Shown here piece by piece: positions 1-64,000 of a stretch of DNA of 64,000 nt. A program made the translations under genes and the position numbers. The stretch is from Candidatus Woesearchaeota archaeon (GTDB taxonomy: Archaea > Nanobdellota > Nanobdellia > Woesearchaeales > DSVV01). Below the pieces are notes generated by a model. It had not been told where the DNA came from. It saw only the letters and a program-made list of their open reading frames with translations, and searched no databases. Every line of letters begins with the position of its first letter. Position 1 is the stretch's first letter. The stretch lies in the NCBI GenBank assembly GCA_016192995.1, contig JACPTB010000001.1, positions 1 to 64,000 of the forward strand, in the 5' to 3' direction.

Positions 1-1521
1 ATAGGTGATGGACCAACATGTTGTTTTAACGGAAGTTTAGATCAAATTAAAATCTATAACAGAAGTCTGACTGTTTCCCAAATACAGAAAAACTTTGAGT
101 TAGGTCAGATAGGGTTTGATAATAATATGACTGTCTTCAATGAAACTCGATCTGGTGAAGTTTGGACAGCATATGCAGTTCCTATTGATGCTCGAGGTTT
201 TAATGGAACTAATTTTACTAATAGTGTAACTATTCAGGATAATACTGCTCCCACAATCACTGCTTCTCTCAATGAAACAAATGCAACCTTAACAACATTA
301 AGTGACATTAATGGAACAGCAAATTATTCTGATTCAAATGGCGATACAGGTACTGTTTATTTCACGTGGTTTGTTAATGATACTAAAAACTTTACGCAAA
401 CAGCAACGAGTGTAACTTCAAACATCAATGTCAGCCGCATTTTTACTCAAGATAATTTCAGCAAGGGCCATACTATTATTTTGGAAGCAACGCCGTATGA
501 TGGTACAACTAATGGAACTGCTGTTAATACTAGTTCATTAACTGTTCAAAACATTGCTCCGCAAATTACCATTGGATTAAATGAAACAAATGCGACTTTG
601 ACTGGTTTAAGCGATATTAATGCAACAGCAAATTATACAGATCGTGATTCCGATTCTGGAACGGTTTATTTCACATGGTTTGTCAATGATACTAAGAACT
701 TTACTCAAACAGCGACGAGTGTAAGTCCTAATATAAATGTTAGCAGACTATTTCTTGAAGGCAATTTCAGCAAAGGCTATACTATTATTTTAGAAGCAAC
801 ACCATATGATGGCGCTACTAATGGAACTCCAGTTAACACTAGTTCATTGACTGTTGGTAACCTACAACCGTCTATCTCTGTTTCTGTCAACGAAACTAAT
901 GCAACTTTGACTGGCTTAAGTGATATTAATGCAACAGCAAACTATACAGATAGCGATTCAGATACAGGCACAGTCTATTTTACCTTGTATCGTAATGGTA
1001 CTAGTTTAATAACATTAATAGCGACGAGTGTGAGTCCTAATATAAATGTAAGTAGAATATTTTTGGAGGGTAATTTTAGCAAAGGCCATGCTATTATTTT
1101 GGAAGCAACACCATATGATGGTGTAACGAATGGAACAGCTCGTAATACAAGTTCATTTTCATTAACTGTTCAAAACATTGCTCCGCAAATTACCATTGGA
1201 TTAAATGAAACAAACGCGACTTTAACAAGTCTCAGTGATATCAACGGAACAGCAAACTATACTGATACTGATTCAGATACCGGTACTGTCTATTTTACCT
1301 GGTATATTAATGATACGAAGAATTTTACCCAAACAGCGACGAGTGTGAGTCCTAATATAAATGTAAGTAGAATATTTTTGGAGGGTAATTTTAGCAAAGG
1401 CCATGCTATTATTTTGGAAGCAACACCATATGATGGTGTAACGAATGGAACAGCTCGTAATACAAGTTCATTGACTAGGAAACTCTCCTCCAACTATACG
1501 TGTTTCTGTCAACGAAACTAA
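1..1521 (+). CDS. Giant repeat surface protein, 5' part (partial, frameshifted)
   Basis: The reading frame is open from base 1, so the gene begins outside the window. The first 35 codons look like the end of a LamG/concanavalin-like domain (GSLDQIKIYNRSLT). After that come tandem repeats of about 100 residues: roughly 244-546, 547-852, 853-1158 and 1159-1476. Each repeat is full of N-x-S/T sequons (NETNAT, NATANYT, NINVS, NFSKG), which suggests a heavily N-glycosylated extracellular stalk. The frame ends at 1521 only because it slips near 1476: the next repeat continues without a break in another frame from 1478. The slip lies at the end of a block of about 135 bp (1018-1156 and 1337-1473) that is nearly identical in two repeats, so either an assembly slip or a real recombination event could explain it. 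Confidence 0.8.
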   Translation: MGDGPTCCFNGSLDQIKIYNRSLTVSQIQKNFELGQIGFDNNMTVFNETRSGEVWTAYAVPIDARGFNGTNFTNSVTIQDNTAPTITASLNETNATLTTLSDINGTANYSDSNGDTGTVYFTWFVNDTKNFTQTATSVTSNINVSRIFTQDNFSKGHTIILEATPYDGTTNGTAVNTSSLTVQNIAPQITIGLNETNATLTGLSDINATANYTDRDSDSGTVYFTWFVNDTKNFTQTATSVSPNINVSRLFLEGNFSKGYTIILEATPYDGATNGTPVNTSSLTVGNLQPSISVSVNETNATLTGLSDINATANYTDSDSDTGTVYFTLYRNGTSLITLIATSVSPNINVSRIFLEGNFSKGHAIILEATPYDGVTNGTARNTSSFSLTVQNIAPQITIGLNETNATLTSLSDINGTANYTDTDSDTGTVYFTWYINDTKNFTQTATSVSPNINVSRIFLEGNFSKGHAIILEATPYDGVTNGTARNTSSLTRKLSSNYTCFCQRN

Positions 1522-4500
1522 CAGCACCTTAACAACATTAAGTGACATCAATGCAACAGCGAATTACACTGATGGCGATTCAGATACAGGAACGGTTTAT
1601 TTCACGTGGTTTGTTAATGATACTAAAAACGTTACGCAAACAGCTACGAGCGTAACTTCAAACATCAATGTCAGCCGCATTTTTACTCAAGATAATTTCA
1701 GCAAGGGCCATACTATTATTCTTGAAACAACGCCTTATGATGGTATAACCAATGGAACTGCTGTTAATACTAGTTCATTAACTGTTGGCAATGGAGGTCC
1801 AAGTGTTTCTATTCTTAGCAGTACCTCAAGTCTTACTTCGAGCCAGTCATTGATGGTTAATGCAAGTTATACTGATCAGGATAGTGATTCTGGAACGATT
1901 TATTTTGAGTTATTTGTCAATGATGTTTCACAACTTATTCAATCAGCGACCGTTGCTCACAATCGTAGCAATGTTTCAACATTCAGTCCGAATAATTATG
2001 CGCAAGGAAATAAGCTTATTGTTCAAGTTCATGGTCAGGATTCAGCAAGTTTAAACGGTACTAAAGTTAACACATCACAATTAACTGTCGAAGCAGCACC
2101 TTCTAATCCTCCTACGGGGAGCCCCGAGAGTGGTGAGCCAGGTACTACTCCTGTTGAACCACCGCCTGAATGTGAACCTGAATGGGAATGCGGAGATATT
2201 ACTAAAGCAGCTTGCATAGATGGAAAACAAACAGTCGAATGCACTGATGGCTGTGGAAACACTAAAACACAATCACAAGCATGCCAGGAATTTTGCGAAG
2301 ACAGTGATAATGGACAAGAGCTTACTGTTCAAGGCACAGCGAATGGCTTAAATCCAAGAACTAAAGTTCCTTTTAGCGGAACAGATAATTGTTGGGAAAC
2401 AGGCAGAATTTTAGAATATTACTGCAGAGACAATAAACTTACGTGGAATACTTTTGATTGCCCTCAAGGAACAACCTGTAAAGAAGGCGCGTGTGTTGCC
2501 TTTGTTCCTGTTGAACCTATTTGTGAAGATTCAGATGTCACTGATAAAATTTATGATCCAGCTTTGCCATTGTCAAATTATAAATACTTTAATCCTCTTG
2601 AAAAAGGTTCAGTTACCACGGTCAGTGCTGATGGTACAGAAAAAAGCTTTGATGATGCATGCAGGCGAGAAAGACTGACAGAATTTTATTGTGATGGTGC
2701 AAAACAAGCTACAAAATCTTATATTTGCCCACAAGGAACAACTTGTATAGAAGGTGCTTGTTCTGGAACAACTTGCGAGCCAGTCTACGATCCAGCTTGT
2801 GAAACAGATTTCACTGAGATTGCATGTGTCAATAGTCTGCAAACCAAAGAATGCCCTGATATTAGTGAGTGCAATGGTCCAAGCAAACTAGTAACTCAGC
2901 CTTGTGGTTGTACTCCGCAATACGATCCAGCTTGTGAAACAGACTTTGCTGGCGTCGAGTGTAAAGATGGTCAAAAGACAAAATCTTGTCCTGACATTAG
3001 TGCTTGCCAGGGTCCTGCCAAGCAATTAACTCAATATTGCGGTTGTGTTCCTGACTTTGGCGACTGTCCAAATTGGAATGAAGCTTCTTGTAATAAAAAC
3101 AAATTAAAAATAACTTGTCAAGACTTACATGGTTGTGTTGAACCTGTTAAATATCAAAAATCATGTTCTGTTCTTGAAGAAGAATTTGTTACTGAAATTC
3201 CACCTGAAGAACTAGAAGGCGAGTATGTTAATGGAAGCTTTGTTCCCTACTATGGCGTTAAACTAGAAACCGTCAGCCAAGATGGTGAACTCATTGCTAC
3301 TAATAACAAATTAGTTAAAGATTTTGTTATTAATGAAAATACTTCTTCAAACATTGAAGTCAAAGTAACAAATACTGGCATTAAACCATTATCAGACTTA
3401 AAAATTGTTTTTGATGTTCCTCAAGATTCTGCTTCTTTTATTACTTCACCTGCAGCCTTATCATCTCTTCAGCCAAAAAAAACAGGGAGTTTTAAAACAA
3501 CTATGCACATAGGCAACATAAAAAAATCATTTCCCGTAAAATTGAATATTTTCACTAAAGAAACCTATGTTTTGTATAAATTTTATGGTGTTGTCGATAA
3601 AATATGGAAGTATGTTGATAAAGACGTTGTTAAACGATTATTTAAGCGATTATTGCCGGCAGTGTTTGAAACTATTCCTGTTCCGGTTTGGTGGTTATTA
3701 TTTTTTACCTTGCCGCTCCTCTTGTTGCTTCAAAACACCCATATTATTGATGAATCTACTTTTATCAGCTTGACCGTAACACGTCATATCGATCAGTTTG
3801 GAAAACTGTATGTTCACTCGCCAGCTTATAGACGATACTCTCGTATGAATAATGTTAAACCACTTCTTGTTAAATCTGCTGACGAGCGTGAAGTTCGTGA
3901 ACTCCAGAAGATGTATAAATTAGACGAAGAATTATCAGAACTCATTATTGCAAGCAAGAGAAAATATAGGCCGCGCATTATCACCAGTGTTTCAATTCCT
4001 CCTCAATTAAAGCATAAATATTTCATGCTTGGTTTTGTCAACCCTTTACATGCTTTCCCTCTCTACCTTATACAAACGTATATCAAGAAAGCACGCTTTA
4101 ATGGCTATCGTGATGCTGAAATACGTGAGGAACTGCTTAAAAAAGGCTGGTCTCTTCGTGAAGTTGATTCCTGTTTAGGCTTAGCGCATGGCACTGAGCA
4201 TGAACAAGTGTATAGTTATATTAAAGAACATCTTGCAAAAGGCTTTACCTTGCATGATATTCGAACAAAACTTGTTGCTCATGGTTGGGCAACTAATGTC
4301 GTTAAACAATGCTTACAGCAACGTATTGTCCCTCTTGAACCTAAATTAAATAAACTAAGTGTTTTAGATCACGATGGTGTTAAGAAGATTCATGATTATA
4401 TTCTTCATTTTGATCTTAAATCACTTATTCATCAAGAAGTACAGCGCGGTGTTCCTCATGAAAAAATATTTATCCATCTTCAAAAAGTTGGTTGGCATCC

Positions 4501-5929
4501 AGAAATTATTGCTCAACAGCTCAAGGTTCCAATTACTAAATCTAAATTAACACATGGTTTAGAACTCTTGTCAGACTATGTTTCACAAGAAGTGAATCAA
4601 GGATTTGAGCTTGACGACATTAAACACCGTTTAATTCACAAAGGCTGGCGCGTTGATATTTTGCATAAGTTGTTTACAGAACGGCACATAACTGCGTCAT
4701 CCATTGTTAGCAACTATATTGACCGAGAACTCTTAGATGGATTTACCATTGATGAAATCAGGGTTAAACTTCTTAATCGCGGTTGGAAGCATGTGCTTAT
4801 TGACCAAATATTCATAGAAAAATTAGTGCAGCCAACAAACTTAATCTTATCGTATGTTGATAGAGAAATGCTCGCAGGTTTTGACACACTTGCCATTAAA
4901 AATAAATTATTGCGAACAAACTGGAAAAAAGAGCTTGTTGATACCTGTCTTCATTATGCTATTAAACAACCGTATAATATTATTCTTTATTATATCAATC
5001 ATACCTTGGAGCAAGGATACTCTATAGATGATGTCCGCGCAAAATTACTTGATAAAGGTTGGAATAAGATTGTTGTTGATTCCTGTTTAAAACTTCGCAT
5101 TGACGACGCATCATCAAAACTTCTTCGTTATATTGCCATGGAATTAAGATTAGGTGTTGATATAATTAAAATAAGATCGTCATTGTTGAAAGCAGGCTGG
5201 AACATGAGGGTAGTAGATGCATTTATTGAGCAGCGAACATTGCAAGCATCTTCTCTTCTTGTCACCTACATTGATGCAGAGTTAAAATCTGGTTATGCGT
5301 TGTCTGCAGTTAAACAAAAATTACTGCAGAGAGGATGGCATCAAGCAATTGTCAACAAATGCATTGATGTTGTTACGAAAAAACCTCGCAATCTTGTTGA
5401 TGCTTATGTGCAACGGTTGACACAACAAGGCCATGATCTTATTACGGTTAAGAAAAAACTGCTTGAAAAAGGCTGGGAGAAATCATTTGTTTCAGAAGTG
5501 CTTGATCCTAAAATCAGAAAAGGCCATGCTGTTATACTTGAATATGTTGGCACTATGCTGAAAAAAGGTTTTGTATTAGAGCAGATTAAACAACAGCTCT
5601 ATGAAAAAGGATGGCGAAAAGAGGTTGTTGAGGATGCTTTATATCGAGAATTGCTTCGTTATTATCATGTTATCGATGGCTATGTTGCACAGCAGTTAGC
5701 GTCAGGACAAGATCTTGGTTTAATACGAGAACAATTATTGGAAGTTGGTTGGAAAGAAGAACTTGTTAATCTGGTGTTTGAAGAACGTTTTAGCAAGAAA
5801 ATTGAAGAGGTATTGAAATATGCGCGGGGAATGCAGCAAGCAGGTTTATCAATTGATGAGATACGAGCACGATTATCACATAAAGGTTGGAAACAGGAGA
5901 TTATTGATACTTTGATGAAGAAGTTGTGA
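1478..5929 (+). CDS. Giant repeat surface protein, 3' part: Cys-rich stalk, TM, 13 GW modules
   Basis: This continues the preceding gene in a shifted frame. The first ATG is at 1850, but homology to the repeats begins at 1478. In order it carries a fifth repeat and a degenerate sixth repeat (to about 2090), a Pro-rich linker, and Cys-rich modules (2160-3170) with the recurring pattern YDPACETDF. Then follow a beta-rich domain of the NEW3 type, one hydrophobic membrane segment (about 3680-3745, WWLLFFTLPLLLLL) and a long, probably cytoplasmic tail. The tail has 13 tandem modules of about 48 residues (4090-5926) built on a pattern Y-I-x3-L-x2-G-x5-I-R-x2-L-x3-G-W-x4-V-x3-L; the sixth has NW instead of GW. 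I infer a cell-surface adhesin with an intracellular repeat scaffold. Its function is unknown. One GW module also ends the membrane protein at 51347-53431. Confidence 0.8.
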   Translation, partial: GNSPPTIRVSVNETNSTLTTLSDINATANYTDGDSDTGTVYFTWFVNDTKNVTQTATSVTSNINVSRIFTQDNFSKGHTIILETTPYDGITNGTAVNTSSLTVGNGGPSVSILSSTSSLTSSQSLMVNASYTDQDSDSGTIYFELFVNDVSQLIQSATVAHNRSNVSTFSPNNYAQGNKLIVQVHGQDSASLNGTKVNTSQLTVEAAPSNPPTGSPESGEPGTTPVEPPPECEPEWECGDITKAACIDGKQTVECTDGCGNTKTQSQACQEFCEDSDNGQELTVQGTANGLNPRTKVPFSGTDNCWETGRILEYYCRDNKLTWNTFDCPQGTTCKEGACVAFVPVEPICEDSDVTDKIYDPALPLSNYKYFNPLEKGSVTTVSADGTEKSFDDACRRERLTEFYCDGAKQATKSYICPQGTTCIEGACSGTTCEPVYDPACETDFTEIACVNSLQTKECPDISECNGPSKLVTQPCGCTPQYDPACETDFAGVECKDGQKTKSCPDISACQGPAKQLTQYCGCVPDFGDCPNWNEASCNKNKLKITCQDLHGCVEPVKYQKSCSVLEEEFVTEIPPEELEGEYVNGSFVPYYGVKLETVSQDGELIATNNKLVKDFVINENTSSNIEVKVTNTGIKPLSDLKIVFDVPQDSASFITSPAALSSLQPKKTGSFKTTMHIGNIKKSFPVKLNIFTKETYVLYKFYGVVDKIWKYVDKDVVKRLFKRLLPAVFETIPVPVWWLLFFTLPLLLLLQNTHIIDESTFISLTVTRHIDQFGKLYVHSPAYRRYSRMNNVKPLLVKSADEREVRELQKMYKLDEELSELIIASKRKYRPRIITSVSIPPQLKHKYFMLGFVNPLHAFPLYLIQTYIKKARFNGYRDAEIREELLKKGWSLREVDSCLGLAHGTEHEQVYSYIKEHLAKGFTLHDIRTKLVAHGWATNVVKQCLQQRIVPLEPKLNKLSVLDHDGVKKIHDYILHFDLKSLIHQEVQRGVPHEKIFIHLQKVGWHPEIIAQQLKVPITKSKLTHGLELLSDYVSQEVNQGFELDDIKHRLIHKGWRVDILHKLFTERHITASSIVSNYIDRELLDGFTIDEIRVKLLNRGWKHVLIDQIFIEKLVQPTNLILSYVDREMLAGFDTLAIKNKLLRTNWKKELVDTCLHYAIKQPYNIILYYINHTLEQGYSIDDVRAKLLDKGWNKIVVDSCLKLRIDDASSKLLRYIAMELRLGVDIIKIRSSLLKAGWNMRVVDAFIEQRTLQASSLLVTYIDAELKSGYALSAVKQKLLQRGWHQAIVNKCIDVVTKKPRNLVDAYVQRLTQQGHDLITVKKKLLEKGWEKSFVSEVLDPKIRKGHAVILEYVGTMLKKGFVLEQIKQQLYEKGWRKEVVEDALYRELLRYYHVIDGYVAQQLASGQDLGLIREQLLEVGWKEELVNLVFEERFSKKIEEVLKYARGMQQAGLSIDEIRARLSHKGWKQEIIDTLMKKL

Positions 5930-5961
5930 ATCTTTAATCATATGTTGAACATTCTTTTTCA

Positions 5962-6110
5962 TCAGGTGTTAGGTTCTTTGTTTTTATTGCAGACAGTATA
6001 ATCAAGTCCGCATTGAGGTTGAGCTATTCCAGCAGCTTTATCACAACCCTGCAATCCTTTAGCGCAAGCTGTAGCACTTGCTCCGCATACTTTGATAGGT
6101 ATTTTCTTGC
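5962..6110 (-). pseudogene. Fragment of the Cys-rich PKD surface protein
   Basis: About 150 bp match, base for base with scattered changes, the N-terminal Cys-rich part of the intact gene at 17110-18654 (its region near 18320-18470). No start or frame is preserved, so this is a relic. It lies directly downstream of a RelE-like toxin gene, the same arrangement as the frameshifted copy at 10507-11863. This suggests that a Cys-rich gene/RelBE/metzincin unit was duplicated and then eroded. Confidence 0.7.
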
Positions 6111-6113
6111 TAT

Positions 6114-6392
6114 TTAATCGTAAACATCTTTTCGATGATCGAGTGCATGAAAATAAACTATTTTATTCTTTTGATCAACACTAAAAACTAATCTATATTT
6201 TCGTGCAAGTCTTGTAGATTTCAATCCATGCAAAAAACCAGCAAGGTTTCCTCCGATTGAAAAAGGATTCTCTTTAAGTCTTTTGATTTTTACATCCAAT
6301 TCGAGAAGTAGTTCATGATTATTTTTGTGTTTCTTAATATGCTTTAAAAAAGTATCAGTACTCTTTATACACCATTCATCCATACTGGTCAA
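6114..6392 (-). CDS. RelE/ParE-family toxin
   Basis: A 92-residue protein with the RelE/ParE layout: an N-terminal helix pair rich in Lys (FLKHIKKHKNNHELLLELD), then the segment LKSTRLARKYRLVFSVD and a C-terminal strand with HALDHRKDVYD, as in YafQ/RelE-type ribosome-dependent mRNA interferases. Basic residues sit where the family's RNA-contacting residues lie. Its start overlaps the end of the antitoxin gene by 4 bp (ATGA), so the two are translationally coupled. Family known, activity inferred. Confidence 0.8.
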   Translation of the reverse strand: MTSMDEWCIKSTDTFLKHIKKHKNNHELLLELDVKIKRLKENPFSIGGNLAGFLHGLKSTRLARKYRLVFSVDQKNKIVYFHALDHRKDVYD

Positions 6393-6598
6393 CCTAAGAT
6401 ATCCTTAACAGAATGTATCTCTTTTACTCTATTTTGCTTTATATCTTCAGCACTGTTCAATAACTGTTTCATTGTTTCAGGATTATTGATAACTGCAAGA
6501 GTATCAAAAAGAGAATCTAATTCATTCTTAGTAATCATTTCCCTTTCTATTTTTTTTAGTTCATCATAAACATGTTTGATAGATATTGTTTCTGGCAT
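6389..6598 (-). CDS. Antitoxin partner of RelE-like toxin
   Basis: A 69-residue acidic, helical protein encoded directly before the toxin. It begins SIKHVYDELKKIEREM, like the short coiled antitoxins paired with archaeal RelE proteins. A TATA-like box (about 6622-6630 on the minus strand) lies about 27 bp from the ATG, which suggests a leaderless mRNA. The second antitoxin at 12165-12368 has the same layout but little sequence similarity, so the two RelBE pairs are not recent copies of each other. Confidence 0.7.
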   Translation of the reverse strand: MPETISIKHVYDELKKIEREMITKNELDSLFDTLAVINNPETMKQLLNSAEDIKQNRVKEIHSVKDILG

Positions 6599-6694
6599 TA
6601 AAAAATGAGAGTAATACTAGTATTTATAATTTTGGAATTTTTATGCTGTGCCTTTAAATTTAACATCACCACCATCCAGTAACTAACCAAAACA

Positions 6695-6702
6695 TTTATA
6701 AA
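6695..6702 (+). promoter_or_regulatory. TATA box of metzincin copy 1
   Basis: TTTATAAA lies in a block (CATCCAGTAACTA then AACATTTATAAATGATG) that is nearly identical before all three metzincin copies. Its centre is 28 bp before the ATG at 6727. The upstream ATG at 6709 is only 7 bp from the box and would not be in the mRNA, so the leaderless start at 6727 is preferred. Confidence 0.7.
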
Positions 6703-6726
6703 TGATGAATGCCTAATATACATACC

Positions 6727-6930
6727 ATGGTGGGTGTTCAAAGTTTAGAGGCTAGAGTAGATAGAGGAGTTTTCAATAGATTAAGTAGGGTTATTTCTGA
6801 TGGTTGGGATTCTTTTGCTGATTATATTGGGCATGATTATCATTTAACAGTTGCTCGTATGCATGATAGGTTGGCTGGGAGAGGTATTTTCTTATCACAG
6901 GCAACACATTGCATATTTCTAAATCCTTAA
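6727..6930 (+). pseudogene. Truncated metzincin lipoprotein, copy 1
   Basis: The first ~50 residues (MVGVQSLEARVDRGVFNRL and on to HDRLA) are almost identical to the two full copies at 8231 and 12475. The match then stops and about 15 unrelated residues lead to a stop. The Asp-rich linker, metal-binding region and protease domain are all missing. The promoter is intact, so a short peptide may still be made. It diverges from the RelBE operon at 6114-6598. Confidence 0.75.
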
Positions 6931-6960
6931 AACAAATAACTATCGGTAAATATTAGGCGT

Positions 6961-7521
6961 TTATTCCTCCAAAATGTCAGCAATTTTATTAATAAACTTC
7001 TGTGCATCATCTAAAGTCATTTCTGCCAAATGTTTTTCAAAGGAAACGCTTCCAGAATAACTTGCACGCTCTCTTCGCTCTTTTGCTTTTCCAATTTCCT
7101 TAATTTCCTCCTCACGTAATTCAAGAATTTTTGAAATGTTTTCAATATCTTTGTTTTCCAACGTCTTTCCTAAACATTCTTTGCAAAGAACACAAATAGT
7201 TGCCAAATGTGTAGTTGCTTTGTAACCTATCTTATAAAGTAATGCCATTGCACTATGATACATTGCATAATATGAAATAACAATAACCCAATCATAGTAG
7301 GTCTCAGTTTCAAGTCTCTTGTTGATAGTATGCTGGTTCTTGGTTGTAAAATTTGCAAAATCGAGATTGTGGTATGCTTTTTCAATATGAACTTTTGAGA
7401 GTGATGAAGAAGGTTCAATCTTTCTGATTAACAATTTCTTCTTATATTTTTTAAAATCACGATTCAATATTTTTTCATTCTTTAACCACACTTGCCATTT
7501 TGACTGTTTATTTTCATTCAT
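6961..7521 (-). CDS. HEPN-domain protein (toxin of HEPN/MNT pair)
   Basis: A helical protein with the HEPN core: YYDWVIVISYYAMYHSAMAL followed by a Tyr/Gly turn and THLATICVLC, as in HEPN proteins paired with minimal nucleotidyltransferases. A charged RRERASYSG segment sits where the Rx4-6H/Y active site of HEPN RNases is found. I chose the ATG at 7521 because it overlaps the stop of the upstream MNT gene as ATGA; the GTG at 7533 is a worse choice. Known role of the family: RNase toxin, neutralised by the MNT partner. Here this is inferred. Confidence 0.75.
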   Translation of the reverse strand: MNENKQSKWQVWLKNEKILNRDFKKYKKKLLIRKIEPSSSLSKVHIEKAYHNLDFANFTTKNQHTINKRLETETYYDWVIVISYYAMYHSAMALLYKIGYKATTHLATICVLCKECLGKTLENKDIENISKILELREEEIKEIGKAKERRERASYSGSVSFEKHLAEMTLDDAQKFINKIADILEE

Positions 7522-8120
7522 TGTAAAATACACCTAAAAAATGTTTCTCCTCCTTCAATAATAATATGTTCTGCTATGATCTCTTTTGCAAGCTCATTTT
7601 TGTTCCTAAATTCTTTAATTTTCATAAAATAAGGACTAATTTTTAGGCCTGTTCTTCCATTTACTATCTCAATAATATCCTCTACTTTTTTAATGTCATG
7701 TTCAGAAAAACTCTCTTTTGTCAATAACAAGTCAACATCAGAACTTTTATGGGCATAACCTTTAACTAAAGAACCAAAGACAACTAAGGTTATATAATCA
7801 TGATATTTCTCTTTGAACATTTCTAAAGCTCTTTTAAGGTTCTTTTGTTTTTTAAGAAAGGCTAATGTTTTATTATATTCGACAAGTGATAACAAGGAAA
7901 AAACAGAAGATGATTTTTGTAACGAATAGTATTTTACATTTGCTTCTGTTTTGACTTCTAAAATCTTTTGTTTTACAAACTTTCGTAACACTCTTAATGT
8001 TCTTGGCTTACTAAGTTTAGTAACTTTTACCAACTCTGCAAAGTAATGCCTCCTTAAATCTAAGAACACTCCTATAATAGTGACTTCTGCAGTATTAAGC
8101 AGTGTATTATTTTCGTACAC
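7518..8120 (-). CDS. HTH-MNT nucleotidyltransferase (antitoxin of HEPN/MNT pair)
   Basis: The N-terminal ~70 residues form a winged-helix-like domain (KLSKPRTLRVLRKFVKQKIL). The C-terminal part has the polymerase-beta nucleotidyltransferase motif GSLVKGYAHKSSDVDLL (GSx10DxD type, near residue 113). MNT partners AMPylate and silence HEPN toxins in characterised pairs. The GTG at 8141 sits 2 bp from a TATA box, so the GTG at 8120, 26 bp from the box centre, is taken as a leaderless start. A short direct repeat, GTGTACGA, lies at both GTGs and could be an autoregulatory site. It is divergent from metzincin copy 2. Confidence 0.75.
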   Translation of the reverse strand: MYENNTLLNTAEVTIIGVFLDLRRHYFAELVKVTKLSKPRTLRVLRKFVKQKILEVKTEANVKYYSLQKSSSVFSLLSLVEYNKTLAFLKKQKNLKRALEMFKEKYHDYITLVVFGSLVKGYAHKSSDVDLLLTKESFSEHDIKKVEDIIEIVNGRTGLKISPYFMKIKEFRNKNELAKEIIAEHIIIEGGETFFRCILQ

Positions 8121-8142
8121 ATAGGTATGATTATCGTACACA

Positions 8143-8150
8143 TATATAAA
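8143..8150 (-). promoter_or_regulatory. TATA box of HEPN/MNT operon
   Basis: On the minus strand this reads TTTATATA. Its centre is 26 bp from the GTG at 8120, the spacing expected for leaderless archaeal transcription. The divergent metzincin TATA box is about 55 bp away. Confidence 0.6.
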
Positions 8151-8198
8151 TCTTTCTTAAATGTTAACATCACTACCATCCAGTAACTAACCACAACA

Positions 8199-8206
8199 TT
8201 TATAAA
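8199..8206 (+). promoter_or_regulatory. TATA box of metzincin copy 2
   Basis: TTTATAAA lies in the same conserved promoter block as at 6695 and 12443. The ATG at 8231 is 28 bp from its centre, while the ATG at 8213 is too close to be transcribed. Confidence 0.7.
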
Positions 8207-8230
8207 TGATGAATGCCTAATATATTTACC

Positions 8231-9790
8231 ATGGTGGGTGTTCAAAGTTTAGAGGGTAGAGTAGATAGAGGAGTTTTCAATAGATTAGGCAGGGTTATTT
8301 CTCATGGTTGGCATTCTGTTGCTGATTATATTGGGCATGATTATCATTTAACAGTTGCTCGTATGCATGATAGGTTGGCTAGCTTACGAAGCAGAGCAGC
8401 TCAATATAGTGTTGGTGGTGCATTAGGTGTTGCAGGTCTTGGCTGCGGAGTTGCAGGCAGTACAGGTAAAGATTATAATGAACCAGATACAGAACAATCA
8501 ACACCTTATGATACATCAGTTCCTCTTGCTGATACAAAGCCAGTAAGTTCTAGGAACCCAGATACTGGTTATAAACCAGAAGATACTTCTCGAGTTCCTC
8601 CACCAAAAGATACTTCTCAAGGAGATGTTCCAACATCAAAAGATGAAGGACAACCTTATGATGCAGGCAAAGATGATACAAATGATGGTGTTACAGATGT
8701 TCTAGTTTCTAAAGATGAAGGTTCTGACCTTGAACAAAAGGTTTGTTTAGATAAAGATTTAGATGGTCGAGCGCCAACAGGTACTCCTCCTGATCAAAGA
8801 CTTGGTTGTGCATATAAAGAGCAAGATGATTGCGATGATAAAGATCCAAACGTTAATCCTGGAATGACAGAGATTAAAGGAAATGGTAAAGATGATGATT
8901 GTGATCCTGCAACAAAAGATACTTACACTTTATTAGTTAATGTTCAACATGGTCTTGGTACAGGGCCTGTAAAAGGAATTGCATTATTAGTTAAGAATGC
9001 TTCTACTCAAGCATCATGTACAACAACAGATGATAATGGTGATGCAAGCTGTGAATTACCTTCAACAGAAGGTTTTAATTTAGAAACAGGTATTACCAGT
9101 AAATTCTATCAAACACAAAGATTTCCAGATGAAGTCCAATCAGCAGTTGAAGGAGATGTTGTGATGACATTGTGGTTGATTGAGAAACATCCATTACCTA
9201 TAGGATCTCCGTATAAGGATTTCTGGGATTACTTTACAGATATAACCGGTACAGAACCAGTATTAAAAATTGAAATGCCAGATGGTACAATAAAAGAAAA
9301 AATAAACAAAAAAACGTTTGCTGATTACTTAGACAGTGATTTACGTATTTTTATACCAGATTATGTTGATGATGGAACTAATTATAAATCAGTAATGAAA
9401 GCGGCAGTTCAAGAGTGGATTGACAAATTAAAAGAACATAATCCTAATGCATCTCTTCTTAAAATAGTTGACGATGAAGCAGATGCTAATCTAGTTATTG
9501 TTCCTTATGGTGGAGGAAGTTATACTCCTATGAGTCAATCAGATAGTGGTGCAATCTTAGGTGGAACAATCTATCTTGATAAAGGTGCGTTCTCTGACGA
9601 TGTTAAATCAACAATAAAACATGAATTAACACATGGATTTGGTTTTGAACATGGTCAAGATCCGGATGATATTACTAATGGTGCTGGTGGAAACGGTAAA
9701 GTTTCTAATATAGCTGCCTATTCAGTTTTATATGCCAATACTATCAAAGGTCAGCAAACAAGAGATCATATTAAATATGACGTTAAATAA
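8231..9790 (+). CDS. Secreted metzincin-type zinc protease, copy 2
   Basis: 519 residues from the leaderless ATG. A conserved ~50-residue N-terminus is followed by a hydrophobic Gly-rich stretch ending in GLGCGVAG, which may be an unusual lipobox or signal region. Then come an Asp/Pro/Thr-rich linker, a MopE-like putative metal-binding segment with DCDDKDPNVNPG (near residue 200), and a beta-sandwich region. The C-terminal domain has HELTHGFGFEH (His464, Glu465, His468, Gly471, His474), which fits the metzincin HExxHxxGxxH zinc site. I infer an exported protease anchored or released at the cell surface; the substrate is unknown. It diverges from a HEPN/MNT toxin-antitoxin operon. The first ~320 residues are close to copy 3, while the catalytic domains are much less alike. 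Confidence 0.8.
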   Translation: MVGVQSLEGRVDRGVFNRLGRVISHGWHSVADYIGHDYHLTVARMHDRLASLRSRAAQYSVGGALGVAGLGCGVAGSTGKDYNEPDTEQSTPYDTSVPLADTKPVSSRNPDTGYKPEDTSRVPPPKDTSQGDVPTSKDEGQPYDAGKDDTNDGVTDVLVSKDEGSDLEQKVCLDKDLDGRAPTGTPPDQRLGCAYKEQDDCDDKDPNVNPGMTEIKGNGKDDDCDPATKDTYTLLVNVQHGLGTGPVKGIALLVKNASTQASCTTTDDNGDASCELPSTEGFNLETGITSKFYQTQRFPDEVQSAVEGDVVMTLWLIEKHPLPIGSPYKDFWDYFTDITGTEPVLKIEMPDGTIKEKINKKTFADYLDSDLRIFIPDYVDDGTNYKSVMKAAVQEWIDKLKEHNPNASLLKIVDDEADANLVIVPYGGGSYTPMSQSDSGAILGGTIYLDKGAFSDDVKSTIKHELTHGFGFEHGQDPDDITNGAGGNGKVSNIAAYSVLYANTIKGQQTRDHIKYDVK

Positions 9791-9793
9791 ATT

Positions 9794-9958
9794 CTAATTT
9801 TCTTTCATTTTCAAACGTTTGATAACTTCACTATATTTTTCAACTTCTTGTTTAATTAAATCAATAATCAGTTTTTCTCGAATCTTTTCAATAGAGCTGG
9901 TTAATACGTTAAAATCATCATACAAACTGTCCTCAAGTTCAATAGTTATTTTTTTCAT
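9794..9958 (-). CDS. Small RHH-like regulator (54 aa)
   Basis: A 54-residue protein (starts MKKITIELEDSLYDDFNVL, ends KRLKMKEN). The alternating N-terminal beta strand followed by two helices is the ribbon-helix-helix (CopG/Arc) plan. It converges with the metzincin gene, leaving only 3 bp between the stops. Upstream, in the divergent region toward the gene at 10194, are two copies of a CTTAAG-nnn-CTTAAG palindrome. I infer an autoregulator acting on both divergent promoters. Confidence 0.6.
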   Translation of the reverse strand: MKKITIELEDSLYDDFNVLTSSIEKIREKLIIDLIKQEVEKYSEVIKRLKMKEN

Positions 9959-10005
9959 AACAAACACATACCTGAATATACACTCGATAATATATTGTCT
10001 TAATC

Positions 10006-10019
10006 CTTAAGAATCTTAA
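10006..10019. promoter_or_regulatory. Palindromic operator, site 1
   Basis: CTTAAGAATCTTAA, the inverted form of site 2 with one end base changed. It lies 48 bp upstream of the RHH-like gene start. A likely binding site for a small dimeric regulator; inferred only from symmetry and repetition. Confidence 0.5.
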
Positions 10020-10103
10020 ATATTCTTATACCATTGCTACTACCTCCATTATTTGGGGGTTATAAGGCGTATAAACCAAAAGTAACACAGTATTTAAAGA
10101 AAA

Positions 10104-10120
10104 TCTTAAGATTCTTAAGA
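10104..10120. promoter_or_regulatory. Palindromic operator, site 2
   Basis: TCTTAAGATTCTTAAGA is a perfect inverted repeat around one central base. It repeats site 1 at a distance of about 98 bp, and lies 74 bp before the ATG at 10194. Confidence 0.55.
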
Positions 10121-10193
10121 AAAACTATAATATGCTACTTATTAGTAGTAACTTAATAGATTATCGAATAAATTAACTACAAAGGTGAGAATT

Positions 10194-10490
10194 ATGGAAG
10201 AAAAGACAGAAAGAAAATATAGTTTGAATGCACTTGTTTTTGTTGCAACACTTACAGCGTTAGCAGGTGCACAAGCAAATAATGTTTATGTCCATAGCAA
10301 ACATAAACCTGTAGCTGAACATGTGACAACATCACAACATACAGCTACATATGAGCCAAGAAGAAATCCATTTGAAAAGTGTGCATGGAAAGTTATTGAT
10401 GACTATGCAGGTAAAGATAATCTTAAATTGAGAAATGGATTATATGCTTGTAGAGTTAAGCGTGCATTGGATTATCTTATTTTAAAATAA
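10194..10490 (+). CDS. Small secreted protein of unknown function
   Basis: 98 residues. Start chosen at the ATG at 10194 because AAAGGTGAG gives a good Shine-Dalgarno match 6 bp upstream; the GTG at 10185 lies inside that site. The N-terminus has a charged patch, a hydrophobic stretch (ALVFVATLTALAGAQA) and a possible signal-peptidase site after AQA. The mature part is small, basic and has two Cys. I do not recognise a family. It sits in the accessory island behind a putative operator, so it may be a regulated secreted effector. That is speculative. Confidence 0.6.
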   Translation: MEEKTERKYSLNALVFVATLTALAGAQANNVYVHSKHKPVAEHVTTSQHTATYEPRRNPFEKCAWKVIDDYAGKDNLKLRNGLYACRVKRALDYLILK

Positions 10491-10506
10491 TTTTTATTTT
10501 TTATTA

Positions 10507-11863
10507 TTAATAAAACGAAATCTCTTCTTTATCAGGTAAAACATTATATTGATAATATTTAGTCGTACCAAATTTTGTAAAACAACAAGCTTTATTGTCA
10601 TCCTGATTAGTTGAAGGTACAACACACTTATTATTGATAAACCATTTTAAATCTTTCTTTTCTTCTGTTGGCGTATCTATTGGGCATTTAGATGGTTCAA
10701 AGCAACTTTCAGTCACAGGTATACATGCTTCTTTATTAATATCATACTTATATCCTAATGGACACCAATATCCATTAGTACATACTAAATCTTTTTCCTG
10801 TATCTTAACAATAGCTTCTGGATCTTCTTTGTAAAACTGTCCATTAAATGCACATCCTAGTTGACATGTTCCGGGAGCTGTTTTACCATCCGATACACAA
10901 ACATCATAACCAAATAATTTTCCTTTTTGATCTTCTAAAACATCAGCGCATTTCATCTCCACCATCGGACATCCCTGTTTACAACACAATTTATTAGTAT
11001 AGATATCACATGTTCCAGCAACAGAATTCTTAACATCTTTGAATGAAGCTAAACAACTAAATCCTTCTTTACATGGACTATTTGATGAATTTCCCAGTAA
11101 GATATTTCAATACTTTATTATTACCAGTGCAATCCCGTTTTAATCCAGTATCTCCTTTATGGCAAACCTGAACATTCATCCCTGCATCCCATGTTCCAAC
11201 ATTGGCATCTTTATTGCCAGACATAGTAAATATAATGTGTTCATTTGATTTACATTGTAAAGCAGGCGTAGCACTTTCACTTGCTGTAACTTGTAAATTT
11301 TTAGAATATGTTTCTGCGCAATTATTCTTGCCATCAGTTACTTCAAGGGTAATTTTATGATCTCCAGTAAGGGAAAAACTGTAATCAAACTTGCATTGAG
11401 TGCTGATCTTAGTGCTTCCATCCTTCCATGTACAAGTAACTTTATCATTATTTTTATCGTTCTCATTAGCAGTAAAGCTGATTTTTTTATTGGGTTCAGC
11501 AGAACTTGGATTATAGCTTATTGAACCAGTTGGACAATCATTTGTTGAAACAAATAATGATTCGCATTTCTTAGTTTGTTCATTGCATTTATTTAATATA
11601 GTACATCCGCCACAGGCATCTTTTATCTTTTCACAGGTGTAAGGTTCTTTGTTTTTATTGCAGACAGTATAATCAAGTCCGCATTGAGGTTGAACTATTC
11701 CAGCTGCTTTATCACAACCCTGCACTCCTTTAGCACAAGCTGCAGCGTTTGCTCCGCTGCTCTTTACTGGTATTTTCTTGTCGCATTCAACACAGCGCAT
11801 ATCTAAGCCGTTTGGATCAAGATTAAAACATAAGAATGTGCTGCAATCAACGTGCTTTGACAT
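10507..11863 (-). pseudogene. Frameshifted copy of Cys-rich PKD surface protein
   Basis: Two minus-strand frames (11078-11863 and about 10507-11080) together match the intact gene at 17110-18654 along most of its length. The signal peptide is missing: homology stops near 11863. Around 11095 about 95 bp, corresponding to the repeated Cys segment SSNSPCSSNSPC, is deleted and the frame shifts. The central PKD-like domain and the Cys-rich C-terminus remain readable. Probably a dead paralog, although the downstream half is open from a Met at 10989. It is followed upstream by a RelBE pair and metzincin copy 3. Confidence 0.75.
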
Positions 11864-11910
11864 TTTTCACCCACCGCAATGCCAGGTCAAAAATGAAGCC
11901 ATGAACGTGT

Positions 11911-12168
11911 TTAATATACATTTTCTCTGCTGTCTATTTTGATAATAATTATTTTATTTTCTTGATAATTAATTCTATACAACGCTCGATAGTCACCGAT
12001 TCTAATTCTAAATAGTCCATGATTTCCAACAATTGTCTTTGCATCATGGGGCACAGGATTATTTAACAGGACGTCATCAATCTTATCCATTATTCTCTTC
12101 GCAATATATTTATCTAATTTTTTCAGAAATTTTGTTGGTTGTTTATCGTAATCTATTTGAAAACTCAT
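11911..12168 (-). CDS. relE: RelE-family toxin
   Basis: An 85-residue canonical RelE: the N-terminus FQIDYDKQPTKFLKKLDK, then a helix, then GNHGLFRIRIGDYRALYRI and the C-terminal strand IIIIKIDSRENVY. The Arg and Tyr residues in RIGDYRALYRI match positions that RelE uses for mRNA cleavage in the ribosomal A site. It overlaps the antitoxin gene by 4 bp. Known family activity; not tested here. Confidence 0.88.
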   Translation of the reverse strand: MSFQIDYDKQPTKFLKKLDKYIAKRIMDKIDDVLLNNPVPHDAKTIVGNHGLFRIRIGDYRALYRINYQENKIIIIKIDSRENVY

Positions 12169-12368
12169 TTTTCTAACTCTTTTCGAAGATTCTTACTAGA
12201 TATCAACCTGCCTTCTTTTTCATTCTTGTAACTATCTTCAACTAGTTGTGATTCTTCTGAATTAAGAAACATATCTCTATCTACCATATGATCTTTAATA
12301 TAATCTAACTCAGACCTGATATGATCTAATTTAAGATCTAATTTTTGAAATAATTGGTCTGTTTCCAT
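12165..12368 (-). CDS. Antitoxin partner of RelE
   Basis: 67 residues, acidic and strongly helical (QKLDLKLDHIRSELDYIKDH), with a C-terminal basic tail that would wrap the toxin. The TATA-like box on the minus strand (about 12391-12400) lies 27 bp from the ATG, so the mRNA is probably leaderless. It diverges from metzincin copy 3. Confidence 0.75.
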   Translation of the reverse strand: METDQLFQKLDLKLDHIRSELDYIKDHMVDRDMFLNSEESQLVEDSYKNEKEGRLISSKNLRKELEK

Positions 12369-12442
12369 GCACTCAATTAGTGTAAGGTAAGTTATATATT
12401 TTTCTATAATTATTTAACCACCATCCAGTAACTACCAAAACA

Positions 12443-12450
12443 TTTATAAA
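12443..12450 (+). promoter_or_regulatory. TATA box of metzincin copy 3
   Basis: TTTATAAA within the conserved promoter block. The centre is 28 bp before the ATG at 12475, which is preferred over the ATG at 12457. Confidence 0.7.
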
Positions 12451-12474
12451 TGATGGATGTCTAATATACTTACC

Positions 12475-14064
12475 ATGGTGGGTGTTCAAAGTTTAGAAGG
12501 TAGAGTAGATAGAGGAGTTTTCAATAGATTAGGCAGGGTTATTTCTGATGTTATTGATTACTTAGCTCATGATTATCTATTAACACGACTTCGTTGGAGT
12601 GGAGCATTCCGGCCTAATCTTGCAAAGTATGGTACTGCTGGAACATTAGGTTTAGCAGGTGTTGGTTGTGGCGTTGCAAGCAATGCAGGTAAAGATTATA
12701 ATGAACCAGATACAGAACAATCAACACCCTACGATGCATCAGTTCCTCTTGCAGATACAAAACCAGTAAGTTCAGGAACCCCAGATACTGGTTATAAACC
12801 AGAAGATAGTTCTCCAGTAGTTCCACCAAAAGATACTTATGATGGAAAAGATGTTCCAACATCAAAAGATGAAGGACAACCTTATGATGCAGGCAAAGAT
12901 GATACAAATGATGGTGTTACAGATGTTCTAGTTTCTAAAGATGAAGGTTCTGATCTTGAACAAAAGGTTTGTTTAGATAAAGATCTGGATGGTCGAGCAC
13001 CAACAGGAACTCCTCCTGATTTAAGACTTGGTTGTGCATATAAAGAGCAAGATGATTGCGATGATAAAGATCCAAACGTTAATCCTGGAATGGTTGAAGT
13101 TAAAGGTAATAATAAAGATGATGATTGTAATCCTGCAACAAAAGATACTTACACTTTGTTTGTTAATGTTCAACATGGTCTTGGTACAGGACCTGTAAAA
13201 GGTATTGCATTATTAGTTAAGAATACAGAAGGCAAACAAGCAGAGTGTACATCAACAGATGATAATGGTGATGCAAGCTGTGAATTACCTTCAACAGAAG
13301 GTTTTAATTTAGAAACAGGTATTACCAGTAAATTCTATCAAACATTACGATCACCAGATGAAGTGCAATCAGCAGTTGAAGGAGATGTTGTGATGACACT
13401 GTGGTTGATTGAGAAACATCCATTACCAATAGGATCTCTGTATAAGGATTTCTGGGATTTCATGACAGATACAACAGAAACAAAACCTAAAGTACCTATT
13501 TATGGAGATGATGATGAAATTATTGATGTTATTGATAATCCAAAAACCTTCCCTAATTACGCAGCAGGTCCATTGAAAGTATTTGTTCCACAGAATTATA
13601 AAGTAAATGGTGTTAATTATACACCAGTGATGGAATCTGCAGTACAAGCATGGATTGATAAATTAACAGTAATTAATTCTAAATTATCAGGCTTATTACA
13701 AATTGTGAAAAATGAATCAGATGCTAATGTTGTTATTATTCCTTATGGTGGAAATTCATGGACAAACACAGATGATGATGGTGAACAGGTGTTTGGTGCA
13801 ACTATTTATTTTAATGAAGGGACAACGGTATTTGGTAAGGAAGGAGTGAAGTCAACACTCATACATGAAGAGGGTCATGTCTTCGGAGAAAATCATACTT
13901 TTTGCTCCCCAGTACAATATGAAAATGCTACTTGTGAAAGCACAGAAGGTGGAGGAGGAAATAGTAAGCTTGATCTTCCATCACGTGTAGCAGCTTATGC
14001 TAATACGATTAAAGGTCAACAAGAAACTAAACATATTAAATATGATTTTCCTGCTGTTAAATAA
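12475..14064 (+). CDS. Secreted metzincin-type zinc protease, copy 3
   Basis: 529 residues with the same plan as copy 2: conserved N-terminus (VQSLEGRVDRGVFNRLGRVI), hydrophobic stretch ending in GVGCGVAS, Asp/Pro-rich linker, MopE-like DCDDKDPNVNPG, beta region, and a C-terminal protease domain. The zinc site HEEGHVFGENH has His464, Glu465, His468, Gly471 and His474, the same numbering as copy 2. The catalytic domain differs clearly in sequence around it and has extra Cys residues (FCSPVQYENATC). The divergent RelBE operon lies 106 bp away. Substrate unknown. A paralog with a diversified protease end. Confidence 0.8.
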   Translation: MVGVQSLEGRVDRGVFNRLGRVISDVIDYLAHDYLLTRLRWSGAFRPNLAKYGTAGTLGLAGVGCGVASNAGKDYNEPDTEQSTPYDASVPLADTKPVSSGTPDTGYKPEDSSPVVPPKDTYDGKDVPTSKDEGQPYDAGKDDTNDGVTDVLVSKDEGSDLEQKVCLDKDLDGRAPTGTPPDLRLGCAYKEQDDCDDKDPNVNPGMVEVKGNNKDDDCNPATKDTYTLFVNVQHGLGTGPVKGIALLVKNTEGKQAECTSTDDNGDASCELPSTEGFNLETGITSKFYQTLRSPDEVQSAVEGDVVMTLWLIEKHPLPIGSLYKDFWDFMTDTTETKPKVPIYGDDDEIIDVIDNPKTFPNYAAGPLKVFVPQNYKVNGVNYTPVMESAVQAWIDKLTVINSKLSGLLQIVKNESDANVVIIPYGGNSWTNTDDDGEQVFGATIYFNEGTTVFGKEGVKSTLIHEEGHVFGENHTFCSPVQYENATCESTEGGGGNSKLDLPSRVAAYANTIKGQQETKHIKYDFPAVK

Positions 14065-14196
14065 ATCTCTAATGTTCTCTCATATTCAATTTAAAAAATA
14101 AACATCGGAATTTCTCGTTGAATTCATGTTAGTTACAAGTAAATTGATGTAGATTTGATTCTTCAACTTGGATAAAAAACTAAAAGGTTGAGAATG

Positions 14197-14212
14197 GGGC
14201 AAGAAAACTTTT
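14197..14212. repeat. Left arm of 16-bp inverted repeat
   Basis: GGGCAAGAAAACTTTT is the exact inverse of the sequence at 16854-16869. The two arms flank a rearranged 2.7-kb patch of truncated genes. Confidence 0.6.
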
Positions 14213-14218
14213 CTATAT

Positions 14219-14460
14219 TTATACAATATCTTTTACTACATGACCATCTTTTACAATACCATAATCACAATAACCTAATTTCTTTTCTCTCTCTACTATC
14301 TGCCCCATGGTCCCTGTAAGTTTTGCGAAATAAAGACTCATTACAGTTCCATGTGAAACAATCAGAATATTCTTGCCTTCATATTCCTTATTTATTTGTT
14401 CTATAGAGTCTTCATATCTACTAAGGGCGTTTTGTGCTGTCTCCCACCTATGCCTAGATT
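14219..14460 (-). pseudogene. C-terminal fragment of histidine phosphatase (phosphoglycerate mutase fold)
   Basis: The segment GKNILIVSHGTVMSLYFAKL is the second-half catalytic motif of the histidine phosphatase superfamily (His in SHGT). The N-terminal half with the RHG phospho-acceptor motif is absent. Homology ends near 14455, exactly where the plus-strand PEP-synthase-like sequence begins, and the few codons upstream of that point (to 14494) are antisense to that gene. Inactive as it stands. Confidence 0.65.
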
Positions 14461-16055
14461 GGAATCCTGCCGAAATAATAGGTAATGCACCCAATCGTTT
14501 AGCATTCTCTTTGTATGATTATATAATAACTAACAGTGCATGGCATGAAGCCAGAACTAGTCAAGGATACTATGATGTCAATCCTGCTCCACTAGTTTGT
14601 ATGATTGGCAATAAACCTTATGTTGATGTAAGGAATAGTTTCAACTCATTTACTCCTGCTAAAATCCCAGTAGAGCTTAGAGAGAAGCTTGTATCATTTT
14701 ACCTTGATAAATTAGGAAACAATCCACAACTACAAGATAAAGTAGAATTTGAAGTTGCGTACACAATTTATGATCCTTCATTTAGAACAAGAAGTCAGGA
14801 ATTAAAAGAGGCAGGTTTTTCAGAATATGAGATAGGCACCTTGGAAGAATCTCTTAGAGACCTTACTAACGGTCTAATTGACATCGAACAGATCAAAAAA
14901 GATATTACAGTGAATGAACAAATGGAAAAAGAAAGAAAAGCTATTGTCAGTTCTGACTATGGTAGTAATGCTAGCGATAGAATCAGAAGAGCATTTGACT
15001 TGTTGGACTTATGTAGGGAGCAAGGTACTGTGCAGTTTTCGAGATTAGCGAGACAAGGATTTGTCGGGAAGATAATGCTTAAATCTTTATTATCAATGGG
15101 AATTATCGATTATGATATTTATTCTGGATTTTTGGGATCAATAGAGACTATTGCAACAGAATTTAGCAGAGATTCTAATTTGTTTAGGTCAGGAGAGACG
15201 ACTAGAGAAGACTTTATGGCAAAGTATGGTCATCTTAGACCAGGTACCTATGACATTACTATACCAAGATATGATAAATCAGATCATTATCATTCTGGAG
15301 AGGTTTTACCACATCAAAAGACCAGCGAAAGCAAAAGTTTCGAACTTCCAGAACAAAAGTATGCGAAAATAAGTGCTTTACTTACTGAACATGGCATAAA
15401 TGCAGATTCAAGAGAATTATTTGCATTCATTAAGTCTGCTTTTGTAGCAAGAGAATACTCTAAATTTTTATTCACTAGATGCCTGAGTGATGCTATAGAA
15501 TCTATTGCAGAAGCTGGTGAAATGATTGGATTATCTAGGGAAGGTATGTCTTATCTGGATTTAGAAAAACTTAGAAGAGGAATTGGCAAAGATAACAATT
15601 TTGTAAGAGATTATTGGCAAAATGCTATTAACGACTATAAAAGAAAGAGAAAAGTTGACGAGCATCTCTGCCTTCCTGCCGTAATAACTTCTCCCAGAGA
15701 TTTTATAGTTGTAGAATCATATCAATCAAGACCAAATTATATAACAAATCAAAGAACAGAAGCAGAGGTTGTGTGCTTGGATGAAATTGGAATAGGAAAC
15801 CATCCAGACATATCAAATAAGGTAGTTGCAGTAGAAAGCGCAGATCCTGGTTACGATTGGATTTTTTCTAAGAGACCAGCAGCTTTATTAACTAAATATG
15901 GTGGAGTAGCATCACACATGGCTATAAGGTGTGCTGAGTTTAAAATTCCAGCAGCAATAGGTTGTGGAGATTTATACGATGCTGTAAAAAGAATGAAAAT
16001 GGTTAGTTTGGATTGTGCAAAAGAACAAATTGTTGAAGGAGGTCAAATACTCTAA
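14451..16055 (+). pseudogene. PEP synthase-like protein, N-terminally truncated
   Basis: Recognisable sequence starts at LDWNPAEIIGNAPNRLAFSL (about 14454) and runs about 533 residues. It includes YVDVRNSFNSF, and near the end a PEP-utiliser mobile (phosphohistidine) domain with GGVASHMAIRCAEFKIPAAI; the His in ASHMA is the phosphorylated residue type. The ATP-grasp/PPDK N-terminal domain expected before this is missing. An open frame reaches back to an ATG at 14373, but those codons are antisense to the phosphatase fragment and not homologous. I read this as a truncated gene at a rearrangement point. It could still be expressed as a domain protein, perhaps once part of a surface-polymer or phosphonate-type pathway. 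Confidence 0.6.
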
Positions 16056-16209
16056 AATACTGATTCTTACATCCATGAGGGATATTGATAATCCTAAACT
16101 CGGAAAGATGGAGGGATTAGAAAGAAGTTATGCTTGATACTCTTGAAGATTATCAAAAAATAACAGAAGCCCATCAAAATGGAAATCTTGGTCAGATTTG
16201 TAAACTTTA
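16053..16209 (+). pseudogene. Possible relic of a small gene
   Basis: A strong ribosome-binding site (GGAGGT) ends the preceding gene. Two short frames then join through a one-base shift near 16130: ILILTSMRDIDNPKLGKMEG, then MLDTLEDYQKITEAHQNG to a stop at 16209. It reads like protein, but I do not recognise it. Low-confidence remnant of the next gene in a broken operon. Confidence 0.3.
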
Positions 16210-16220
16210 AAATAATAAGG

Positions 16221-16228
16221 TTTATATT
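16221..16228 (+). promoter_or_regulatory. TATA box of HAD gene
   Basis: TTTATATT with its centre 28 bp before the ATG at 16253, consistent with a leaderless mRNA. Confidence 0.55.
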
Positions 16229-16252
16229 ATTGGAAAATTTACCCTAATTAAA

Positions 16253-16846
16253 ATGATAAAAGCAATTGTTTTTGATTTGGATGGTGTATATTTCCAGAAT
16301 GGTAAACAGAATTTTATTAGAAATGTTTCCGGGAAATTTAATATTGATAGAAATATTGTGGCTGATATTTTCTTAAAGAGCAATTTAATGACTAAATGCA
16401 AGAGAGGAGAAATTAATGGAGATGAGTTTTGGAAGAACGCAATTAAGATATGGAAAATTAAATCAACACCAGAAGAATTAATTGGAATATTGAAAGAAGG
16501 ATATGAAGTAAATTATTCTGCTAAAAAATTGATTCAAAAAATTAGAAATATGCGCATAAAGGCAATAATATGCTCTAATAATTTTCCTGATAGAATAGAA
16601 GCACTTAATGAAAAATTCAATTTTTTGAAAGATTTTGATTTTGTTATTCTATCTTATAGGTACAATATGCTAAAGCCGGAATTATTTAAAAAAATTCCAG
16701 AAATAACTAATTTCTCAGAAGAAGAAGTCATTATTATAGATGACAGTGCAGATTTAATTAAAAAGGCAAAAGAAATCGGTTTCAACACAATTTTATGCGA
16801 TGAACCAGATAAAATAGCTATGGAACTAGAAAAATATGGTATTTAG
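16253..16846 (+). CDS. HAD-superfamily hydrolase
   Basis: 197 residues with all four HAD motifs: DLDGV near the N-terminus (nucleophile and acid Asp), the Ser/Asn motif ICSNN in the middle, a Lys in MLKPELF, and the acidic IIDDSAD loop. The helical cap is of the C1 type (GEINGDEFWKNAIKIW). Typical substrates are small phosphometabolites such as phosphosugars; nothing here narrows it down. It follows a broken operon but has its own promoter. Confidence 0.85.
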   Translation: MIKAIVFDLDGVYFQNGKQNFIRNVSGKFNIDRNIVADIFLKSNLMTKCKRGEINGDEFWKNAIKIWKIKSTPEELIGILKEGYEVNYSAKKLIQKIRNMRIKAIICSNNFPDRIEALNEKFNFLKDFDFVILSYRYNMLKPELFKKIPEITNFSEEEVIIIDDSADLIKKAKEIGFNTILCDEPDKIAMELEKYGI

Positions 16847-16853
16847 TACGGTA

Positions 16854-16869
16854 AAAAGTTTTCTTGCCC
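16854..16869. repeat. Right arm of 16-bp inverted repeat
   Basis: AAAAGTTTTCTTGCCC begins 8 bp after the HAD stop and is the exact inverse of 14197-14212. In both places it follows the 3' end of the adjacent gene. Confidence 0.6.
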
Positions 16870-17109
16870 TTTGATACAGTGTTGTGACGTGTCGGCTTCG
16901 CCTCATTTGATAAACGCACTTCTTGTCATTAATGTATTTCCTTGAAGGCTCACTTTGTTCGCTGGATTGGAGAGAATTCCCTGAAATATAATCTGCTTCG
17001 CAGAGATTTATTAGAAACTTAAATTTAATTGAAACTAACAAGGATTTTATCAAATTCATAAACATTAGTATGATCATTACATTGATTAATCTTATGGTAA
17101 TACGACTAT
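16870..17109. other. Intergenic region without recognisable gene
   Basis: About 240 bp between converging genes. It contains a small hairpin TCTGC-TTC-GCAGA near 16991 and a locally G+C-richer stretch (16885-17005) unlike the AT-rich surroundings. No terminal inverted repeats or coding signal were found. Confidence 0.4.
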
Positions 17110-18654
17110 TTAATAAAACGAAATCTCTTCTTTATCAGGTAAAATATTATATGCATAATATTTTGTTGTTCCTATTTTTGTAAAACAACAGGCCTGGTTT
17201 TTCTTTTCATCACTATCGGGAATAACACACTTATTATTAGTAAACCATTTCAAGTCCTTCTTTTCTTCAGTAGGTGTATCTAGTGGGCATTTAACAGGTA
17301 AAAAACAGCTTTCAGTACTAGGTTCACATGCATCTGCTTTACCATCGTACTTAAATCCGGTTGGACACCATGCTCCATTATCACAAACTAGTTCTTTTCC
17401 ATCAATTATTGCTGTTTTTCCTTCTCCATAAAACTGTCCATTAAATGCACATCCGGGCTGACAAGTTCCTGGTGCTGTTTTTCCATCTGATTTACAAAGG
17501 GTATTTTGTTTTAATTTTTTATCTTGATCTTTAATGAATTTAGGACATTTCATCTCCACCATCGGACATCCCTGTTTACAACACAATTTATTAGTATAGA
17601 TATCACATGTTCCAGCAACAGAATTCTTAACATCTTTGAATGAAGCTAAACAACTAAATCCTTCTTTACATGGACTATTTGATGAACATGGACTATTTGA
17701 TGAAAGATAACAACTGTAATCACCATAACATATTTCTTTTAAATCTGGTGTTACATCATCTGGAGCATATCCTTTTCCGGTAAGATATTTCAACACTTTA
17801 TTATTACCAGTACATTTTCTATCTAACCCTTTATCACCTTTATGGCAAACTTGTACATTCATCCCTGCATCCCATGTTCCAACATTGGCATCTTTATTGC
17901 CTGACATGGTAAATATAATGTGTTCATTTGACTTACATTGCAAGGCAGGCGTAGCACTTTCACTTGCTGTAACTTGTAAATTTTTAGAATATGTTTCTGC
18001 GCAATTATTCTTGCCGTCAGTTACTTCAAGGGTAATTTTATGATCTCCGGTAAGGGAAAAACTGTAATCAAACTTGCATTGAGTGCTGATCTTAGTGCTT
18101 CCATCCTTCCATGTACAAGTAACTTTATCATTATTTTTATCGTTCTCATTAGCAGTAAAGCTGATCTTTTTATTGGGTTCAGCAGAACTTGGATTATAGC
18201 TTATTGAGCCAGTTGGACAGTCATTTGTTGAAACAAATAATGATTCGCATTTCTTAGTTTGTTCATTGCATTTAAATAATATCACACATCCGCCACAAGC
18301 ATCTTTTAGCTTTTCACAGGTGTAAGGTTCTTTGTTTTTATTACATACAGAATAAGCAGGTCCACATTGAGGTTGAACTATTCCAGCTGCTTTATCACAA
18401 CCCTGCGCTCCTTTAGCACAAGCTGCAGCGTTTGCTCCGCTGCCTTTTACTGGTATTTTCTTGTCACACTCAACACAGCGCATATCTAAGCCATTGGGAT
18501 CTAAATTATAACATAAAAAAGAAGCGCAATCGGTATGTTGTTTGCAGGCTTCTCCATTTGCTTTTCCGGCTCCATAATGAAATATTGAATGATGGCTGTA
18601 AACAATAGGAAGAAGAAAGATACCTACTATAAGATAGATAATAATCTTATTCAT
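17110..18654 (-). CDS. Secreted Cys-rich protein with PKD-like domain (intact copy)
   Basis: 514 residues from the ATG at 18654, chosen because it begins a clear signal peptide (MNKIIIYLIVGIFLLPIVYS) and has GAGGTT 6 bp upstream. A 40-residue extension of the frame overlaps the neighbouring gene and is not used. The mature protein has Cys-rich knots (about residues 25-125), a PKD-like beta domain (about 145-230, SISYNPSSAEPNKKISFTAN), then further Cys-rich modules to the end. Probably a disulphide-rich extracellular binding protein. Paralogous to the fragment at 5962 and the frameshifted copy at 10507. Function unknown. Confidence 0.75.
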   Translation of the reverse strand: MNKIIIYLIVGIFLLPIVYSHHSIFHYGAGKANGEACKQHTDCASFLCYNLDPNGLDMRCVECDKKIPVKGSGANAAACAKGAQGCDKAAGIVQPQCGPAYSVCNKNKEPYTCEKLKDACGGCVILFKCNEQTKKCESLFVSTNDCPTGSISYNPSSAEPNKKISFTANENDKNNDKVTCTWKDGSTKISTQCKFDYSFSLTGDHKITLEVTDGKNNCAETYSKNLQVTASESATPALQCKSNEHIIFTMSGNKDANVGTWDAGMNVQVCHKGDKGLDRKCTGNNKVLKYLTGKGYAPDDVTPDLKEICYGDYSCYLSSNSPCSSNSPCKEGFSCLASFKDVKNSVAGTCDIYTNKLCCKQGCPMVEMKCPKFIKDQDKKLKQNTLCKSDGKTAPGTCQPGCAFNGQFYGEGKTAIIDGKELVCDNGAWCPTGFKYDGKADACEPSTESCFLPVKCPLDTPTEEKKDLKWFTNNKCVIPDSDEKKNQACCFTKIGTTKYYAYNILPDKEEISFY

Positions 18655-18689
18655 AATAACCTCTTTTTTACCTTTTAGAGATAAAAGTG

Positions 18690-18697
18690 TATATAAA
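18690..18697 (-). promoter_or_regulatory. TATA box of Cys-rich protein gene
   Basis: Minus-strand TTTATATA with its centre 39 bp from the ATG at 18654. This predicts a 13-nt leader that contains the GAGGTT ribosome-binding site. The box lies just inside the 3' flank of the upstream gene. Confidence 0.5.
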
Positions 18698-18715
18698 TGT
18701 TTTGGGGAAATTACT

Positions 18716-19393
18716 TTATAACAAGCATTCAAGTTTCTTGACTTCTTCAATATCAACATCATATCTCTTTTCAATAAACACTCCTTTAAAACTATCGATA
18801 AATTCCTTCTTTTTTAATAGATTAAGAAGCGTCATTATATGTTTCTTAATATTATCTTTGTTACCTCTCCAGATTATTTTGTTAATCATTTTTATATCAA
18901 GATGTTGAGCAATCGCTACAATATCTCGATAATCAGTCAATCTTCCTGCATGGAGTTTTAATATGATCAACAGTTCTCTATTAGGAACGCACACTTCAGC
19001 TTCCTGTTCAATACCAATAATTTTTCTTTTCCGACAATGTTGAAAAAGTTCATCAAAACTAAATGAGCCATGAGTAGTTCTTGAACCAACACCATCAATA
19101 AGCAAGTCAACACTTACCGGTAATTCACCTTTAGTTTCATATCTGATAAATTCAGAGGCATATACATGATCTAAATCTTTCGCAATGGTTTTTACAAACT
19201 GATTTCTTTTAAGAATAGTTTCAAATAATTCTTTGTCTTCGTTCTTAATAACAAGATCAATATCTACTGAAAATCTATGTTTATAAGCGCTTACAGCATA
19301 GCCACCAACAACTATGAATAATAAATTCTGTTCATTGCATGCATGAAGTATGGCAAAAATAGCATTCTCCCGTTTTACAAATTGTTCAAGCAT
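18716..19393 (-). CDS. Nucleotidyltransferase, AbiEii-like (toxin-antitoxin type)
   Basis: 225 residues. The N-terminal fold shows VVGGYAVSAYKHRFSVDIDL, the GG...R.S.DiD signature of AbiEii/DUF1814-type nucleotidyltransferases. It overlaps the upstream HTH gene by 8 bp, an arrangement typical of AbiE-like toxin-antitoxin or phage-defence pairs. It is the third type of toxin-antitoxin module in the island and lies upstream of the intact Cys-rich gene. Toxin activity is inferred from family and context. Confidence 0.75.
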   Translation of the reverse strand: MLEQFVKRENAIFAILHACNEQNLLFIVVGGYAVSAYKHRFSVDIDLVIKNEDKELFETILKRNQFVKTIAKDLDHVYASEFIRYETKGELPVSVDLLIDGVGSRTTHGSFSFDELFQHCRKRKIIGIEQEAEVCVPNRELLIILKLHAGRLTDYRDIVAIAQHLDIKMINKIIWRGNKDNIKKHIMTLLNLLKKKEFIDSFKGVFIEKRYDVDIEEVKKLECLL

Positions 19394-20030
19394 TAGTAAT
19401 GACCTCTTTGTATTTTATCCCTAATCTTTTTTGATGCATTTCTTGAATCATTTCTAATGCTGGTTGAAAATTATATTGATTTTCTTTCATGAACTGTATG
19501 GTTTCTGATAAGCTATCAACGGGAATTCCTTCATAAAACTCTTTTTTCAACGAATCATCATAATCAACAACATAAAAAATACCTTTTTTTTTGCGGGTTG
19601 ATAAACCTAATTTTTTACAGTACCATTCAAATAACAATCTTTCTTTAGCATCCACTTTAATAAAGATAGGGTAATAATGCTTATAACGGCCAATGTTATA
19701 CCCCCCTTTAGTCCATACAAAAACTGCATCACTCTTGGTAAAACAATAAGAAATTCCGAATAATGATAATACTTCATAGTGAAATTGAATCTTTTTTGAT
19801 AAAACACTTTGTATAAATTCATTGAATTTGATATAGACTTGACTCCTTTCTTGTAAATAAACGTTCATTCTGGTCAATTTTACCATGTCCGCTTCTTCTA
19901 AGGCTTTTATCCATTTATACGTCCAACCGTAACTTAATCCTATTCGTTTAGAGATAGCATTAATAGAATCTCGAGGCTTAATACTTACAATTATCTTCAC
20001 AATATAAGGATTAATCATATTTATTTCCAT
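19386..20030 (-). CDS. Winged-helix protein (AbiEi-like partner)
   Basis: Begins with a DNA-binding domain (INAISKRIGLSYGWTYKW, then a wing), followed by a C-terminal domain of unknown fold. Of three possible Met starts, 20030 lies 27 bp from a TATA-like box (20053-20062) and is preferred as a leaderless start. A perfect 18-bp palindrome lies between box and start, which fits autorepression by this protein. Partner of the AbiEii-like gene. Confidence 0.7.
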   Translation of the reverse strand: MEINMINPYIVKIIVSIKPRDSINAISKRIGLSYGWTYKWIKALEEADMVKLTRMNVYLQERSQVYIKFNEFIQSVLSKKIQFHYEVLSLFGISYCFTKSDAVFVWTKGGYNIGRYKHYYPIFIKVDAKERLLFEWYCKKLGLSTRKKKGIFYVVDYDDSLKKEFYEGIPVDSLSETIQFMKENQYNFQPALEMIQEMHQKRLGIKYKEVITNA

Positions 20031-20032
20031 AG

Positions 20033-20050
20033 TTATCATTATAATGATAA
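20033..20050. promoter_or_regulatory. 18-bp palindromic operator
   Basis: TTATCATTATAATGATAA is a perfect palindrome lying 3 bp upstream of the leaderless start and directly after the TATA-like box (20053-20062, minus strand). Probably bound by the HTH protein encoded next to it. Confidence 0.6.
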
Positions 20051-20131
20051 GTTATATTTAAATGTTTTGGGAGGTTGTAGGTAATAAGTAAAAACCAGTT
20101 TGAGGTTGATTTTTAGGGATCTCTACTAGAT

Positions 20132-21244
20132 CTATATCACTTTTTCAAATATGAGTTTAGAAGACTTTTTTAGTTTTTCAATTTTAGCAAAGTCTAGTTC
20201 AACCCCTAATCCAGATTTATCCGTAGATTTTCTAACACCATTCTCAAAGGTTGGCCTATATTTGTAAATATCTGGCATTTGTAAATCGTAATCCAGATCA
20301 GTTAAAATAACATTTTTTGTTGATTGTGCAAAATGGATTCCAGCAGCTATTCCGATTGCAGATTCAAACATACAGCCAACCATTACTTTCAACCCATGTT
20401 TTTCGCATTCTTTCGCTATAACTTTAGCCGGCCATATTCCTCCTGTTTTTTGGAGTTTGATGTTTATTCCATTTGCACATTGTTTTTTTATGATTGTTTT
20501 AACATCTTCAAGATTTACAGCTGATTCATCAGCAAATATTGGAATATCAACATTGTCAGTAACTTCTTTCATTAAATCCCATTGTTTTGCAGGTACTGGT
20601 TCTTCAATAAGTATGATGTCTTGGAGAATGTCTTTAAGCTGATTTAGTATCCTTATAGCTTCTTCACTTGTTTTGTACGCTTGGTTACAATCAAGAACAT
20701 AAGAAATTTTTCTTTTCATTTGGTCAACTTTTTCTTTTATTAGCTGACATCTCTCAATATCATCCTTTCCCATAAGTTTTATTTTAATGACTTTAAGATG
20801 AGGATAAGCTCTAAGAATTTTTTCCACATCTAATTGAGTTTCTTTTGGATTTTTGCCAAAGACAGTTATACCATTTAGAGGAGCGTTTACTTTTTTGGAA
20901 TATAGATTGGAGATTTTAGAATTTTCTTGCTTTCCCCATAAATCGTGAAGAGCGAAGTCAATAGCCGCTCGAGCAGTTGGCGAACCTGCTGGCAACTTCT
21001 TATGAGTTTCTTGAATTGTCTTCAGATTTATCTTTTCTGGAAGCAGGGAAGCATTTTCTTGTAGATACTTAAAAACCGATTCTTGGGTGTCCTTTGTAAT
21101 AAATGGATCAGGAACAGCTTCGCCATAACCAATTAAATTATCTTGTTTAATCAAAAGTAAGTCACCACCATTATGGTGAAATGTTTTCCATGCTATCCTA
21201 ACTGGCTCTTCAAATTTGAAGTTTAATGTATATGCTTCTATCAT
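20132..21244 (-). CDS. Enolase-superfamily dipeptide epimerase-like protein
   Basis: 370 residues with the muconate-lactonising/dipeptide-epimerase layout: an N-terminal capping domain, a barrel Lys in KVIKIKLMGKD, metal ligands in DCNQAY, LIEEPV and IFADES, and a second Lys in INIKLQKTGG. The C-terminal MVGCMFESAIG loop is also typical. The family interconverts L-Ala-D-Glu and L-Ala-L-Glu, mainly when recycling bacterial peptidoglycan peptides; other epimerase specificities occur. In an archaeon without murein it could act on peptides taken from bacteria. It overlaps the upstream gene by 4 bp. Confidence 0.85.
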   Translation of the reverse strand: MIEAYTLNFKFEEPVRIAWKTFHHNGGDLLLIKQDNLIGYGEAVPDPFITKDTQESVFKYLQENASLLPEKINLKTIQETHKKLPAGSPTARAAIDFALHDLWGKQENSKISNLYSKKVNAPLNGITVFGKNPKETQLDVEKILRAYPHLKVIKIKLMGKDDIERCQLIKEKVDQMKRKISYVLDCNQAYKTSEEAIRILNQLKDILQDIILIEEPVPAKQWDLMKEVTDNVDIPIFADESAVNLEDVKTIIKKQCANGINIKLQKTGGIWPAKVIAKECEKHGLKVMVGCMFESAIGIAAGIHFAQSTKNVILTDLDYDLQMPDIYKYRPTFENGVRKSTDKSGLGVELDFAKIEKLKKSSKLIFEKVI

Positions 21245-22584
21245 TTGATCATAAACTCCATTTTGTAATTTTTTAACATTTTTACTGTTAAAGTATGATT
21301 TGGCTTTTCTCCAGATAAATTGTTAATTGTCTGTAATGACACATCAATTGTTTTGGAAAAATTGAGTTTAGAAAATTGTTCAATATATTTTTTATCCAAT
21401 CCTCCCTCTAAGAAAACTTGAGAACCAGATTTAAGTATACCATCTTCATTGAATGCTATAAAAACGCCCAGATCCAATAGGTTAGTTGCTCTTTTTCGTA
21501 AAATCTCACTTTTTTCATTTTCTCCAATCTGTTCAAAAATCAAACAAAGCTTATCTCTAAATTCCTTTAGATATTCAACTTGGTTTAATCCACCTAATAC
21601 ATCAATGCCAGCTAATGCCCAAATATTATAAAATGTAATGAAAAGAGTTTCATTTAGGTTTTTCTTCTCCACTTCTTTGATAATATCATTGACCTCAACA
21701 CAGTACTTTTTAGTGCCAAAATGCGGACAATTTTTATCAAGGCAATTTCCCTCAAGATAAATTAATGCTCCATTCTCTCTTTTTTCTAATGGAAATTCAA
21801 TCCCACATTTGCACGAACCATAATAAAAGTAGGTTGAAGATAAGACGCCATAGGAATCTTTGAAGTGTTTCTCAAGAAGATTCCGTAATTTCTTATTGGC
21901 TAATAGATTTTCTCTTTTGACTTCTAAATCCTCAAGAGGTAAAATTGTAAGTGGAGTGGTCTTAAAATCATTGAAAAGATGAGGCCAAAGTTGACCACTA
22001 AACCAGTTGCATTGTTCATTAAAAGTTTCTCCTCTTTCGACCATTTGTTTTGCATATTTGATAAATAACGATACCTTATCTTGATTGACGAATTTAAACA
22101 TGGGTGCATTTTTTTGTAATTTGTAAAAAGTGCGTAAGAAACTTTCCATCTCTTGTTCTGTAATCTTCTCTGCTTTGTTGAGTGTTATTTTGCTGCGTCC
22201 TCTTAAAGTGTACCGAGAAAGTTTTATGTTTTTCTCACCCATACATGAAAGATCAACTGAACCTGGTCTTGTTGAGTTTTTGAATGTAATACGGCTGCAT
22301 GGAGTAGAAATAACACTTTCATTTCCATTAAGAAGATTGGGAAGATTAACAAGGATGTTTTCTCCAAGACCAAATGATTCTTCCCATTGTAAAAAAGCCA
22401 TGTGAGAACCAGTGGAAATTCTATGGACATTCTTCTGTTTAAAATTCTTGCAGAATACTTTGTATGCTTCTAGGTCAAGAGGCAAGAATTCTCTTTCTTT
22501 TAAGAGATGCTCATTAACATATTCAAGCAAAGTTTTATTCTTGAATTCCTCTTTCAGTTTCATTAATTCTGGAAATTTGTCCAT
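21241..22584 (-). CDS. Unknown protein with Cys-cluster, epimerase operon
   Basis: 447 residues, no signal peptide, no family recognised. Notable features are a N-terminal segment with STGSHMAFLQW, a central CxC...C...C cluster (SCKCGIEF, then NCLDKNCPHFG) that could bind zinc, and a mixed alpha/beta remainder. It is translationally coupled (ATGA) to the epimerase, so the two probably act in one pathway on a peptide or amino-acid substrate. An inverted-repeat element sits 31 bp upstream of its start and may have altered the promoter. Confidence 0.6.
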   Translation of the reverse strand: MDKFPELMKLKEEFKNKTLLEYVNEHLLKEREFLPLDLEAYKVFCKNFKQKNVHRISTGSHMAFLQWEESFGLGENILVNLPNLLNGNESVISTPCSRITFKNSTRPGSVDLSCMGEKNIKLSRYTLRGRSKITLNKAEKITEQEMESFLRTFYKLQKNAPMFKFVNQDKVSLFIKYAKQMVERGETFNEQCNWFSGQLWPHLFNDFKTTPLTILPLEDLEVKRENLLANKKLRNLLEKHFKDSYGVLSSTYFYYGSCKCGIEFPLEKRENGALIYLEGNCLDKNCPHFGTKKYCVEVNDIIKEVEKKNLNETLFITFYNIWALAGIDVLGGLNQVEYLKEFRDKLCLIFEQIGENEKSEILRKRATNLLDLGVFIAFNEDGILKSGSQVFLEGGLDKKYIEQFSKLNFSKTIDVSLQTINNLSGEKPNHTLTVKMLKNYKMEFMIK

Positions 22585-22615
22585 AGTATGGAGTCTATAA
22601 AATTATAAGATTATT

Positions 22616-22776
22616 GAGAACTTTGCAAAATTATGGTTACTGCCGATTTTGTGAGCATTTTCGAAATGTATATCCGGCAATTTTCGAGGTTCCAGAGAGA
22701 AAATTGCTTTGTTAAAGATATATCTCCATGCGAACTGGCAGTAACCCGAGCTTTGCGAGTATTTTGCAAAGTTCTC
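22616..22776. mobile_element. MITE-like element, family A copy 1 (161 bp)
   Basis: 161 bp bounded by perfect 16-bp inverted ends GAGAACTTTGCAAAAT, with a further inner inverted pair (GGTTACTGCC/GGCAGTAACC) and a central hairpin CAATTTTC/GAAAATTG. The flanks carry a 4-bp direct repeat TATT (22612-22615 and 22777-22780). About 90% identical, without gaps, to the copy at 46641-46801 in the opposite orientation. No transposase inside, so movement would need one encoded elsewhere. Confidence 0.85.
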
Positions 22777-24023
22777 TATTCCAATAACCATTTGAATACG
22801 GGCAATACTTTTATTTTCTTTTTCTTTCTCGTTATTTCTTCTGTTTGTTCATAAGTTAAAATAACACCTTCTTTAAGTTTAAAACTATCCATCACTTCAA
22901 GAAGCCCAGTTATTTCTCTTTCTTTGTTTTCTTCATGCAGTTCATAGCAAACTTGGATTGCTTCTGTAATTTTCACCCCCTCTTTTATTATAAAATCACA
23001 TTCTTTTTTAGATGAATAGTAATACATTTCTTTTTTTCTTCGTTTTAATTCTATAAATACAAGATTTTCAAGAAGTCTCCCAAGGTCATTGGATATTCTA
23101 AACCCTAAATTGACTGCTAATCCATTATCAATAAGATAAACTTTTTTATTTGCATACATCTGCTTTTTTAACGCATAATCAAATTTTCTTGTCAAAAAAA
23201 TGAGAAAGCAGTTTTCAAAGTAATTAAAATAATCCTTTACTGTAGTAGAACTTCCTAAATGTAATGTATTTTTTATGGAGTTAAAACTAATTTCCTTTGA
23301 AATATTGTTGGCTATTAAATACGTTAGTTCTTTCAACACATTCTCATAAGATAAATTATATCTTACAATTATATCTCTATAAAGAATGCTATCATATAAT
23401 GTTTTAAGATATTCAATATCGTTAGTTTTTAGATATTCTGGTAGTCCGCCTTTAATAAGATATTCTTCAAAATATTTTATTAATCTAATCTTTTTTTTAG
23501 TTATATACATATCATTTTTCTCTGCTATCACTCCTTTAAATCCTAGAAATTCTTTAAAAGAAAAAGGATAGAGGTTAATTTCAATATACCGCCCTGTTAA
23601 ATGAGTGCCTAATTCTTTGCTGAGCATGGAAGCATTAGAACCAGTAACAAATACTTTCTTTTGTTCATCATGTAATCTTCTGACAAATCTCTCCCATCCT
23701 TTGATATTTTGTATTTCATCAAAATAGAAAAAATTCTTCTCGCCAAATAATTCTATGAATACTTCATACAATACTTGGCAATCTTCCAGTTTGAAATTAA
23801 CAAGTCTTTCATCATCAAAATTCAAGTAATAACCAGGATATTTTTCCTGTATTTGGTACAAAAGTGTAGATTTCCCAACTCTCCTTATCCCTGATATAAC
23901 TATAACAAATGGAGTTTTAATATAAAACCCTATTTTTTTAAATATATCTCTTTCTACAAGGGTACTATCATGCTTTGACTTTTGCTGGCTGATGATTATT
24001 TCTTTAAGCTCTGTTTTATTCAT
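22776..24023 (-). CDS. AAA-type ATPase with DUF4143 domain
   Basis: 415 residues: Walker A (GIRRVGKSTLL, near residue 45), Walker B (FFYFDEIQNIKGW), sensor Asn/Ser in VTGSNASML and the family's TGRYIEINLYPFSFKEFL. The C-terminal half is DUF4143-like with a nuclease-like ECDFIIKEG...EAIQVCYEL segment. Such ATPases are abundant and variable in archaea, with no settled role. A palindrome (24054-24074) precedes its TATA box (24045-24052), and the ATG lies 26 bp from the box. The stop codon TAG uses the last base of the neighbouring MITE; without the insertion it would be TAA. Confidence 0.85.
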   Translation of the reverse strand: MNKTELKEIIISQQKSKHDSTLVERDIFKKIGFYIKTPFVIVISGIRRVGKSTLLYQIQEKYPGYYLNFDDERLVNFKLEDCQVLYEVFIELFGEKNFFYFDEIQNIKGWERFVRRLHDEQKKVFVTGSNASMLSKELGTHLTGRYIEINLYPFSFKEFLGFKGVIAEKNDMYITKKKIRLIKYFEEYLIKGGLPEYLKTNDIEYLKTLYDSILYRDIIVRYNLSYENVLKELTYLIANNISKEISFNSIKNTLHLGSSTTVKDYFNYFENCFLIFLTRKFDYALKKQMYANKKVYLIDNGLAVNLGFRISNDLGRLLENLVFIELKRRKKEMYYYSSKKECDFIIKEGVKITEAIQVCYELHEENKEREITGLLEVMDSFKLKEGVILTYEQTEEITRKKKKIKVLPVFKWLLE

Positions 24024-24044
24024 GCCCTTATTAACCTCAGCTTA

Positions 24045-24074
24045 TTTATAAATATTCCCATTATTAATGGAAAT
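24045..24074 (-). promoter_or_regulatory. TATA box and upstream palindrome of the ATPase gene
   Basis: TTTATAAA (24045-24052) is centred 26 bp from the ATG at 24023. Just upstream, TTCCATTAATAATGGGAA is a near-perfect palindrome overlapping the BRE region, a plausible repressor site. Confidence 0.5.
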
Positions 24075-24106
24075 TATTGATACAAAATCTCCATTAGTAA
24101 TAGATA

Positions 24107-24252
24107 TGTTAAAACTTACCTCTGGTGTTTTAACAGTGGGAACTACCATACAATCATTCAAGGTAGTAAGTTTCTAACATGCTCAAGAACCACTCAACAG
24201 AAAGTCGTCGGAACTTCGTTCATGCCATCCTATCTTTGACCGTGGTTCTTGA
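24107..24252. repeat. Two adjacent inverted-repeat structures
   Basis: The first is TGTTAAAACTTAC (24107-24119) with GTAAGTTTCTAACA (24166-24179). The second is TCAAGAACCAC (24183-24193) with GTGGTTCTTGA (24242-24252), perfect over 11 bp. Each spans about 70 bp. They could be tiny mobile-element remnants or a structured leader; no coding signal is present in this 270-bp gap. Confidence 0.45.
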
Positions 24253-24314
24253 CATCTCCTGGAGTGGTTTTAGCAGTTAATTTTTACCCGGGATTCCCGG
24301 TAAAAATAGCAATA

Positions 24315-24322
24315 TTTATAAA
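24315..24322 (+). promoter_or_regulatory. TATA box of GHKL ATPase gene
   Basis: TTTATAAA with its centre 27 bp before the ATG at 24345. It is flanked by two copies of TTCCCGGTA (about 24293 and 24333); the first is part of an imperfect palindrome, TTACCCGGGATTCCCGGTAA (24283-24302). These may be operator sites. Confidence 0.55.
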
Positions 24323-24344
24323 TATTGAACAATTCCCGGTAGAT

Positions 24345-25310
24345 ATGAAAATACACTTGCCGAATAGCGCATTTTTAGGAAATATTGATCCTTTTCTAAA
24401 GAAGATATCTCTCTTGGAGCCAAACAAATTGGAAATTACTGCTAATAAAAAATGGATTTCAATACATCCTGTTGTGTTATGCATGGTTGCAGCGTTAGGC
24501 ATGAATATTAAACCCTCAAAAATTGCGTGTGAAAAATTAGAAGCGAAATCCAAGCATTATTTGCAAAGAATGGGTTTATTTAGATTATTAAACCTTGGGG
24601 TTGATCATAACATTGTAGAGCATGAACCTGCAGGAAGATTTATACCTTTAACTAAAATAACTAATTCAGATGAATTAACAACATTTATTACTGAGATGGT
24701 GCCATTGCTTCATCTTGATCCAGCTAAATCAGATTCAATTAAATATGTTGTAAGCGAACTGGTTAGAAATGTTATTGAACATTCTCAATCAAAGGAAGGC
24801 GCTCTTGTATCTGCGCAGTACTATAAAAAAAGCAATACTATTCGATTAGGAATTGTAGATACTGGTGTAGGAATCAAGAAAACCATCAATAATGCTTATC
24901 CTGCAGAAACTCATATTGAAGCAATAAAATTAGCATTAACACCTGGTATTACTGGTACTACTCAACGAATTGGTGGAACTGAGTACAATGCTGGTGCAGG
25001 TTTATTTTTTATTAAATCTATTGCTCAAATAAATAGGGAGTTTTTTATGATATACAGTGGAAATGCTATGTACAAATTATTAAAAAGCAGCTCTGATAAA
25101 ACACGTATTATACTCCACAGCGATCCGTTTTTAGACCGACATTCAAAAGGAGAGGATTACCCTTGTTGGCATGGGACTGTTGTTGGTGTAGATATATCAT
25201 TAAGTAAAACTGAGGAATTTTCAACTCTTTTAGATCTTATTAGAGACGTATATATTAAAACAATTAAAGAAAGAAGAAAAGAACAATATAGGAAACCGAG
25301 GTTTATATGA
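24345..25310 (+). CDS. GHKL-type ATPase (HATPase) paired with DUF4325
   Basis: 321 residues from the leaderless ATG at 24345; the frame extends upstream to 24249 but across the promoter. The C-terminal half has the GHKL ATP-binding Bergerat motifs: N-box SELVRNVIEHSQ (near residue 137), G1 box IVDTGVGI, and G2-like GGTEYNAGAGLFFIKSI. There is no phospho-acceptor His domain, so it is not a classic sensor kinase. It more closely resembles anti-sigma-type kinases and STAS-coupled ATPases. It overlaps the DUF4325 gene by 4 bp, a pairing known in bacteria and archaea. Role unknown, probably a partner-switching regulator. Confidence 0.8.
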   Translation: MKIHLPNSAFLGNIDPFLKKISLLEPNKLEITANKKWISIHPVVLCMVAALGMNIKPSKIACEKLEAKSKHYLQRMGLFRLLNLGVDHNIVEHEPAGRFIPLTKITNSDELTTFITEMVPLLHLDPAKSDSIKYVVSELVRNVIEHSQSKEGALVSAQYYKKSNTIRLGIVDTGVGIKKTINNAYPAETHIEAIKLALTPGITGTTQRIGGTEYNAGAGLFFIKSIAQINREFFMIYSGNAMYKLLKSSSDKTRIILHSDPFLDRHSKGEDYPCWHGTVVGVDISLSKTEEFSTLLDLIRDVYIKTIKERRKEQYRKPRFI

Positions 25311-25597
25311 TTGAAATAAAAATGTTAAAATTAGTTGGTTCTTTTGCAGAAAATAAAGATATTGCAAGAGATATCAGGCTTAACACCATCATACCTGCGT
25401 TGCAAAAGAATAAAGAAATTATACTCAACTTTGATGGAATAGAAGCTGTAACACAATCATTTATTCATGCATTAATTAGTGATTTAATTCGAAAACATGG
25501 TTCTAGGGTATTGGATAGTATTTCTTTTAAAAAGTGTAATGAATCTGTTAAAAAAATAATAAGTATTGTTATTGATTATATGCAGGAAAGTGACTGA
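25307..25597 (+). CDS. DUF4325 STAS-like protein
   Basis: 96 residues matching the STAS-like DUF4325 plan: KEIILNFDGIEAVTQSFIHA, the strand-helix turn with the Ser in the position typical of these domains, then a C-terminal helix. Coupled by ATGA to the GHKL ATPase. It may be the phosphorylation or binding target of that ATPase. Confidence 0.75.
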   Translation: MIEIKMLKLVGSFAENKDIARDIRLNTIIPALQKNKEIILNFDGIEAVTQSFIHALISDLIRKHGSRVLDSISFKKCNESVKKIISIVIDYMQESD

Positions 25598-25651
25598 ATA
25601 TTTTTATTAAATGTTTGAAAATATAGACTTAGAACTGTTAAAGTTACATGA

Positions 25652-25774
25652 TTATTCCAACAACCATCTCCACAAAGGAACAAATCTAATGCCTTTTTCT
25701 GTTTTTTCCAAATCTTTTATGAATTCTTTGTTTTCCCACCACGGATTCCATTCCTTTAAAATCTGAAGCACCAT
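25652..25774 (-). pseudogene. 40-codon relic of a DUF4143-type ATPase
   Basis: The N-terminal part (LQILKEWNPWWENKEFIKDL) resembles the start of archaeal DUF4143 ATPases. The end, FVPLWRWLLE followed by TAA, matches the end of the neighbouring ATPase (VLPVFKWLLE). Everything between is lost through an in-frame internal deletion. The short frame is intact, but no function is expected. Confidence 0.5.
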
Positions 25775-25846
25775 ATGTTACGCTATAACGTAGCACTTTC
25801 CAGTGGATTTTGTTCATCTTAAATTCCGCAAGTCTTCCGAAAACAG

Positions 25847-26012
25847 GGCTTCATCCAAAAAATGGCTGCCGCCAGGTTAGCGCCTTCGAAACTTTGCATA
25901 TTTCAATCGCATAAACGGTCACGCTCCGAAGGAGCCATCCCTCTGACCTCTTTAAACCGGTATTGCTAAGAGTTTCGACCTGAGGGCGCTAACCTTATTT
26001 TTGGATGAAGCC
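25847..26012. mobile_element. MITE-like element, family C (166 bp, 9-bp TSD)
   Basis: Inverted ends GGCTTCATCCAAAAA and inner arms GGTTAGCGCC and TCGAAACT bound 166 bp that has no open reading frame of note. The 9-bp direct repeat CGAAAACAG lies on both sides (25838-25846 and 26013-26021), an exact target duplication. It is inserted about 80 bp upstream of the giant subtilase, close to its promoter. The remaining 496-bp gap here holds only the ATPase relic. Confidence 0.85.
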
Positions 26013-26051
26013 CGAAAACAGCTAAAATATATAAATAATATATAGCATAGC

Positions 26052-26059
26052 TTTATATA
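26052..26059 (+). promoter_or_regulatory. TATA box of the toxin operon
   Basis: TTTATATA with its centre 38 bp before the GTG at 26094, giving a ~12-nt leader that contains the ribosome-binding site AGGGTG. Probable main promoter for the long run of overlapping genes that follows. Confidence 0.55.
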
Positions 26060-26093
26060 CTGAAAACCATTATTATCAATAGTAGGGTGTGGG

Positions 26094-29000
26094 GTGGCTG
26101 TTATCAAAAAGCTCTTAGTTATATTGATAATAGGTCTTTTGCTTGCTACTGGAATAGATGCTGGTACACTTTCCAGAGTTTCTAAGTCCTCTTCTCTTAA
26201 TCGTGAAAAGGTAGATCCTTTAATTCATGACATTTCAGAAGATCAAACAGTGGATATCATTATAGATACCTCTGATATGCAAAGTATTCAAAAGCGGTTT
26301 TCTCAACAGTTACTGGCACCTAAAACAATAAACAATCGATTTCTTGCAGCAAAAGTTAGAGGAAAAGACTTAGCTTCATTATCTCGTGATAAATTAGTTA
26401 AGAAAATCCATGCCAACAGAGAATATGCTATGTTATTGGAAGATGCTATTCCAGTAACTAATGCGCCAGATGTTTGGGAAATGGGATATACAGGCAAAAA
26501 TGCCAAGATAGCTATCCTTGATACTGGTATTAACAAGAATCATCCCATGTTAAAAAACAAAGTGATTAATGAGAAAGCATTAGTCACTGACAACCCAATA
26601 GATCTTAATGGTCACGGCACTCATGTTGCAGGCATTGCAGCAGGGAAAAAAACAAGTGAAGGTTTTAATGGAGTTGCGCCTGATGCTCTTTTGATTAATG
26701 CAAAAGTGCTTGATAATACTGGCAAAGGAACAACAGAAAGCATTGCATCAGGCATTTATTGGGCAGTTGATCCAGATAATAATCCTTCAACCAACGATGG
26801 CGCAGATATTATCAGCATGAGTTTAGGCGCTCCTTATACAACACCCGATGAAGTAATTAATACAGCTATTGATGAGGCAATCAGCAAAGGAATCGTTGTT
26901 GTTATTGCGTCAGGCAATTGCGGACCTGGCGGAAGCAGTTCATGCAAAGGTTTTGTTGGCGTTACTGTTCCAGGAAGTTATGAACCAGCTGTTACCGTTG
27001 GAGCAGTTGATAATAATTTACAATGGCAGACATTTAGTTCAGGGCAGAATTTTGGTGATTATATAAAGCCAGATATTGTAGCTCCAGGCGCTTCAATTAC
27101 TTCTTCAGTTGTCAATGGTTATGCAACAAAATCAGGAACAAGCATGGCAACGCCGTTTGTTGCTGGTGCTGCTGCATTGCTCCTCGAGAAAGATAACACG
27201 TTAAACCAGCAAAAACTTAAAGCTATTTTTGAAAACAATGCACTGGATTTGGGTGATGAAGGAAAAGATACTAAGTATGGCTATGGATTTATGGATGTTG
27301 AAAAAATAATTGGAGTTCAAATTCCAGAAGATATTCCTAAACAAGAATCATTAATGATTATTAATCAAAATATTGGTAACAATCAATTTATTATGTATAA
27401 TTCCTTTAATGAAACAACAATTGCCTATTATGGTGAACTTGCAGAATACCAATATGGGGAAAATTATAAACTTAAAGCCGGAGTATTGAAATTTGATGAT
27501 GAAATAATGCAGCAGTCATTTTTGGATACTCAAATTAGATACAGTTCAAGCAAAAATATTAAGGGGAATGAAATATTTTACAATGAAGACTATACCTTTT
27601 GGTTCTGGCGAAGCGGTTTATACTTTGTTTGGATAATAACTGACAAAAATATAACTGAAGAAAAAGAAGAATTATTTGCAGCGTATTTTGCTAAATATCC
27701 TTTAACTCAACAAACATTTAAAGTGTTTACCGGAACAGGAGTTGAACAAGGAACTGGAGATATAGATGTAGAACCTTTGTGCAGTGAGACAGCCTCCTGT
27801 GATAAAGGAGGGTATAGTCATCTTAATACAGGTTGCACTGATAGCTGTGACAGTAAAGCATATAAAACTGATTTATCTTCAGGAGTTTGCCACAATAAAG
27901 CAAATTACTTGTCTAAAGGAACAACTTATTCTTATGAGATTGACAGTAAATATACTGATAAATGTCTTGATGCAACAAATGTAAGAGAATATTTCTTAAA
28001 ATGCGACGACAAATTGCAGTTTTGTTCTGGTCAAGGTTTTTATTGCTATGCTGACATCATTTATCAATATGACAAAAATTGCAAGGATTATGGCACAGAT
28101 TATGTGTGCACTGATGGAGCATGTATTAAACAAGTAACGTGCGATTATAATCCTACATGTTCTTATTCAACAAAAAGAGTATGTTATTCAACAACAGAAT
28201 ATGATAAATATACTGCTGTCACTGATTGTAGCGGAGGATGTAAAGATACTTATGTGGATAATTTTGCTTGTAATACAGGTAAATATTGTTCAGGCACCAC
28301 TTATGGAAGTGATTTCCCTTGTTATTCCTGCTCAACAGCTAAAGATAAGTCATGTCAATCAAAAAACTGTTATGGTTCTGATCCAGACTGCGATGCAAAT
28401 GGAAATGTATATGAATGTTTAAGCAATGCTGATTGCAGCGCAAATCAATATTGTTCGAGTAACAAATGTGTTGCTTGTACTATACATAGCACAAAAAAAT
28501 GTAGCAATGATGATCTCTATTGGTATAACAGCTGTGGAGTCAAAGAAGAAAAATATGATGACTGCCAAGATCCTGCATCAATCTGCACTTCTGACAATGG
28601 CGGAGGAGAATATTATAGTGGTTTTTGCTCAACAGCAGATAATACTTGTTATTATGCCAGCTTTAAAGCATGTAATGATTGTGCAAATAATCAATGTACC
28701 AACAGTTGTCAATTATCAAGTGCTTCATGGAGCGCAGCAACAGCAGTAGAAGGAACTTCAGTAACACTTACGGTAAATGGCGATGCAGATTGCAATGGCA
28801 AGACTGCTTCATTTAATGTTTGGGAATGGGACTGTTCAGATTATGATTATAGTTCTGCAGATTGCATGGATGATCCTGTTACAACCAACCCTTCTTCAAG
28901 CATTTTTTCAAGTGGAACTGCAACAACGACATGGACAGCAGAATGGCAAGACGATGGTCTAGCCATAGATCTTCCTGAATATTATTTTATGACTTATGTG

Positions 29001-32000
29001 GATGGAACAAAAATAAAATCAGCAACCCCTGATTTAGAAGTAAGTCCAGCGCCAAAAGTATGCACTTTGACTAATGCTTATTGGTCATCAACAAAAGTAC
29101 AGGAAGGAACTTCAGTTATTTTAACTGTCGAAAGCGCAAATTGCGACGGCAAATCAGCATCATTTACCATCAAGGAATATGACCCTGGTTCACCAGATGA
29201 TGCCGTCAACAACAATCCATCATCAGCAACATTTTCTAATAATAAAGCTTCAACAACGTGGATTGCAGAATGGCAGGATGATGAGTATGGCGATCCAGAA
29301 TATTATTTTACTGCAAGCGCAGACGGCAAAACAATAACCTCATCAGATCCAAAACTCGAAGTAACGCCAACGCCTTGTAGTTTATCAACAGCTTCATGGT
29401 CAACAAGTTCAACAGTAGAAGGCAGTCAAGTCACCTTAACATTAACTGGTAATAATTGCGATGGTAAATCAGCTACTTTTACGGTTAAAGAAGATGATCT
29501 ATGGCCAGCACCTGATGTGCCTGCACAAAAACAACCTTCACCAGCAATATTTTTTAATGGAAAAGCTTCAACTACATGGATAGCTGAATGGGTTGAGGAT
29601 ATATCAAGTGATCCAGAATATTATTTTACCGGCACTGTTGAAAGTGTATCACTTGATTCAGGTTCATTATCAGTAGCAAAAGCTCCAGTTTGCATTGACA
29701 ATGACAATGATGGATACGGAACTGCAAATACCAATCTCTGCCAATATTCAGCATTGGACTGCAACGATAATAACGCCAACATTCATCCCAATGCAAATGA
29801 AGTCTGCGGTAATAGTATTGACGACAACTGTAATAATCAAATTGATGAAGGTTGTGTCACTGTTACGTGTGGTGATGGCGTTTGTGATTCCAGCGAAACA
29901 TCTTCCTGCAGTAAAGATTGTTATGTAAAACATAAACTTACTATACAAAATGTTAATCCATCATCAGCAAAAGAAAATCAGACAGTAACTATTGACGTAA
30001 AAGTAGAAAGCATTGGCACGATTAAAGACGCTCGATATATTGAGGCAGCAGTTGTTCCAGCATCATGGTCTGGCATAGGTTATCCTGCTGCTGATTTTGA
30101 AGAGGAAGAAGTAATTCCTAATCCAAATCCTGTTTGTCCTGGCAACACCTATTATGATTCCAAAATTGTTGATGCAGCTTCTGGCCCTGAAATTGTTACG
30201 TTTACGGTCAAAGCTCCGAACAAACAATCAGTTGATGCTTGTAATGGTTTAGGCAGCGCTTGGGATACAAATTTTAAAGTAATTGCAGGAACGTATGTGC
30301 AGCAAAGCGGCGGATCATACGAAGATTTCACTAGTACAAGTTATAGTGTTAGTGAAGGTTCAGTATGTCCTAATGGATTAGATGGCAGCGCTAATTGTAA
30401 ATGTACAACAAATGCAGAATGCAGCGCAGGTCAAGAATGCAATGCTCAAGGAGCTTGTGTAGGAATTGCGCCAAAAGCCTGTACTATACCTGACGGCAGT
30501 TCTTCAACCTGCGATTGTGATAGTAATAAAGACTGCACTTTATTTGGCAGTTACCAATGTAACTTTGGTCCAGGCTATGATGCATGCATTGGTTTTAATC
30601 CAGAAGATGAATGCGCAAAAATTGACACTTACACCTGTGTAGCAAATGGTGTTTATCGCTGCGAACAAATTGGCAGCATTAAACAATTAGTTCTTGTGGA
30701 TCTCTGCACGGTGAATGAACTTTGTCCGAATGATGTTGAAGTAGTAAAACAATGTAAAAGTAAAATTGGTTATGATCTTGTTATTGACCATGCTTCATCA
30801 GGAACTGTTGTTAATAAGCAGATTGGAGACAGTGTTATAGTTAAGGTGAAAGCAGATCAACAATTCAATTTGCCTTTTATGTATTCATCGTCAATATTTG
30901 ATGTAGCTTCAGGTAGTTGTACTGCCGGCAATTATAATCAGGGAGAAACCATTTGTATGTTTACTGTAAAAGAAGACGCTGCTTTGGGCATGTATAGTTT
31001 TACTGTCGGTGAAGATACAGAAACAGTTCGTATTATTGATAATCCATATGCATTGTATATTACTGATGCCGATCAATTGTATAAACGGTTTACGGGCAGT
31101 GCTAAAACAGGTGTTGATGTTTTATTGGCAAAAACCTATGAAAAAGCAGGACGAAACAGGGGATTAGTGTATGATTTAGGAAAAGAAATAACTGTTCAGC
31201 ATCCGTTTGATTATGTGTTTGGGAATTATGATGAGGAATTGGAATCAACAGAATCCCGTAACAATGATTATGTTGTCGAGGCAAGCAATTTTATCCATGA
31301 CAAATGCAATGGTTGTAAAGAAGTAATAGTTATTGGTGATGACTATGTTGTTCCTCATTATGAAAAAATGATATATGAATTCCAATCACCTATCTCATTT
31401 ATTGGCGAGAGAACTAAACAAAACTTTTACACTGACATCGCCTACACCACCCGAGAAACCTTATTATTCTCAGATTTCGACGAAGTGTTTAAAATCAAAG
31501 GAAAATATGACGGGAAGAATGTCTTATTTGTCATGCCAGAAAATCCGAGTGATCTATTGAAAGCAGAAATAGAAACTCTGAAGCAGGTGCTAATCAATAA
31601 AGGCTACAATCCAGATTTGATTGAACCAATTAACGGCAATGATGTTAATTGCATTGATAAAAAATGGTTTAAAGATGAAGCAAGTGTTCAGGGAACAACC
31701 TTGTTTATCATTGGTACTGAAGCAAATAACAATGCGCTAAGTTGTTATCCTTTTATAACATCAGAAGATACCCAAGATACTGCATTTATTGAAAGAAATT
31801 TGTGGGATAATGATGAATATGCAGTTATTATCAACACTAATGATGAATTAGTGTTAAAAGCATTTACTGAAATAATAAAAACCAATGAATATTTGGATTT
31901 GAAATCTGAATTAGCTTATTTCTTTAAAGTTAGCACTGAAGTTGCAAGTTACACTGCAATGGGGGCAACAGTTGTTGTAATTATAGTTGGTACAGGTGGT

Positions 32001-32981
32001 GCAGCCGCTCCTGGTGTATTGTTAACAGCCGGAGCAATTCTTGATACTATTGCAGACAGTTCAGATGTAACAGATACCTGTATCATTAATCCTGAAGGTA
32101 TGGGTATGTGTGGATTTAGCGTAGCTTTAGGTGTAATACCACTTGTTCCAGGAAAACCTGTTAAAAATTTCGTCAAAAAATTTGGAGACACTGTTGTAGC
32201 AAAGACAGTAGGTCAACAATTGGATCCATTTAAAACCATTATCAAAAATAATTTCAAGAGATTAAAGATAGAATACTTTGGTCCAAAAACATGGGCTAAA
32301 CTGATTGTAAAAAATAATGATAACGTGTATATGGCACGTGGAGTTAAAAGATTGTTTGGGGAGAATGTTGATGATTTGGATGTTATATCTAAAACAATTA
32401 AAACAGATTCAGGTTTATCTCCAAATATAAGAAGATTACAGGAAGGTTTTGTCATTAAAGGTGTTGGAAAAGCAGATCAATTGGTAGAAGATTTACCTTT
32501 AGGAAACAAAAAAGATGAAGCAGTAGAAGCGTTAAAACAGTTACTAAAAAATTCACAAGATAAAAACGTTGGTAACAGAATTGGAGCTCAATTTGAACTA
32601 CAAACATTTCATTTTGAAAATTTAGATGAATTGGATAGTTTTGGGAAAAAGGTTAAAAACTCAGAGTTCGGATTAGAACCAAGTAATGGAGATTATTTAG
32701 AACTTGATAAATTAAGAAAAGATGGGACAATTATTGAGGAAAAAACTGGATCTTGGGGTAATATTAAAGATGGTACTCCAAAGCAAATTGAAAAATATAT
32801 CAACTATCAAACAAAATATGGGGGTAACAAAATAGTTTACAGAATTAAAAGTGGTGATATTGCGTCTTCAAGTTTTATTGAAGCTAAAAAAGTTCTCTCA
32901 AGTTATTCAACTCAGAAAACAATACAGTTAGAAGTTATTAATTCAGAAGGTAACATGATTTTACAGGAGGTTCTAAAATGA
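26094..32981 (+). CDS. Giant secreted subtilase with C-terminal nuclease-like toxin tip
   Basis: 2295 residues from a GTG start. A signal peptide (KLLVILIIGLLLATGIDA) and an inhibitor-type propeptide precede a subtilisin-like S8 domain with Asp143 (ILDTG), His174 (GHGTHVAG) and Ser350 (GTSMATP). Next are long Cys-rich and Ig-like repeats (about 560-1200), a MopE-like metal-binding segment (DCNDNNANIHPNANEVCG, near 1225), then CARDB-like and Cys-rich modules. From about 1660 there is a pre-toxin region, followed by a Gly/Ala-rich hydrophobic stretch (about 1955-1990) and a tip with D2200, E2215 and K2217 (DYLELDKL, IIEEKTGSW) that looks like a PD-(D/E)XK nuclease. I infer a polymorphic toxin: the subtilase may process or release the tip. 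The next gene, overlapping by 4 bp, is the likely immunity gene. Confidence 0.8.
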   Translation: MAVIKKLLVILIIGLLLATGIDAGTLSRVSKSSSLNREKVDPLIHDISEDQTVDIIIDTSDMQSIQKRFSQQLLAPKTINNRFLAAKVRGKDLASLSRDKLVKKIHANREYAMLLEDAIPVTNAPDVWEMGYTGKNAKIAILDTGINKNHPMLKNKVINEKALVTDNPIDLNGHGTHVAGIAAGKKTSEGFNGVAPDALLINAKVLDNTGKGTTESIASGIYWAVDPDNNPSTNDGADIISMSLGAPYTTPDEVINTAIDEAISKGIVVVIASGNCGPGGSSSCKGFVGVTVPGSYEPAVTVGAVDNNLQWQTFSSGQNFGDYIKPDIVAPGASITSSVVNGYATKSGTSMATPFVAGAAALLLEKDNTLNQQKLKAIFENNALDLGDEGKDTKYGYGFMDVEKIIGVQIPEDIPKQESLMIINQNIGNNQFIMYNSFNETTIAYYGELAEYQYGENYKLKAGVLKFDDEIMQQSFLDTQIRYSSSKNIKGNEIFYNEDYTFWFWRSGLYFVWIITDKNITEEKEELFAAYFAKYPLTQQTFKVFTGTGVEQGTGDIDVEPLCSETASCDKGGYSHLNTGCTDSCDSKAYKTDLSSGVCHNKANYLSKGTTYSYEIDSKYTDKCLDATNVREYFLKCDDKLQFCSGQGFYCYADIIYQYDKNCKDYGTDYVCTDGACIKQVTCDYNPTCSYSTKRVCYSTTEYDKYTAVTDCSGGCKDTYVDNFACNTGKYCSGTTYGSDFPCYSCSTAKDKSCQSKNCYGSDPDCDANGNVYECLSNADCSANQYCSSNKCVACTIHSTKKCSNDDLYWYNSCGVKEEKYDDCQDPASICTSDNGGGEYYSGFCSTADNTCYYASFKACNDCANNQCTNSCQLSSASWSAATAVEGTSVTLTVNGDADCNGKTASFNVWEWDCSDYDYSSADCMDDPVTTNPSSSIFSSGTATTTWTAEWQDDGLAIDLPEYYFMTYVDGTKIKSATPDLEVSPAPKVCTLTNAYWSSTKVQEGTSVILTVESANCDGKSASFTIKEYDPGSPDDAVNNNPSSATFSNNKASTTWIAEWQDDEYGDPEYYFTASADGKTITSSDPKLEVTPTPCSLSTASWSTSSTVEGSQVTLTLTGNNCDGKSATFTVKEDDLWPAPDVPAQKQPSPAIFFNGKASTTWIAEWVEDISSDPEYYFTGTVESVSLDSGSLSVAKAPVCIDNDNDGYGTANTNLCQYSALDCNDNNANIHPNANEVCGNSIDDNCNNQIDEGCVTVTCGDGVCDSSETSSCSKDCYVKHKLTIQNVNPSSAKENQTVTIDVKVESIGTIKDARYIEAAVVPASWSGIGYPAADFEEEEVIPNPNPVCPGNTYYDSKIVDAASGPEIVTFTVKAPNKQSVDACNGLGSAWDTNFKVIAGTYVQQSGGSYEDFTSTSYSVSEGSVCPNGLDGSANCKCTTNAECSAGQECNAQGACVGIAPKACTIPDGSSSTCDCDSNKDCTLFGSYQCNFGPGYDACIGFNPEDECAKIDTYTCVANGVYRCEQIGSIKQLVLVDLCTVNELCPNDVEVVKQCKSKIGYDLVIDHASSGTVVNKQIGDSVIVKVKADQQFNLPFMYSSSIFDVASGSCTAGNYNQGETICMFTVKEDAALGMYSFTVGEDTETVRIIDNPYALYITDADQLYKRFTGSAKTGVDVLLAKTYEKAGRNRGLVYDLGKEITVQHPFDYVFGNYDEELESTESRNNDYVVEASNFIHDKCNGCKEVIVIGDDYVVPHYEKMIYEFQSPISFIGERTKQNFYTDIAYTTRETLLFSDFDEVFKIKGKYDGKNVLFVMPENPSDLLKAEIETLKQVLINKGYNPDLIEPINGNDVNCIDKKWFKDEASVQGTTLFIIGTEANNNALSCYPFITSEDTQDTAFIERNLWDNDEYAVIINTNDELVLKAFTEIIKTNEYLDLKSELAYFFKVSTEVASYTAMGATVVVIIVGTGGAAAPGVLLTAGAILDTIADSSDVTDTCIINPEGMGMCGFSVALGVIPLVPGKPVKNFVKKFGDTVVAKTVGQQLDPFKTIIKNNFKRLKIEYFGPKTWAKLIVKNNDNVYMARGVKRLFGENVDDLDVISKTIKTDSGLSPNIRRLQEGFVIKGVGKADQLVEDLPLGNKKDEAVEALKQLLKNSQDKNVGNRIGAQFELQTFHFENLDELDSFGKKVKNSEFGLEPSNGDYLELDKLRKDGTIIEEKTGSWGNIKDGTPKQIEKYINYQTKYGGNKIVYRIKSGDIASSSFIEAKKVLSSYSTQKTIQLEVINSEGNMILQEVLK

Positions 32982-33574
32982 GGGAAACTAGAATCTATAT
33001 GAATATAGAGAGGGGAGCTATAAGTAATAAATTAGATGAGATTATTGATTTTATTTACGAGCATTTTAAAATTAGAGGTGTATGGTGTGATAATCTATGG
33101 AGAAAAGATAATATCACTAAAGAAATAGTATTACAAGTTAAAAACGCAAAAAGCTATTCAATACATTTTGATGCATATGGCTTAGAGTTTTCCTTTCTTG
33201 TAGATATGGATAATGGTTTAGTTCAACTTGTTTCAAAATATTGGAATATTAACGGTGAACGACAATCATTAAACAATTTTCTATCCATTTTAGATCAGTT
33301 TGTAGAACTATTAAAACCTAAAGAAATTTATCAAGATTATTTATTTAATAGTTCAGAAGATCTGATGACTAACCCTGAAGCAGTTCCAAACATTATATCA
33401 TTTGTGAGTAAAGATAAAAATAATGATTTTGAAAATTATAACTATGAGTATAAATTAGGTAAAAAGAATAAAATTAATGGTAATGAACTAACTAATGCTG
33501 ATTTTGAAAAAAAGTATATGGTTTGGGATGAAAATAAAAAATATTGGTTTAATAAGGAGCGTTGGAAAAATTGA
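32978..33574 (+). CDS. Putative immunity protein 1
   Basis: 198 residues, cytosolic, acidic, with several Trp. No recognised domain. It starts inside the stop codon of the giant toxin (ATGA) and has no signal peptide, as expected for a protein that protects the producing cell from the nuclease-like tip. Assignment is by position only. Confidence 0.55.
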   Translation: MRETRIYMNIERGAISNKLDEIIDFIYEHFKIRGVWCDNLWRKDNITKEIVLQVKNAKSYSIHFDAYGLEFSFLVDMDNGLVQLVSKYWNINGERQSLNNFLSILDQFVELLKPKEIYQDYLFNSSEDLMTNPEAVPNIISFVSKDKNNDFENYNYEYKLGKKNKINGNELTNADFEKKYMVWDENKKYWFNKERWKN

Positions 33575-35289
33575 AAGAAACTAAAAAACCCTTAAGGATT
33601 TGTATTTTTATAATTATTTTATTAGTCTCACTTCCCATCAGTCTAAGTTATGATGTCAGTTATACCACCCGAGAAACCTTACTATTCTCAGATTTCGACG
33701 AAGTGTTTAAAATCAAAGGAAAATATGACAGGAAGAATGTCTTATTTGTCATGCCAGAAAATCCGAGTGATCTATTGAAAGCAGAAATAGAAACTCTGAA
33801 GCAGGTGCTAATCAATAAAGGCTACAATCCAGATTTTATTGAACCAATTAACGGGAATGATGTTAATTGCATTGATAAAAAATGGTTTAAAGATGAAGCA
33901 AGTGTTCAGGGAACAACTTTATTTATTATTGGCACAGAAGCAAATAACAATGCTTTACGCTGTTATCCTTTTATAACATCAGAAGATACTCAAGATACTG
34001 CATTTATTGAAAGAAACTTGTGGGATAATGATGAATATGCAGTTATTATCAACACTAATGATGAATTAGTGTTAAAAGCATTTACTGAAATAATAAAAAC
34101 CAATGAATATTTGGATTTGAGGTCTGAATCATTCTATTTTGCTAAAGTAGGCACTGAAATAATTGCTTATGCAGCAATGAGTGTTGGCATAGCTGCAATA
34201 TTAGTTGGAAGCGGTGGAACAGCAACGCCTGCAATACTTGCAGCAGCAGGATATTTAGGTGCAGCATCTGATATTACTGATGTAGGAGATAGTTGTGTTA
34301 TTAATCCTGAAGGTATCGGCATGTGCGGTTTTGCTGTTGGTATGGTAGTTATTCCTGAAGCTTTGGAGCCAGCTACGAAAGCAGTTTTAAAAAAAGCAGG
34401 AGATACGCAGGTTGTAAAGAATTTTGTAGATAAACTAAAACCATATGATACAATCTTCAAAAATAATTTCAAAAACTTGAAAAGTTATTTTGGTCAAAAA
34501 ACATGGGCTAAATTATTGGTAAAAGAAAATGATAATGTGTATATGGCACGAGGAATTAAGAGATTATTTGGGGAGAATATAGAAAATGCTAAAGTAGATA
34601 TTCCTAAAAAGATTCCTTTTATTAAAAAGATTGACCAAGGTGAAATAATAAAAACAATTGGTAAGGCAGAAGAAGCATTTAACATAGATGCAGATGATAT
34701 CAAATCTATTGAATTTACAGTTCTCTCAAAAAATGAAATAGGCGGAACACAAGGCAATGTAATTAAACTATCTAAAAAAAGCAGTGATATTCAAAGTTTA
34801 AAAGATAATACTATCAATCATGAATACGCTCACATTTTTGTTCAGAAAAATTTAGGTGGAAAAGCAATATGGGATTTTATGCCAGTACCAACAAATAGTA
34901 AACCTCTTCTTAATGATTTCAATGAATTTTTGACTGAATCTTTAAGCAAGCAAAAAATCCCAACACATAAACTAACTGATCTTGATGAAATTTATACACC
35001 ATTAGATTTTGAAATCCGGTATGAGGATTCAATAAAAGATAATACCCCTGGCGAGATTGCTGATATGATTGCTCAAGCAAAGTTATATGATCTAGATAAA
35101 TATAAATTAATGAACGATTTTTTAATTAGTAAAAATACGCCCCAATCAAAAGTAATTTTAGAAGCAGCTGATGAATTTGCATCTGGGGCAAATCTACTTG
35201 AATTAAGTACGGATCAGGCAAAAAAACAAAAATTAGTAGCTATTCAAAATAAAATGTATGAAGTAAACAGTATTTGGGGTGTTAACTAA
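33571..35289 (+). CDS. Stand-alone toxin cassette with zinc-peptidase tip
   Basis: 572 residues from the TTG at 33571, which overlaps the preceding stop as TTGA and follows AAGGAG by 11 bp. A signal peptide (IIILLVSLPISLSY) is fused to a ~190-residue segment almost identical to the pre-toxin region of the giant subtilase (TTRETLLFSDFDEVFKIKG and on). A Gly-rich hydrophobic stretch, then a different C-terminal tip follows, with HEYAH (His417, Glu418, His421), the HExxH zinc-peptidase motif. It is a spare toxin cassette that could recombine with the giant gene or act by itself. Substrate unknown. Confidence 0.75.
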   Translation: MKETKKPLRICIFIIILLVSLPISLSYDVSYTTRETLLFSDFDEVFKIKGKYDRKNVLFVMPENPSDLLKAEIETLKQVLINKGYNPDFIEPINGNDVNCIDKKWFKDEASVQGTTLFIIGTEANNNALRCYPFITSEDTQDTAFIERNLWDNDEYAVIINTNDELVLKAFTEIIKTNEYLDLRSESFYFAKVGTEIIAYAAMSVGIAAILVGSGGTATPAILAAAGYLGAASDITDVGDSCVINPEGIGMCGFAVGMVVIPEALEPATKAVLKKAGDTQVVKNFVDKLKPYDTIFKNNFKNLKSYFGQKTWAKLLVKENDNVYMARGIKRLFGENIENAKVDIPKKIPFIKKIDQGEIIKTIGKAEEAFNIDADDIKSIEFTVLSKNEIGGTQGNVIKLSKKSSDIQSLKDNTINHEYAHIFVQKNLGGKAIWDFMPVPTNSKPLLNDFNEFLTESLSKQKIPTHKLTDLDEIYTPLDFEIRYEDSIKDNTPGEIADMIAQAKLYDLDKYKLMNDFLISKNTPQSKVILEAADEFASGANLLELSTDQAKKQKLVAIQNKMYEVNSIWGVN

Positions 35290-35912
35290 TGGACAAAGCT
35301 CCGTTTTTTAATGTACTTGAAAATATTTCTCCCAGAAAGGTAGATAATTTTCTAAATAAATATCCAAATATCTTTGGCAAAGATAATCTCTCAAATAATT
35401 ATGTTTTGGTTAATAAAAATATTGAAAAACTACTTGATCTAAAAAACTTAGATAATAACGACAAAGATAAAGTAAAAAGATTGTTATTTACTGGTCTATA
35501 CGCTATAAAAGTTTATGGTAAGTCTAGTTTAACTGGAAATAGTATCTCTAAAATTGGTATCACTGAAATGGTAATAAAATCATTAAACGATATTGATAAT
35601 AAACTTCTAAAATTATCTTTGTCTACTCTTGATAATATACGATATTCAGATGAGTATATATTTATAACTGCTTTTTTAGTTTATTACTTCTTCGAGAAAA
35701 AAGAGAGGTTATTTGAATGTAGACATTTTGGAGGTAGACACCAAGGAGTTCTTGATTTTTTATTAGAAGCTCAATTAAGATATAAAATGCGTTTACCTGA
35801 ACATTTGAAAACCAAACATGATCAATGTCCTAATTGCAAAAGCAAAAATCTCTCATATATGAGTTTAAATGGGACTAATTTGTGTAAAGAATGTGGATGC
35901 GTATTCAAATGA
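35289..35912 (+). CDS. Putative immunity protein 2 with zinc ribbon
   Basis: 207 residues, no signal peptide. A helical body is followed by a C-terminal zinc ribbon (CPNCKSKN...CKECGC). It begins at the A of the preceding TAA stop (TAATG). Position directly after the peptidase cassette suggests the cognate immunity protein. The zinc ribbon is unusual for an immunity protein. Confidence 0.55.
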   Translation: MDKAPFFNVLENISPRKVDNFLNKYPNIFGKDNLSNNYVLVNKNIEKLLDLKNLDNNDKDKVKRLLFTGLYAIKVYGKSSLTGNSISKIGITEMVIKSLNDIDNKLLKLSLSTLDNIRYSDEYIFITAFLVYYFFEKKERLFECRHFGGRHQGVLDFLLEAQLRYKMRLPEHLKTKHDQCPNCKSKNLSYMSLNGTNLCKECGCVFK

Positions 35913-37501
35913 AAATAAACTATAAACTAAACATAAGTATTATATTGATTATACTAATCCTATTAGTCTCACTTCCATTTAATCTTGCCTATTCTGGCGA
36001 ATACTCCAAACAAACTTCAAATTTCAACATAGCAGACTTGCAGGATGTATTCAACAAACTAACTGACGATGGTTATGTAACCAGAAAAACAACGATGATC
36101 ATTCCTTCTTCAGTTTCAGCAGAAATGGATACAGCAATTAATCGGTTTAAAGAAACATTAGTCGAAGAATTTGGCAATGAAATTACTTTTGTTGACCAAA
36201 ACACCGTCAGCTGCAATGATGTCAATTATTTTGCTAAACTCAAAGGAACACCGTTAGTTATTGTTGGTGATCAAACAAATAACAAAGTACTGAAAGAATG
36301 TTATCCTTCCTATTCATTGAAAGATTCAATGTTTGTGAGCAAAAATGTATTTGATAATGACGAATACGCATTGGTTGTCAATACCAATGATCCTGAAATT
36401 GTCTCATTTTATGCAATGTTGATTGGAACGCAGCAATATAAGAATGTTGAAGCAGCAGGAATGACGGTAACAGATAAAATTATCTTAGCAAGTGGTGGAG
36501 TTTTAATTGTCGTTGGAACAATATCTTCTATTACAGGTGTTGGTGCAGTAGTCGGAGTTCCACTTATGTATGCAGGATATGTTTTATCTGGTGTAGGTAC
36601 AGTCAATGAATGTTACGTCAAAAACGAAGGCGGACATAATTGGGGTGGCTGCGCATTTGATGTTGGAACAACAATCACTGCGGCGATCGGTGGTAAATTA
36701 ATCGGAGCATTGATCAAGAATTATGGTGATGATATAGCTAAGTTAGTTGGAAAGAATGTGAATAAGTTAGCTGGGCATGTGAATCCGAAAGCGTTGAGTA
36801 AAGTTGTTGGTTCTGGTGATGAAGCAGTAGCAGTTTCGAAAGAAATATCAGATGGTATTGAAGTATTTGCTAAAAAAGGAATTCCTGCAGAACAAGTATT
36901 AAAACAATTGCCTAAAGAGATGGATGACCTTGCTAAAGTCAGATTTTTTAAGAGTCTTGGGGAGTTTTTAAAGGGTCAGAAAGCTGTGCAATTTGATGAT
37001 TTGGTAACGAAAGGAACTAAGAATAAAGAACAAGTTTTGATCAATTTGGGTAACGATGCAAAAAAAGTTTATGCAGATCCTATAAGTGATCTTCAGGAAG
37101 CAATACAAATGGAACAATTCGTAAAAAGAGGTGGAAGTCTAAAGTATACTGAACAAGCTTTGCAAAAAGCAGCAAATGGAGGAAAACACACAGACTTCGT
37201 TGTAAACTTTGAAGGAAGTTTACATTCAGTAGAAATTAAAAGTTTTCCACAAAAACCTTCAATAAGTGTAGAGGTTGCAGAAAATAACATAAAAAATGTA
37301 TTTTCAGATTATCTCTCTAAAATAAATAATCTCCCTCCTGAAAACTACAAATCACATATCTTGAATATTATTGTTAAATCTCCTGATGAAGCTAATAATA
37401 TTATTCAAGCAGCAAAAAATCTTCAAAGTTCAGATCCAACCAAATGGAAAGATATTCAAGTAATAGTTAATAGTGTAGAAGAATGGGTGATTGGTACATG
37501 A
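35909..37501 (+). CDS. Stand-alone toxin cassette with PD-(D/E)XK-like tip
   Basis: 530 residues from the ATG at 35909 (ATGA overlap with the previous gene). A signal peptide (IILIILILLVSLPFNLAYS) leads into a divergent version of the same pre-toxin domain (DEYALVVNTNDPEIVSFYAM) and a long Gly/Val hydrophobic stretch (LASGGVLIVVGTISSITGVG). The C-terminal tip has D429, E442 and K444 in DFVVNFEGSLHSVEIKSF, typical of restriction-fold nuclease toxins. Nuclease activity is inferred from these residues only. Confidence 0.72.
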   Translation: MKINYKLNISIILIILILLVSLPFNLAYSGEYSKQTSNFNIADLQDVFNKLTDDGYVTRKTTMIIPSSVSAEMDTAINRFKETLVEEFGNEITFVDQNTVSCNDVNYFAKLKGTPLVIVGDQTNNKVLKECYPSYSLKDSMFVSKNVFDNDEYALVVNTNDPEIVSFYAMLIGTQQYKNVEAAGMTVTDKIILASGGVLIVVGTISSITGVGAVVGVPLMYAGYVLSGVGTVNECYVKNEGGHNWGGCAFDVGTTITAAIGGKLIGALIKNYGDDIAKLVGKNVNKLAGHVNPKALSKVVGSGDEAVAVSKEISDGIEVFAKKGIPAEQVLKQLPKEMDDLAKVRFFKSLGEFLKGQKAVQFDDLVTKGTKNKEQVLINLGNDAKKVYADPISDLQEAIQMEQFVKRGGSLKYTEQALQKAANGGKHTDFVVNFEGSLHSVEIKSFPQKPSISVEVAENNIKNVFSDYLSKINNLPPENYKSHILNIIVKSPDEANNIIQAAKNLQSSDPTKWKDIQVIVNSVEEWVIGT

Positions 37502-38226
37502 GTAATTCACTAAATGTAATAATGAAATTAAAATTACTCCGAACAGATGAGATAATATTATCTCTAAACAAATTATTTAAGAATTATCAAGGTTATTTTA
37601 AAGATATCTCTAAAATAGCGTTTCTAAAAAGTGACCAATATTATATGGATGATGCTTCTTTAGTTATATCAAAAGAAGATTTGAGTTCAGTCGATATCTC
37701 AAAAATACCAGTGGATTATAACATTGTGATAGACTGCTTTAAGCAAGGTTCTATCAGAATCAATGTCCAAAATAATTCTACTGTTTTTCGTTTCGGTGTT
37801 GATATAGGTTACTATAACAAAAAAATGCATTTAGAATATATGAACTTTATAAAATCAATTTTAAAATATTTCGATTGTGAATTGTTAGCGATGGGTGAGG
37901 AGTTATACGATTTTGATCCTATTATGACTTTATCAAATATGTATTTAATTGGTGCTAAAAATAGAAAAGAATTATATCTTATTTTACAAAGTAATATCAA
38001 GCAACAATTTAATTTTTGCATCACACAATTAGAACTTTCAAGAGTTTTGAGAAAACTTAATTTACATTTTCAAGATATAAACTCAAAGTTTATCCTGTTG
38101 GACTTAATTGAATTTAAAACTGAACGGTTTAAAATAGATAATAAAATTGTTGAAAAAATTAGACTTAATGATAAATTAATTAAGTTTTTAGGCCAATTAA
38201 AGCATTCAAAAGAAAATGAACAATAA
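37498..38226 (+). CDS. Putative immunity protein 3
   Basis: 242 residues from the ATG at 37498, which overlaps the previous stop (ATGA). No signal peptide, no family recognised, helical and basic C-terminus. Its position after the nuclease-like cassette suggests immunity. Confidence 0.55.
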   Translation: MSNSLNVIMKLKLLRTDEIILSLNKLFKNYQGYFKDISKIAFLKSDQYYMDDASLVISKEDLSSVDISKIPVDYNIVIDCFKQGSIRINVQNNSTVFRFGVDIGYYNKKMHLEYMNFIKSILKYFDCELLAMGEELYDFDPIMTLSNMYLIGAKNRKELYLILQSNIKQQFNFCITQLELSRVLRKLNLHFQDINSKFILLDLIEFKTERFKIDNKIVEKIRLNDKLIKFLGQLKHSKENEQ

Positions 38227-38398
38227 AAAATCACAACTAATAACCTGTATTTTAATGATCTTATTAGTTTCACTTCCAATTAGTTTAGGTTATAACATTG
38301 ATCAAAATACAAAGATTATAGATGAAGAACAATTTATTAAAGAATTAAATTTTAGAAATTTTGAATTAATTAGAAAAGATCTACCACAGGTGAAATAA
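38216..38398 (+). pseudogene. Toxin-cassette stub (signal peptide only)
   Basis: 60 codons: a signal peptide (ILMILLVSLPISLGY) very close to those of the two stand-alone cassettes, then 30 residues and a stop. The pre-toxin and toxin parts are missing. It looks like a deleted cassette whose leader survived; alternatively a small secreted peptide. The overlap with the preceding gene is 11 bp. Confidence 0.55.
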
Positions 38399-38399
38399 A

Positions 38400-39419
38400 A
38401 TGTTTAGAAATCTATTCAAAAAAAGTAACCCGAAAATAATGGAGGATAATAAAGAAAGAACTAACGAAAGAGTGTTGTTGGTAATTGATAATAAGGATTT
38501 AGATTTTATAAAAATTGATATTCCTAAATCATTTCTATCTTCAAAAGAAGGTTTGTTTAAGATAAGCATCTTAGGTCAGCTTACAGATTACAAAAAGAAA
38601 GGAATAAATCTTCGGCAGATAGAATACTCTCTTCTCACTTCTAAAGGAGTGATAGATATACCCGTTGTTTTAACGTTTGGTAGCAAAACATATTTCTTGT
38701 TTTTATACCAAAACAAAGATCAAGATTCAGCTAATGTTTATTATTCGATAAAGACGTTTTTAGAAAAACATGAGATGACTGAATTTGAAGGTAGAAAGAT
38801 AATATGTGCAGCTTTAAGTCAAGGAAGATTACCAACAAGGAAGAAAACCATTAAAGTAGGTCGTGAGATATGTGCTAGTGACCTTAGCAAATTAGAAAAA
38901 TTACCTATCGGTAAAGAATTTGCAATGTGGTGGACTACAAAGAAAAATCAAAAATTTGTTGGTTCGAAAACTCAAAAAGCAATTAGAGAAACTTATAGGG
39001 CTCTTGATGGGATTGAGACATATATCTTCTCCATGTTTTGCAAGCAATTAGGAATGTGCGATAAAAAAACTGCTCGGTTAAGATTACCTAACGAAAGCCT
39101 TACTATCCCTTTGCGAGGTCCAAACAATGAGGAATTTTTATTAAATGTATCTCAAGAAAAGGGATTTAGATTTCAATTTAATACCGAAAAAATATCAGAA
39201 GAATACCGAGATCTGTTTTGGTTATCATTTAGTGAATACGCAAAAGGTTGGAAACAAGGAGCATTGGATCAAAAATTTCCATTGGATGATTATAAAGATC
39301 TCCCAAGACCTTTAAAGTGGTATAGTTTATTAGAGGAAAGCTTTAAACATGAAGATAAAGATAATGGAACTCTGAAAATTGGTCTTGTTATTTTAAACAC
39401 GAAAAATAATAAAGATTAG
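38400..39419 (+). CDS. Unknown cytosolic protein, possible orphan immunity
   Basis: 339 residues, no signal peptide, no family recognised. It has a beta-rich middle (VIDIPVVLTFGSKTYFLFLY) and a basic segment with conserved-looking Trp pairs (FAMWWTT). It begins 1 bp after the toxin stub, where an immunity gene would be expected, so it could be an immunity gene left after its toxin was deleted. Confidence 0.5.
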   Translation: MFRNLFKKSNPKIMEDNKERTNERVLLVIDNKDLDFIKIDIPKSFLSSKEGLFKISILGQLTDYKKKGINLRQIEYSLLTSKGVIDIPVVLTFGSKTYFLFLYQNKDQDSANVYYSIKTFLEKHEMTEFEGRKIICAALSQGRLPTRKKTIKVGREICASDLSKLEKLPIGKEFAMWWTTKKNQKFVGSKTQKAIRETYRALDGIETYIFSMFCKQLGMCDKKTARLRLPNESLTIPLRGPNNEEFLLNVSQEKGFRFQFNTEKISEEYRDLFWLSFSEYAKGWKQGALDQKFPLDDYKDLPRPLKWYSLLEESFKHEDKDNGTLKIGLVILNTKNNKD

Positions 39420-39473
39420 GTTGTTAAAATACTATGGTTCAAATTTCAACTAAAATATATGGGTGAAGAATAA

Positions 39474-39848
39474 ATGAAAAAAATATACTTACTAACTTTA
39501 GTAGCGGTATTATTATTTCTTGCTAGTTGTTCTTCTGATAAAGCAGATACTTGTGTGAATGAAGATAAAGATGTTGAACGAGATTGTTATATTGCATTAG
39601 CTTTAAGTGATTTAAATTCTAATATTTGCGAAAAAATGCCTGAAGAAACAAATGAAATGCAAGGAAATAAGGCTATGTGTTTTACTGTGCTTGCACTTGC
39701 AACTCATGACCAGAATTTTTGCAGACTTGAGGAAGATGATTATTATAGTAGATATTGTAAGCAAACATACGATCGTTTGTTTTCAAGTTCAGAAGGAGAT
39801 AAATTATTGGAGAAATATTATGCAATGATAGAACTTACCAAAAGATAA
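39474..39848 (+). CDS. Small lipoprotein
   Basis: 124 residues with a classic lipobox (LLFLASCSS; Cys at about residue 19), so it should be lipid-anchored outside the membrane. The mature part has six more Cys, probably three disulphides. GGTGAAG provides the ribosome-binding site. Outer-surface protein of unknown role in the toxin operon; may be a surface immunity or receptor component. Confidence 0.7.
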   Translation: MKKIYLLTLVAVLLFLASCSSDKADTCVNEDKDVERDCYIALALSDLNSNICEKMPEETNEMQGNKAMCFTVLALATHDQNFCRLEEDDYYSRYCKQTYDRLFSSSEGDKLLEKYYAMIELTKR

Positions 39849-39876
39849 TTGATAAATACATGGAGCGTTGGAAAAA

Positions 39877-40674
39877 ATGAAACAAAAACAATTAAACAAA
39901 CCAAAACTTGAAGACAAATATCTTAGGGGATTAGGGTATTTTTCAATGGTTTATTGGGGTATAGGTATGTTAATCACCTTAGTGCTTATTCCAGTTTCAA
40001 TAATTGCTAAACTTGATTTCACTAGTCAACTAATGACTATTGGTGCTTTTTTATTATTCACTATAGGTGGTATTTCCAGTTTTTACCTCTTTCAAAATAA
40101 AAAATGGGCAATATTTTCTTTAATAGTTGTCACTTTTGTTAATCTGATACTTAAAGTAAATGACTTCCACTCTGCTGAAAATACTTTTGAGGAACGTGTT
40201 TATGGTATCGGTGCAAAGCTTGCAGGGTTTTATTTTTTATTATTGCTTGTAGGATTGTGGAGGTTTAGTAATCCCGAGCTAATAAAAAGAAATGAACAAA
40301 AAAAACAGGGTTTGTGGATAAAAATAACTTGCGGAGGAATATTTTTATTGCTTATGTCTTTGTTAATAAGCAGTTATTTATATGAATCTGAAGGTGGCCA
40401 TAATAAATTTGCTATGGTAATGTCGTTGTTAATTCTTCCTGTGATGGTTGCGTATTATCTCCTGTTCAAAAATGAATCAAAAAATGAATATTCGTTTAAA
40501 TTATTTGCATACATCGGTATTTTAGGAGTTGCTAATATAGTTGTATCTCTTATGTCTGGGGATGAACCTGAAGGGATTGTTTTTATAAGTATTCCTTTGA
40601 TATTGATATATAGTGGAATCATCTATGGAATTAAACAACTAATAATTAGATTGAAAGGTGAATCACATGAATAA
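39877..40674 (+). CDS. Multi-pass membrane protein
   Basis: 265 residues from the ATG at 39877 with about eight hydrophobic membrane segments and short loops. No family recognised. The bases before its start (GAGCGTTGGAAAAA) repeat the junction before the cassette at 33571, a trace of a shared recombination point. Overlaps the next membrane-protein gene. A membrane immunity protein or an exporter part are both possible. Confidence 0.6.
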   Translation: MKQKQLNKPKLEDKYLRGLGYFSMVYWGIGMLITLVLIPVSIIAKLDFTSQLMTIGAFLLFTIGGISSFYLFQNKKWAIFSLIVVTFVNLILKVNDFHSAENTFEERVYGIGAKLAGFYFLLLLVGLWRFSNPELIKRNEQKKQGLWIKITCGGIFLLLMSLLISSYLYESEGGHNKFAMVMSLLILPVMVAYYLLFKNESKNEYSFKLFAYIGILGVANIVVSLMSGDEPEGIVFISIPLILIYSGIIYGIKQLIIRLKGESHE

Positions 40675-41080
40675 ATCAATATTTGAAAAGCGTGAACCTA
40701 CGCCAGAAGAAAGTGATAAATATATTAAATTATTATGCTATTTTTCGTTTTTTATTTTTGGAATCAGTTTAGTTTTTAGTATTTTAGCTCTCACTATTGA
40801 GGATATAAGATCAGAAATTACTGGTCTTTTTAGTGTTGTTGAACTGATAATAGAGATAATAATAGCGATCATTGGTATTGTTTGCAGTTACTACCTATTA
40901 AAACAAAATAAGAGATGGGCGCTTATTACACTCATTGTTATAGCAGCACTTTCAACAATTGGAGCATTGACTATCTCAATAACTATGGGCGGGCAAATGC
41001 AGATACCTATTACAAAAATGGTATATCTTACCTTAACACTAATGGGTTTAAAATATATCAAAATTAGGAGATCTAAATGA
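40667..41080 (+). CDS. Small membrane protein
   Basis: 137 residues from the ATG at 40667, with four predicted membrane segments (SFFIFGISLVFSILAL and others). It is similar in layout to the second half of the preceding protein (KNKRWALITLI resembles NKKWAIFSLIV), so the two probably arose by duplication. Ends in an ATGA overlap with the next gene. Confidence 0.6.
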   Translation: MNKSIFEKREPTPEESDKYIKLLCYFSFFIFGISLVFSILALTIEDIRSEITGLFSVVELIIEIIIAIIGIVCSYYLLKQNKRWALITLIVIAALSTIGALTISITMGGQMQIPITKMVYLTLTLMGLKYIKIRRSK

Positions 41081-43569
41081 AAATTGATAAATTACTCTTA
41101 GGACTATGTATAACATTTTTCTTACTTATACCTATCTCATTTGCAGTTAATGTTGCCCAGGAAACAACATCAGTTTCCAGAATTGTGGGAAATGCTCCAG
41201 AAGATTTAATCAATCAATTGGACGGCGAGGAATTAAATCTGAATAGAGCAGATTATTATCTGCAGCAGGAAGGAGTTGTAAACAGCAATACTGACAATGT
41301 TGTTAAATCATTAATCACTGAATCAGTTATAGATCCCACATGGAAATTTGATGAAATAGCTACATCATTATTCAAAGCAAATGAGTTATTTGTGCTTGAA
41401 GCAAAAGGAGAGTTAGATGGGAATGAACTTAAAGCAACAGCTGGTGGTGCACTTTTCGGCACCGAACTTACACCAGCTGAAGCTGCATTATGGAAACAAG
41501 ATTTTGCAAAAACAACGCCGGTATTTGTCTTTGACAGTGATTTTGCCGGCTTAAGCATTCCAAACAAAGATTCTTTTGTAACACCCTTGGCAAGATACAG
41601 CACCATTATTGCTCCTACATTCGTACATTCACGCGAATTTGTCAAAGCATTTCTCTGTAATTTAGGCGATAGCAAAACCTTAGGCAATTCATTCAGAGAA
41701 GCACGCAATAAATATTATGAAAATGTTATGATTACAGATAATGAATTGCCAGGATTAACATTAATGTCTTATCATCTTTATGGAAATCCTTTGATTACAA
41801 CAGTAAGTTCAGGATATGATAAGACAAAGCTTGAAAAATATTGTAAAGACTATTTAGGAGAAAAAGAACCTCCTTTAGGAACACAGGATTTTGAAGCAGA
41901 AGAAGCTAATACTATTCAAAACAGTATAACACTACCACTTACATTACAAACTCAGGATAATTTTGATATTATTGAAATTCCAGATGGAGTTCAAACTGAG
42001 AATAATTATGAACTAGTGCTGCCGTATCTTGTCTATCACCATGAACTTCCGAAAAATACTATCCTTACGAATATTACCTATACCTTTTCCAATCCTGAAA
42101 CAGTAACCTTGAATATTCCAGAATATCAACAGGGGTTGTTAGTGAACAGATCATGTTATGAAGAAACATTTTCTGAAACTGCAGCTTTTGAGCAGACGTA
42201 TCAAAAAGATAAACAGCAGATAAATGTGTTTATTCAACCTGTGGAAATGAAAAGCTGCAGTGATGGAATGTTTAGTATCTATAAATCTGTTTCATACACT
42301 ATTAATTATCTTTCTGAACATGAAATGTATATACAAAAAATAGAATATCCTTCAACAATAAAACCAAATACTCAATTTACCATCACACCTCAGTTTGTAT
42401 ATACTGGTACTGAACCAATCATTGGTGAAATTGAGTTATACCAAGAAAATCAATTGATATACCAAGAGGAAATTTCTCAGAATATTCCTCAAACCACAAT
42501 TCCTGTAACATCACCAATGGATGAGGGAATTACACACTATATCTTGAAAGTTATTGATACTAATAACACTACACTGGCAGAATCATTATTTGAAATTGAA
42601 ACAAGATTATTGGATTATACTGTTTCTGTACCTGAAAAAATAACAGACACAGCTACTATAACCATTAATGTCATGCATTATGGAGCAACAGAATTGCCTG
42701 CAAAAGTAAAAGGAACACTTATGAAAGCAGGAATTCCTGAACAAAGCAGTGTTGCAGAAGTTACACTTCAACCAGGATTAAATCAATTATTATTTCCTTA
42801 TACTAATCTAAAACAATCAGACATTTCTTATAATCTTCAGTTTGATATTGGCTATAATAACAAGCGTGAGGTAATCAGTGAAATTCTGCTTGCTAATCAT
42901 AAACCAGTGATTGAAGAAATAAATGATATAACAGTCAAAGTAGGTCAATCAATAAATATTGCACCATCAGTTACTGATGGAGACAATGATCCAATTACAT
43001 TAACCATTGCTGATCCCATTGGTAATGATGGTTTTTGGCAAACAACAGCTAACGATGTAGGCAATTATTCTGTTGTAATTACTGCATCAGATGGCTATGA
43101 GCAAACAACAATGCTTGTTAAAATAACAGTTCTTCAACCTAATAACGCTCCTCAACTTGAAGATGCAGAAAATATTATCGTAACAGCAGGAGAAATTATT
43201 GATCTCATAGTATTTGCAACTGATGCAGATAATGATCAGTTAAATTACAGTATTGATTCAGATAAATTCACTAAAATTGATTATAATTGGTTTAGTTGGA
43301 ATACAAGTAAAGATGATATTGGAACATATGCTGTTGAGTATAGTGTTACTGATGGTTTGGCAACAGTAGTCAAAGAAGTCACTATTACTATAAATGATAC
43401 ACCCTGTTCAACTGACTGTGACCTGAATTTATTAACTACGTTTAGCAATAACAAGCCAACAGCACAATTAAGTGTTAAACCAGGCAGCGAGCAGACAGTT
43501 TATATTAAACTCCCTAAAAACGCCAAAGTAGTCTCAGCAAAAGCAACTGCAACAGGTGGTGGACCATGA
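41077..43569 (+). CDS. Secreted C25-peptidase-like / Ig-repeat protein
   Basis: 830 residues with a signal peptide (LLLGLCITFFLLIPISFA). Residues about 150-250 resemble the C-terminal part of gingipain-like C25 peptidases (TLGNSFREARNKYYENV, then YHLYGNPLI), but no convincing catalytic His-Cys pair is seen. The second half has Ig-like/cadherin-like repeats with VTDGDNDPITLTI and ATDADNDQLNYSI, motifs that often bind calcium. Probably an extracellular adhesin-like protein. Coupled to neighbours on both sides by ATGA overlaps. Confidence 0.65.
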   Translation: MKIDKLLLGLCITFFLLIPISFAVNVAQETTSVSRIVGNAPEDLINQLDGEELNLNRADYYLQQEGVVNSNTDNVVKSLITESVIDPTWKFDEIATSLFKANELFVLEAKGELDGNELKATAGGALFGTELTPAEAALWKQDFAKTTPVFVFDSDFAGLSIPNKDSFVTPLARYSTIIAPTFVHSREFVKAFLCNLGDSKTLGNSFREARNKYYENVMITDNELPGLTLMSYHLYGNPLITTVSSGYDKTKLEKYCKDYLGEKEPPLGTQDFEAEEANTIQNSITLPLTLQTQDNFDIIEIPDGVQTENNYELVLPYLVYHHELPKNTILTNITYTFSNPETVTLNIPEYQQGLLVNRSCYEETFSETAAFEQTYQKDKQQINVFIQPVEMKSCSDGMFSIYKSVSYTINYLSEHEMYIQKIEYPSTIKPNTQFTITPQFVYTGTEPIIGEIELYQENQLIYQEEISQNIPQTTIPVTSPMDEGITHYILKVIDTNNTTLAESLFEIETRLLDYTVSVPEKITDTATITINVMHYGATELPAKVKGTLMKAGIPEQSSVAEVTLQPGLNQLLFPYTNLKQSDISYNLQFDIGYNNKREVISEILLANHKPVIEEINDITVKVGQSINIAPSVTDGDNDPITLTIADPIGNDGFWQTTANDVGNYSVVITASDGYEQTTMLVKITVLQPNNAPQLEDAENIIVTAGEIIDLIVFATDADNDQLNYSIDSDKFTKIDYNWFSWNTSKDDIGTYAVEYSVTDGLATVVKEVTITINDTPCSTDCDLNLLTTFSNNKPTAQLSVKPGSEQTVYIKLPKNAKVVSAKATATGGGP

Positions 43570-45758
43570 AAAAATTCATAGTATTTATTACAATAATTGC
43601 ATTGTTATTTGTTTTAGTTCTTACACCAGAAGTTGCAGCACTTTGTAATCAAGACTTAGATTGTGGTTTAGTTACCATTACTGAATCTTGTAAGGATGGT
43701 GATCTGTATAATTATATCACAACACCAATGTGTCTTGAAGGTGGAACAGAAAACTCTGTATGCGGTGCAATGGTTGCTGAAAATTTAGTTCAAGATTGTA
43801 CATTAGGATGCGTGGATGGAAAATGTATAATCACAACATTAAATCCAGTGCTAAAAATAATTAATGAAATAATCTGGTCATATGGAGGATATTTCACTGG
43901 TCCGCAGCTTATTCCTGATTTTGCTGACCAAATTAATAATGCATTACTTGATTGCACTACTGAAGAATGCTTAATTCCTATAACACTCACGGCAGACTCT
44001 GAAGAAAGTATTACGTTGTCAGATTTGGAAGTATATTATACCCTTCAAGAATTAGTTCCAAAGCAAGAACTCTATCTTCAAGGAATTCCTGACGAAACAG
44101 ACGACGCAGTTTTAACCCTTAAAAATATTCCTCTAGATAAAAAAACGATTATAGATTGGCGTGTTAATGATAACTCAATTGCACTTTTCAACGTACCATT
44201 TGAAGCTAATGCAGGATCAGAAACTTCGACAAAAGATTACTCTTCAAATAATATCAAAGCAACAGTAAAAGGTGCTACTTTTGTTGCAAATGGTGGTTAT
44301 GATGGCTATGGAGCTTATAGTTTCAAGCCAAATACTGCTATTGAAACAAATGTACCTTATGCACAGCCTGAAAAAGGCATTACTATTAGTTCATGGTATA
44401 CAACAGATGATACAGGAGCTCCACGTATGGTTGCTGTAGGTGGTAATAATGGTGGAAGATTTGAATCTTTTGTTGTACTTGGTAAACCAGGATGCAGGGT
44501 TTATGATACTGGTGAAAAATCCATTATTGCAGATCAGCAATTTATTGGTGGATGGCATCATCTTGTTTGTGTTCAAACCTACAACCCTAATAAAACGTAT
44601 TTGTATGTTGATGGTACCCTAAGAAAGACAACTAATGCAGCTTCGGTCTCAGCAGGTGGCTATTGGAAAATAGGAACACCAGGTGGCACACGATCGAGAG
44701 GATTTAATGGAGCAATAGACGAAGTTTCACTCTTCAACAGAGCTTTATCAAGCGAGCAGATTATGGAATTGTATAGCAGTAAAGGTTCAACACTTGCGGC
44801 TCAAGAAACAAACCTTGGCGAAACATGGCATGTTGCAGCAGTCTTTAATGACGGATTGCAGAACACTCAAACCATTGCAACAAACAGCATTGTTATCAAA
44901 GAAGATAAGAATAAAGTAACGCCTGATTTGATCTCAGTTGATGGAACTAATTCAGTCAATAGTGATCTACAGATAATTGATGTTATGCCTGCACCAGTTA
45001 AAAACATTATTGACTGGCGACTGAATAGCAATTCAATCGCATTATTAAACATGCTCTTTGAAAGCAATTACGATGCTGATATCACTGCAAAGGATTATTC
45101 CAGCTTTAGTCATAATAGCGCAGTAAATGGCGCTGTTTTTGATGCAACCGGAGGATTTGATGGATATGGTGCGTATGTTTTTAATGGCAAAAGCTCAATC
45201 ACAACACCCCTCGCTTATACTTCATCAAAAAATATGAGTGTTGGTGGTTGGTATAAAACAAACGATCTTCAAACATCTAAAATGGTAATTATAGGTGGGA
45301 ATAATGGCGGCAGGTTTGAAGTGTATGTGCATGAAGGACATCCTGGTTGTCGAGTTTGGGATACGGGTGAAAAATCAATCTTTACTGACGAAGTTTACGA
45401 CAATCAATGGCATCATGTTGTTTGTGTTCAAACGAATAATCCTGCTAAAACTTTCTTGTATGTTGATGGTATCTTAAAGAAGACCATAGACGCAGCATCA
45501 GTTTCAGCAGGAGGTTATTGGAAAATAGGAGCTAGTGGTTCACGCTTATCAAATTATTTTAAGGGGACTATAGATGAGATATTCCTCTACAATCGAGCAT
45601 TATCTCAGGAGGAAATTAATAAGCTGTTCAAAGGAAACACAACCCTGTTGACACATCAAGAGATACATCAAGGAGAAACATGGAGTGTTGCAGTAACAGC
45701 TAACAATGGGGTAGCTGATCTTGAACCAATATTTACAAATACTTTAACTATTAGTTGA
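43566..45758 (+). CDS. Secreted protein with two LamG domains
   Basis: 730 residues with a signal peptide (FIVFITIIALLFVLVLTPEVA), a small Cys-rich N-domain, then two LamG/concanavalin-like domains (about 190-400 and 480-700). Both contain a GWHHLVCVQT- or QWHHVVCVQT-type strand, YVDG, and end with IDEV.LFNRALS or IDEIFLYNRALS. The same ending occurs in the first gene of the window. Such domains bind glycans, so a host- or prey-surface adhesin is plausible. Last gene of the long overlapping run. Confidence 0.8.
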   Translation: MKKFIVFITIIALLFVLVLTPEVAALCNQDLDCGLVTITESCKDGDLYNYITTPMCLEGGTENSVCGAMVAENLVQDCTLGCVDGKCIITTLNPVLKIINEIIWSYGGYFTGPQLIPDFADQINNALLDCTTEECLIPITLTADSEESITLSDLEVYYTLQELVPKQELYLQGIPDETDDAVLTLKNIPLDKKTIIDWRVNDNSIALFNVPFEANAGSETSTKDYSSNNIKATVKGATFVANGGYDGYGAYSFKPNTAIETNVPYAQPEKGITISSWYTTDDTGAPRMVAVGGNNGGRFESFVVLGKPGCRVYDTGEKSIIADQQFIGGWHHLVCVQTYNPNKTYLYVDGTLRKTTNAASVSAGGYWKIGTPGGTRSRGFNGAIDEVSLFNRALSSEQIMELYSSKGSTLAAQETNLGETWHVAAVFNDGLQNTQTIATNSIVIKEDKNKVTPDLISVDGTNSVNSDLQIIDVMPAPVKNIIDWRLNSNSIALLNMLFESNYDADITAKDYSSFSHNSAVNGAVFDATGGFDGYGAYVFNGKSSITTPLAYTSSKNMSVGGWYKTNDLQTSKMVIIGGNNGGRFEVYVHEGHPGCRVWDTGEKSIFTDEVYDNQWHHVVCVQTNNPAKTFLYVDGILKKTIDAASVSAGGYWKIGASGSRLSNYFKGTIDEIFLYNRALSQEEINKLFKGNTTLLTHQEIHQGETWSVAVTANNGVADLEPIFTNTLTIS

Positions 45759-45820
45759 TATTCATATACGAATATTTTATAACCAAAAATATTATAAACA
45801 AAGCATATCTTCTTAAAGAT

Positions 45821-46372
45821 ATGCTGTATAATCTTCAACAAATAAAGCTTTTAAGGAAGAAATATAACGTAACACAAACACAGCTTGCAAAACTAGCGGG
45901 AGTAAGTCAATCATTAATCACTAAAGTTGAAGCTGGTTTGTTAGATCCAACCTATACAAAAGCTCAGAAAATATTTCAAGCGCTTTCTCATCTAAGCGAA
46001 AAAAAAGAGATCAAGGCAGAAGAAATTATGAATACTTCACTTATCTGCTGCTCACCTTCAACAGCGATTAAAGAAGTGATCAAAAAGATGAAAAAGCATA
46101 GCATTAGCCAGATGCCAGTATTGGAAGATAAACAGCCAGTTGGTTTGATTTCAGAATCAATTATATTGGACGCCATTATTAATAATAAATCTTCAGAACT
46201 CTTAGTAAAAGACTTGATGATTGATGCGCCGCCTATTATTGCAAAAGATTCTTCGATAAATATCATTAGCAATCTTCTTAAATTCTATCCTTTGGTGATT
46301 GTTGCAGAAAAAGGAAAATTCTTAGGCATTATTACTAAAGCTGATATGCTTGGTGTTTATAATCATTTTTAA
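45821..46372 (+). CDS. XRE-type HTH regulator with two CBS domains
   Basis: 183 residues from the ATG at 45821; a TATA-like box (ATTATAAAC) is centred about 26 bp before it, so the longer frame from 45755 is not used. N-terminal helix-turn-helix (VTQTQLAKLAGVSQSLITKV) and a C-terminal CBS pair (QMPVLEDKQPVGLISES and FLGIITKADMLG). This fusion is characteristic of archaea; CBS pairs usually sense adenine nucleotides. It may regulate neighbours; target unknown. Confidence 0.88.
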   Translation: MLYNLQQIKLLRKKYNVTQTQLAKLAGVSQSLITKVEAGLLDPTYTKAQKIFQALSHLSEKKEIKAEEIMNTSLICCSPSTAIKEVIKKMKKHSISQMPVLEDKQPVGLISESIILDAIINNKSSELLVKDLMIDAPPIIAKDSSINIISNLLKFYPLVIVAEKGKFLGIITKADMLGVYNHF

Positions 46373-46391
46373 CATGTTAAAAATGATTAAT

Positions 46392-46538
46392 TTAGAGTTT
46401 TCTTTTTTTCATACGCATAAACGTATAACCATCTCTATATTCAAGCTGTTTATAGATTAAAGTATTCTTATCAAACCGCAGCATTTCATAGATTATACTA
46501 TGAAGTAAGAATATAATACTGATACTAAACCACCCCAC
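46392..46538 (-). CDS. Small membrane protein (48 aa)
   Basis: A GTG-started frame beginning GWFSISIIFLLHSIIYEML and ending in a basic tail (FMRMKKRKL). One membrane segment is followed by a charged cytoplasmic tail. A TATA box (46566-46573) lies 31 bp upstream. Short, so the call relies on composition and promoter. Confidence 0.4.
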   Translation of the reverse strand: MGWFSISIIFLLHSIIYEMLRFDKNTLIYKQLEYRDGYTFMRMKKRKL

Positions 46539-46640
46539 ACTAAGATTATTCTTAGAATTAAATCTATATAAACCTTTCCATTATTTTGGAGGAAAAATAT
46601 ATACTAGCGTATTGATTAGGTGAGTTTGGGGAGAATTATA

Positions 46641-46801
46641 GAGAACTTTGCAAAATACTCGCAAAGCTCGGGTTACTGCCAGTTCGCATTGAGATCTTTG
46701 TTAAACAAAGCAATTTTCTCTCTGGAACTACGAAAATTGCTCGATAAGTCTTTCGAAAATGCTCACGAAATTGGCAGTAACCATAATTTTGCAAAGTTCT
46801 C
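46641..46801. mobile_element. MITE-like element, family A copy 2 (161 bp)
   Basis: Same 16-bp inverted ends (GAGAACTTTGCAAAAT) and length as the copy at 22616, in the opposite orientation, with about 15 differences and no gaps. A flanking direct repeat TATA (46637-46640 and 46802-46805) is consistent with a 4-bp target duplication. It lies 17 bp from the end of the S4-domain gene. Confidence 0.85.
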
Positions 46802-46818
46802 TATAGCAAAGTTATTTG

Positions 46819-47040
46819 CTATAACTCATCCATATTTACCTTAAAAGTTTTATTCTGATAAGAAACAACATCATGGTGCCGTAATTTTAATTTATTTCTT
46901 GTTTCAGTAACACCATTAACTTTTACTTGTTCATTTCTAATAATAATCTTAGCTTGCCCGCCAGTGAGAGCTAATCCTTTTAATTTGAGAAAATTACAAA
47001 GTTCAATATAAGGTTTACCTTCGTGATCTATCTGCGGCAT
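46819..47040 (-). CDS. S4-domain RNA-binding protein (YbcJ/YaaA-like)
   Basis: 73 residues made almost wholly of an S4 domain: IELCNFLKLKGLALTGGQAK, then VKVNGVTETRNKLKLRHHDVV. The length and order match the small free-standing S4 proteins that bind structured RNA, often ribosomal. The family is mostly bacterial, so transfer is possible. Flanked on both sides by MITE-like elements. Confidence 0.85.
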   Translation of the reverse strand: MPQIDHEGKPYIELCNFLKLKGLALTGGQAKIIIRNEQVKVNGVTETRNKLKLRHHDVVSYQNKTFKVNMDEL

Positions 47041-47085
47041 AGTCTGATTAATGATGAGTACTATATATTATTATGGATTTTAGGT

Positions 47086-47236
47086 ACGTAATAAGTCTGG
47101 GGTTTTAGTGCCTATTTCGTGAAGCTCTTCTAATATTATTGCGGGGATTTTTTGGAGTGCCAGAGAGAAAAATCCAATCAAACTAGACTTCAAAAGCTGA
47201 ACCGGCACTAAAACCATAGAAGACTTATTACGTTCT
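47086..47236. mobile_element. MITE-like element, family B (151 bp)
   Basis: Inverted ends ACGTAATAAGTCT (47086-47098, 47221-47233), an inner pair GGTTTTAGTGCC/GGCACTAAAACC, and a central hairpin around CCAGAGAGAAAA, the same central motif as in family A. The 9-bp direct repeat ATTTTAGGT flanks it (47077-47085, 47237-47245) if three bases TCT are counted with the right end. No gene inside. Confidence 0.75.
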
Positions 47237-47287
47237 ATTTTAGGTGAAATAAATAACAATATAAACAATTCGTTATTTTTCATTCTT

Positions 47288-47743
47288 ATGAAAGATAAAG
47301 AAAAAAAGCTCTATAATTATTCAGGGATCATTGCTCTTATTGCGATTACTATGTCCTTATTATTAGGAAAGTTTATTGATCAGTTTTTACCCGTGTTTCC
47401 CAACAGATTTTCTTTCCTCTTTGTGCCTATTATTGTATCATGGCTAGTGCTAGTGATAATAACCTTTTTCTCTTCACCAGCTGAAAAAACAGCTCATGGA
47501 TTGCAGGCAACAGGAATATATACTATGGTTCGAAATCCATTGTATACAATAACCTTGTTGTTATTATACCCAGGATTATGTTTTTTATTCAAGACCTATG
47601 CAGGTTTTTTGTTAATAATTCCTTTATTTTCTGTATTTATGTATCTAAGCCATATTGAAGACGAACATTTAACAGTCTTATTGGGAGATTATTATAATGA
47701 ATACAAAAGAAAAGCAGGATTGTTTTTCCCAAAGTTAAAGTGA
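47288..47743 (+). CDS. ICMT-family membrane methyltransferase
   Basis: 151 residues with four membrane segments and the isoprenylcysteine carboxyl-methyltransferase/PEMT signature at the C-terminal half: TGIYTMVRNPLYT and EDEHLTVLLGDYYNEYKRK. These enzymes use S-adenosylmethionine to methylate prenylated, lipid or small substrates. In prokaryotes the substrate is usually unknown, as here. Confidence 0.85.
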   Translation: MKDKEKKLYNYSGIIALIAITMSLLLGKFIDQFLPVFPNRFSFLFVPIIVSWLVLVIITFFSSPAEKTAHGLQATGIYTMVRNPLYTITLLLLYPGLCFLFKTYAGFLLIIPLFSVFMYLSHIEDEHLTVLLGDYYNEYKRKAGLFFPKLK

Positions 47744-47827
47744 ATATTTATTTTTTATCTTATCAGAACCACCAAAATACTCTATCCATACAGAACTATC
47801 TAATATTTTTCGAACTTTTTCGGAACA

Positions 47828-47890
47828 TTTATATATAACTTTGTACATAAATACAAACTAATATACTTTAAGGTATATTAGTTTGTATTT
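47828..47890 (+). promoter_or_regulatory. TATA box and perfect 42-bp hairpin before radical SAM gene
   Basis: TTTATATA (47828-47835) is followed by AAATACAAACTAATATAC, a 6-base loop, and the exact complement (47849-47890). The predicted transcription start falls inside the left arm, so it may be an operator or a 5'-leader hairpin. The leader to the ATG at 47953 is about 95 nt and ends in the ribosome-binding site GGGGAGAG. Confidence 0.6.
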
Positions 47891-47952
47891 AATCAAAGAT
47901 AATATAATACCCACGCATCAGATAACCACACAAAATAAACAGGGGAGAGTAC

Positions 47953-49641
47953 ATGAAAATATCATTTATAGAAGCACCTAATCAATGGTATGATCGGGAA
48001 ACTATCAAAATGAGGAATTATGGTGTTGAAAGAATTCTTTCCCATCTTTTACAGAATAATGCGGTACAACAAAAGGATGTTGAAAACTATGATTTTTCTT
48101 TTTTTACTGCGCAGACTAATGAAGCATTAGTTGCTTATTGTAAAGAGAAAGTGGAAATTATTTGTGATGCTGATCTCTTTGGATTTAGTGTTATGGAATC
48201 AAATTATATTCCTTCTTTGTATGTGGCAGCATTGCTCAAACAAAAGTATCCTACGTGTAAAATTATCTTTGGAGGAGCTGCTGTTACAGAACTCGGACAT
48301 GAAATTATGCAGCTGCTGTGGCAGACTGATTACAAAAATGAAATTACTAAAATAGGGTTTGTAGATTTTCTTATGTTAGGAATGGCTGAAGAGGGTTTTT
48401 TGAAGCTGATCCATAATTTTTATAAAGATGATTTAAGCAGTGTTCCAAATCTTGTTTGGATACAAAAAAATAAATTAGTCGTAAATACTATTAGATACCC
48501 TCCTGAAGGATGGAAAAGCATACCCGCTTATAATTCAGTCTGGAATGCAGAAGGAAGTTACAAAGATGACCATTTCATTGTTTTAGCTTCGCTTGGTTGT
48601 TTTGCAAAATGTGATTTTTGTACGATGATCACCAAAGAACCAAGCTATATTGAACGTGATATTGAGGAAGTAGTTAAAGAAGTGCAGCAAGCTGTTGAAA
48701 TAGCTATTACAAGAAATGTTGAAAGCATATTTATTCAGCCGATTCATCAGAACTATGCACATCGTGTTGGACAGTTGTTAAGTGTTCTTGAACATGTTAC
48801 TATCAGCTATGAAGGGAATGACACAAGAATTCCTCTTCTCTCTAAAATACATGGAATTGGAATTACAAGCAGAGCTGATACACTTCTTGTTCCCCGAAAT
48901 AAAGAAATAATCGAAGCTACGCTGCAGCGCTATCCAGAAATTCATTTTCAAGTATTTGTTGGCTTGGAAAATTTTTCTGAAGAAATGCTGAAAGAAATTG
49001 GAAAAGAAGTTTCTCAAAAGACAAACATCGAAGCTGCGCAGTATCTCGTATATCTTCAGAAGAAATATCCTAATTTTGAATATCTCCTTAGTTTCATTGG
49101 TTTAACTCATAATACTAGGTTGCATCATCTCAAAGAAAATGTACAGCTTCTTAATCAGATATTTGTCGAACAGCAGAGTGTTTACCCAATTCATTATTTT
49201 TTTAATCAGCCATTGAGGTTAGGGGTAAAAATGGCGAAGAAATTTAATATCCCAAGAAAAAGAGGATATTATTTGAAAAATAATTACGGGCAGTTGCGCG
49301 AGCAGGGGAATTTTGCCTATCCTAAAGATGAAACAACAATTGCACTTCTCGAGCATTATTATGGAATACTGCCTGAATTGCCTGATTTTATTATGAGAAA
49401 ACACCTAGGGGAAGCGCTGCAAGAACGCGGTATAGATTTTTTCGAGATAATGAGCAACAAAATTGGCCAGTCAAAAACCATATTAGAGCATTTCTTTTAT
49501 TGGGCAGAGCTTAAAATTATGCAGTGTCTTTTGAATGGCATATCATATAACGATGTGCTGTATATTTGCAATAAAACCTATAATGAAGGTCTTGCTCTAC
49601 TCCAGCAAAAGCTTGAAGAAGAAAGTGTTAATATGTATTAA
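47953..49641 (+). CDS. B12-binding radical SAM protein
   Basis: 562 residues. The N-terminal ~180 residues form a cobalamin-binding-like Rossmann domain (DLFGFSVMESNYIPSLYVAA, IIFGGAAVTELG). A radical SAM core follows with Cys216, Cys220 and Cys223 (CFAKCDFC), the CxxxCxxC that holds the 4Fe-4S cluster. The helical C-terminus is of unknown role. Enzymes of this class methylate or rearrange unreactive carbon or phosphorus centres. The neighbouring phosphonate-type transporter might hint at an organophosphorus substrate, but the genes are convergent and overlap only at their stops. Confidence 0.85.
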   Translation: MKISFIEAPNQWYDRETIKMRNYGVERILSHLLQNNAVQQKDVENYDFSFFTAQTNEALVAYCKEKVEIICDADLFGFSVMESNYIPSLYVAALLKQKYPTCKIIFGGAAVTELGHEIMQLLWQTDYKNEITKIGFVDFLMLGMAEEGFLKLIHNFYKDDLSSVPNLVWIQKNKLVVNTIRYPPEGWKSIPAYNSVWNAEGSYKDDHFIVLASLGCFAKCDFCTMITKEPSYIERDIEEVVKEVQQAVEIAITRNVESIFIQPIHQNYAHRVGQLLSVLEHVTISYEGNDTRIPLLSKIHGIGITSRADTLLVPRNKEIIEATLQRYPEIHFQVFVGLENFSEEMLKEIGKEVSQKTNIEAAQYLVYLQKKYPNFEYLLSFIGLTHNTRLHHLKENVQLLNQIFVEQQSVYPIHYFFNQPLRLGVKMAKKFNIPRKRGYYLKNNYGQLREQGNFAYPKDETTIALLEHYYGILPELPDFIMRKHLGEALQERGIDFFEIMSNKIGQSKTILEHFFYWAELKIMQCLLNGISYNDVLYICNKTYNEGLALLQQKLEEESVNMY

Positions 49642-50441
49642 GTACAAACTTTGCTTTCAACTAAATAATGATCTCTTATTTTAACGCTAATATAATCCAT
49701 AATTAATACCACTACTAATATTTCTAATAACAGAACAATTACTTTATCATATTGCAATACATTAAGATATCCCATGATATAGAATCCAATTCCTCCTGCT
49801 CCAACAATGCCCAGAATAGTGGACGCTCTCACATTATATTCAAACATAAACAATAACTGGCTTAACAAGTTGTTGGCTGCTTCAGGAATCACAACAAACC
49901 GAATGATCTGCAATTTCGTTGCTCCTATTGAAGCAATTGCTTCTAAAGGTTCAGTATTAATCCCTTCTATTGCTTCATATTGAAGTTTTGCAAGATATCC
50001 CATAGTATAAATCATCGTTGCTAATACTCCTGCTAATGGTCCTAGACCAACCATGATAACAAAGAGCAACGCCCATAATAATGAAGGCAATGATCGGACA
50101 GCTGCGAGAAAAGTCCTTACCAGTACCGTAGTTTTTGTTCCGAATAAATTACGTGAACCTAACACTGCAAAAGGAAGAGCTAATACCATCCCAAGGATTG
50201 TTCCCAGAAAAGCAATTTCTATGGTTTCAAGCAATGCAAAAGCGCCTGTCTCGAGAAGACTCCAGTCAGGAGGCATACTTGGGGAGAAAAAATCGCCTAA
50301 TTTTCCTAAACCAGTTGCAACCAGCATAGGATTTAATTGAAGGTGAACAGCGCTGATGATAAATAACAATCCGATGAGTGAATATATCTCCCACCTTTTT
50401 ATTCCCCATAGTTTTTTCAATGTTGAAATTTCTTTGCTCAT
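49638..50441 (-). CDS. PhnE-like ABC transporter permease
   Basis: 267 residues with about six membrane segments and the permease loop region around EAIASIGATKLQIIRFVVIPEA, the EAA-type contact with the ATPase. The segment GMVLALPFAVLGSRNL is typical of the phosphonate/phosphite permease family. It lies directly after the ATPase gene with no gap. No periplasmic-type binding protein (PhnD) is seen nearby, so substrate is uncertain. Confidence 0.8.
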   Translation of the reverse strand: MSKEISTLKKLWGIKRWEIYSLIGLLFIISAVHLQLNPMLVATGLGKLGDFFSPSMPPDWSLLETGAFALLETIEIAFLGTILGMVLALPFAVLGSRNLFGTKTTVLVRTFLAAVRSLPSLLWALLFVIMVGLGPLAGVLATMIYTMGYLAKLQYEAIEGINTEPLEAIASIGATKLQIIRFVVIPEAANNLLSQLLFMFEYNVRASTILGIVGAGGIGFYIMGYLNVLQYDKVIVLLLEILVVVLIMDYISVKIRDHYLVESKVCT

Positions 50442-51212
50442 TTAAGCATCTCCGCTAAATAGTTTATAGATTATGTTATCATTAAGGTTGTTGACGGTTG
50501 TATTCAACTTGATCTCGCCATTTTTAATCAAAGCAATTTTATCCCCAAATTTTTTTACCGTGACAATGTCATGCTCTACCATAATCAAGGTGATCTTAAA
50601 TTCTTCTTTTAATTTTCTCAACTTCTCCATAATGTCCTGCGCTATTTTAAAATCTAAATCGGAGAGGATTTCATCGGCTAAAAGTATTTTTGGTTTCTGC
50701 ATTAAAGCTCTCGCAATTGCAACGCGTCTTTTCTCTCCTCCGCTTAAGCAATGCACTTTAGCATCTGCTTTTGTTGTTAATCCAACAGTTGCAAGCAAAT
50801 AGTTTGCAAATTCCTGTTCTTTCTTTGGAAATATTTTGAAGAAAGAATGCAAGGCATTTATTCTTGGAAGGCATCCCATCAGCACATTTTCTCTAGCAGT
50901 CATCATTTTAACTAATCCAAGATTTTGAGGTATATATCCTAAATTAGTTCGTAAATCTGCGAGAGAATTATAGGCTTCCCTTTTTTTTCCTAAGATAATA
51001 ACACTGCCTTTTTGCGGTTTGACAAGACCATTTAACACTTTAATCAGGGTTGTTTTCCCTGCTCCGTTTTGGCCTATAATAAACTGGATAATACCTTCAG
51101 GAATTGCAAGAGTAAGATTTTTTAACGTATAATCCTCACTATAAGAAGCCCAAACAGCTTGTAATTCAACAGCAAATTCAACAGCATGTACACTTTTAAT
51201 TTTTTTGAGCAT
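50442..51212 (-). CDS. PhnC-like ABC transporter ATP-binding protein
   Basis: 256 residues with Walker A GQNGAGKTTLIKVL, Q-loop YIPQNLGLV, ABC signature LSGGEKRRVAIARAL, Walker B ILLADEIL and an H-loop VEHD. Gene order and the permease partner point to the phosphonate-importer family. DEIL replaces the more common DEP after Walker B, as is usual in PhnC-like proteins. Confidence 0.85.
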   Translation of the reverse strand: MLKKIKSVHAVEFAVELQAVWASYSEDYTLKNLTLAIPEGIIQFIIGQNGAGKTTLIKVLNGLVKPQKGSVIILGKKREAYNSLADLRTNLGYIPQNLGLVKMMTARENVLMGCLPRINALHSFFKIFPKKEQEFANYLLATVGLTTKADAKVHCLSGGEKRRVAIARALMQKPKILLADEILSDLDFKIAQDIMEKLRKLKEEFKITLIMVEHDIVTVKKFGDKIALIKNGEIKLNTTVNNLNDNIIYKLFSGDA

Positions 51213-51238
51213 TGTTCTTAAAGGTATAAAAGTACTCG

Positions 51239-51289
51239 TTTATATAGTATGTGGAAAGCTTAGAGCGCTCCTCTAAGCTTTCCACATAC
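51239..51289 (+). promoter_or_regulatory. TATA box and perfect 43-bp palindrome at divergent promoter
   Basis: TTTATATA (51239-51246) abuts GTATGTGGAAAGCTTAGAG, a 5-base loop and the exact inverse (51247-51289). The predicted start site falls at its centre. It lies between the ABC ATPase and the membrane protein genes, and may control both. Its layout matches the TATA-plus-palindrome at 47828. Confidence 0.6.
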
Positions 51290-51346
51290 GTCATAACAAA
51301 CTATTTAAAGATCGAAAAAGAAAATCTCATTAAAAGAGCTGATTAT

Positions 51347-53431
51347 ATGAACAATAAATATTTATTAACCTTTGCCGTGCTTATGGGCTTAATCCTCTTA
51401 GCTATTGTTCTCGATCCTAATTTTACCGGCTTTGCAATATTTGATAATACCATTAAACACGGTCAAGCAATAAAAGTTGAAGGCGCCATCTTTAAAGTAG
51501 AATTCGGAGAAAACAAAATAAGACTGGCTTCTGATCAAGGAGAGGTTATTTTTCAAGGCACTGACAAAGAAGTCTTGCAGGACAAAATATTTTTATTATC
51601 AGATATCAATCATGAACAAAAAACAGCAAAGCTCACGATTCAACAGTATGATCTTGCTATTGATATCAAACGGGCGGTTGATATTGAAGAATTAGTAGTG
51701 GGTGATGAAGTAACGGTAAGAACAACTATAACAAATAATGAACTGCAACCGTTAAGTCTTGAGTATCACCAATATATTTCACCAGGCTATCAAATACAAC
51801 CAGCAATAAAAGTTAATAACAATCCTGGAAAATTTCAAGCAGGCAAAGAAACCTACAAATACCTTGTTGCTTTGCAGCCAAATGAACAAGTTATTCTTGA
51901 GTATACGTTGAAACTGATTAATCCTGATGTTAAAAACACTGCGGTTCCAAAAGCAACATTATTGCAGGATGTTGGCGAGAATGCATTTGAGATTCAAGCA
52001 AAAGAAATTGCAATAAAAGTAACACCTATGTTAAGTTTTGATCTCGCACCTACAGAAAATCTAGCAATTAGCAAACAGCATCCTTTAACGCTTACTTTAA
52101 AGAATAATTTTCCCCAAAAACCGATTACTATCAAAGAATTAAAAATATCTTTTCCAAACAATGTTGAAGTTCAATCATCAGAACTAATAAAGAAAGGTGT
52201 TGATTTAGTTTGGCAAGGCACACTCTCCCAATCAAAAATAATGCCCTTCACTATCTCATCAGACACCATTGATAATTATGATCTATTCATGGTAATATCG
52301 TATGAGGTAAATGGGTTACAGCTGACGACAAAGCATCAGCAAAAACTTTCCTTTGAGGTAATTCCCTTAGTGCCAAGCATGGCACTCAACAAAGAGTCGT
52401 TTAATGCCGGAGAAAATATTGAAATAACGCCAAGTTTTGAAAATGAAGCTGGAACAAGTTTCAAAGAGCTTGATGCAAAACTCACGTTATTAACAGAAAA
52501 CAGAACAATAGAAGCTCCAGAGCTTGAAGGTAAAGAAAAACTTGTTTTCGATCAAATCTCAATAATAGCTCCTCATACAGATACTGATCTGCAAATTCCG
52601 GTTCTCTTCACTGGAACGTATAAAACAATGCATGATAAAATAATTACTTTCTCAACGGAGAAAGTAATTATTCTTAAAAAAACATCATTTGATTCAGATA
52701 TGAGCTTCTCTCTTTTACCAATAGGTTACAAAAAAGGAACTCTACAGCTTCTTGCACTGGCAGAGAAAAAATCAGATGCTCCAATCTCAGTAATGAAAAT
52801 AATTCATGACACTACAAAACCAGAATTAGTTACTGAATTTTCCGAAATTTCTCCAAAATCAGGAGTTGTTTTTGAAGTGCCAACAACAAGCGCTGATGAC
52901 ATAAAAAAAGAACAGATTAATCAAAAAAGCATGCTCATTTACACAAAAGATAATGCTCACTATGTGCTTTCTACGGTATTTTCAGAAGAAGTTAAAAAAG
53001 TGGTCAAACAAATAAAATTATCCAAAGATAAATACAAACTTTCAGATATCAAGCTCATTGATTTTTCTTCAGGAACAGCGCCTGTATTATTAAATTCAGA
53101 AAAACAATTGATGATTTATGAAACACCAACAGTTTCGTTTTCGTTAGTATATATTATTCTCATTACAATCGTTGTAGCCTTAGTTATTATAGGGATTGTG
53201 TGGTATCAAAAGCGCGAGGAAGCAAAACACAAAATTGCTGTTGACACCAGTTTTGTCCCAAGAAAAGATGCATTGGGGGTATTCGATGCTCCAACGCCCG
53301 ATAAAGGACTTGTTGAAGGACAAAAGTTTGTCCAATACTGCAGATCTGCGCATATGCCTGATGAAAAAATAAAAATAAAACTCAGGGAAAAAGGTTGGTT
53401 GGAAGATTTTATTACTGAATTATGCAAATAA
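51347..53431 (+). CDS. Membrane-anchored NEW3-like protein with cytoplasmic GW module
   Basis: 694 residues from the ATG at 51347, which begins an N-terminal hydrophobic segment (LLTFAVLMGLILLAIVL); the longer frame runs through the palindrome. The large middle part consists of beta-sandwich domains of the NEW3/CARDB type (for example VTVRTTITNNELQPLSLEY). A C-terminal membrane segment (LVYIILITIVVALVIIGIVW) leads to a ~65-residue tail ending in one GW module (IKIKLREKGWLEDFITELCK). It is followed closely by two pilin-like genes, so it may be part of a pilus or surface complex. Confidence 0.7.
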   Translation: MNNKYLLTFAVLMGLILLAIVLDPNFTGFAIFDNTIKHGQAIKVEGAIFKVEFGENKIRLASDQGEVIFQGTDKEVLQDKIFLLSDINHEQKTAKLTIQQYDLAIDIKRAVDIEELVVGDEVTVRTTITNNELQPLSLEYHQYISPGYQIQPAIKVNNNPGKFQAGKETYKYLVALQPNEQVILEYTLKLINPDVKNTAVPKATLLQDVGENAFEIQAKEIAIKVTPMLSFDLAPTENLAISKQHPLTLTLKNNFPQKPITIKELKISFPNNVEVQSSELIKKGVDLVWQGTLSQSKIMPFTISSDTIDNYDLFMVISYEVNGLQLTTKHQQKLSFEVIPLVPSMALNKESFNAGENIEITPSFENEAGTSFKELDAKLTLLTENRTIEAPELEGKEKLVFDQISIIAPHTDTDLQIPVLFTGTYKTMHDKIITFSTEKVIILKKTSFDSDMSFSLLPIGYKKGTLQLLALAEKKSDAPISVMKIIHDTTKPELVTEFSEISPKSGVVFEVPTTSADDIKKEQINQKSMLIYTKDNAHYVLSTVFSEEVKKVVKQIKLSKDKYKLSDIKLIDFSSGTAPVLLNSEKQLMIYETPTVSFSLVYIILITIVVALVIIGIVWYQKREEAKHKIAVDTSFVPRKDALGVFDAPTPDKGLVEGQKFVQYCRSAHMPDEKIKIKLREKGWLEDFITELCK

Positions 53432-53435
53432 AAAA

Positions 53436-53897
53436 ATGGCAAAACATAGAATAACTAACAAAAAATCTCAGGTTGCGGTAGAAACATTGATGGTGCTAGG
53501 CATTATTATGTTGCTACTGCTTCCAGCTACGTATCTTTTTTTCAATTTTATTAATACTTCTTCACAACAAATACTCAATGCTCAAATTAATCAAGTGGGA
53601 AAAACAATTGTAGGAAACGCAGAAATGCTTTATTACTATGGACGAGATGCAGCAATCATTGTGGAGTTTTCTATGCCTACGCAAGTAACGAAAATTTCAG
53701 TGGAAGAAAATATAAATCTTAAGTATTATTCCCTTGTATTTTTTTTGAATAATGACCGAGAAAAAGTGTTTGTTTCACCAGTAAGATTAATGGTTGCGCA
53801 TGGTTCAGATTTAAACAAAGATCCTTTGGAAGGAAGAAAGGTATTCAAGTTAACTAATGCAGATGGAAAAACAATTACTATCGAGCGTATTGTATAA
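53436..53897 (+). CDS. Class III pilin-like protein
   Basis: 153 residues. The N-terminus has a short basic leader and SQVAVETLMVLGIIMLLLL, which matches the archaeal class III/type IV pilin signal: cleavage before a Q-rich start with Glu near +5, then a hydrophobic helix. It is 4 bp after the membrane protein and 41 bp before a second pilin-like gene. Assembles, if at all, through an archaeal pilus system not present in the window. Confidence 0.75.
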   Translation: MAKHRITNKKSQVAVETLMVLGIIMLLLLPATYLFFNFINTSSQQILNAQINQVGKTIVGNAEMLYYYGRDAAIIVEFSMPTQVTKISVEENINLKYYSLVFFLNNDREKVFVSPVRLMVAHGSDLNKDPLEGRKVFKLTNADGKTITIERIV

Positions 53898-53931
53898 AAA
53901 AACTTTCTAAAGTTTTTTATAAAATACGCTC
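53883..53931 (+). terminator. Long hairpin spanning the pilin stop codon
   Basis: GAGCGTATTGTATAAAAAAAC pairs, with two mismatches, with the segment ending AATACGCTC at 53931. Since it includes the last codons and stop of the first pilin gene, it could terminate, slow or stabilise the transcript between the two pilins. Function inferred from structure only. Confidence 0.45.
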
Positions 53932-53938
53932 AATAAAC

Positions 53939-54439
53939 ATGAAAAAAAAGATACCTTGTATAAAAACAAGCGTAAAAGCTCAAGGAGCTTTGGAGTTCAT
54001 TCTTCTCTTTAGTTTTATTTTTCTTATATTCATGGCTATGTTTGTTGTTTTTAATAAGCGTTTGGTCGCAATTTCGCGCGAAAGTGAATTAATTCAATTA
54101 CAGCAAATACAAGATCAAATCATTGCAGAGCTTGAAACTGCTAAAACAGTACATGATGGTTATATCAGAGTATTTACACTACCTGAATTGTATCTGGGGC
54201 ATAAATATAACATTACCCTCGAATTACCTTTACTCAAAGAAGGACAAGCTCCTGAAGAACTTGCTCATGAAATAGGCATAGCATTAACTTCTGCTGGTCG
54301 TGAGCGCGTAACTATTATTAGTTTTGACCCAAATGTTTTATTAGGTAAAATCGTTCCAGGAAAAAATACCTTAATTAAAAAAAATAATCTTATTTGTTTT
54401 AATGTAAAGCCTAATGAGTGTATTCTTGAAGAAGAATGA
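53939..54439 (+). CDS. Second class III pilin-like protein
   Basis: 166 residues. Leader KKKIPCIKTSVKAQGALEF has the QGALEF motif of archaeal pilins, followed by a hydrophobic helix (ILLFSFIFLIFMAMFVVF). The rest is a beta-rich head. Close to the preceding pilin-like gene and probably co-expressed, though separated by a hairpin. Confidence 0.75.
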   Translation: MKKKIPCIKTSVKAQGALEFILLFSFIFLIFMAMFVVFNKRLVAISRESELIQLQQIQDQIIAELETAKTVHDGYIRVFTLPELYLGHKYNITLELPLLKEGQAPEELAHEIGIALTSAGRERVTIISFDPNVLLGKIVPGKNTLIKKNNLICFNVKPNECILEEE

Positions 54440-54448
54440 TGAGAAATA

Positions 54449-55039
54449 TCATTCTATAAATAGAAGATATTTTTCTTTCCCACTTAATTCAGATAATATT
54501 CGTTTAATAACAATTTTTTCCGGGTCTGGCATAAGTTTAATTCTAGTTTTAAGGTCAGCAAAATCAGTAAATGGTTTTTCACTTCGTTGTTCAAGTATTT
54601 CCCACATATGTTTTTTTCCTAATCCTGGAAGCAGTTCTAATTGATGCATTCTGGTGCTTAAAGGTTGAGCTTTGTTAAAAAAATCTATAAACCGCTTCTG
54701 ATTTTTATGAACAATATCTTTGACTACAAATTCAAGCTCCTTCTGGGCAGTTCCTGTCAATTTAGAAATAGGCAATTTACCAACAATATGATGGATTTTA
54801 TCCCGTTTACCATCTCCAATATAAATTTCATCATAGGGTTGAAGAAATATTTCTTTTTTAGGAACTAATTCTAATAACGTAAAGTAATTAGTGCCTATTG
54901 CATGCGCAATAGCAGTCTTTTTATGACTCGGTCTTTTGTCAAAAGGATATCCATTAGGCAAAAAGTCCAGAATAATAGCATGCTCTTCTTTGCTCTGTTT
55001 TATTTTTTCTTGTTCTATTTGCTCCATTTTATCACTCAT
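54449..55039 (-). CDS. DUF655 family protein
   Basis: 196 residues in the archaeal DUF655 family: an N-terminal beta domain (AIILDFLPNGYPFDKRPSHK), an OB-like region with YIGDGKRDKIHHIVG, and a C-terminal helix-hairpin-helix (LELLPGLGKKHMWEILEQR) that probably binds nucleic acid. The gene order eL21-Rpo4-DUF655 is conserved in many archaea, often followed by rsmA. Converges with the pilin genes. Confidence 0.88.
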   Translation of the reverse strand: MSDKMEQIEQEKIKQSKEEHAIILDFLPNGYPFDKRPSHKKTAIAHAIGTNYFTLLELVPKKEIFLQPYDEIYIGDGKRDKIHHIVGKLPISKLTGTAQKELEFVVKDIVHKNQKRFIDFFNKAQPLSTRMHQLELLPGLGKKHMWEILEQRSEKPFTDFADLKTRIKLMPDPEKIVIKRILSELSGKEKYLLFIE

Positions 55040-55138
55040 AGATTACAATATTATAACAGTTTACCATCTAATAAAAATACAACGCAAATGAAAACATAAG
55101 GATGCTACTGATATATAAATCTATTGAAAGATATATGC

Positions 55139-55161
55139 GTGTGTTGCATTATGCAACACAC
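55139..55161 (-). terminator. Palindrome just after rpo4
   Basis: GTGTGTTGCAT, one base, ATGCAACACAC: an 11-bp perfect inverted repeat beginning 5 bp past the Rpo4 stop, between it and the DUF655 gene. A probable 3'-end or processing signal. Confidence 0.4.
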
Positions 55162-55165
55162 TTTT

Positions 55166-55510
55166 CTAAACATATTTTTCTACAACATTGGCAATTTTTT
55201 TTGCGTTGTCATCACTAATAGAAATAGTTTGACCTTGAAAAAGAAGTTTTACCAACTCGGGTGTTTTAGGTAATAAATCGACAATTTTATTAAGATGAAT
55301 TTCTTTAAATCGAGGTACATTAAGACCCTCAAGTTCTTTAAGTAAAGTTTCATAATCTTTGTTGCTCAGTTTAGTAACATTTTGTAAATATTCTTCAGTT
55401 TTCTGCATTCTGAAATTAAGTTCAGTGTCACGTTTTTTTATTTTTTCAAGAGTTTTTCTTACAACAATCATGTTAAGACTGTTTTCTTCAAGAATATTTG
55501 GTTTAGTCAT
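55166..55510 (-). CDS. rpo4: RNA polymerase subunit Rpo4 (RpoF)
   Basis: 114 residues of the archaeal Rpo4/RpoF family, the partner of Rpo7 in the polymerase stalk. Evidence is the helical C-terminal HRDC-like part: KLSNKDYETLLKELEGLNVP and HLNKIVDLLPKTPELVKLLF, near-diagnostic for the family. It lies 17 bp downstream of eL21 and is co-transcribed with it. Confidence 0.92.
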   Translation of the reverse strand: MTKPNILEENSLNMIVVRKTLEKIKKRDTELNFRMQKTEEYLQNVTKLSNKDYETLLKELEGLNVPRFKEIHLNKIVDLLPKTPELVKLLFQGQTISISDDNAKKIANVVEKYV

Positions 55511-55527
55511 AATAATTCACATTATTT

Positions 55528-55821
55528 TCAAGCTTTTGCTTTTCTTAAATGGACAGGGTGTATAATTAATACCTTATCTAATCCGAGGTCATTAATTTTA
55601 ACTTCATAGCAAGTTCCTGTCTTTTTTTGTATAATTCCGGACTTATTGTGATATCTTGGTAGATACATTCCTTTTTGAACCGCAGGTTCAGCTATGAGAT
55701 TTACTTTATCACCCACATCAAATGTTTGAAAGTATTTACTTAAACTCAATTTACCTCGTTGTCGTAGAGGTTTCTGAAGTTTATAACGGGTTTTTCTCCG
55801 ATTGCCACCAATTCGTTTCAT
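55528..55821 (-). CDS. rpl21e: Ribosomal protein eL21
   Basis: 97 residues from the ATG at 55821 (MKRIGGNRRKTRYKLQKPLR), which lies 27 bp from a TATA box (55844-55851). The longer frame reaching 56049 would run through the tRNA gene and is rejected. Motifs FDVGDKVNLIAEPAVQKGM and PRYHNKSGII are typical of the archaeal/eukaryal L21e KOW-like fold in the large subunit. Confidence 0.93.
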   Translation of the reverse strand: MKRIGGNRRKTRYKLQKPLRQRGKLSLSKYFQTFDVGDKVNLIAEPAVQKGMYLPRYHNKSGIIQKKTGTCYEVKINDLGLDKVLIIHPVHLRKAKA

Positions 55822-55881
55822 GGCTATTAAGAAAAATAGGTGATTTATAAATGTTACGAACAAATTTTCTCTAACGAAAAT

Positions 55882-55889
55882 TTTATAAA
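55882..55889 (+). promoter_or_regulatory. TATA box before tRNA-Ile
   Basis: TTTATAAA about 52 bp upstream of the mature tRNA 5' end, which predicts a ~25-nt 5' leader. Close to the divergent eL21 promoter. Confidence 0.5.
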
Positions 55890-55937
55890 GCATCTCTCGT
55901 CTCTGAAATTCACCATTTAAGACTTCAATGGACCACT

Positions 55938-56093
55938 GGGCCCGTAGCTCAGTCTGGAGTCTTTTTAGATGGACAATTCGAGCGCTAGTCTTATAAGTCT
56001 TTCCTCGAAAAACTAAGTAAGCTAGTGGTCCAGGGTTCAAAGTAATCATTAAAAAAATAATTTGTGTAGATTATGAAATTCCCTGCGGGCCCA
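55938..56093 (+). tRNA. tRNA-Ile(UAU) with three intervening sequences
   Basis: The acceptor stem pairs GGGCCCG (55938-55944) with CGGGCCC (56086-56092), followed by discriminator A. D stem GCTC/GAGC, anticodon stem CTAGT/GCTAG with loop CTTATAA (anticodon TAT), and T stem CAGGG/CCCTG are all present, but three loops are too long. The D loop is 29 nt (about 20 extra), the anticodon loop carries 24 extra after position 37 (about 55997-56020), and the T loop is 45 nt (about 38 extra, with TAATC/GATTA able to pair). Removing them leaves a normal 74-nt tRNA. Archaeal tRNA introns are cut by the splicing endonuclease at bulge-helix-bulge motifs; three in one tRNA are known mainly in Thermoproteales. 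A UAU anticodon for AUA is also unusual among archaea. Confidence 0.8.
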
Positions 56094-56097
56094 TCAT

Positions 56098-56172
56098 GCC
56101 CTGGTAGTGTAGTCCGGCCAATCATACAGCACTTTCGATGCTGTGACCCGGGTTCAAATCCCGGCCAGGGCA
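56098..56172 (+). tRNA. tRNA-Glu(UUC)
   Basis: A full cloverleaf: acceptor GCCCTGG/CCAGGGC, anticodon stem CAGCA/TGCTG with loop CTTTCGA (anticodon TTC), T arm CCGGG-TTCAAAT-CCCGG, discriminator A. No intron. It begins 4 bp after the tRNA-Ile and is probably on the same transcript. Confidence 0.93.
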
Positions 56173-56230
56173 GTTTTATATTTATCATAACAAACTTTAA
56201 AAATAAAGGAGATAGATATCTGGTAAACCA

Positions 56231-56332
56231 ATGAAACGAAGTTCACGAAGATGGAAAAAGAAAAGGCAGATGCGTTGGAAGTGGCAACGTAAACGGATGA
56301 AAAAAGAAAAGCGAAAGAGACTTAAGAAATAA
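56231..56332 (+). CDS. rpl41e: Ribosomal protein eL41
   Basis: A 33-residue extremely basic peptide (MKRSSRRWKKKRQMRWKWQR and on). The RRWKKKxxMRWKW pattern is that of archaeal L41e, one of the smallest ribosomal proteins, which lies at the subunit interface. Usually missed by annotation because of its size. It sits between the tRNAs and the rRNA promoter. Confidence 0.85.
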   Translation: MKRSSRRWKKKRQMRWKWQRKRMKKEKRKRLKK

Positions 56333-56451
56333 ACCGAATAATTTTTAATGTAACTTTTTCTTGATCGCGTTATTTTTTCGTTTAATCAGCTATTATCACT
56401 CGTTTTATTCTTGATTTTTTCTCGACAGAATATTTTTTTAATAACAAAAAC

Positions 56452-56492
56452 TTTATAAACAACCTCTTTTCCCAATTATATGTTTTTATAAA
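56452..56492 (+). promoter_or_regulatory. rRNA operon promoter region, two TATA boxes
   Basis: TTTATAAA occurs at 56452-56459 and again at 56485-56492, about 170-210 bp before 16S. The leader downstream has a hairpin (ATACATATT/AATATGTAT, about 56515-56539). The segment AATGGAAACAAA (56598-56609) pairs with 58147-58158 beyond 16S, forming the pre-rRNA processing stem. Otherwise no gene in this 327-bp gap. Confidence 0.6.
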
Positions 56493-56660
56493 TCCTCTCC
56501 ATCTTTTTACCGAATACATATTTTAAATGAATATGTATAGGAATCTTTTTCAAATGTATGCTCTATTTGAAATTAATAGAGTGTGAATAGGTTGTTTAAT
56601 GGAAACAAAGCAATTCCTTTAAGTTGATATAGGCGATTGTATTCTAGCAGGATTTTGGAA

Positions 56661-58132
<1,472 letters not shown>

Positions 58133-58182
58133 TTTATTTTACTGTGTTTGTTTCCATTAGGCAATCTTTTTATTTTCATAAT

Positions 58183-58291
58183 GGGCCTGTAGCTCAGTCC
58201 GGTAGAGCATCGCCCTTGCATTATGTTGCAAGCGAAAAATTGCATTTCACAAGTGAGGCGGGGGCCTCGGGTTCAAATCCCGACGGGTCCA
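58183..58291 (+). tRNA. tRNA-Ala(UGC) with intron, in the 16S-23S spacer
   Basis: Acceptor GGGCCTG/CGGGTCC, D arm GCTC/GAGC, T arm TCGGG-TTCAAAT-CCCGA, discriminator A. The anticodon loop starts CTTGCA and ends after a 35-nt insertion (58221-58255) at the canonical 37/38 site; the spliced loop is CTTGCAA, anticodon TGC. A tRNA-Ala in this spacer is the usual archaeal arrangement. Confidence 0.9.
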
Positions 58292-58450
58292 TCTTAATTA
58301 AGAGACTATATAGTCGTTTACGATCATCACATATATTGACCGATAAGGTCTGCAGTTTGGTATTCAAACAATACCAAATTAAGGGTTAAAGATATGGATT
58401 GTATATCCCTATTCATATTAATGAAACCATGCATAGGTAAATAAGGAGAT

Positions 58451-61333
58451 CAATACTATCAGGTGGATGGTTTGGCTCAAAAGCTGATGAAGGACGTGAC
58501 AAGCTACGAAATGCCTTGGCGAGAAGCATGTGTTCTTTGAACCAAGGATGTCCGAATGTGACTTCACATTAAATCCGAAAGGATGGGAAACACAGGGAAT
58601 TGAAACGTCTTAGTACCTGTAGGAAAAGAAATCAAACGAGATGCTGTTAGTAAGAGCGACTGAAAACAGCGTAGAGCAAACCGAATCTATTGTAGCAATA
58701 TAATAGGGATGTGGTGTTGAGGCTACTTTTTAGATCCAAGAATAACATTCAAACTTCTTTGGAATAAGAGACCATAGAGGGTGAAAGTCCCGTAGAAAAC
58801 TTATTCTTGGATTGTAGTAGTACCTAGAGTATCATTCACCGGATACTGAATGAGAATATGGGAGTATCAACTTCCAACTCTAAATACTATTTGAGTCCGA
58901 TAGCGTATAGTACCGCGAGGGAACACTGAAAAGAACCCATAAAAGGGAGTGAAAAGAATCTGAAACCTGATAGTTATAGTGGGGTAGGGTTCTTTGGAAT
59001 TCTACCGTGCGTTTTGAATAACGTACCAGGGAGTTGATCTGAATGGCGAGGATAATCCTTAAAGGAGTTATCCGGAGCGAAAGCAAGTATCCGCAGCTTG
59101 CGAGGGATAAGGTATGAAAGTGCCTTAAGTCATTTGGGTCTGACCCGAAGCGGGACGATCTAACCTTGGGTAAGGTGAAGTGAGGGTAAAACCTCATGGA
59201 GGCCTGAAGAAGTGCTACGTGCAAGTGCTTTTCTAACTTGAGGTTAGGGGTGAAAAGCCAATCGAGTCCCGTGATAGCTGGTTCCTACCGAAGTTGGCCG
59301 CAGTCAAGTCCATAATTATATAGCTTGGATGGTAGAGAAACGGATTTGGAGCTTAGGGGGAGAAATCTCTCGGTTCTTTGTCCAACTCCGAATATCCACG
59401 CATAGTTAATATTATGGAAACGGCGGCTCGGGGTAAGCTTGAGTCGCGAGAGGGGAACAACCCAGACTACAGTTAAGGTCCCTAAATAAGAGCTAAGTGT
59501 TAAAGGGTGAAGAATGTTTATGTACTAAGACAGCGAGGAGGTTGGCTTAGAAGCAGCCACCCTATAATAAGTGCGTAACAGCTTACTTGTCAAGTATATA
59601 AGCGTCGAAAATGGACGGGGCTAAGCTCTTTACCGATACTGTGGACAATCGAAAGATTTGTGGTAGGTAGGCGTTCTGTGTGGGTAGAAGCATTTCTGAG
59701 GGGAAATGTGGACCGCATAGAAATGAGAATCCTGGTGGTAGTAAGAACAGAGCAGTGTGAGAATCACTGTCGCCGAAAGGGCAAGGGTTCCTTGACAATG
59801 TTAATCAGTCAAGGGTTAGTTGATCCTAACTCGGTTCATAATTTGAAAGAGTCGAGGAAAGGGAAACAGGTTAATATTCCTGTACTATTAAGGTATATGT
59901 GGTAACACAAGTTTAATTTCTGACATTTTCGGCTAAGTTAGCATAGATTATCTTCTATGTTAATGAGGACAAATCAAAGGAGTATCGTAATGATGAGAAT
60001 TTGATTAAACCTTAAAATAGTATCTTTAAGATATCTTAACTGATGCCTAGAATCCATGAAAAAGGAATTAAAATAAATCCTTAATAATCATACCAAGAAC
60101 CAGCACAGGTGCCCCTAGGTGAGAAACCTAAGGTGTGATGGTGTAATCTAACTAAGGGAATTCGGCAAATTAGCCCTGTATCTTCGGTAGAAAGGGTCCC
60201 TGTGGTTGTCTTCATAAGGAGGCGACTGTAGGGTTAAAAGATTAGGGTGGTCCAACTGTTTAACAAAAACACAACTTTCTGCTAGCCTGAAAAGGTGTGT
60301 ACAGAAGGTGACGTCTGCCCAGTGCCAGTACTTTAAACTCTGGTTCAACGGAGCTAAGAGCTGGTAAACGGCGGGGGTAACTATAACTCTCTTAAGGTAG
60401 CGAAATGCCTTGCCGTTTGAATGACGGCCTGCATGAATGGCGCAATGAGATCGCCACTGTCCCTAGTTAGATGCCACTGAACACTCTACCTGGTGCAAAG
60501 GCCAGGGATCTCCAGTGGGAAGTGAAGACCCCGTGAAACTTTACTGTAGCCTGTAGTTGCAATGTGAGTGGAGTTATACAGCGTAGATGGGAGTCGCTAC
60601 GTTTTGATCGCCAGATCAGAAATAGACATCAATGAAACACCATCTTTCAACGCTTACGTTGCTAACCAAGCAATTGGGACAGCTATTGGTGGACAGTTTG
60701 GCTGGGGTGGCACCCTGCTGAAAATGTATCAGTAGGGCCCAAAGGTTGGCTCAACTCGGTCAGAAATCGAGTGTAGAGTGCAAGGGCAAAAGCCAGCCTG
60801 ATTGGAATTCCAATCGTACGAATTTCAAACACGAAAGTGTGGCCTAGCGAACTCCTATGCTTTCTTGATGGAAGTTAGGAATGACAAAAAAGTTACTCCG
60901 GGGATAACAGAGTTGTCGCGCCCGAGAGCTCATATCGACGGCGCGGCTTGCTACATCGATGTCGGCTCTTCCTATCCTGGATGTGCAGAAGCGTCCAAGG
61001 GTGGGGGTGTTCACCCATTAAAAGGGATCGTGAGCTGGGTTCAGAACGCTGTGAGGCAGTTTGTTTAATATCTACTGGAGATGTTGGATATCTGAGGGGA
61101 AGGATCTTCTAGTACGAGAGGAACGAAGAATCGGAGCCACTGGTCTACCTGTTATCTGATAAGGTATGCAGGGCAGCTACGCTCCAGAGGATAAGTGCTG
61201 AAAGCATCTAAGCACGAAACCTCCCTCGAAACGAGATATCTTGAGCACCTATAAAAGATAGGGTTGATGGATACGGTGTGTAAGCATCAAGCTTCGGCGA
61301 GATGTTAAGCATGCGTACCCCAATAGTTCGTAC
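58451..61333 (+). rRNA. rrl: 23S ribosomal RNA (archaeal)
   Basis: About 2880 nt. Diagnostic sites are GTAACTATAACTCTCTTAAG (domain IV), the peptidyl-transferase region, and the sarcin-ricin loop AGTACGAGAGGAACG near 61113. The ends are set by the processing stem that pairs 58427-58450 with 61334-61354 (for example GGTAAATAAGGAGAT with CATCTTATTTACT). The exact mature ends may differ by several bases. No introns or 5S gene noticed after it. Confidence 0.93.
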
Positions 61334-61354
61334 ATCTTATTTACTTATGTGTGG

Positions 61355-61374
61355 TTTTCTTTTTTTCTTTTTTA
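61355..61374 (+). terminator. T-rich terminator after 23S
   Basis: A run of T broken by single C residues (TTTTCTTTTTTTCTTTTTT) directly after the 23S processing stem, as used by archaeal RNA polymerase for intrinsic termination. The ~110 bp that follow hold nothing recognisable. Confidence 0.6.
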
Positions 61375-61485
61375 AATTCGGTCTTACAGAACAATTAGTG
61401 ACAACTCTGTTATCTTAGAGAAATACTTGTACCTAAATTACAATTTACAGTCAAATCTCACGGGTCTTCAGAATACTTAAGAGAG

Positions 61486-61965
61486 TTAATAGTTACCATA
61501 AATTTTCTTGTCATACTTTTTTGGTTTGTCAATGCAATAATATTTTTCATCAAACTCTGTTATTTCCACCTTGAAATTCCAATTATCTTCTAGCCAAACT
61601 GTCGCTAGTTTAGAAAGAAATCCAATTTTTTTTGCTGTATGATATACTCTATGTGTTTCCAAAGTCATTTTAGGTTTAAAAGAAAGTTTCTGTGGATACG
61701 TATTTCTTGTCTTAATTTCATAAAATGTAAAATTATATTTGTCATTTTTATCAATTCCTATATTATTTGCTTGTATAGCATCAATTGAATCCCAATGTTC
61801 TATTAAGAACGCAATTTGTTCCTTAGTAAGCATATCGTCAAAATAAGCAAGAAAACGATGTTTAGGGTAGAAATTTGTTAAAGTGATTTGTGGGGTGGCA
61901 AGTTTAAACATACATTCTCCTATAATCCCTTTGAACGTGCCATTGAATTTTTTAACATTAAACAT
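61486..61965 (-). CDS. Putative PD-(D/E)XK nuclease-like protein
   Basis: 159 residues. An N-terminal helix with GIIGECMF (Glu), a middle Asp in SIDAIQAN, and a strand with FYEIKTRN (ExK) fit the PD-(D/E)XK core in order and spacing. No further domain. Family assignment is by these residues only; it could be a repair or Holliday-junction-type nuclease, or a lone endonuclease. Confidence 0.5.
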   Translation of the reverse strand: MFNVKKFNGTFKGIIGECMFKLATPQITLTNFYPKHRFLAYFDDMLTKEQIAFLIEHWDSIDAIQANNIGIDKNDKYNFTFYEIKTRNTYPQKLSFKPKMTLETHRVYHTAKKIGFLSKLATVWLEDNWNFKVEITEFDEKYYCIDKPKKYDKKIYGNY

Positions 61966-62091
61966 ATTTTAATTTGTCAAATAAGGATATTTGAAGATTT
62001 CCCTTAAGGAGTATAAGGTTTGTTGTTAAATAAATTTTGTATAACAAAATATTTAAACCTACAACGACATCTAAGAGTGTAAGGTGTAAAC

Positions 62092-62385
62092 ATGAAATAT
62101 AACACAAAAAGCGTTATTTTGGGAAGAAAGAAAAGATCAAACCCTGATGATACAAAACATCCTTTATTCATCAGTCTTTTTACTATGAATGATCCTCATA
62201 AATCTGGTCAAGTTCCTGACCAAATAATTGATTTTCCTTTAATCGATAGAGTTGATATTACAGGATTAGATGTTATATATCTTCTTGGCGGCAATGATCT
62301 TGTTATTAATAATCTTGAATATATTGAAGTTGAAACAGATAAGAATTATCGTGTTTATATCAGAGGAAAACAAGTAAAAAAATAG
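62092..62385 (+). CDS. Unknown small protein (97 aa)
   Basis: 97 residues, beta-rich C-terminal half (DVIYLLGGNDLVINNLEYIE). Not recognised. Good start signals: a TATA-like ATTTAAAC about 42 bp upstream, and AAGGTG 6 bp before the ATG. It converges with the RelA/SpoT gene, leaving 11 bp between stops. Confidence 0.6.
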   Translation: MKYNTKSVILGRKKRSNPDDTKHPLFISLFTMNDPHKSGQVPDQIIDFPLIDRVDITGLDVIYLLGGNDLVINNLEYIEVETDKNYRVYIRGKQVKK

Positions 62386-62396
62386 AAAATATTTTC

Positions 62397-64000
62397 TCAT
62401 CTAAACCCTTTGATCTCTTCAACGTTGGCAACTTCTGGAATTGTTTTAAGATTTTTTATTAATTCGCTGATGATATGTTTATCAGCAGTTTCAATAGTGA
62501 TTGAAGTAAGCACTTTATCTTTGCTTGGTTTAGTATTAATATTAGAAATATTAACCTTTTTTTCTACAAAACACGTCAATACTTTTGCCAGCGTTCCTAC
62601 TTTATGTTCCAGGAGGAGGCGTAAAATAGTTGTTTCAGTGCGAGAGCTTTTATTCCACAATACAGGAATCTCTTTCGTTTGACCAAGACTGTGAATATTA
62701 GAGCAGCCTTGTTTATGAACAGTTACTTTTTTATCTTTTGTTAGAAATCCTACGATTCTATCACTGAGTTGGGGATTGCAGCATTTTGATAATTTTGCTT
62801 GATCTGATTTCATACCGACTACTTCAAGGTAATTGATAAGGTTCTCAGGAACAGATTCTTTGAGCTTTTCAAGTTTTCTCCGCCCAGCTTTTGGGTCATG
62901 TTCTACTTCCATATGTAATGCTTGCCTTATTTTGCTTTTTGCTTTATTTGTTTTAACAAATTTAAGCCATTGCCGAGAAGGTTTTGCATTTTTTTGAGTG
63001 ATAATTTCAACAACATCACCTGAATGAAGCACTGTTTCAAGAGGCGCAATTTTATTATTGACTAATGATTTGGAACAGTTTTCTCCAATCGAAGTATGCA
63101 CCATATAAGCAAAATCAACAGGTGTTGAGTTGACCGGGAGAGAAATAGGATCTCCTTTTGGAGTAAACACTACAATTTCATCTTCAAATAAATCAATTTT
63201 TAGGCTTTCAATAAATTGTTTAGCATCTGTTGATTCTGCGCGCCATTCGAGGAGTTGTTTGAGCCATGAAATCTTTTTGTCAAACTGTTTATCGCGTTCA
63301 GTGCCATGATACTGCCAATGTGCAGCCACACCATCTTCAGCCATATGATGCATCTCTTCAGTTCTGATCTGAATTTCCAACCTTTTTCCGCCGCCGGTTA
63401 TTACCGTAGTATGTAAACTTTGGTAACCATTTGCTTTTGGCACAGAAATATAATCCTTAAATCTTCCAGGAGCTGGCTTCCATAATTCATGGACAATCCC
63501 CAAAGCTGCATAGCATTCAGGAATTGTTTTAGTGATAATACGCATAGCGATAAGATCATTAATCTCATCAAAATTCAATTTTTTCTTTTCCATTTTTTTG
63601 TAGATGCTAAAAAAATATTTGGCTCTTCCAGAAATTCTTGCAGAAATATTTTTTTTCTTTAGCTGTTCTTTGATTTCTTTGATAAGCTGCTTTGTCTGCG
63701 CTTCTCGCTCTCCTCGTTTTTCAGCAATTTTTGTTTTAATGTATTGGTAGATTTCAGGTTTCAAGTAGCGTAAGGAAAGATCTTCAAGTTCACCTTTAAC
63801 GCGCCACATTCCAAGCTTGTGAGCAATAGGCGCATAAATCTCAAGGGTTTCTTGGGCAATTCGTTCTTGTTTTTCAGGAGACAATGATTTTAAGGTTTGC
63901 ATATTGTGCATTCTATCCGCGAGCTTAATAAGCATGACACGAATGTCTTTTCCTGTTGCAATTAAGATTTTTCTCAGATTTTCAGCATTATAGTCTTCTT
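62397..64000 (-). CDS. RelA/SpoT-family (p)ppGpp synthetase/hydrolase (partial)
   Basis: The frame stays open to the window end (upstream codons read AENLRKILIATGKDIRV, then LIKLADRMHNMQTL), so the N-terminus is outside. Seen in order: the end of the HD hydrolase domain, the synthetase domain (AKYFFSIYKKMEKKK, NDLIAMRI, YISVPKANGYQSLHT), a TGS domain (IVVFTPKGDPISLPVNSTPV), a zinc-finger-like segment (SKCCNPQLSDRIVGF) and a C-terminal ACT domain. This is the long bacterial-type RSH protein of the stringent response. Most archaea lack it, so it was probably acquired from bacteria. Confidence 0.92.
   Translation of the reverse strand, partial: EDYNAENLRKILIATGKDIRVMLIKLADRMHNMQTLKSLSPEKQERIAQETLEIYAPIAHKLGMWRVKGELEDLSLRYLKPEIYQYIKTKIAEKRGEREAQTKQLIKEIKEQLKKKNISARISGRAKYFFSIYKKMEKKKLNFDEINDLIAMRIITKTIPECYAALGIVHELWKPAPGRFKDYISVPKANGYQSLHTTVITGGGKRLEIQIRTEEMHHMAEDGVAAHWQYHGTERDKQFDKKISWLKQLLEWRAESTDAKQFIESLKIDLFEDEIVVFTPKGDPISLPVNSTPVDFAYMVHTSIGENCSKSLVNNKIAPLETVLHSGDVVEIITQKNAKPSRQWLKFVKTNKAKSKIRQALHMEVEHDPKAGRRKLEKLKESVPENLINYLEVVGMKSDQAKLSKCCNPQLSDRIVGFLTKDKKVTVHKQGCSNIHSLGQTKEIPVLWNKSSRTETTILRLLLEHKVGTLAKVLTCFVEKKVNISNINTKPSKDKVLTSITIETADKHIISELIKNLKTIPEVANVEEIKGFR

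Follow-up and report, generated by a model that had tools for sequence, protein, structure and literature searches.

What becomes of a tRNA gene whose D, anticodon and T loops are all interrupted? Such a gene, for tRNA-Ile(UAU), can be read directly from the forward strand of the window (the whole 64,000-nt stretch of DNA analyzed here), and its parts are listed in Table 1. The original prediction had placed extra sequence of about 20, 24, and 38 nt in the three loops, with every stem well paired and the remainder forming a normal tRNA. The exact introns are 19, 24, and 38 nt long. Excision at the predicted BHB sites leaves 75 nt (GGGCCCGTAGCTCAGTCTGGTTCGAGCGCTAGTCTTATAAGCTAGTGGTCCAGGGTTCAAATCCCTGCGGGCCCA) with all stems paired, which ARAGORN identifies as tRNA-Ile(tat); it is the removal of all three introns that yields the normal cloverleaf. 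The acceptor stem and variable loop of this product are identical to those of the intact tRNA-Ile(GAU) of the same genome, which supports its isoleucine identity. The reading that we favor, with a probability of about 0.93, is that this is a functional, single-copy, AUA-reading tRNA-Ile(UAU) gene, the three BHB introns of which would be spliced out by the cell's single EndA.

Table 1. Features of the tRNA-Ile(UAU) locus and of related loci (positions are those of the window unless a locus is named).
Feature	Position	Strand	Description
Pre-tRNA-Ile(UAU) gene	55938..56093	+	Four exons, three introns; mature form 75 nt including discriminator A, without encoded CCA
Exon 1	55938..55957	+	Acceptor 5' strand, D stem 5' strand, D loop to G19
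Intron 1	55958..55976	+	D loop after G19, 19 nt, AGTCTTTTTAGATGGACAA
Exon 2	55977..55995	+	D loop remainder, D stem 3' strand, anticodon stem 5' strand, C32 U33 U34 A35 U36 A37
Intron 2	55996..56019	+	Anticodon loop 37/38, 24 nt, AGTCTTTCCTCGAAAAACTAAGTA
Exon 3	56020..56041	+	A38, anticodon stem 3' strand, variable loop, T stem 5' strand, T loop UUCAAA
Intron 3	56042..56079	+	T loop 59/60, 38 nt, GTAATC...GAAAT
Exon 4	56080..56093	+	U60, T stem 3' strand, acceptor 3' strand, discriminator A
Putative BRE/TATA-like promoter element	55875..55890	+	cgaaaattttataaag, ~48 nt upstream; assigned by eye
tRNA-Glu(UUC)	56098..56172	+	Intronless, 4 nt downstream of tRNA-Ile(UAU)
Very short, highly basic ORF	56231-56332	+	MKRSSRRWKKKRQMRWKWQRKRMKKEKRKRLKK; between tRNA-Glu and 16S rRNA
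tRNA-Ala(UGC)	58183-58291	+	35-nt anticodon-loop intron; in 16S-23S rRNA spacer
tRNA-Val(UAC)	L024:1493-1679	+	111-nt T-loop intron at 59/60
EndA gene	L031:1240-1788	+	182 aa, both EndA domains
RNase Z-like gene	L031:283-1209	-	Divergently adjoins EndA gene
g2 species with three introns	G006/L113 = JACRKF010000032.1; G001/L120 = JAGVYW010000012.1

The BHB search suggested with the original prediction gave a 3-4-3 BHB at each of the three introns, with a central helix of 4/4 pairs and 3-nt bulges. In the D loop, the core is GUCU/GGAC, with bulges GG^A and AA^U and an inner hairpin GUCU-UUUU-AGAU. The anticodon-loop core is CUUA/UAAG (bulges UA^A and UA^A), and that of the T loop is UUCA/UGAA, with bulges AA^G and AU^U and the inner helix UAAUC/GAUUA. 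The T-loop motif is a complete hBHBh' (inner 4/4, outer 4/4), and the anticodon motif has 3/4 inner and 4/4 outer pairs. The D-loop motif has 4/4 inner pairs and only 2/4 outer pairs because nucleotide 21 is bulged. Since all three cores are canonical and the sole imperfect outer helix is that of the D loop, it is the positions of the introns that are unusual in this tRNA, not the BHB motifs. At 37 C, the unspliced RNA is predicted to fold most stably (-49.9 kcal/mol) into a structure other than the full three-BHB cloverleaf (-36.4 kcal/mol), although the D-loop BHB is present in it. Folding of the precursor may depend on proteins or on stepwise splicing.

Splicing at such sites appears to be routine in this genome (G000; 1.62 Mb in 16 contigs, 99.6% complete), as judged from its other intron-bearing tRNA genes, including those interrupted at 59/60. 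Introns are present in at least 19 of about 31 detected tRNA genes, an inventory that is itself a lower bound. Most lie at 37/38; the window's tRNA-Ala(UGC) is interrupted in the anticodon loop. Non-canonical introns occur at a series of other loci (L029, L027, L019, L028, L025, L030, and L026): the T loop is interrupted in the Phe and Asp tRNAs, the D loop in Gly(UCC) and Cys, the anticodon stem in Arg(UCU) (about 28/29), and Asn has an intron at about 53/54, while the Gln tRNA has an insert near position 7-9. The T-loop introns at 59/60 in the Phe, Asp, and Val(UAC) tRNAs have the same UUCA/UGAA core in common because the T loop itself supplies UUCA. That of tRNA-Val(UAC) is the longest tRNA intron seen in the genome.

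Which enzyme would cut at these sites? The original prediction held that three interrupted loops imply a splicing endonuclease of broad specificity, and proposed a check for a heterotetrameric type. Neither expectation was borne out: the BHB cores are canonical 3-4-3, and the genome has one EndA gene, encoding both EndA domains (PF01974, E=3e-31; PF02778, E=4e-12) in a single ORF. No beta subunit was found, as there is a single PF01974 match at E<=1 in the genome; likewise, exactly one match is present in 73 of the 75 relatives that have any. Residues 36-182 of EndA align without gaps to residues 25-171 of the alpha4 EndA of M. jannaschii (147 residues; 1A79), and this alignment contains no CSL or ASL insertion. 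The catalytic Y/H/K residues align with those of 1A79 and 3iey_A and are invariant in four genera. An acidic segment, DDEGD (DADGD in M. jannaschii), would correspond to the L10 loop, and we predict an alpha4-like enzyme, that is, a homotetramer. The EndA gene adjoins an RNase Z-like gene, an adjacency that links two tRNA-processing genes and is also present in g2 and g5.

The introns could be real and the D-loop intron, with its relaxed outer helix, still need an EndA assembly of broad specificity, perhaps one with a divergent partner subunit that Pfam does not recognize. The closest solved relative of EndA by sequence is indeed the alpha subunit of the Nanoarchaeum heterotetramer (3iey_A), whose beta subunit is encoded by a separate gene, and relaxed BHBs occur in g4 and g6 too. 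However, the Nanoarchaeum beta chain matches this EndA at 8.6e-17, so PF01974 should catch a comparable beta gene, and there is one match only. Moreover, the Nanoarchaeum alpha subunit (NEQ205) has a two-residue deletion where EndA has DDEGD, and the segment is co-linear with M. jannaschii, as expected of an alpha4 enzyme supplying its own L10 loop. We consider such an assembly unlikely. An alpha4-like EndA in this genome would resemble that of M. jannaschii in type, in being a single gene, and in size (about 180 aa). The M. jannaschii enzyme is described as narrow, whereas this one would serve an intron-rich set with D-, T-, and stem-located introns. Indeed, alpha4 EndA is listed as narrow in specificity, and broad specificity has been tied to (alpha-beta)2 and epsilon2 enzymes, the majority of which carry CSL- or ASL-type loops (PMC6379350). 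Many non-canonical positions together with an alpha4-like enzyme fit the strict-motif rule only insofar as the motifs are canonical. The genome, in which intron richness coexists with one alpha4-like EndA gene, offers a way to test whether a tRNA set rich in introns really needs a heterotetrameric or loop-bearing endonuclease.

With splicing by the single EndA, the predicted homotetramer would cut both strands of each BHB behind the second nucleotide of the bulge. The exons would then be sealed into a normal tRNA-Ile(UAU) by a tRNA ligase, which in other archaea is RtcB. In the precursor, the elbow bases G18-G19 and U54-A57 would be tied up in the bulges and helices of the D- and T-loop BHBs. 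EndA would then have to recognize local BHBs rather than a folded tRNA, and no elbow could form before those introns leave. Their removal would precede elbow-dependent steps and, by analogy with Cyanidioschyzon merolae, the departure of the anticodon intron.

The gene could instead be a decayed copy, destroyed by its insertions and left unspliced, with AUA read by another tRNA. Standard tRNA searches do miss it: the unspliced gene was recovered neither by ARAGORN on the window nor by Rfam RF00005 at its cut-off. Both misses are due to the three insertions; in genomes of this kind, then, essential tRNAs can escape standard finders. When each of the three loops was allowed to hold an intron, a structural scan scored the gene at 36.5, a value never reached on either strand of 4.16 Mb of random sequence matched to the window in dinucleotide composition (top score, 35.0). 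Moreover, a covariance model built from five spliced tRNA-Ile(UAU) orthologs of other genera, with the window sequence left out, hits exactly 55938-56093 (58.3 bits, E = 3.5e-14). On the uniqueness of the gene, its conservation in independent assemblies, and the null scans taken together, we reject chance and an assembly artifact as well as a pseudogene.

Nor was another candidate to read AUA found. The original prediction had named an intact tRNA-Ile(UAU) elsewhere, with this copy a pseudogene, as the outcome that would count against it. A genome-wide search of the 99.6% complete assembly found no second or intact UAU tRNA, and the window copy, with every stem intact, bears no signs of a pseudogene. 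There is no third CAU tRNA in the genome, its two CAU tRNAs being the initiator and the elongator Met, and TiaS was not found by genome search. AUA is common: it accounts for 365 of the 1164 Ile codons (31%) in 29 long ORFs of the window, and three AUA codons are in the adjacent ribosomal protein L21e gene. With AUA common and no alternative decoder found, the gene is almost certainly functional, and we infer that it is needed and must be spliced. A UAU tRNA with neither TiaS nor a third CAU tRNA fits a tRNA-Ile3(UAU) that replaces the agmatidine-dependent tRNA-Ile2(CAU). A UAU anticodon had been called uncommon in archaea, which holds for archaea generally, where it was seen in only 2 of 167 genomes (PMC6000648). 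It does not hold for this order: TiaS was above the cut-off in none of 79 genomes, which makes UAU decoding the norm here.

Conservation also argues against decay. Among the contigs of relatives that bear the L21e gene, almost every title gives Candidatus Woesearchaeota or another DPANN name, in line with the DPANN affiliation that had been presumed. In two species of the sister genus g2, tRNA-Ile(UAU) has the same three intron positions beside the same L21e gene. Between g1 (the window) and g2, the intron sequences are almost entirely different and the BHB design is kept. Indeed, the D-loop core covaries: the exon base and the intron base paired with it are U16-A in the window and C16-G in g2, so that pairing is kept. 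The D and anticodon introns are present in g4 (L158 and L167) and g6 (L209), and the anticodon intron only in g5 (L075 and L116). That the same three introns persist in two other species with diverged sequence and conserved BHBs, in addition to the lack of any other decoder, makes a decayed copy very improbable. The intronless D and T loops of the g5 orthologs (AGUCUGG-UUG and UUCAAAU) equal the predicted spliced product of the window. In a separate observation, the 50-nt anticodon intron of G001 (L120) looks as though it were the 35-nt intron of G006 after tandem duplication of an internal stretch (AACTAAGAAGTTTATGACTAAGA).

In principle, the insertions could stay in a tRNA that works with three enlarged loops, as some tRNAs do tolerate extended loops, but no evidence for this was found. 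Both the anticodon loop and the elbow would be disrupted by inserts at 37/38 and in the T loop. Moreover, a splice motif accompanies every insert, and where an ortholog lacks the D or T insert, the sequence is missing exactly between the predicted junctions, so we give this reading next to no weight.

The anticodon intron of tRNA-Ile(UAU) extends across the order. Matched patterns detected the gene with an intron at 37/38 in 105 of 193 genomes (loci L265-L294) and without an intron in none of the 193, while in dozens of these genomes the same approach did recover Lys(UUU), Ile(GAU), Arg, and Thr tRNAs without introns. The 88 genomes with no match may simply deviate from the strict pattern. The anticodon stem is perfect in 97 of 98 sequences, and at least three of the four BHB core pairs are present in 97 of 98. 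The 5' part of the intron follows a loose consensus beyond the needs of the BHB, UGRC-NN-YGYUYY-R-NN-CA, in about half of 90 introns and in no composition-matched shuffle; common descent could explain part of this conservation. Two further ideas were discarded. RNAalifold on the 98 sequences gave the anticodon stem only, and individual folds vary, which leaves no conserved internal helix; the introns (median 30 nt) were judged too short for a cis-acting C/D or H/ACA guide.

We tentatively suggest, as a doubtful but possible explanation, that the anticodon intron is obligatory in this order because, with TiaS lost, it directs or gates an anticodon modification (e.g., of U34) that bars the reading of Met AUG codons. 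The D and T introns would then be later, dispensable gains. In yeast, tRNA-Ile(UAU) requires its intron in order to receive pseudouridines 34 and 36 (PMC11408192). The 105-to-0 pattern, the conserved 5' part, and the yeast and Korarchaeum parallels make such a role testable. The order thus links loss of TiaS, a UAU anticodon, and an anticodon intron never found lost, with parallels in yeast, Korarchaeum, and C. merolae.

Triple-intron tRNAs had been described as known mostly from Thermoproteales. That picture is right as far as it goes, with P. calidifontis tRNA-Glu(UUC) and P. islandicum tRNA-Pro(UGG) as examples (PMC4390854), but it is incomplete. Multi-intron tRNAs are also reported from Asgard archaea (PMC11291895), and a triply interrupted one from the red alga C. 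merolae (PMC9602550). The Thermoproteales genes resemble the present one in having up to three BHB introns per gene at non-canonical positions; they differ in belonging to hyperthermophilic Crenarchaeota with heterotetrameric, CSL-bearing broad enzymes, and in the isoacceptors affected (PMC4390854). With its Woesearchaeota relatives and a single EndA without CSL, the window gene lies outside that group. Among the Asgard archaea, over half of the tRNA genes of Atabeyarchaeia and Freyarchaeia from wetland soil have multiple introns, many of them non-canonical. They share with our case multi-intron tRNAs outside Thermoproteales and belong to another phylum, and no tRNA-Ile(UAU) case was found described in the portion of that source consulted (PMC11291895).

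The closest parallel is the nuclear tRNA-Ile(UAU) of C. merolae, with introns at 12/13, 37/38, and 53/54, of which the anticodon intron is reportedly removed last, after those of the D and T loops (PMC9602550). Both genes have their anticodon intron at 37/38, whereas the D and T introns of the window gene lie after G19 and at 59/60, so they were gained independently. C. merolae has a heteromeric Sen-type enzyme, in contrast to the single EndA of this archaeon, and its processing intermediates were seen by RT-PCR, while splicing of the window gene is deduced from its sequence (PMC9602550). Nanoarchaeum equitans and Korarchaeum cryptofilum likewise replace agmatidine tRNA-Ile2(CAU) with tRNA-Ile3(UAU) (PMC8450103, PMC6000648), and the Korarchaeum gene also has an intron (PMC6000648). 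Unlike that of the window, neither is described as triply interrupted (PMC8450103, PMC6000648). A literature search of limited reach found no earlier report of a triple-intron tRNA in DPANN. The window gene is an independently evolved addition to the known triple-intron tRNA genes; it extends them to DPANN archaea, and to a tRNA indispensable to the cell.

Around the gene, gaaa-n-ttTATA elements similar to the putative promoter element were seen by eye upstream of orthologous tRNA-Ile(UAU) genes as well. A 9-nt complementarity between the leader (position -9) and the tRNA (TGGACCACT) was absent from orthologs and was discarded. The downstream tRNA-Glu(UUC) is probably co-transcribed with tRNA-Ile(UAU); its sister-genus ortholog has a 35-nt D-loop intron that the window copy lacks. 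The very short, highly basic ORF that follows it possibly encodes ribosomal protein L41e.
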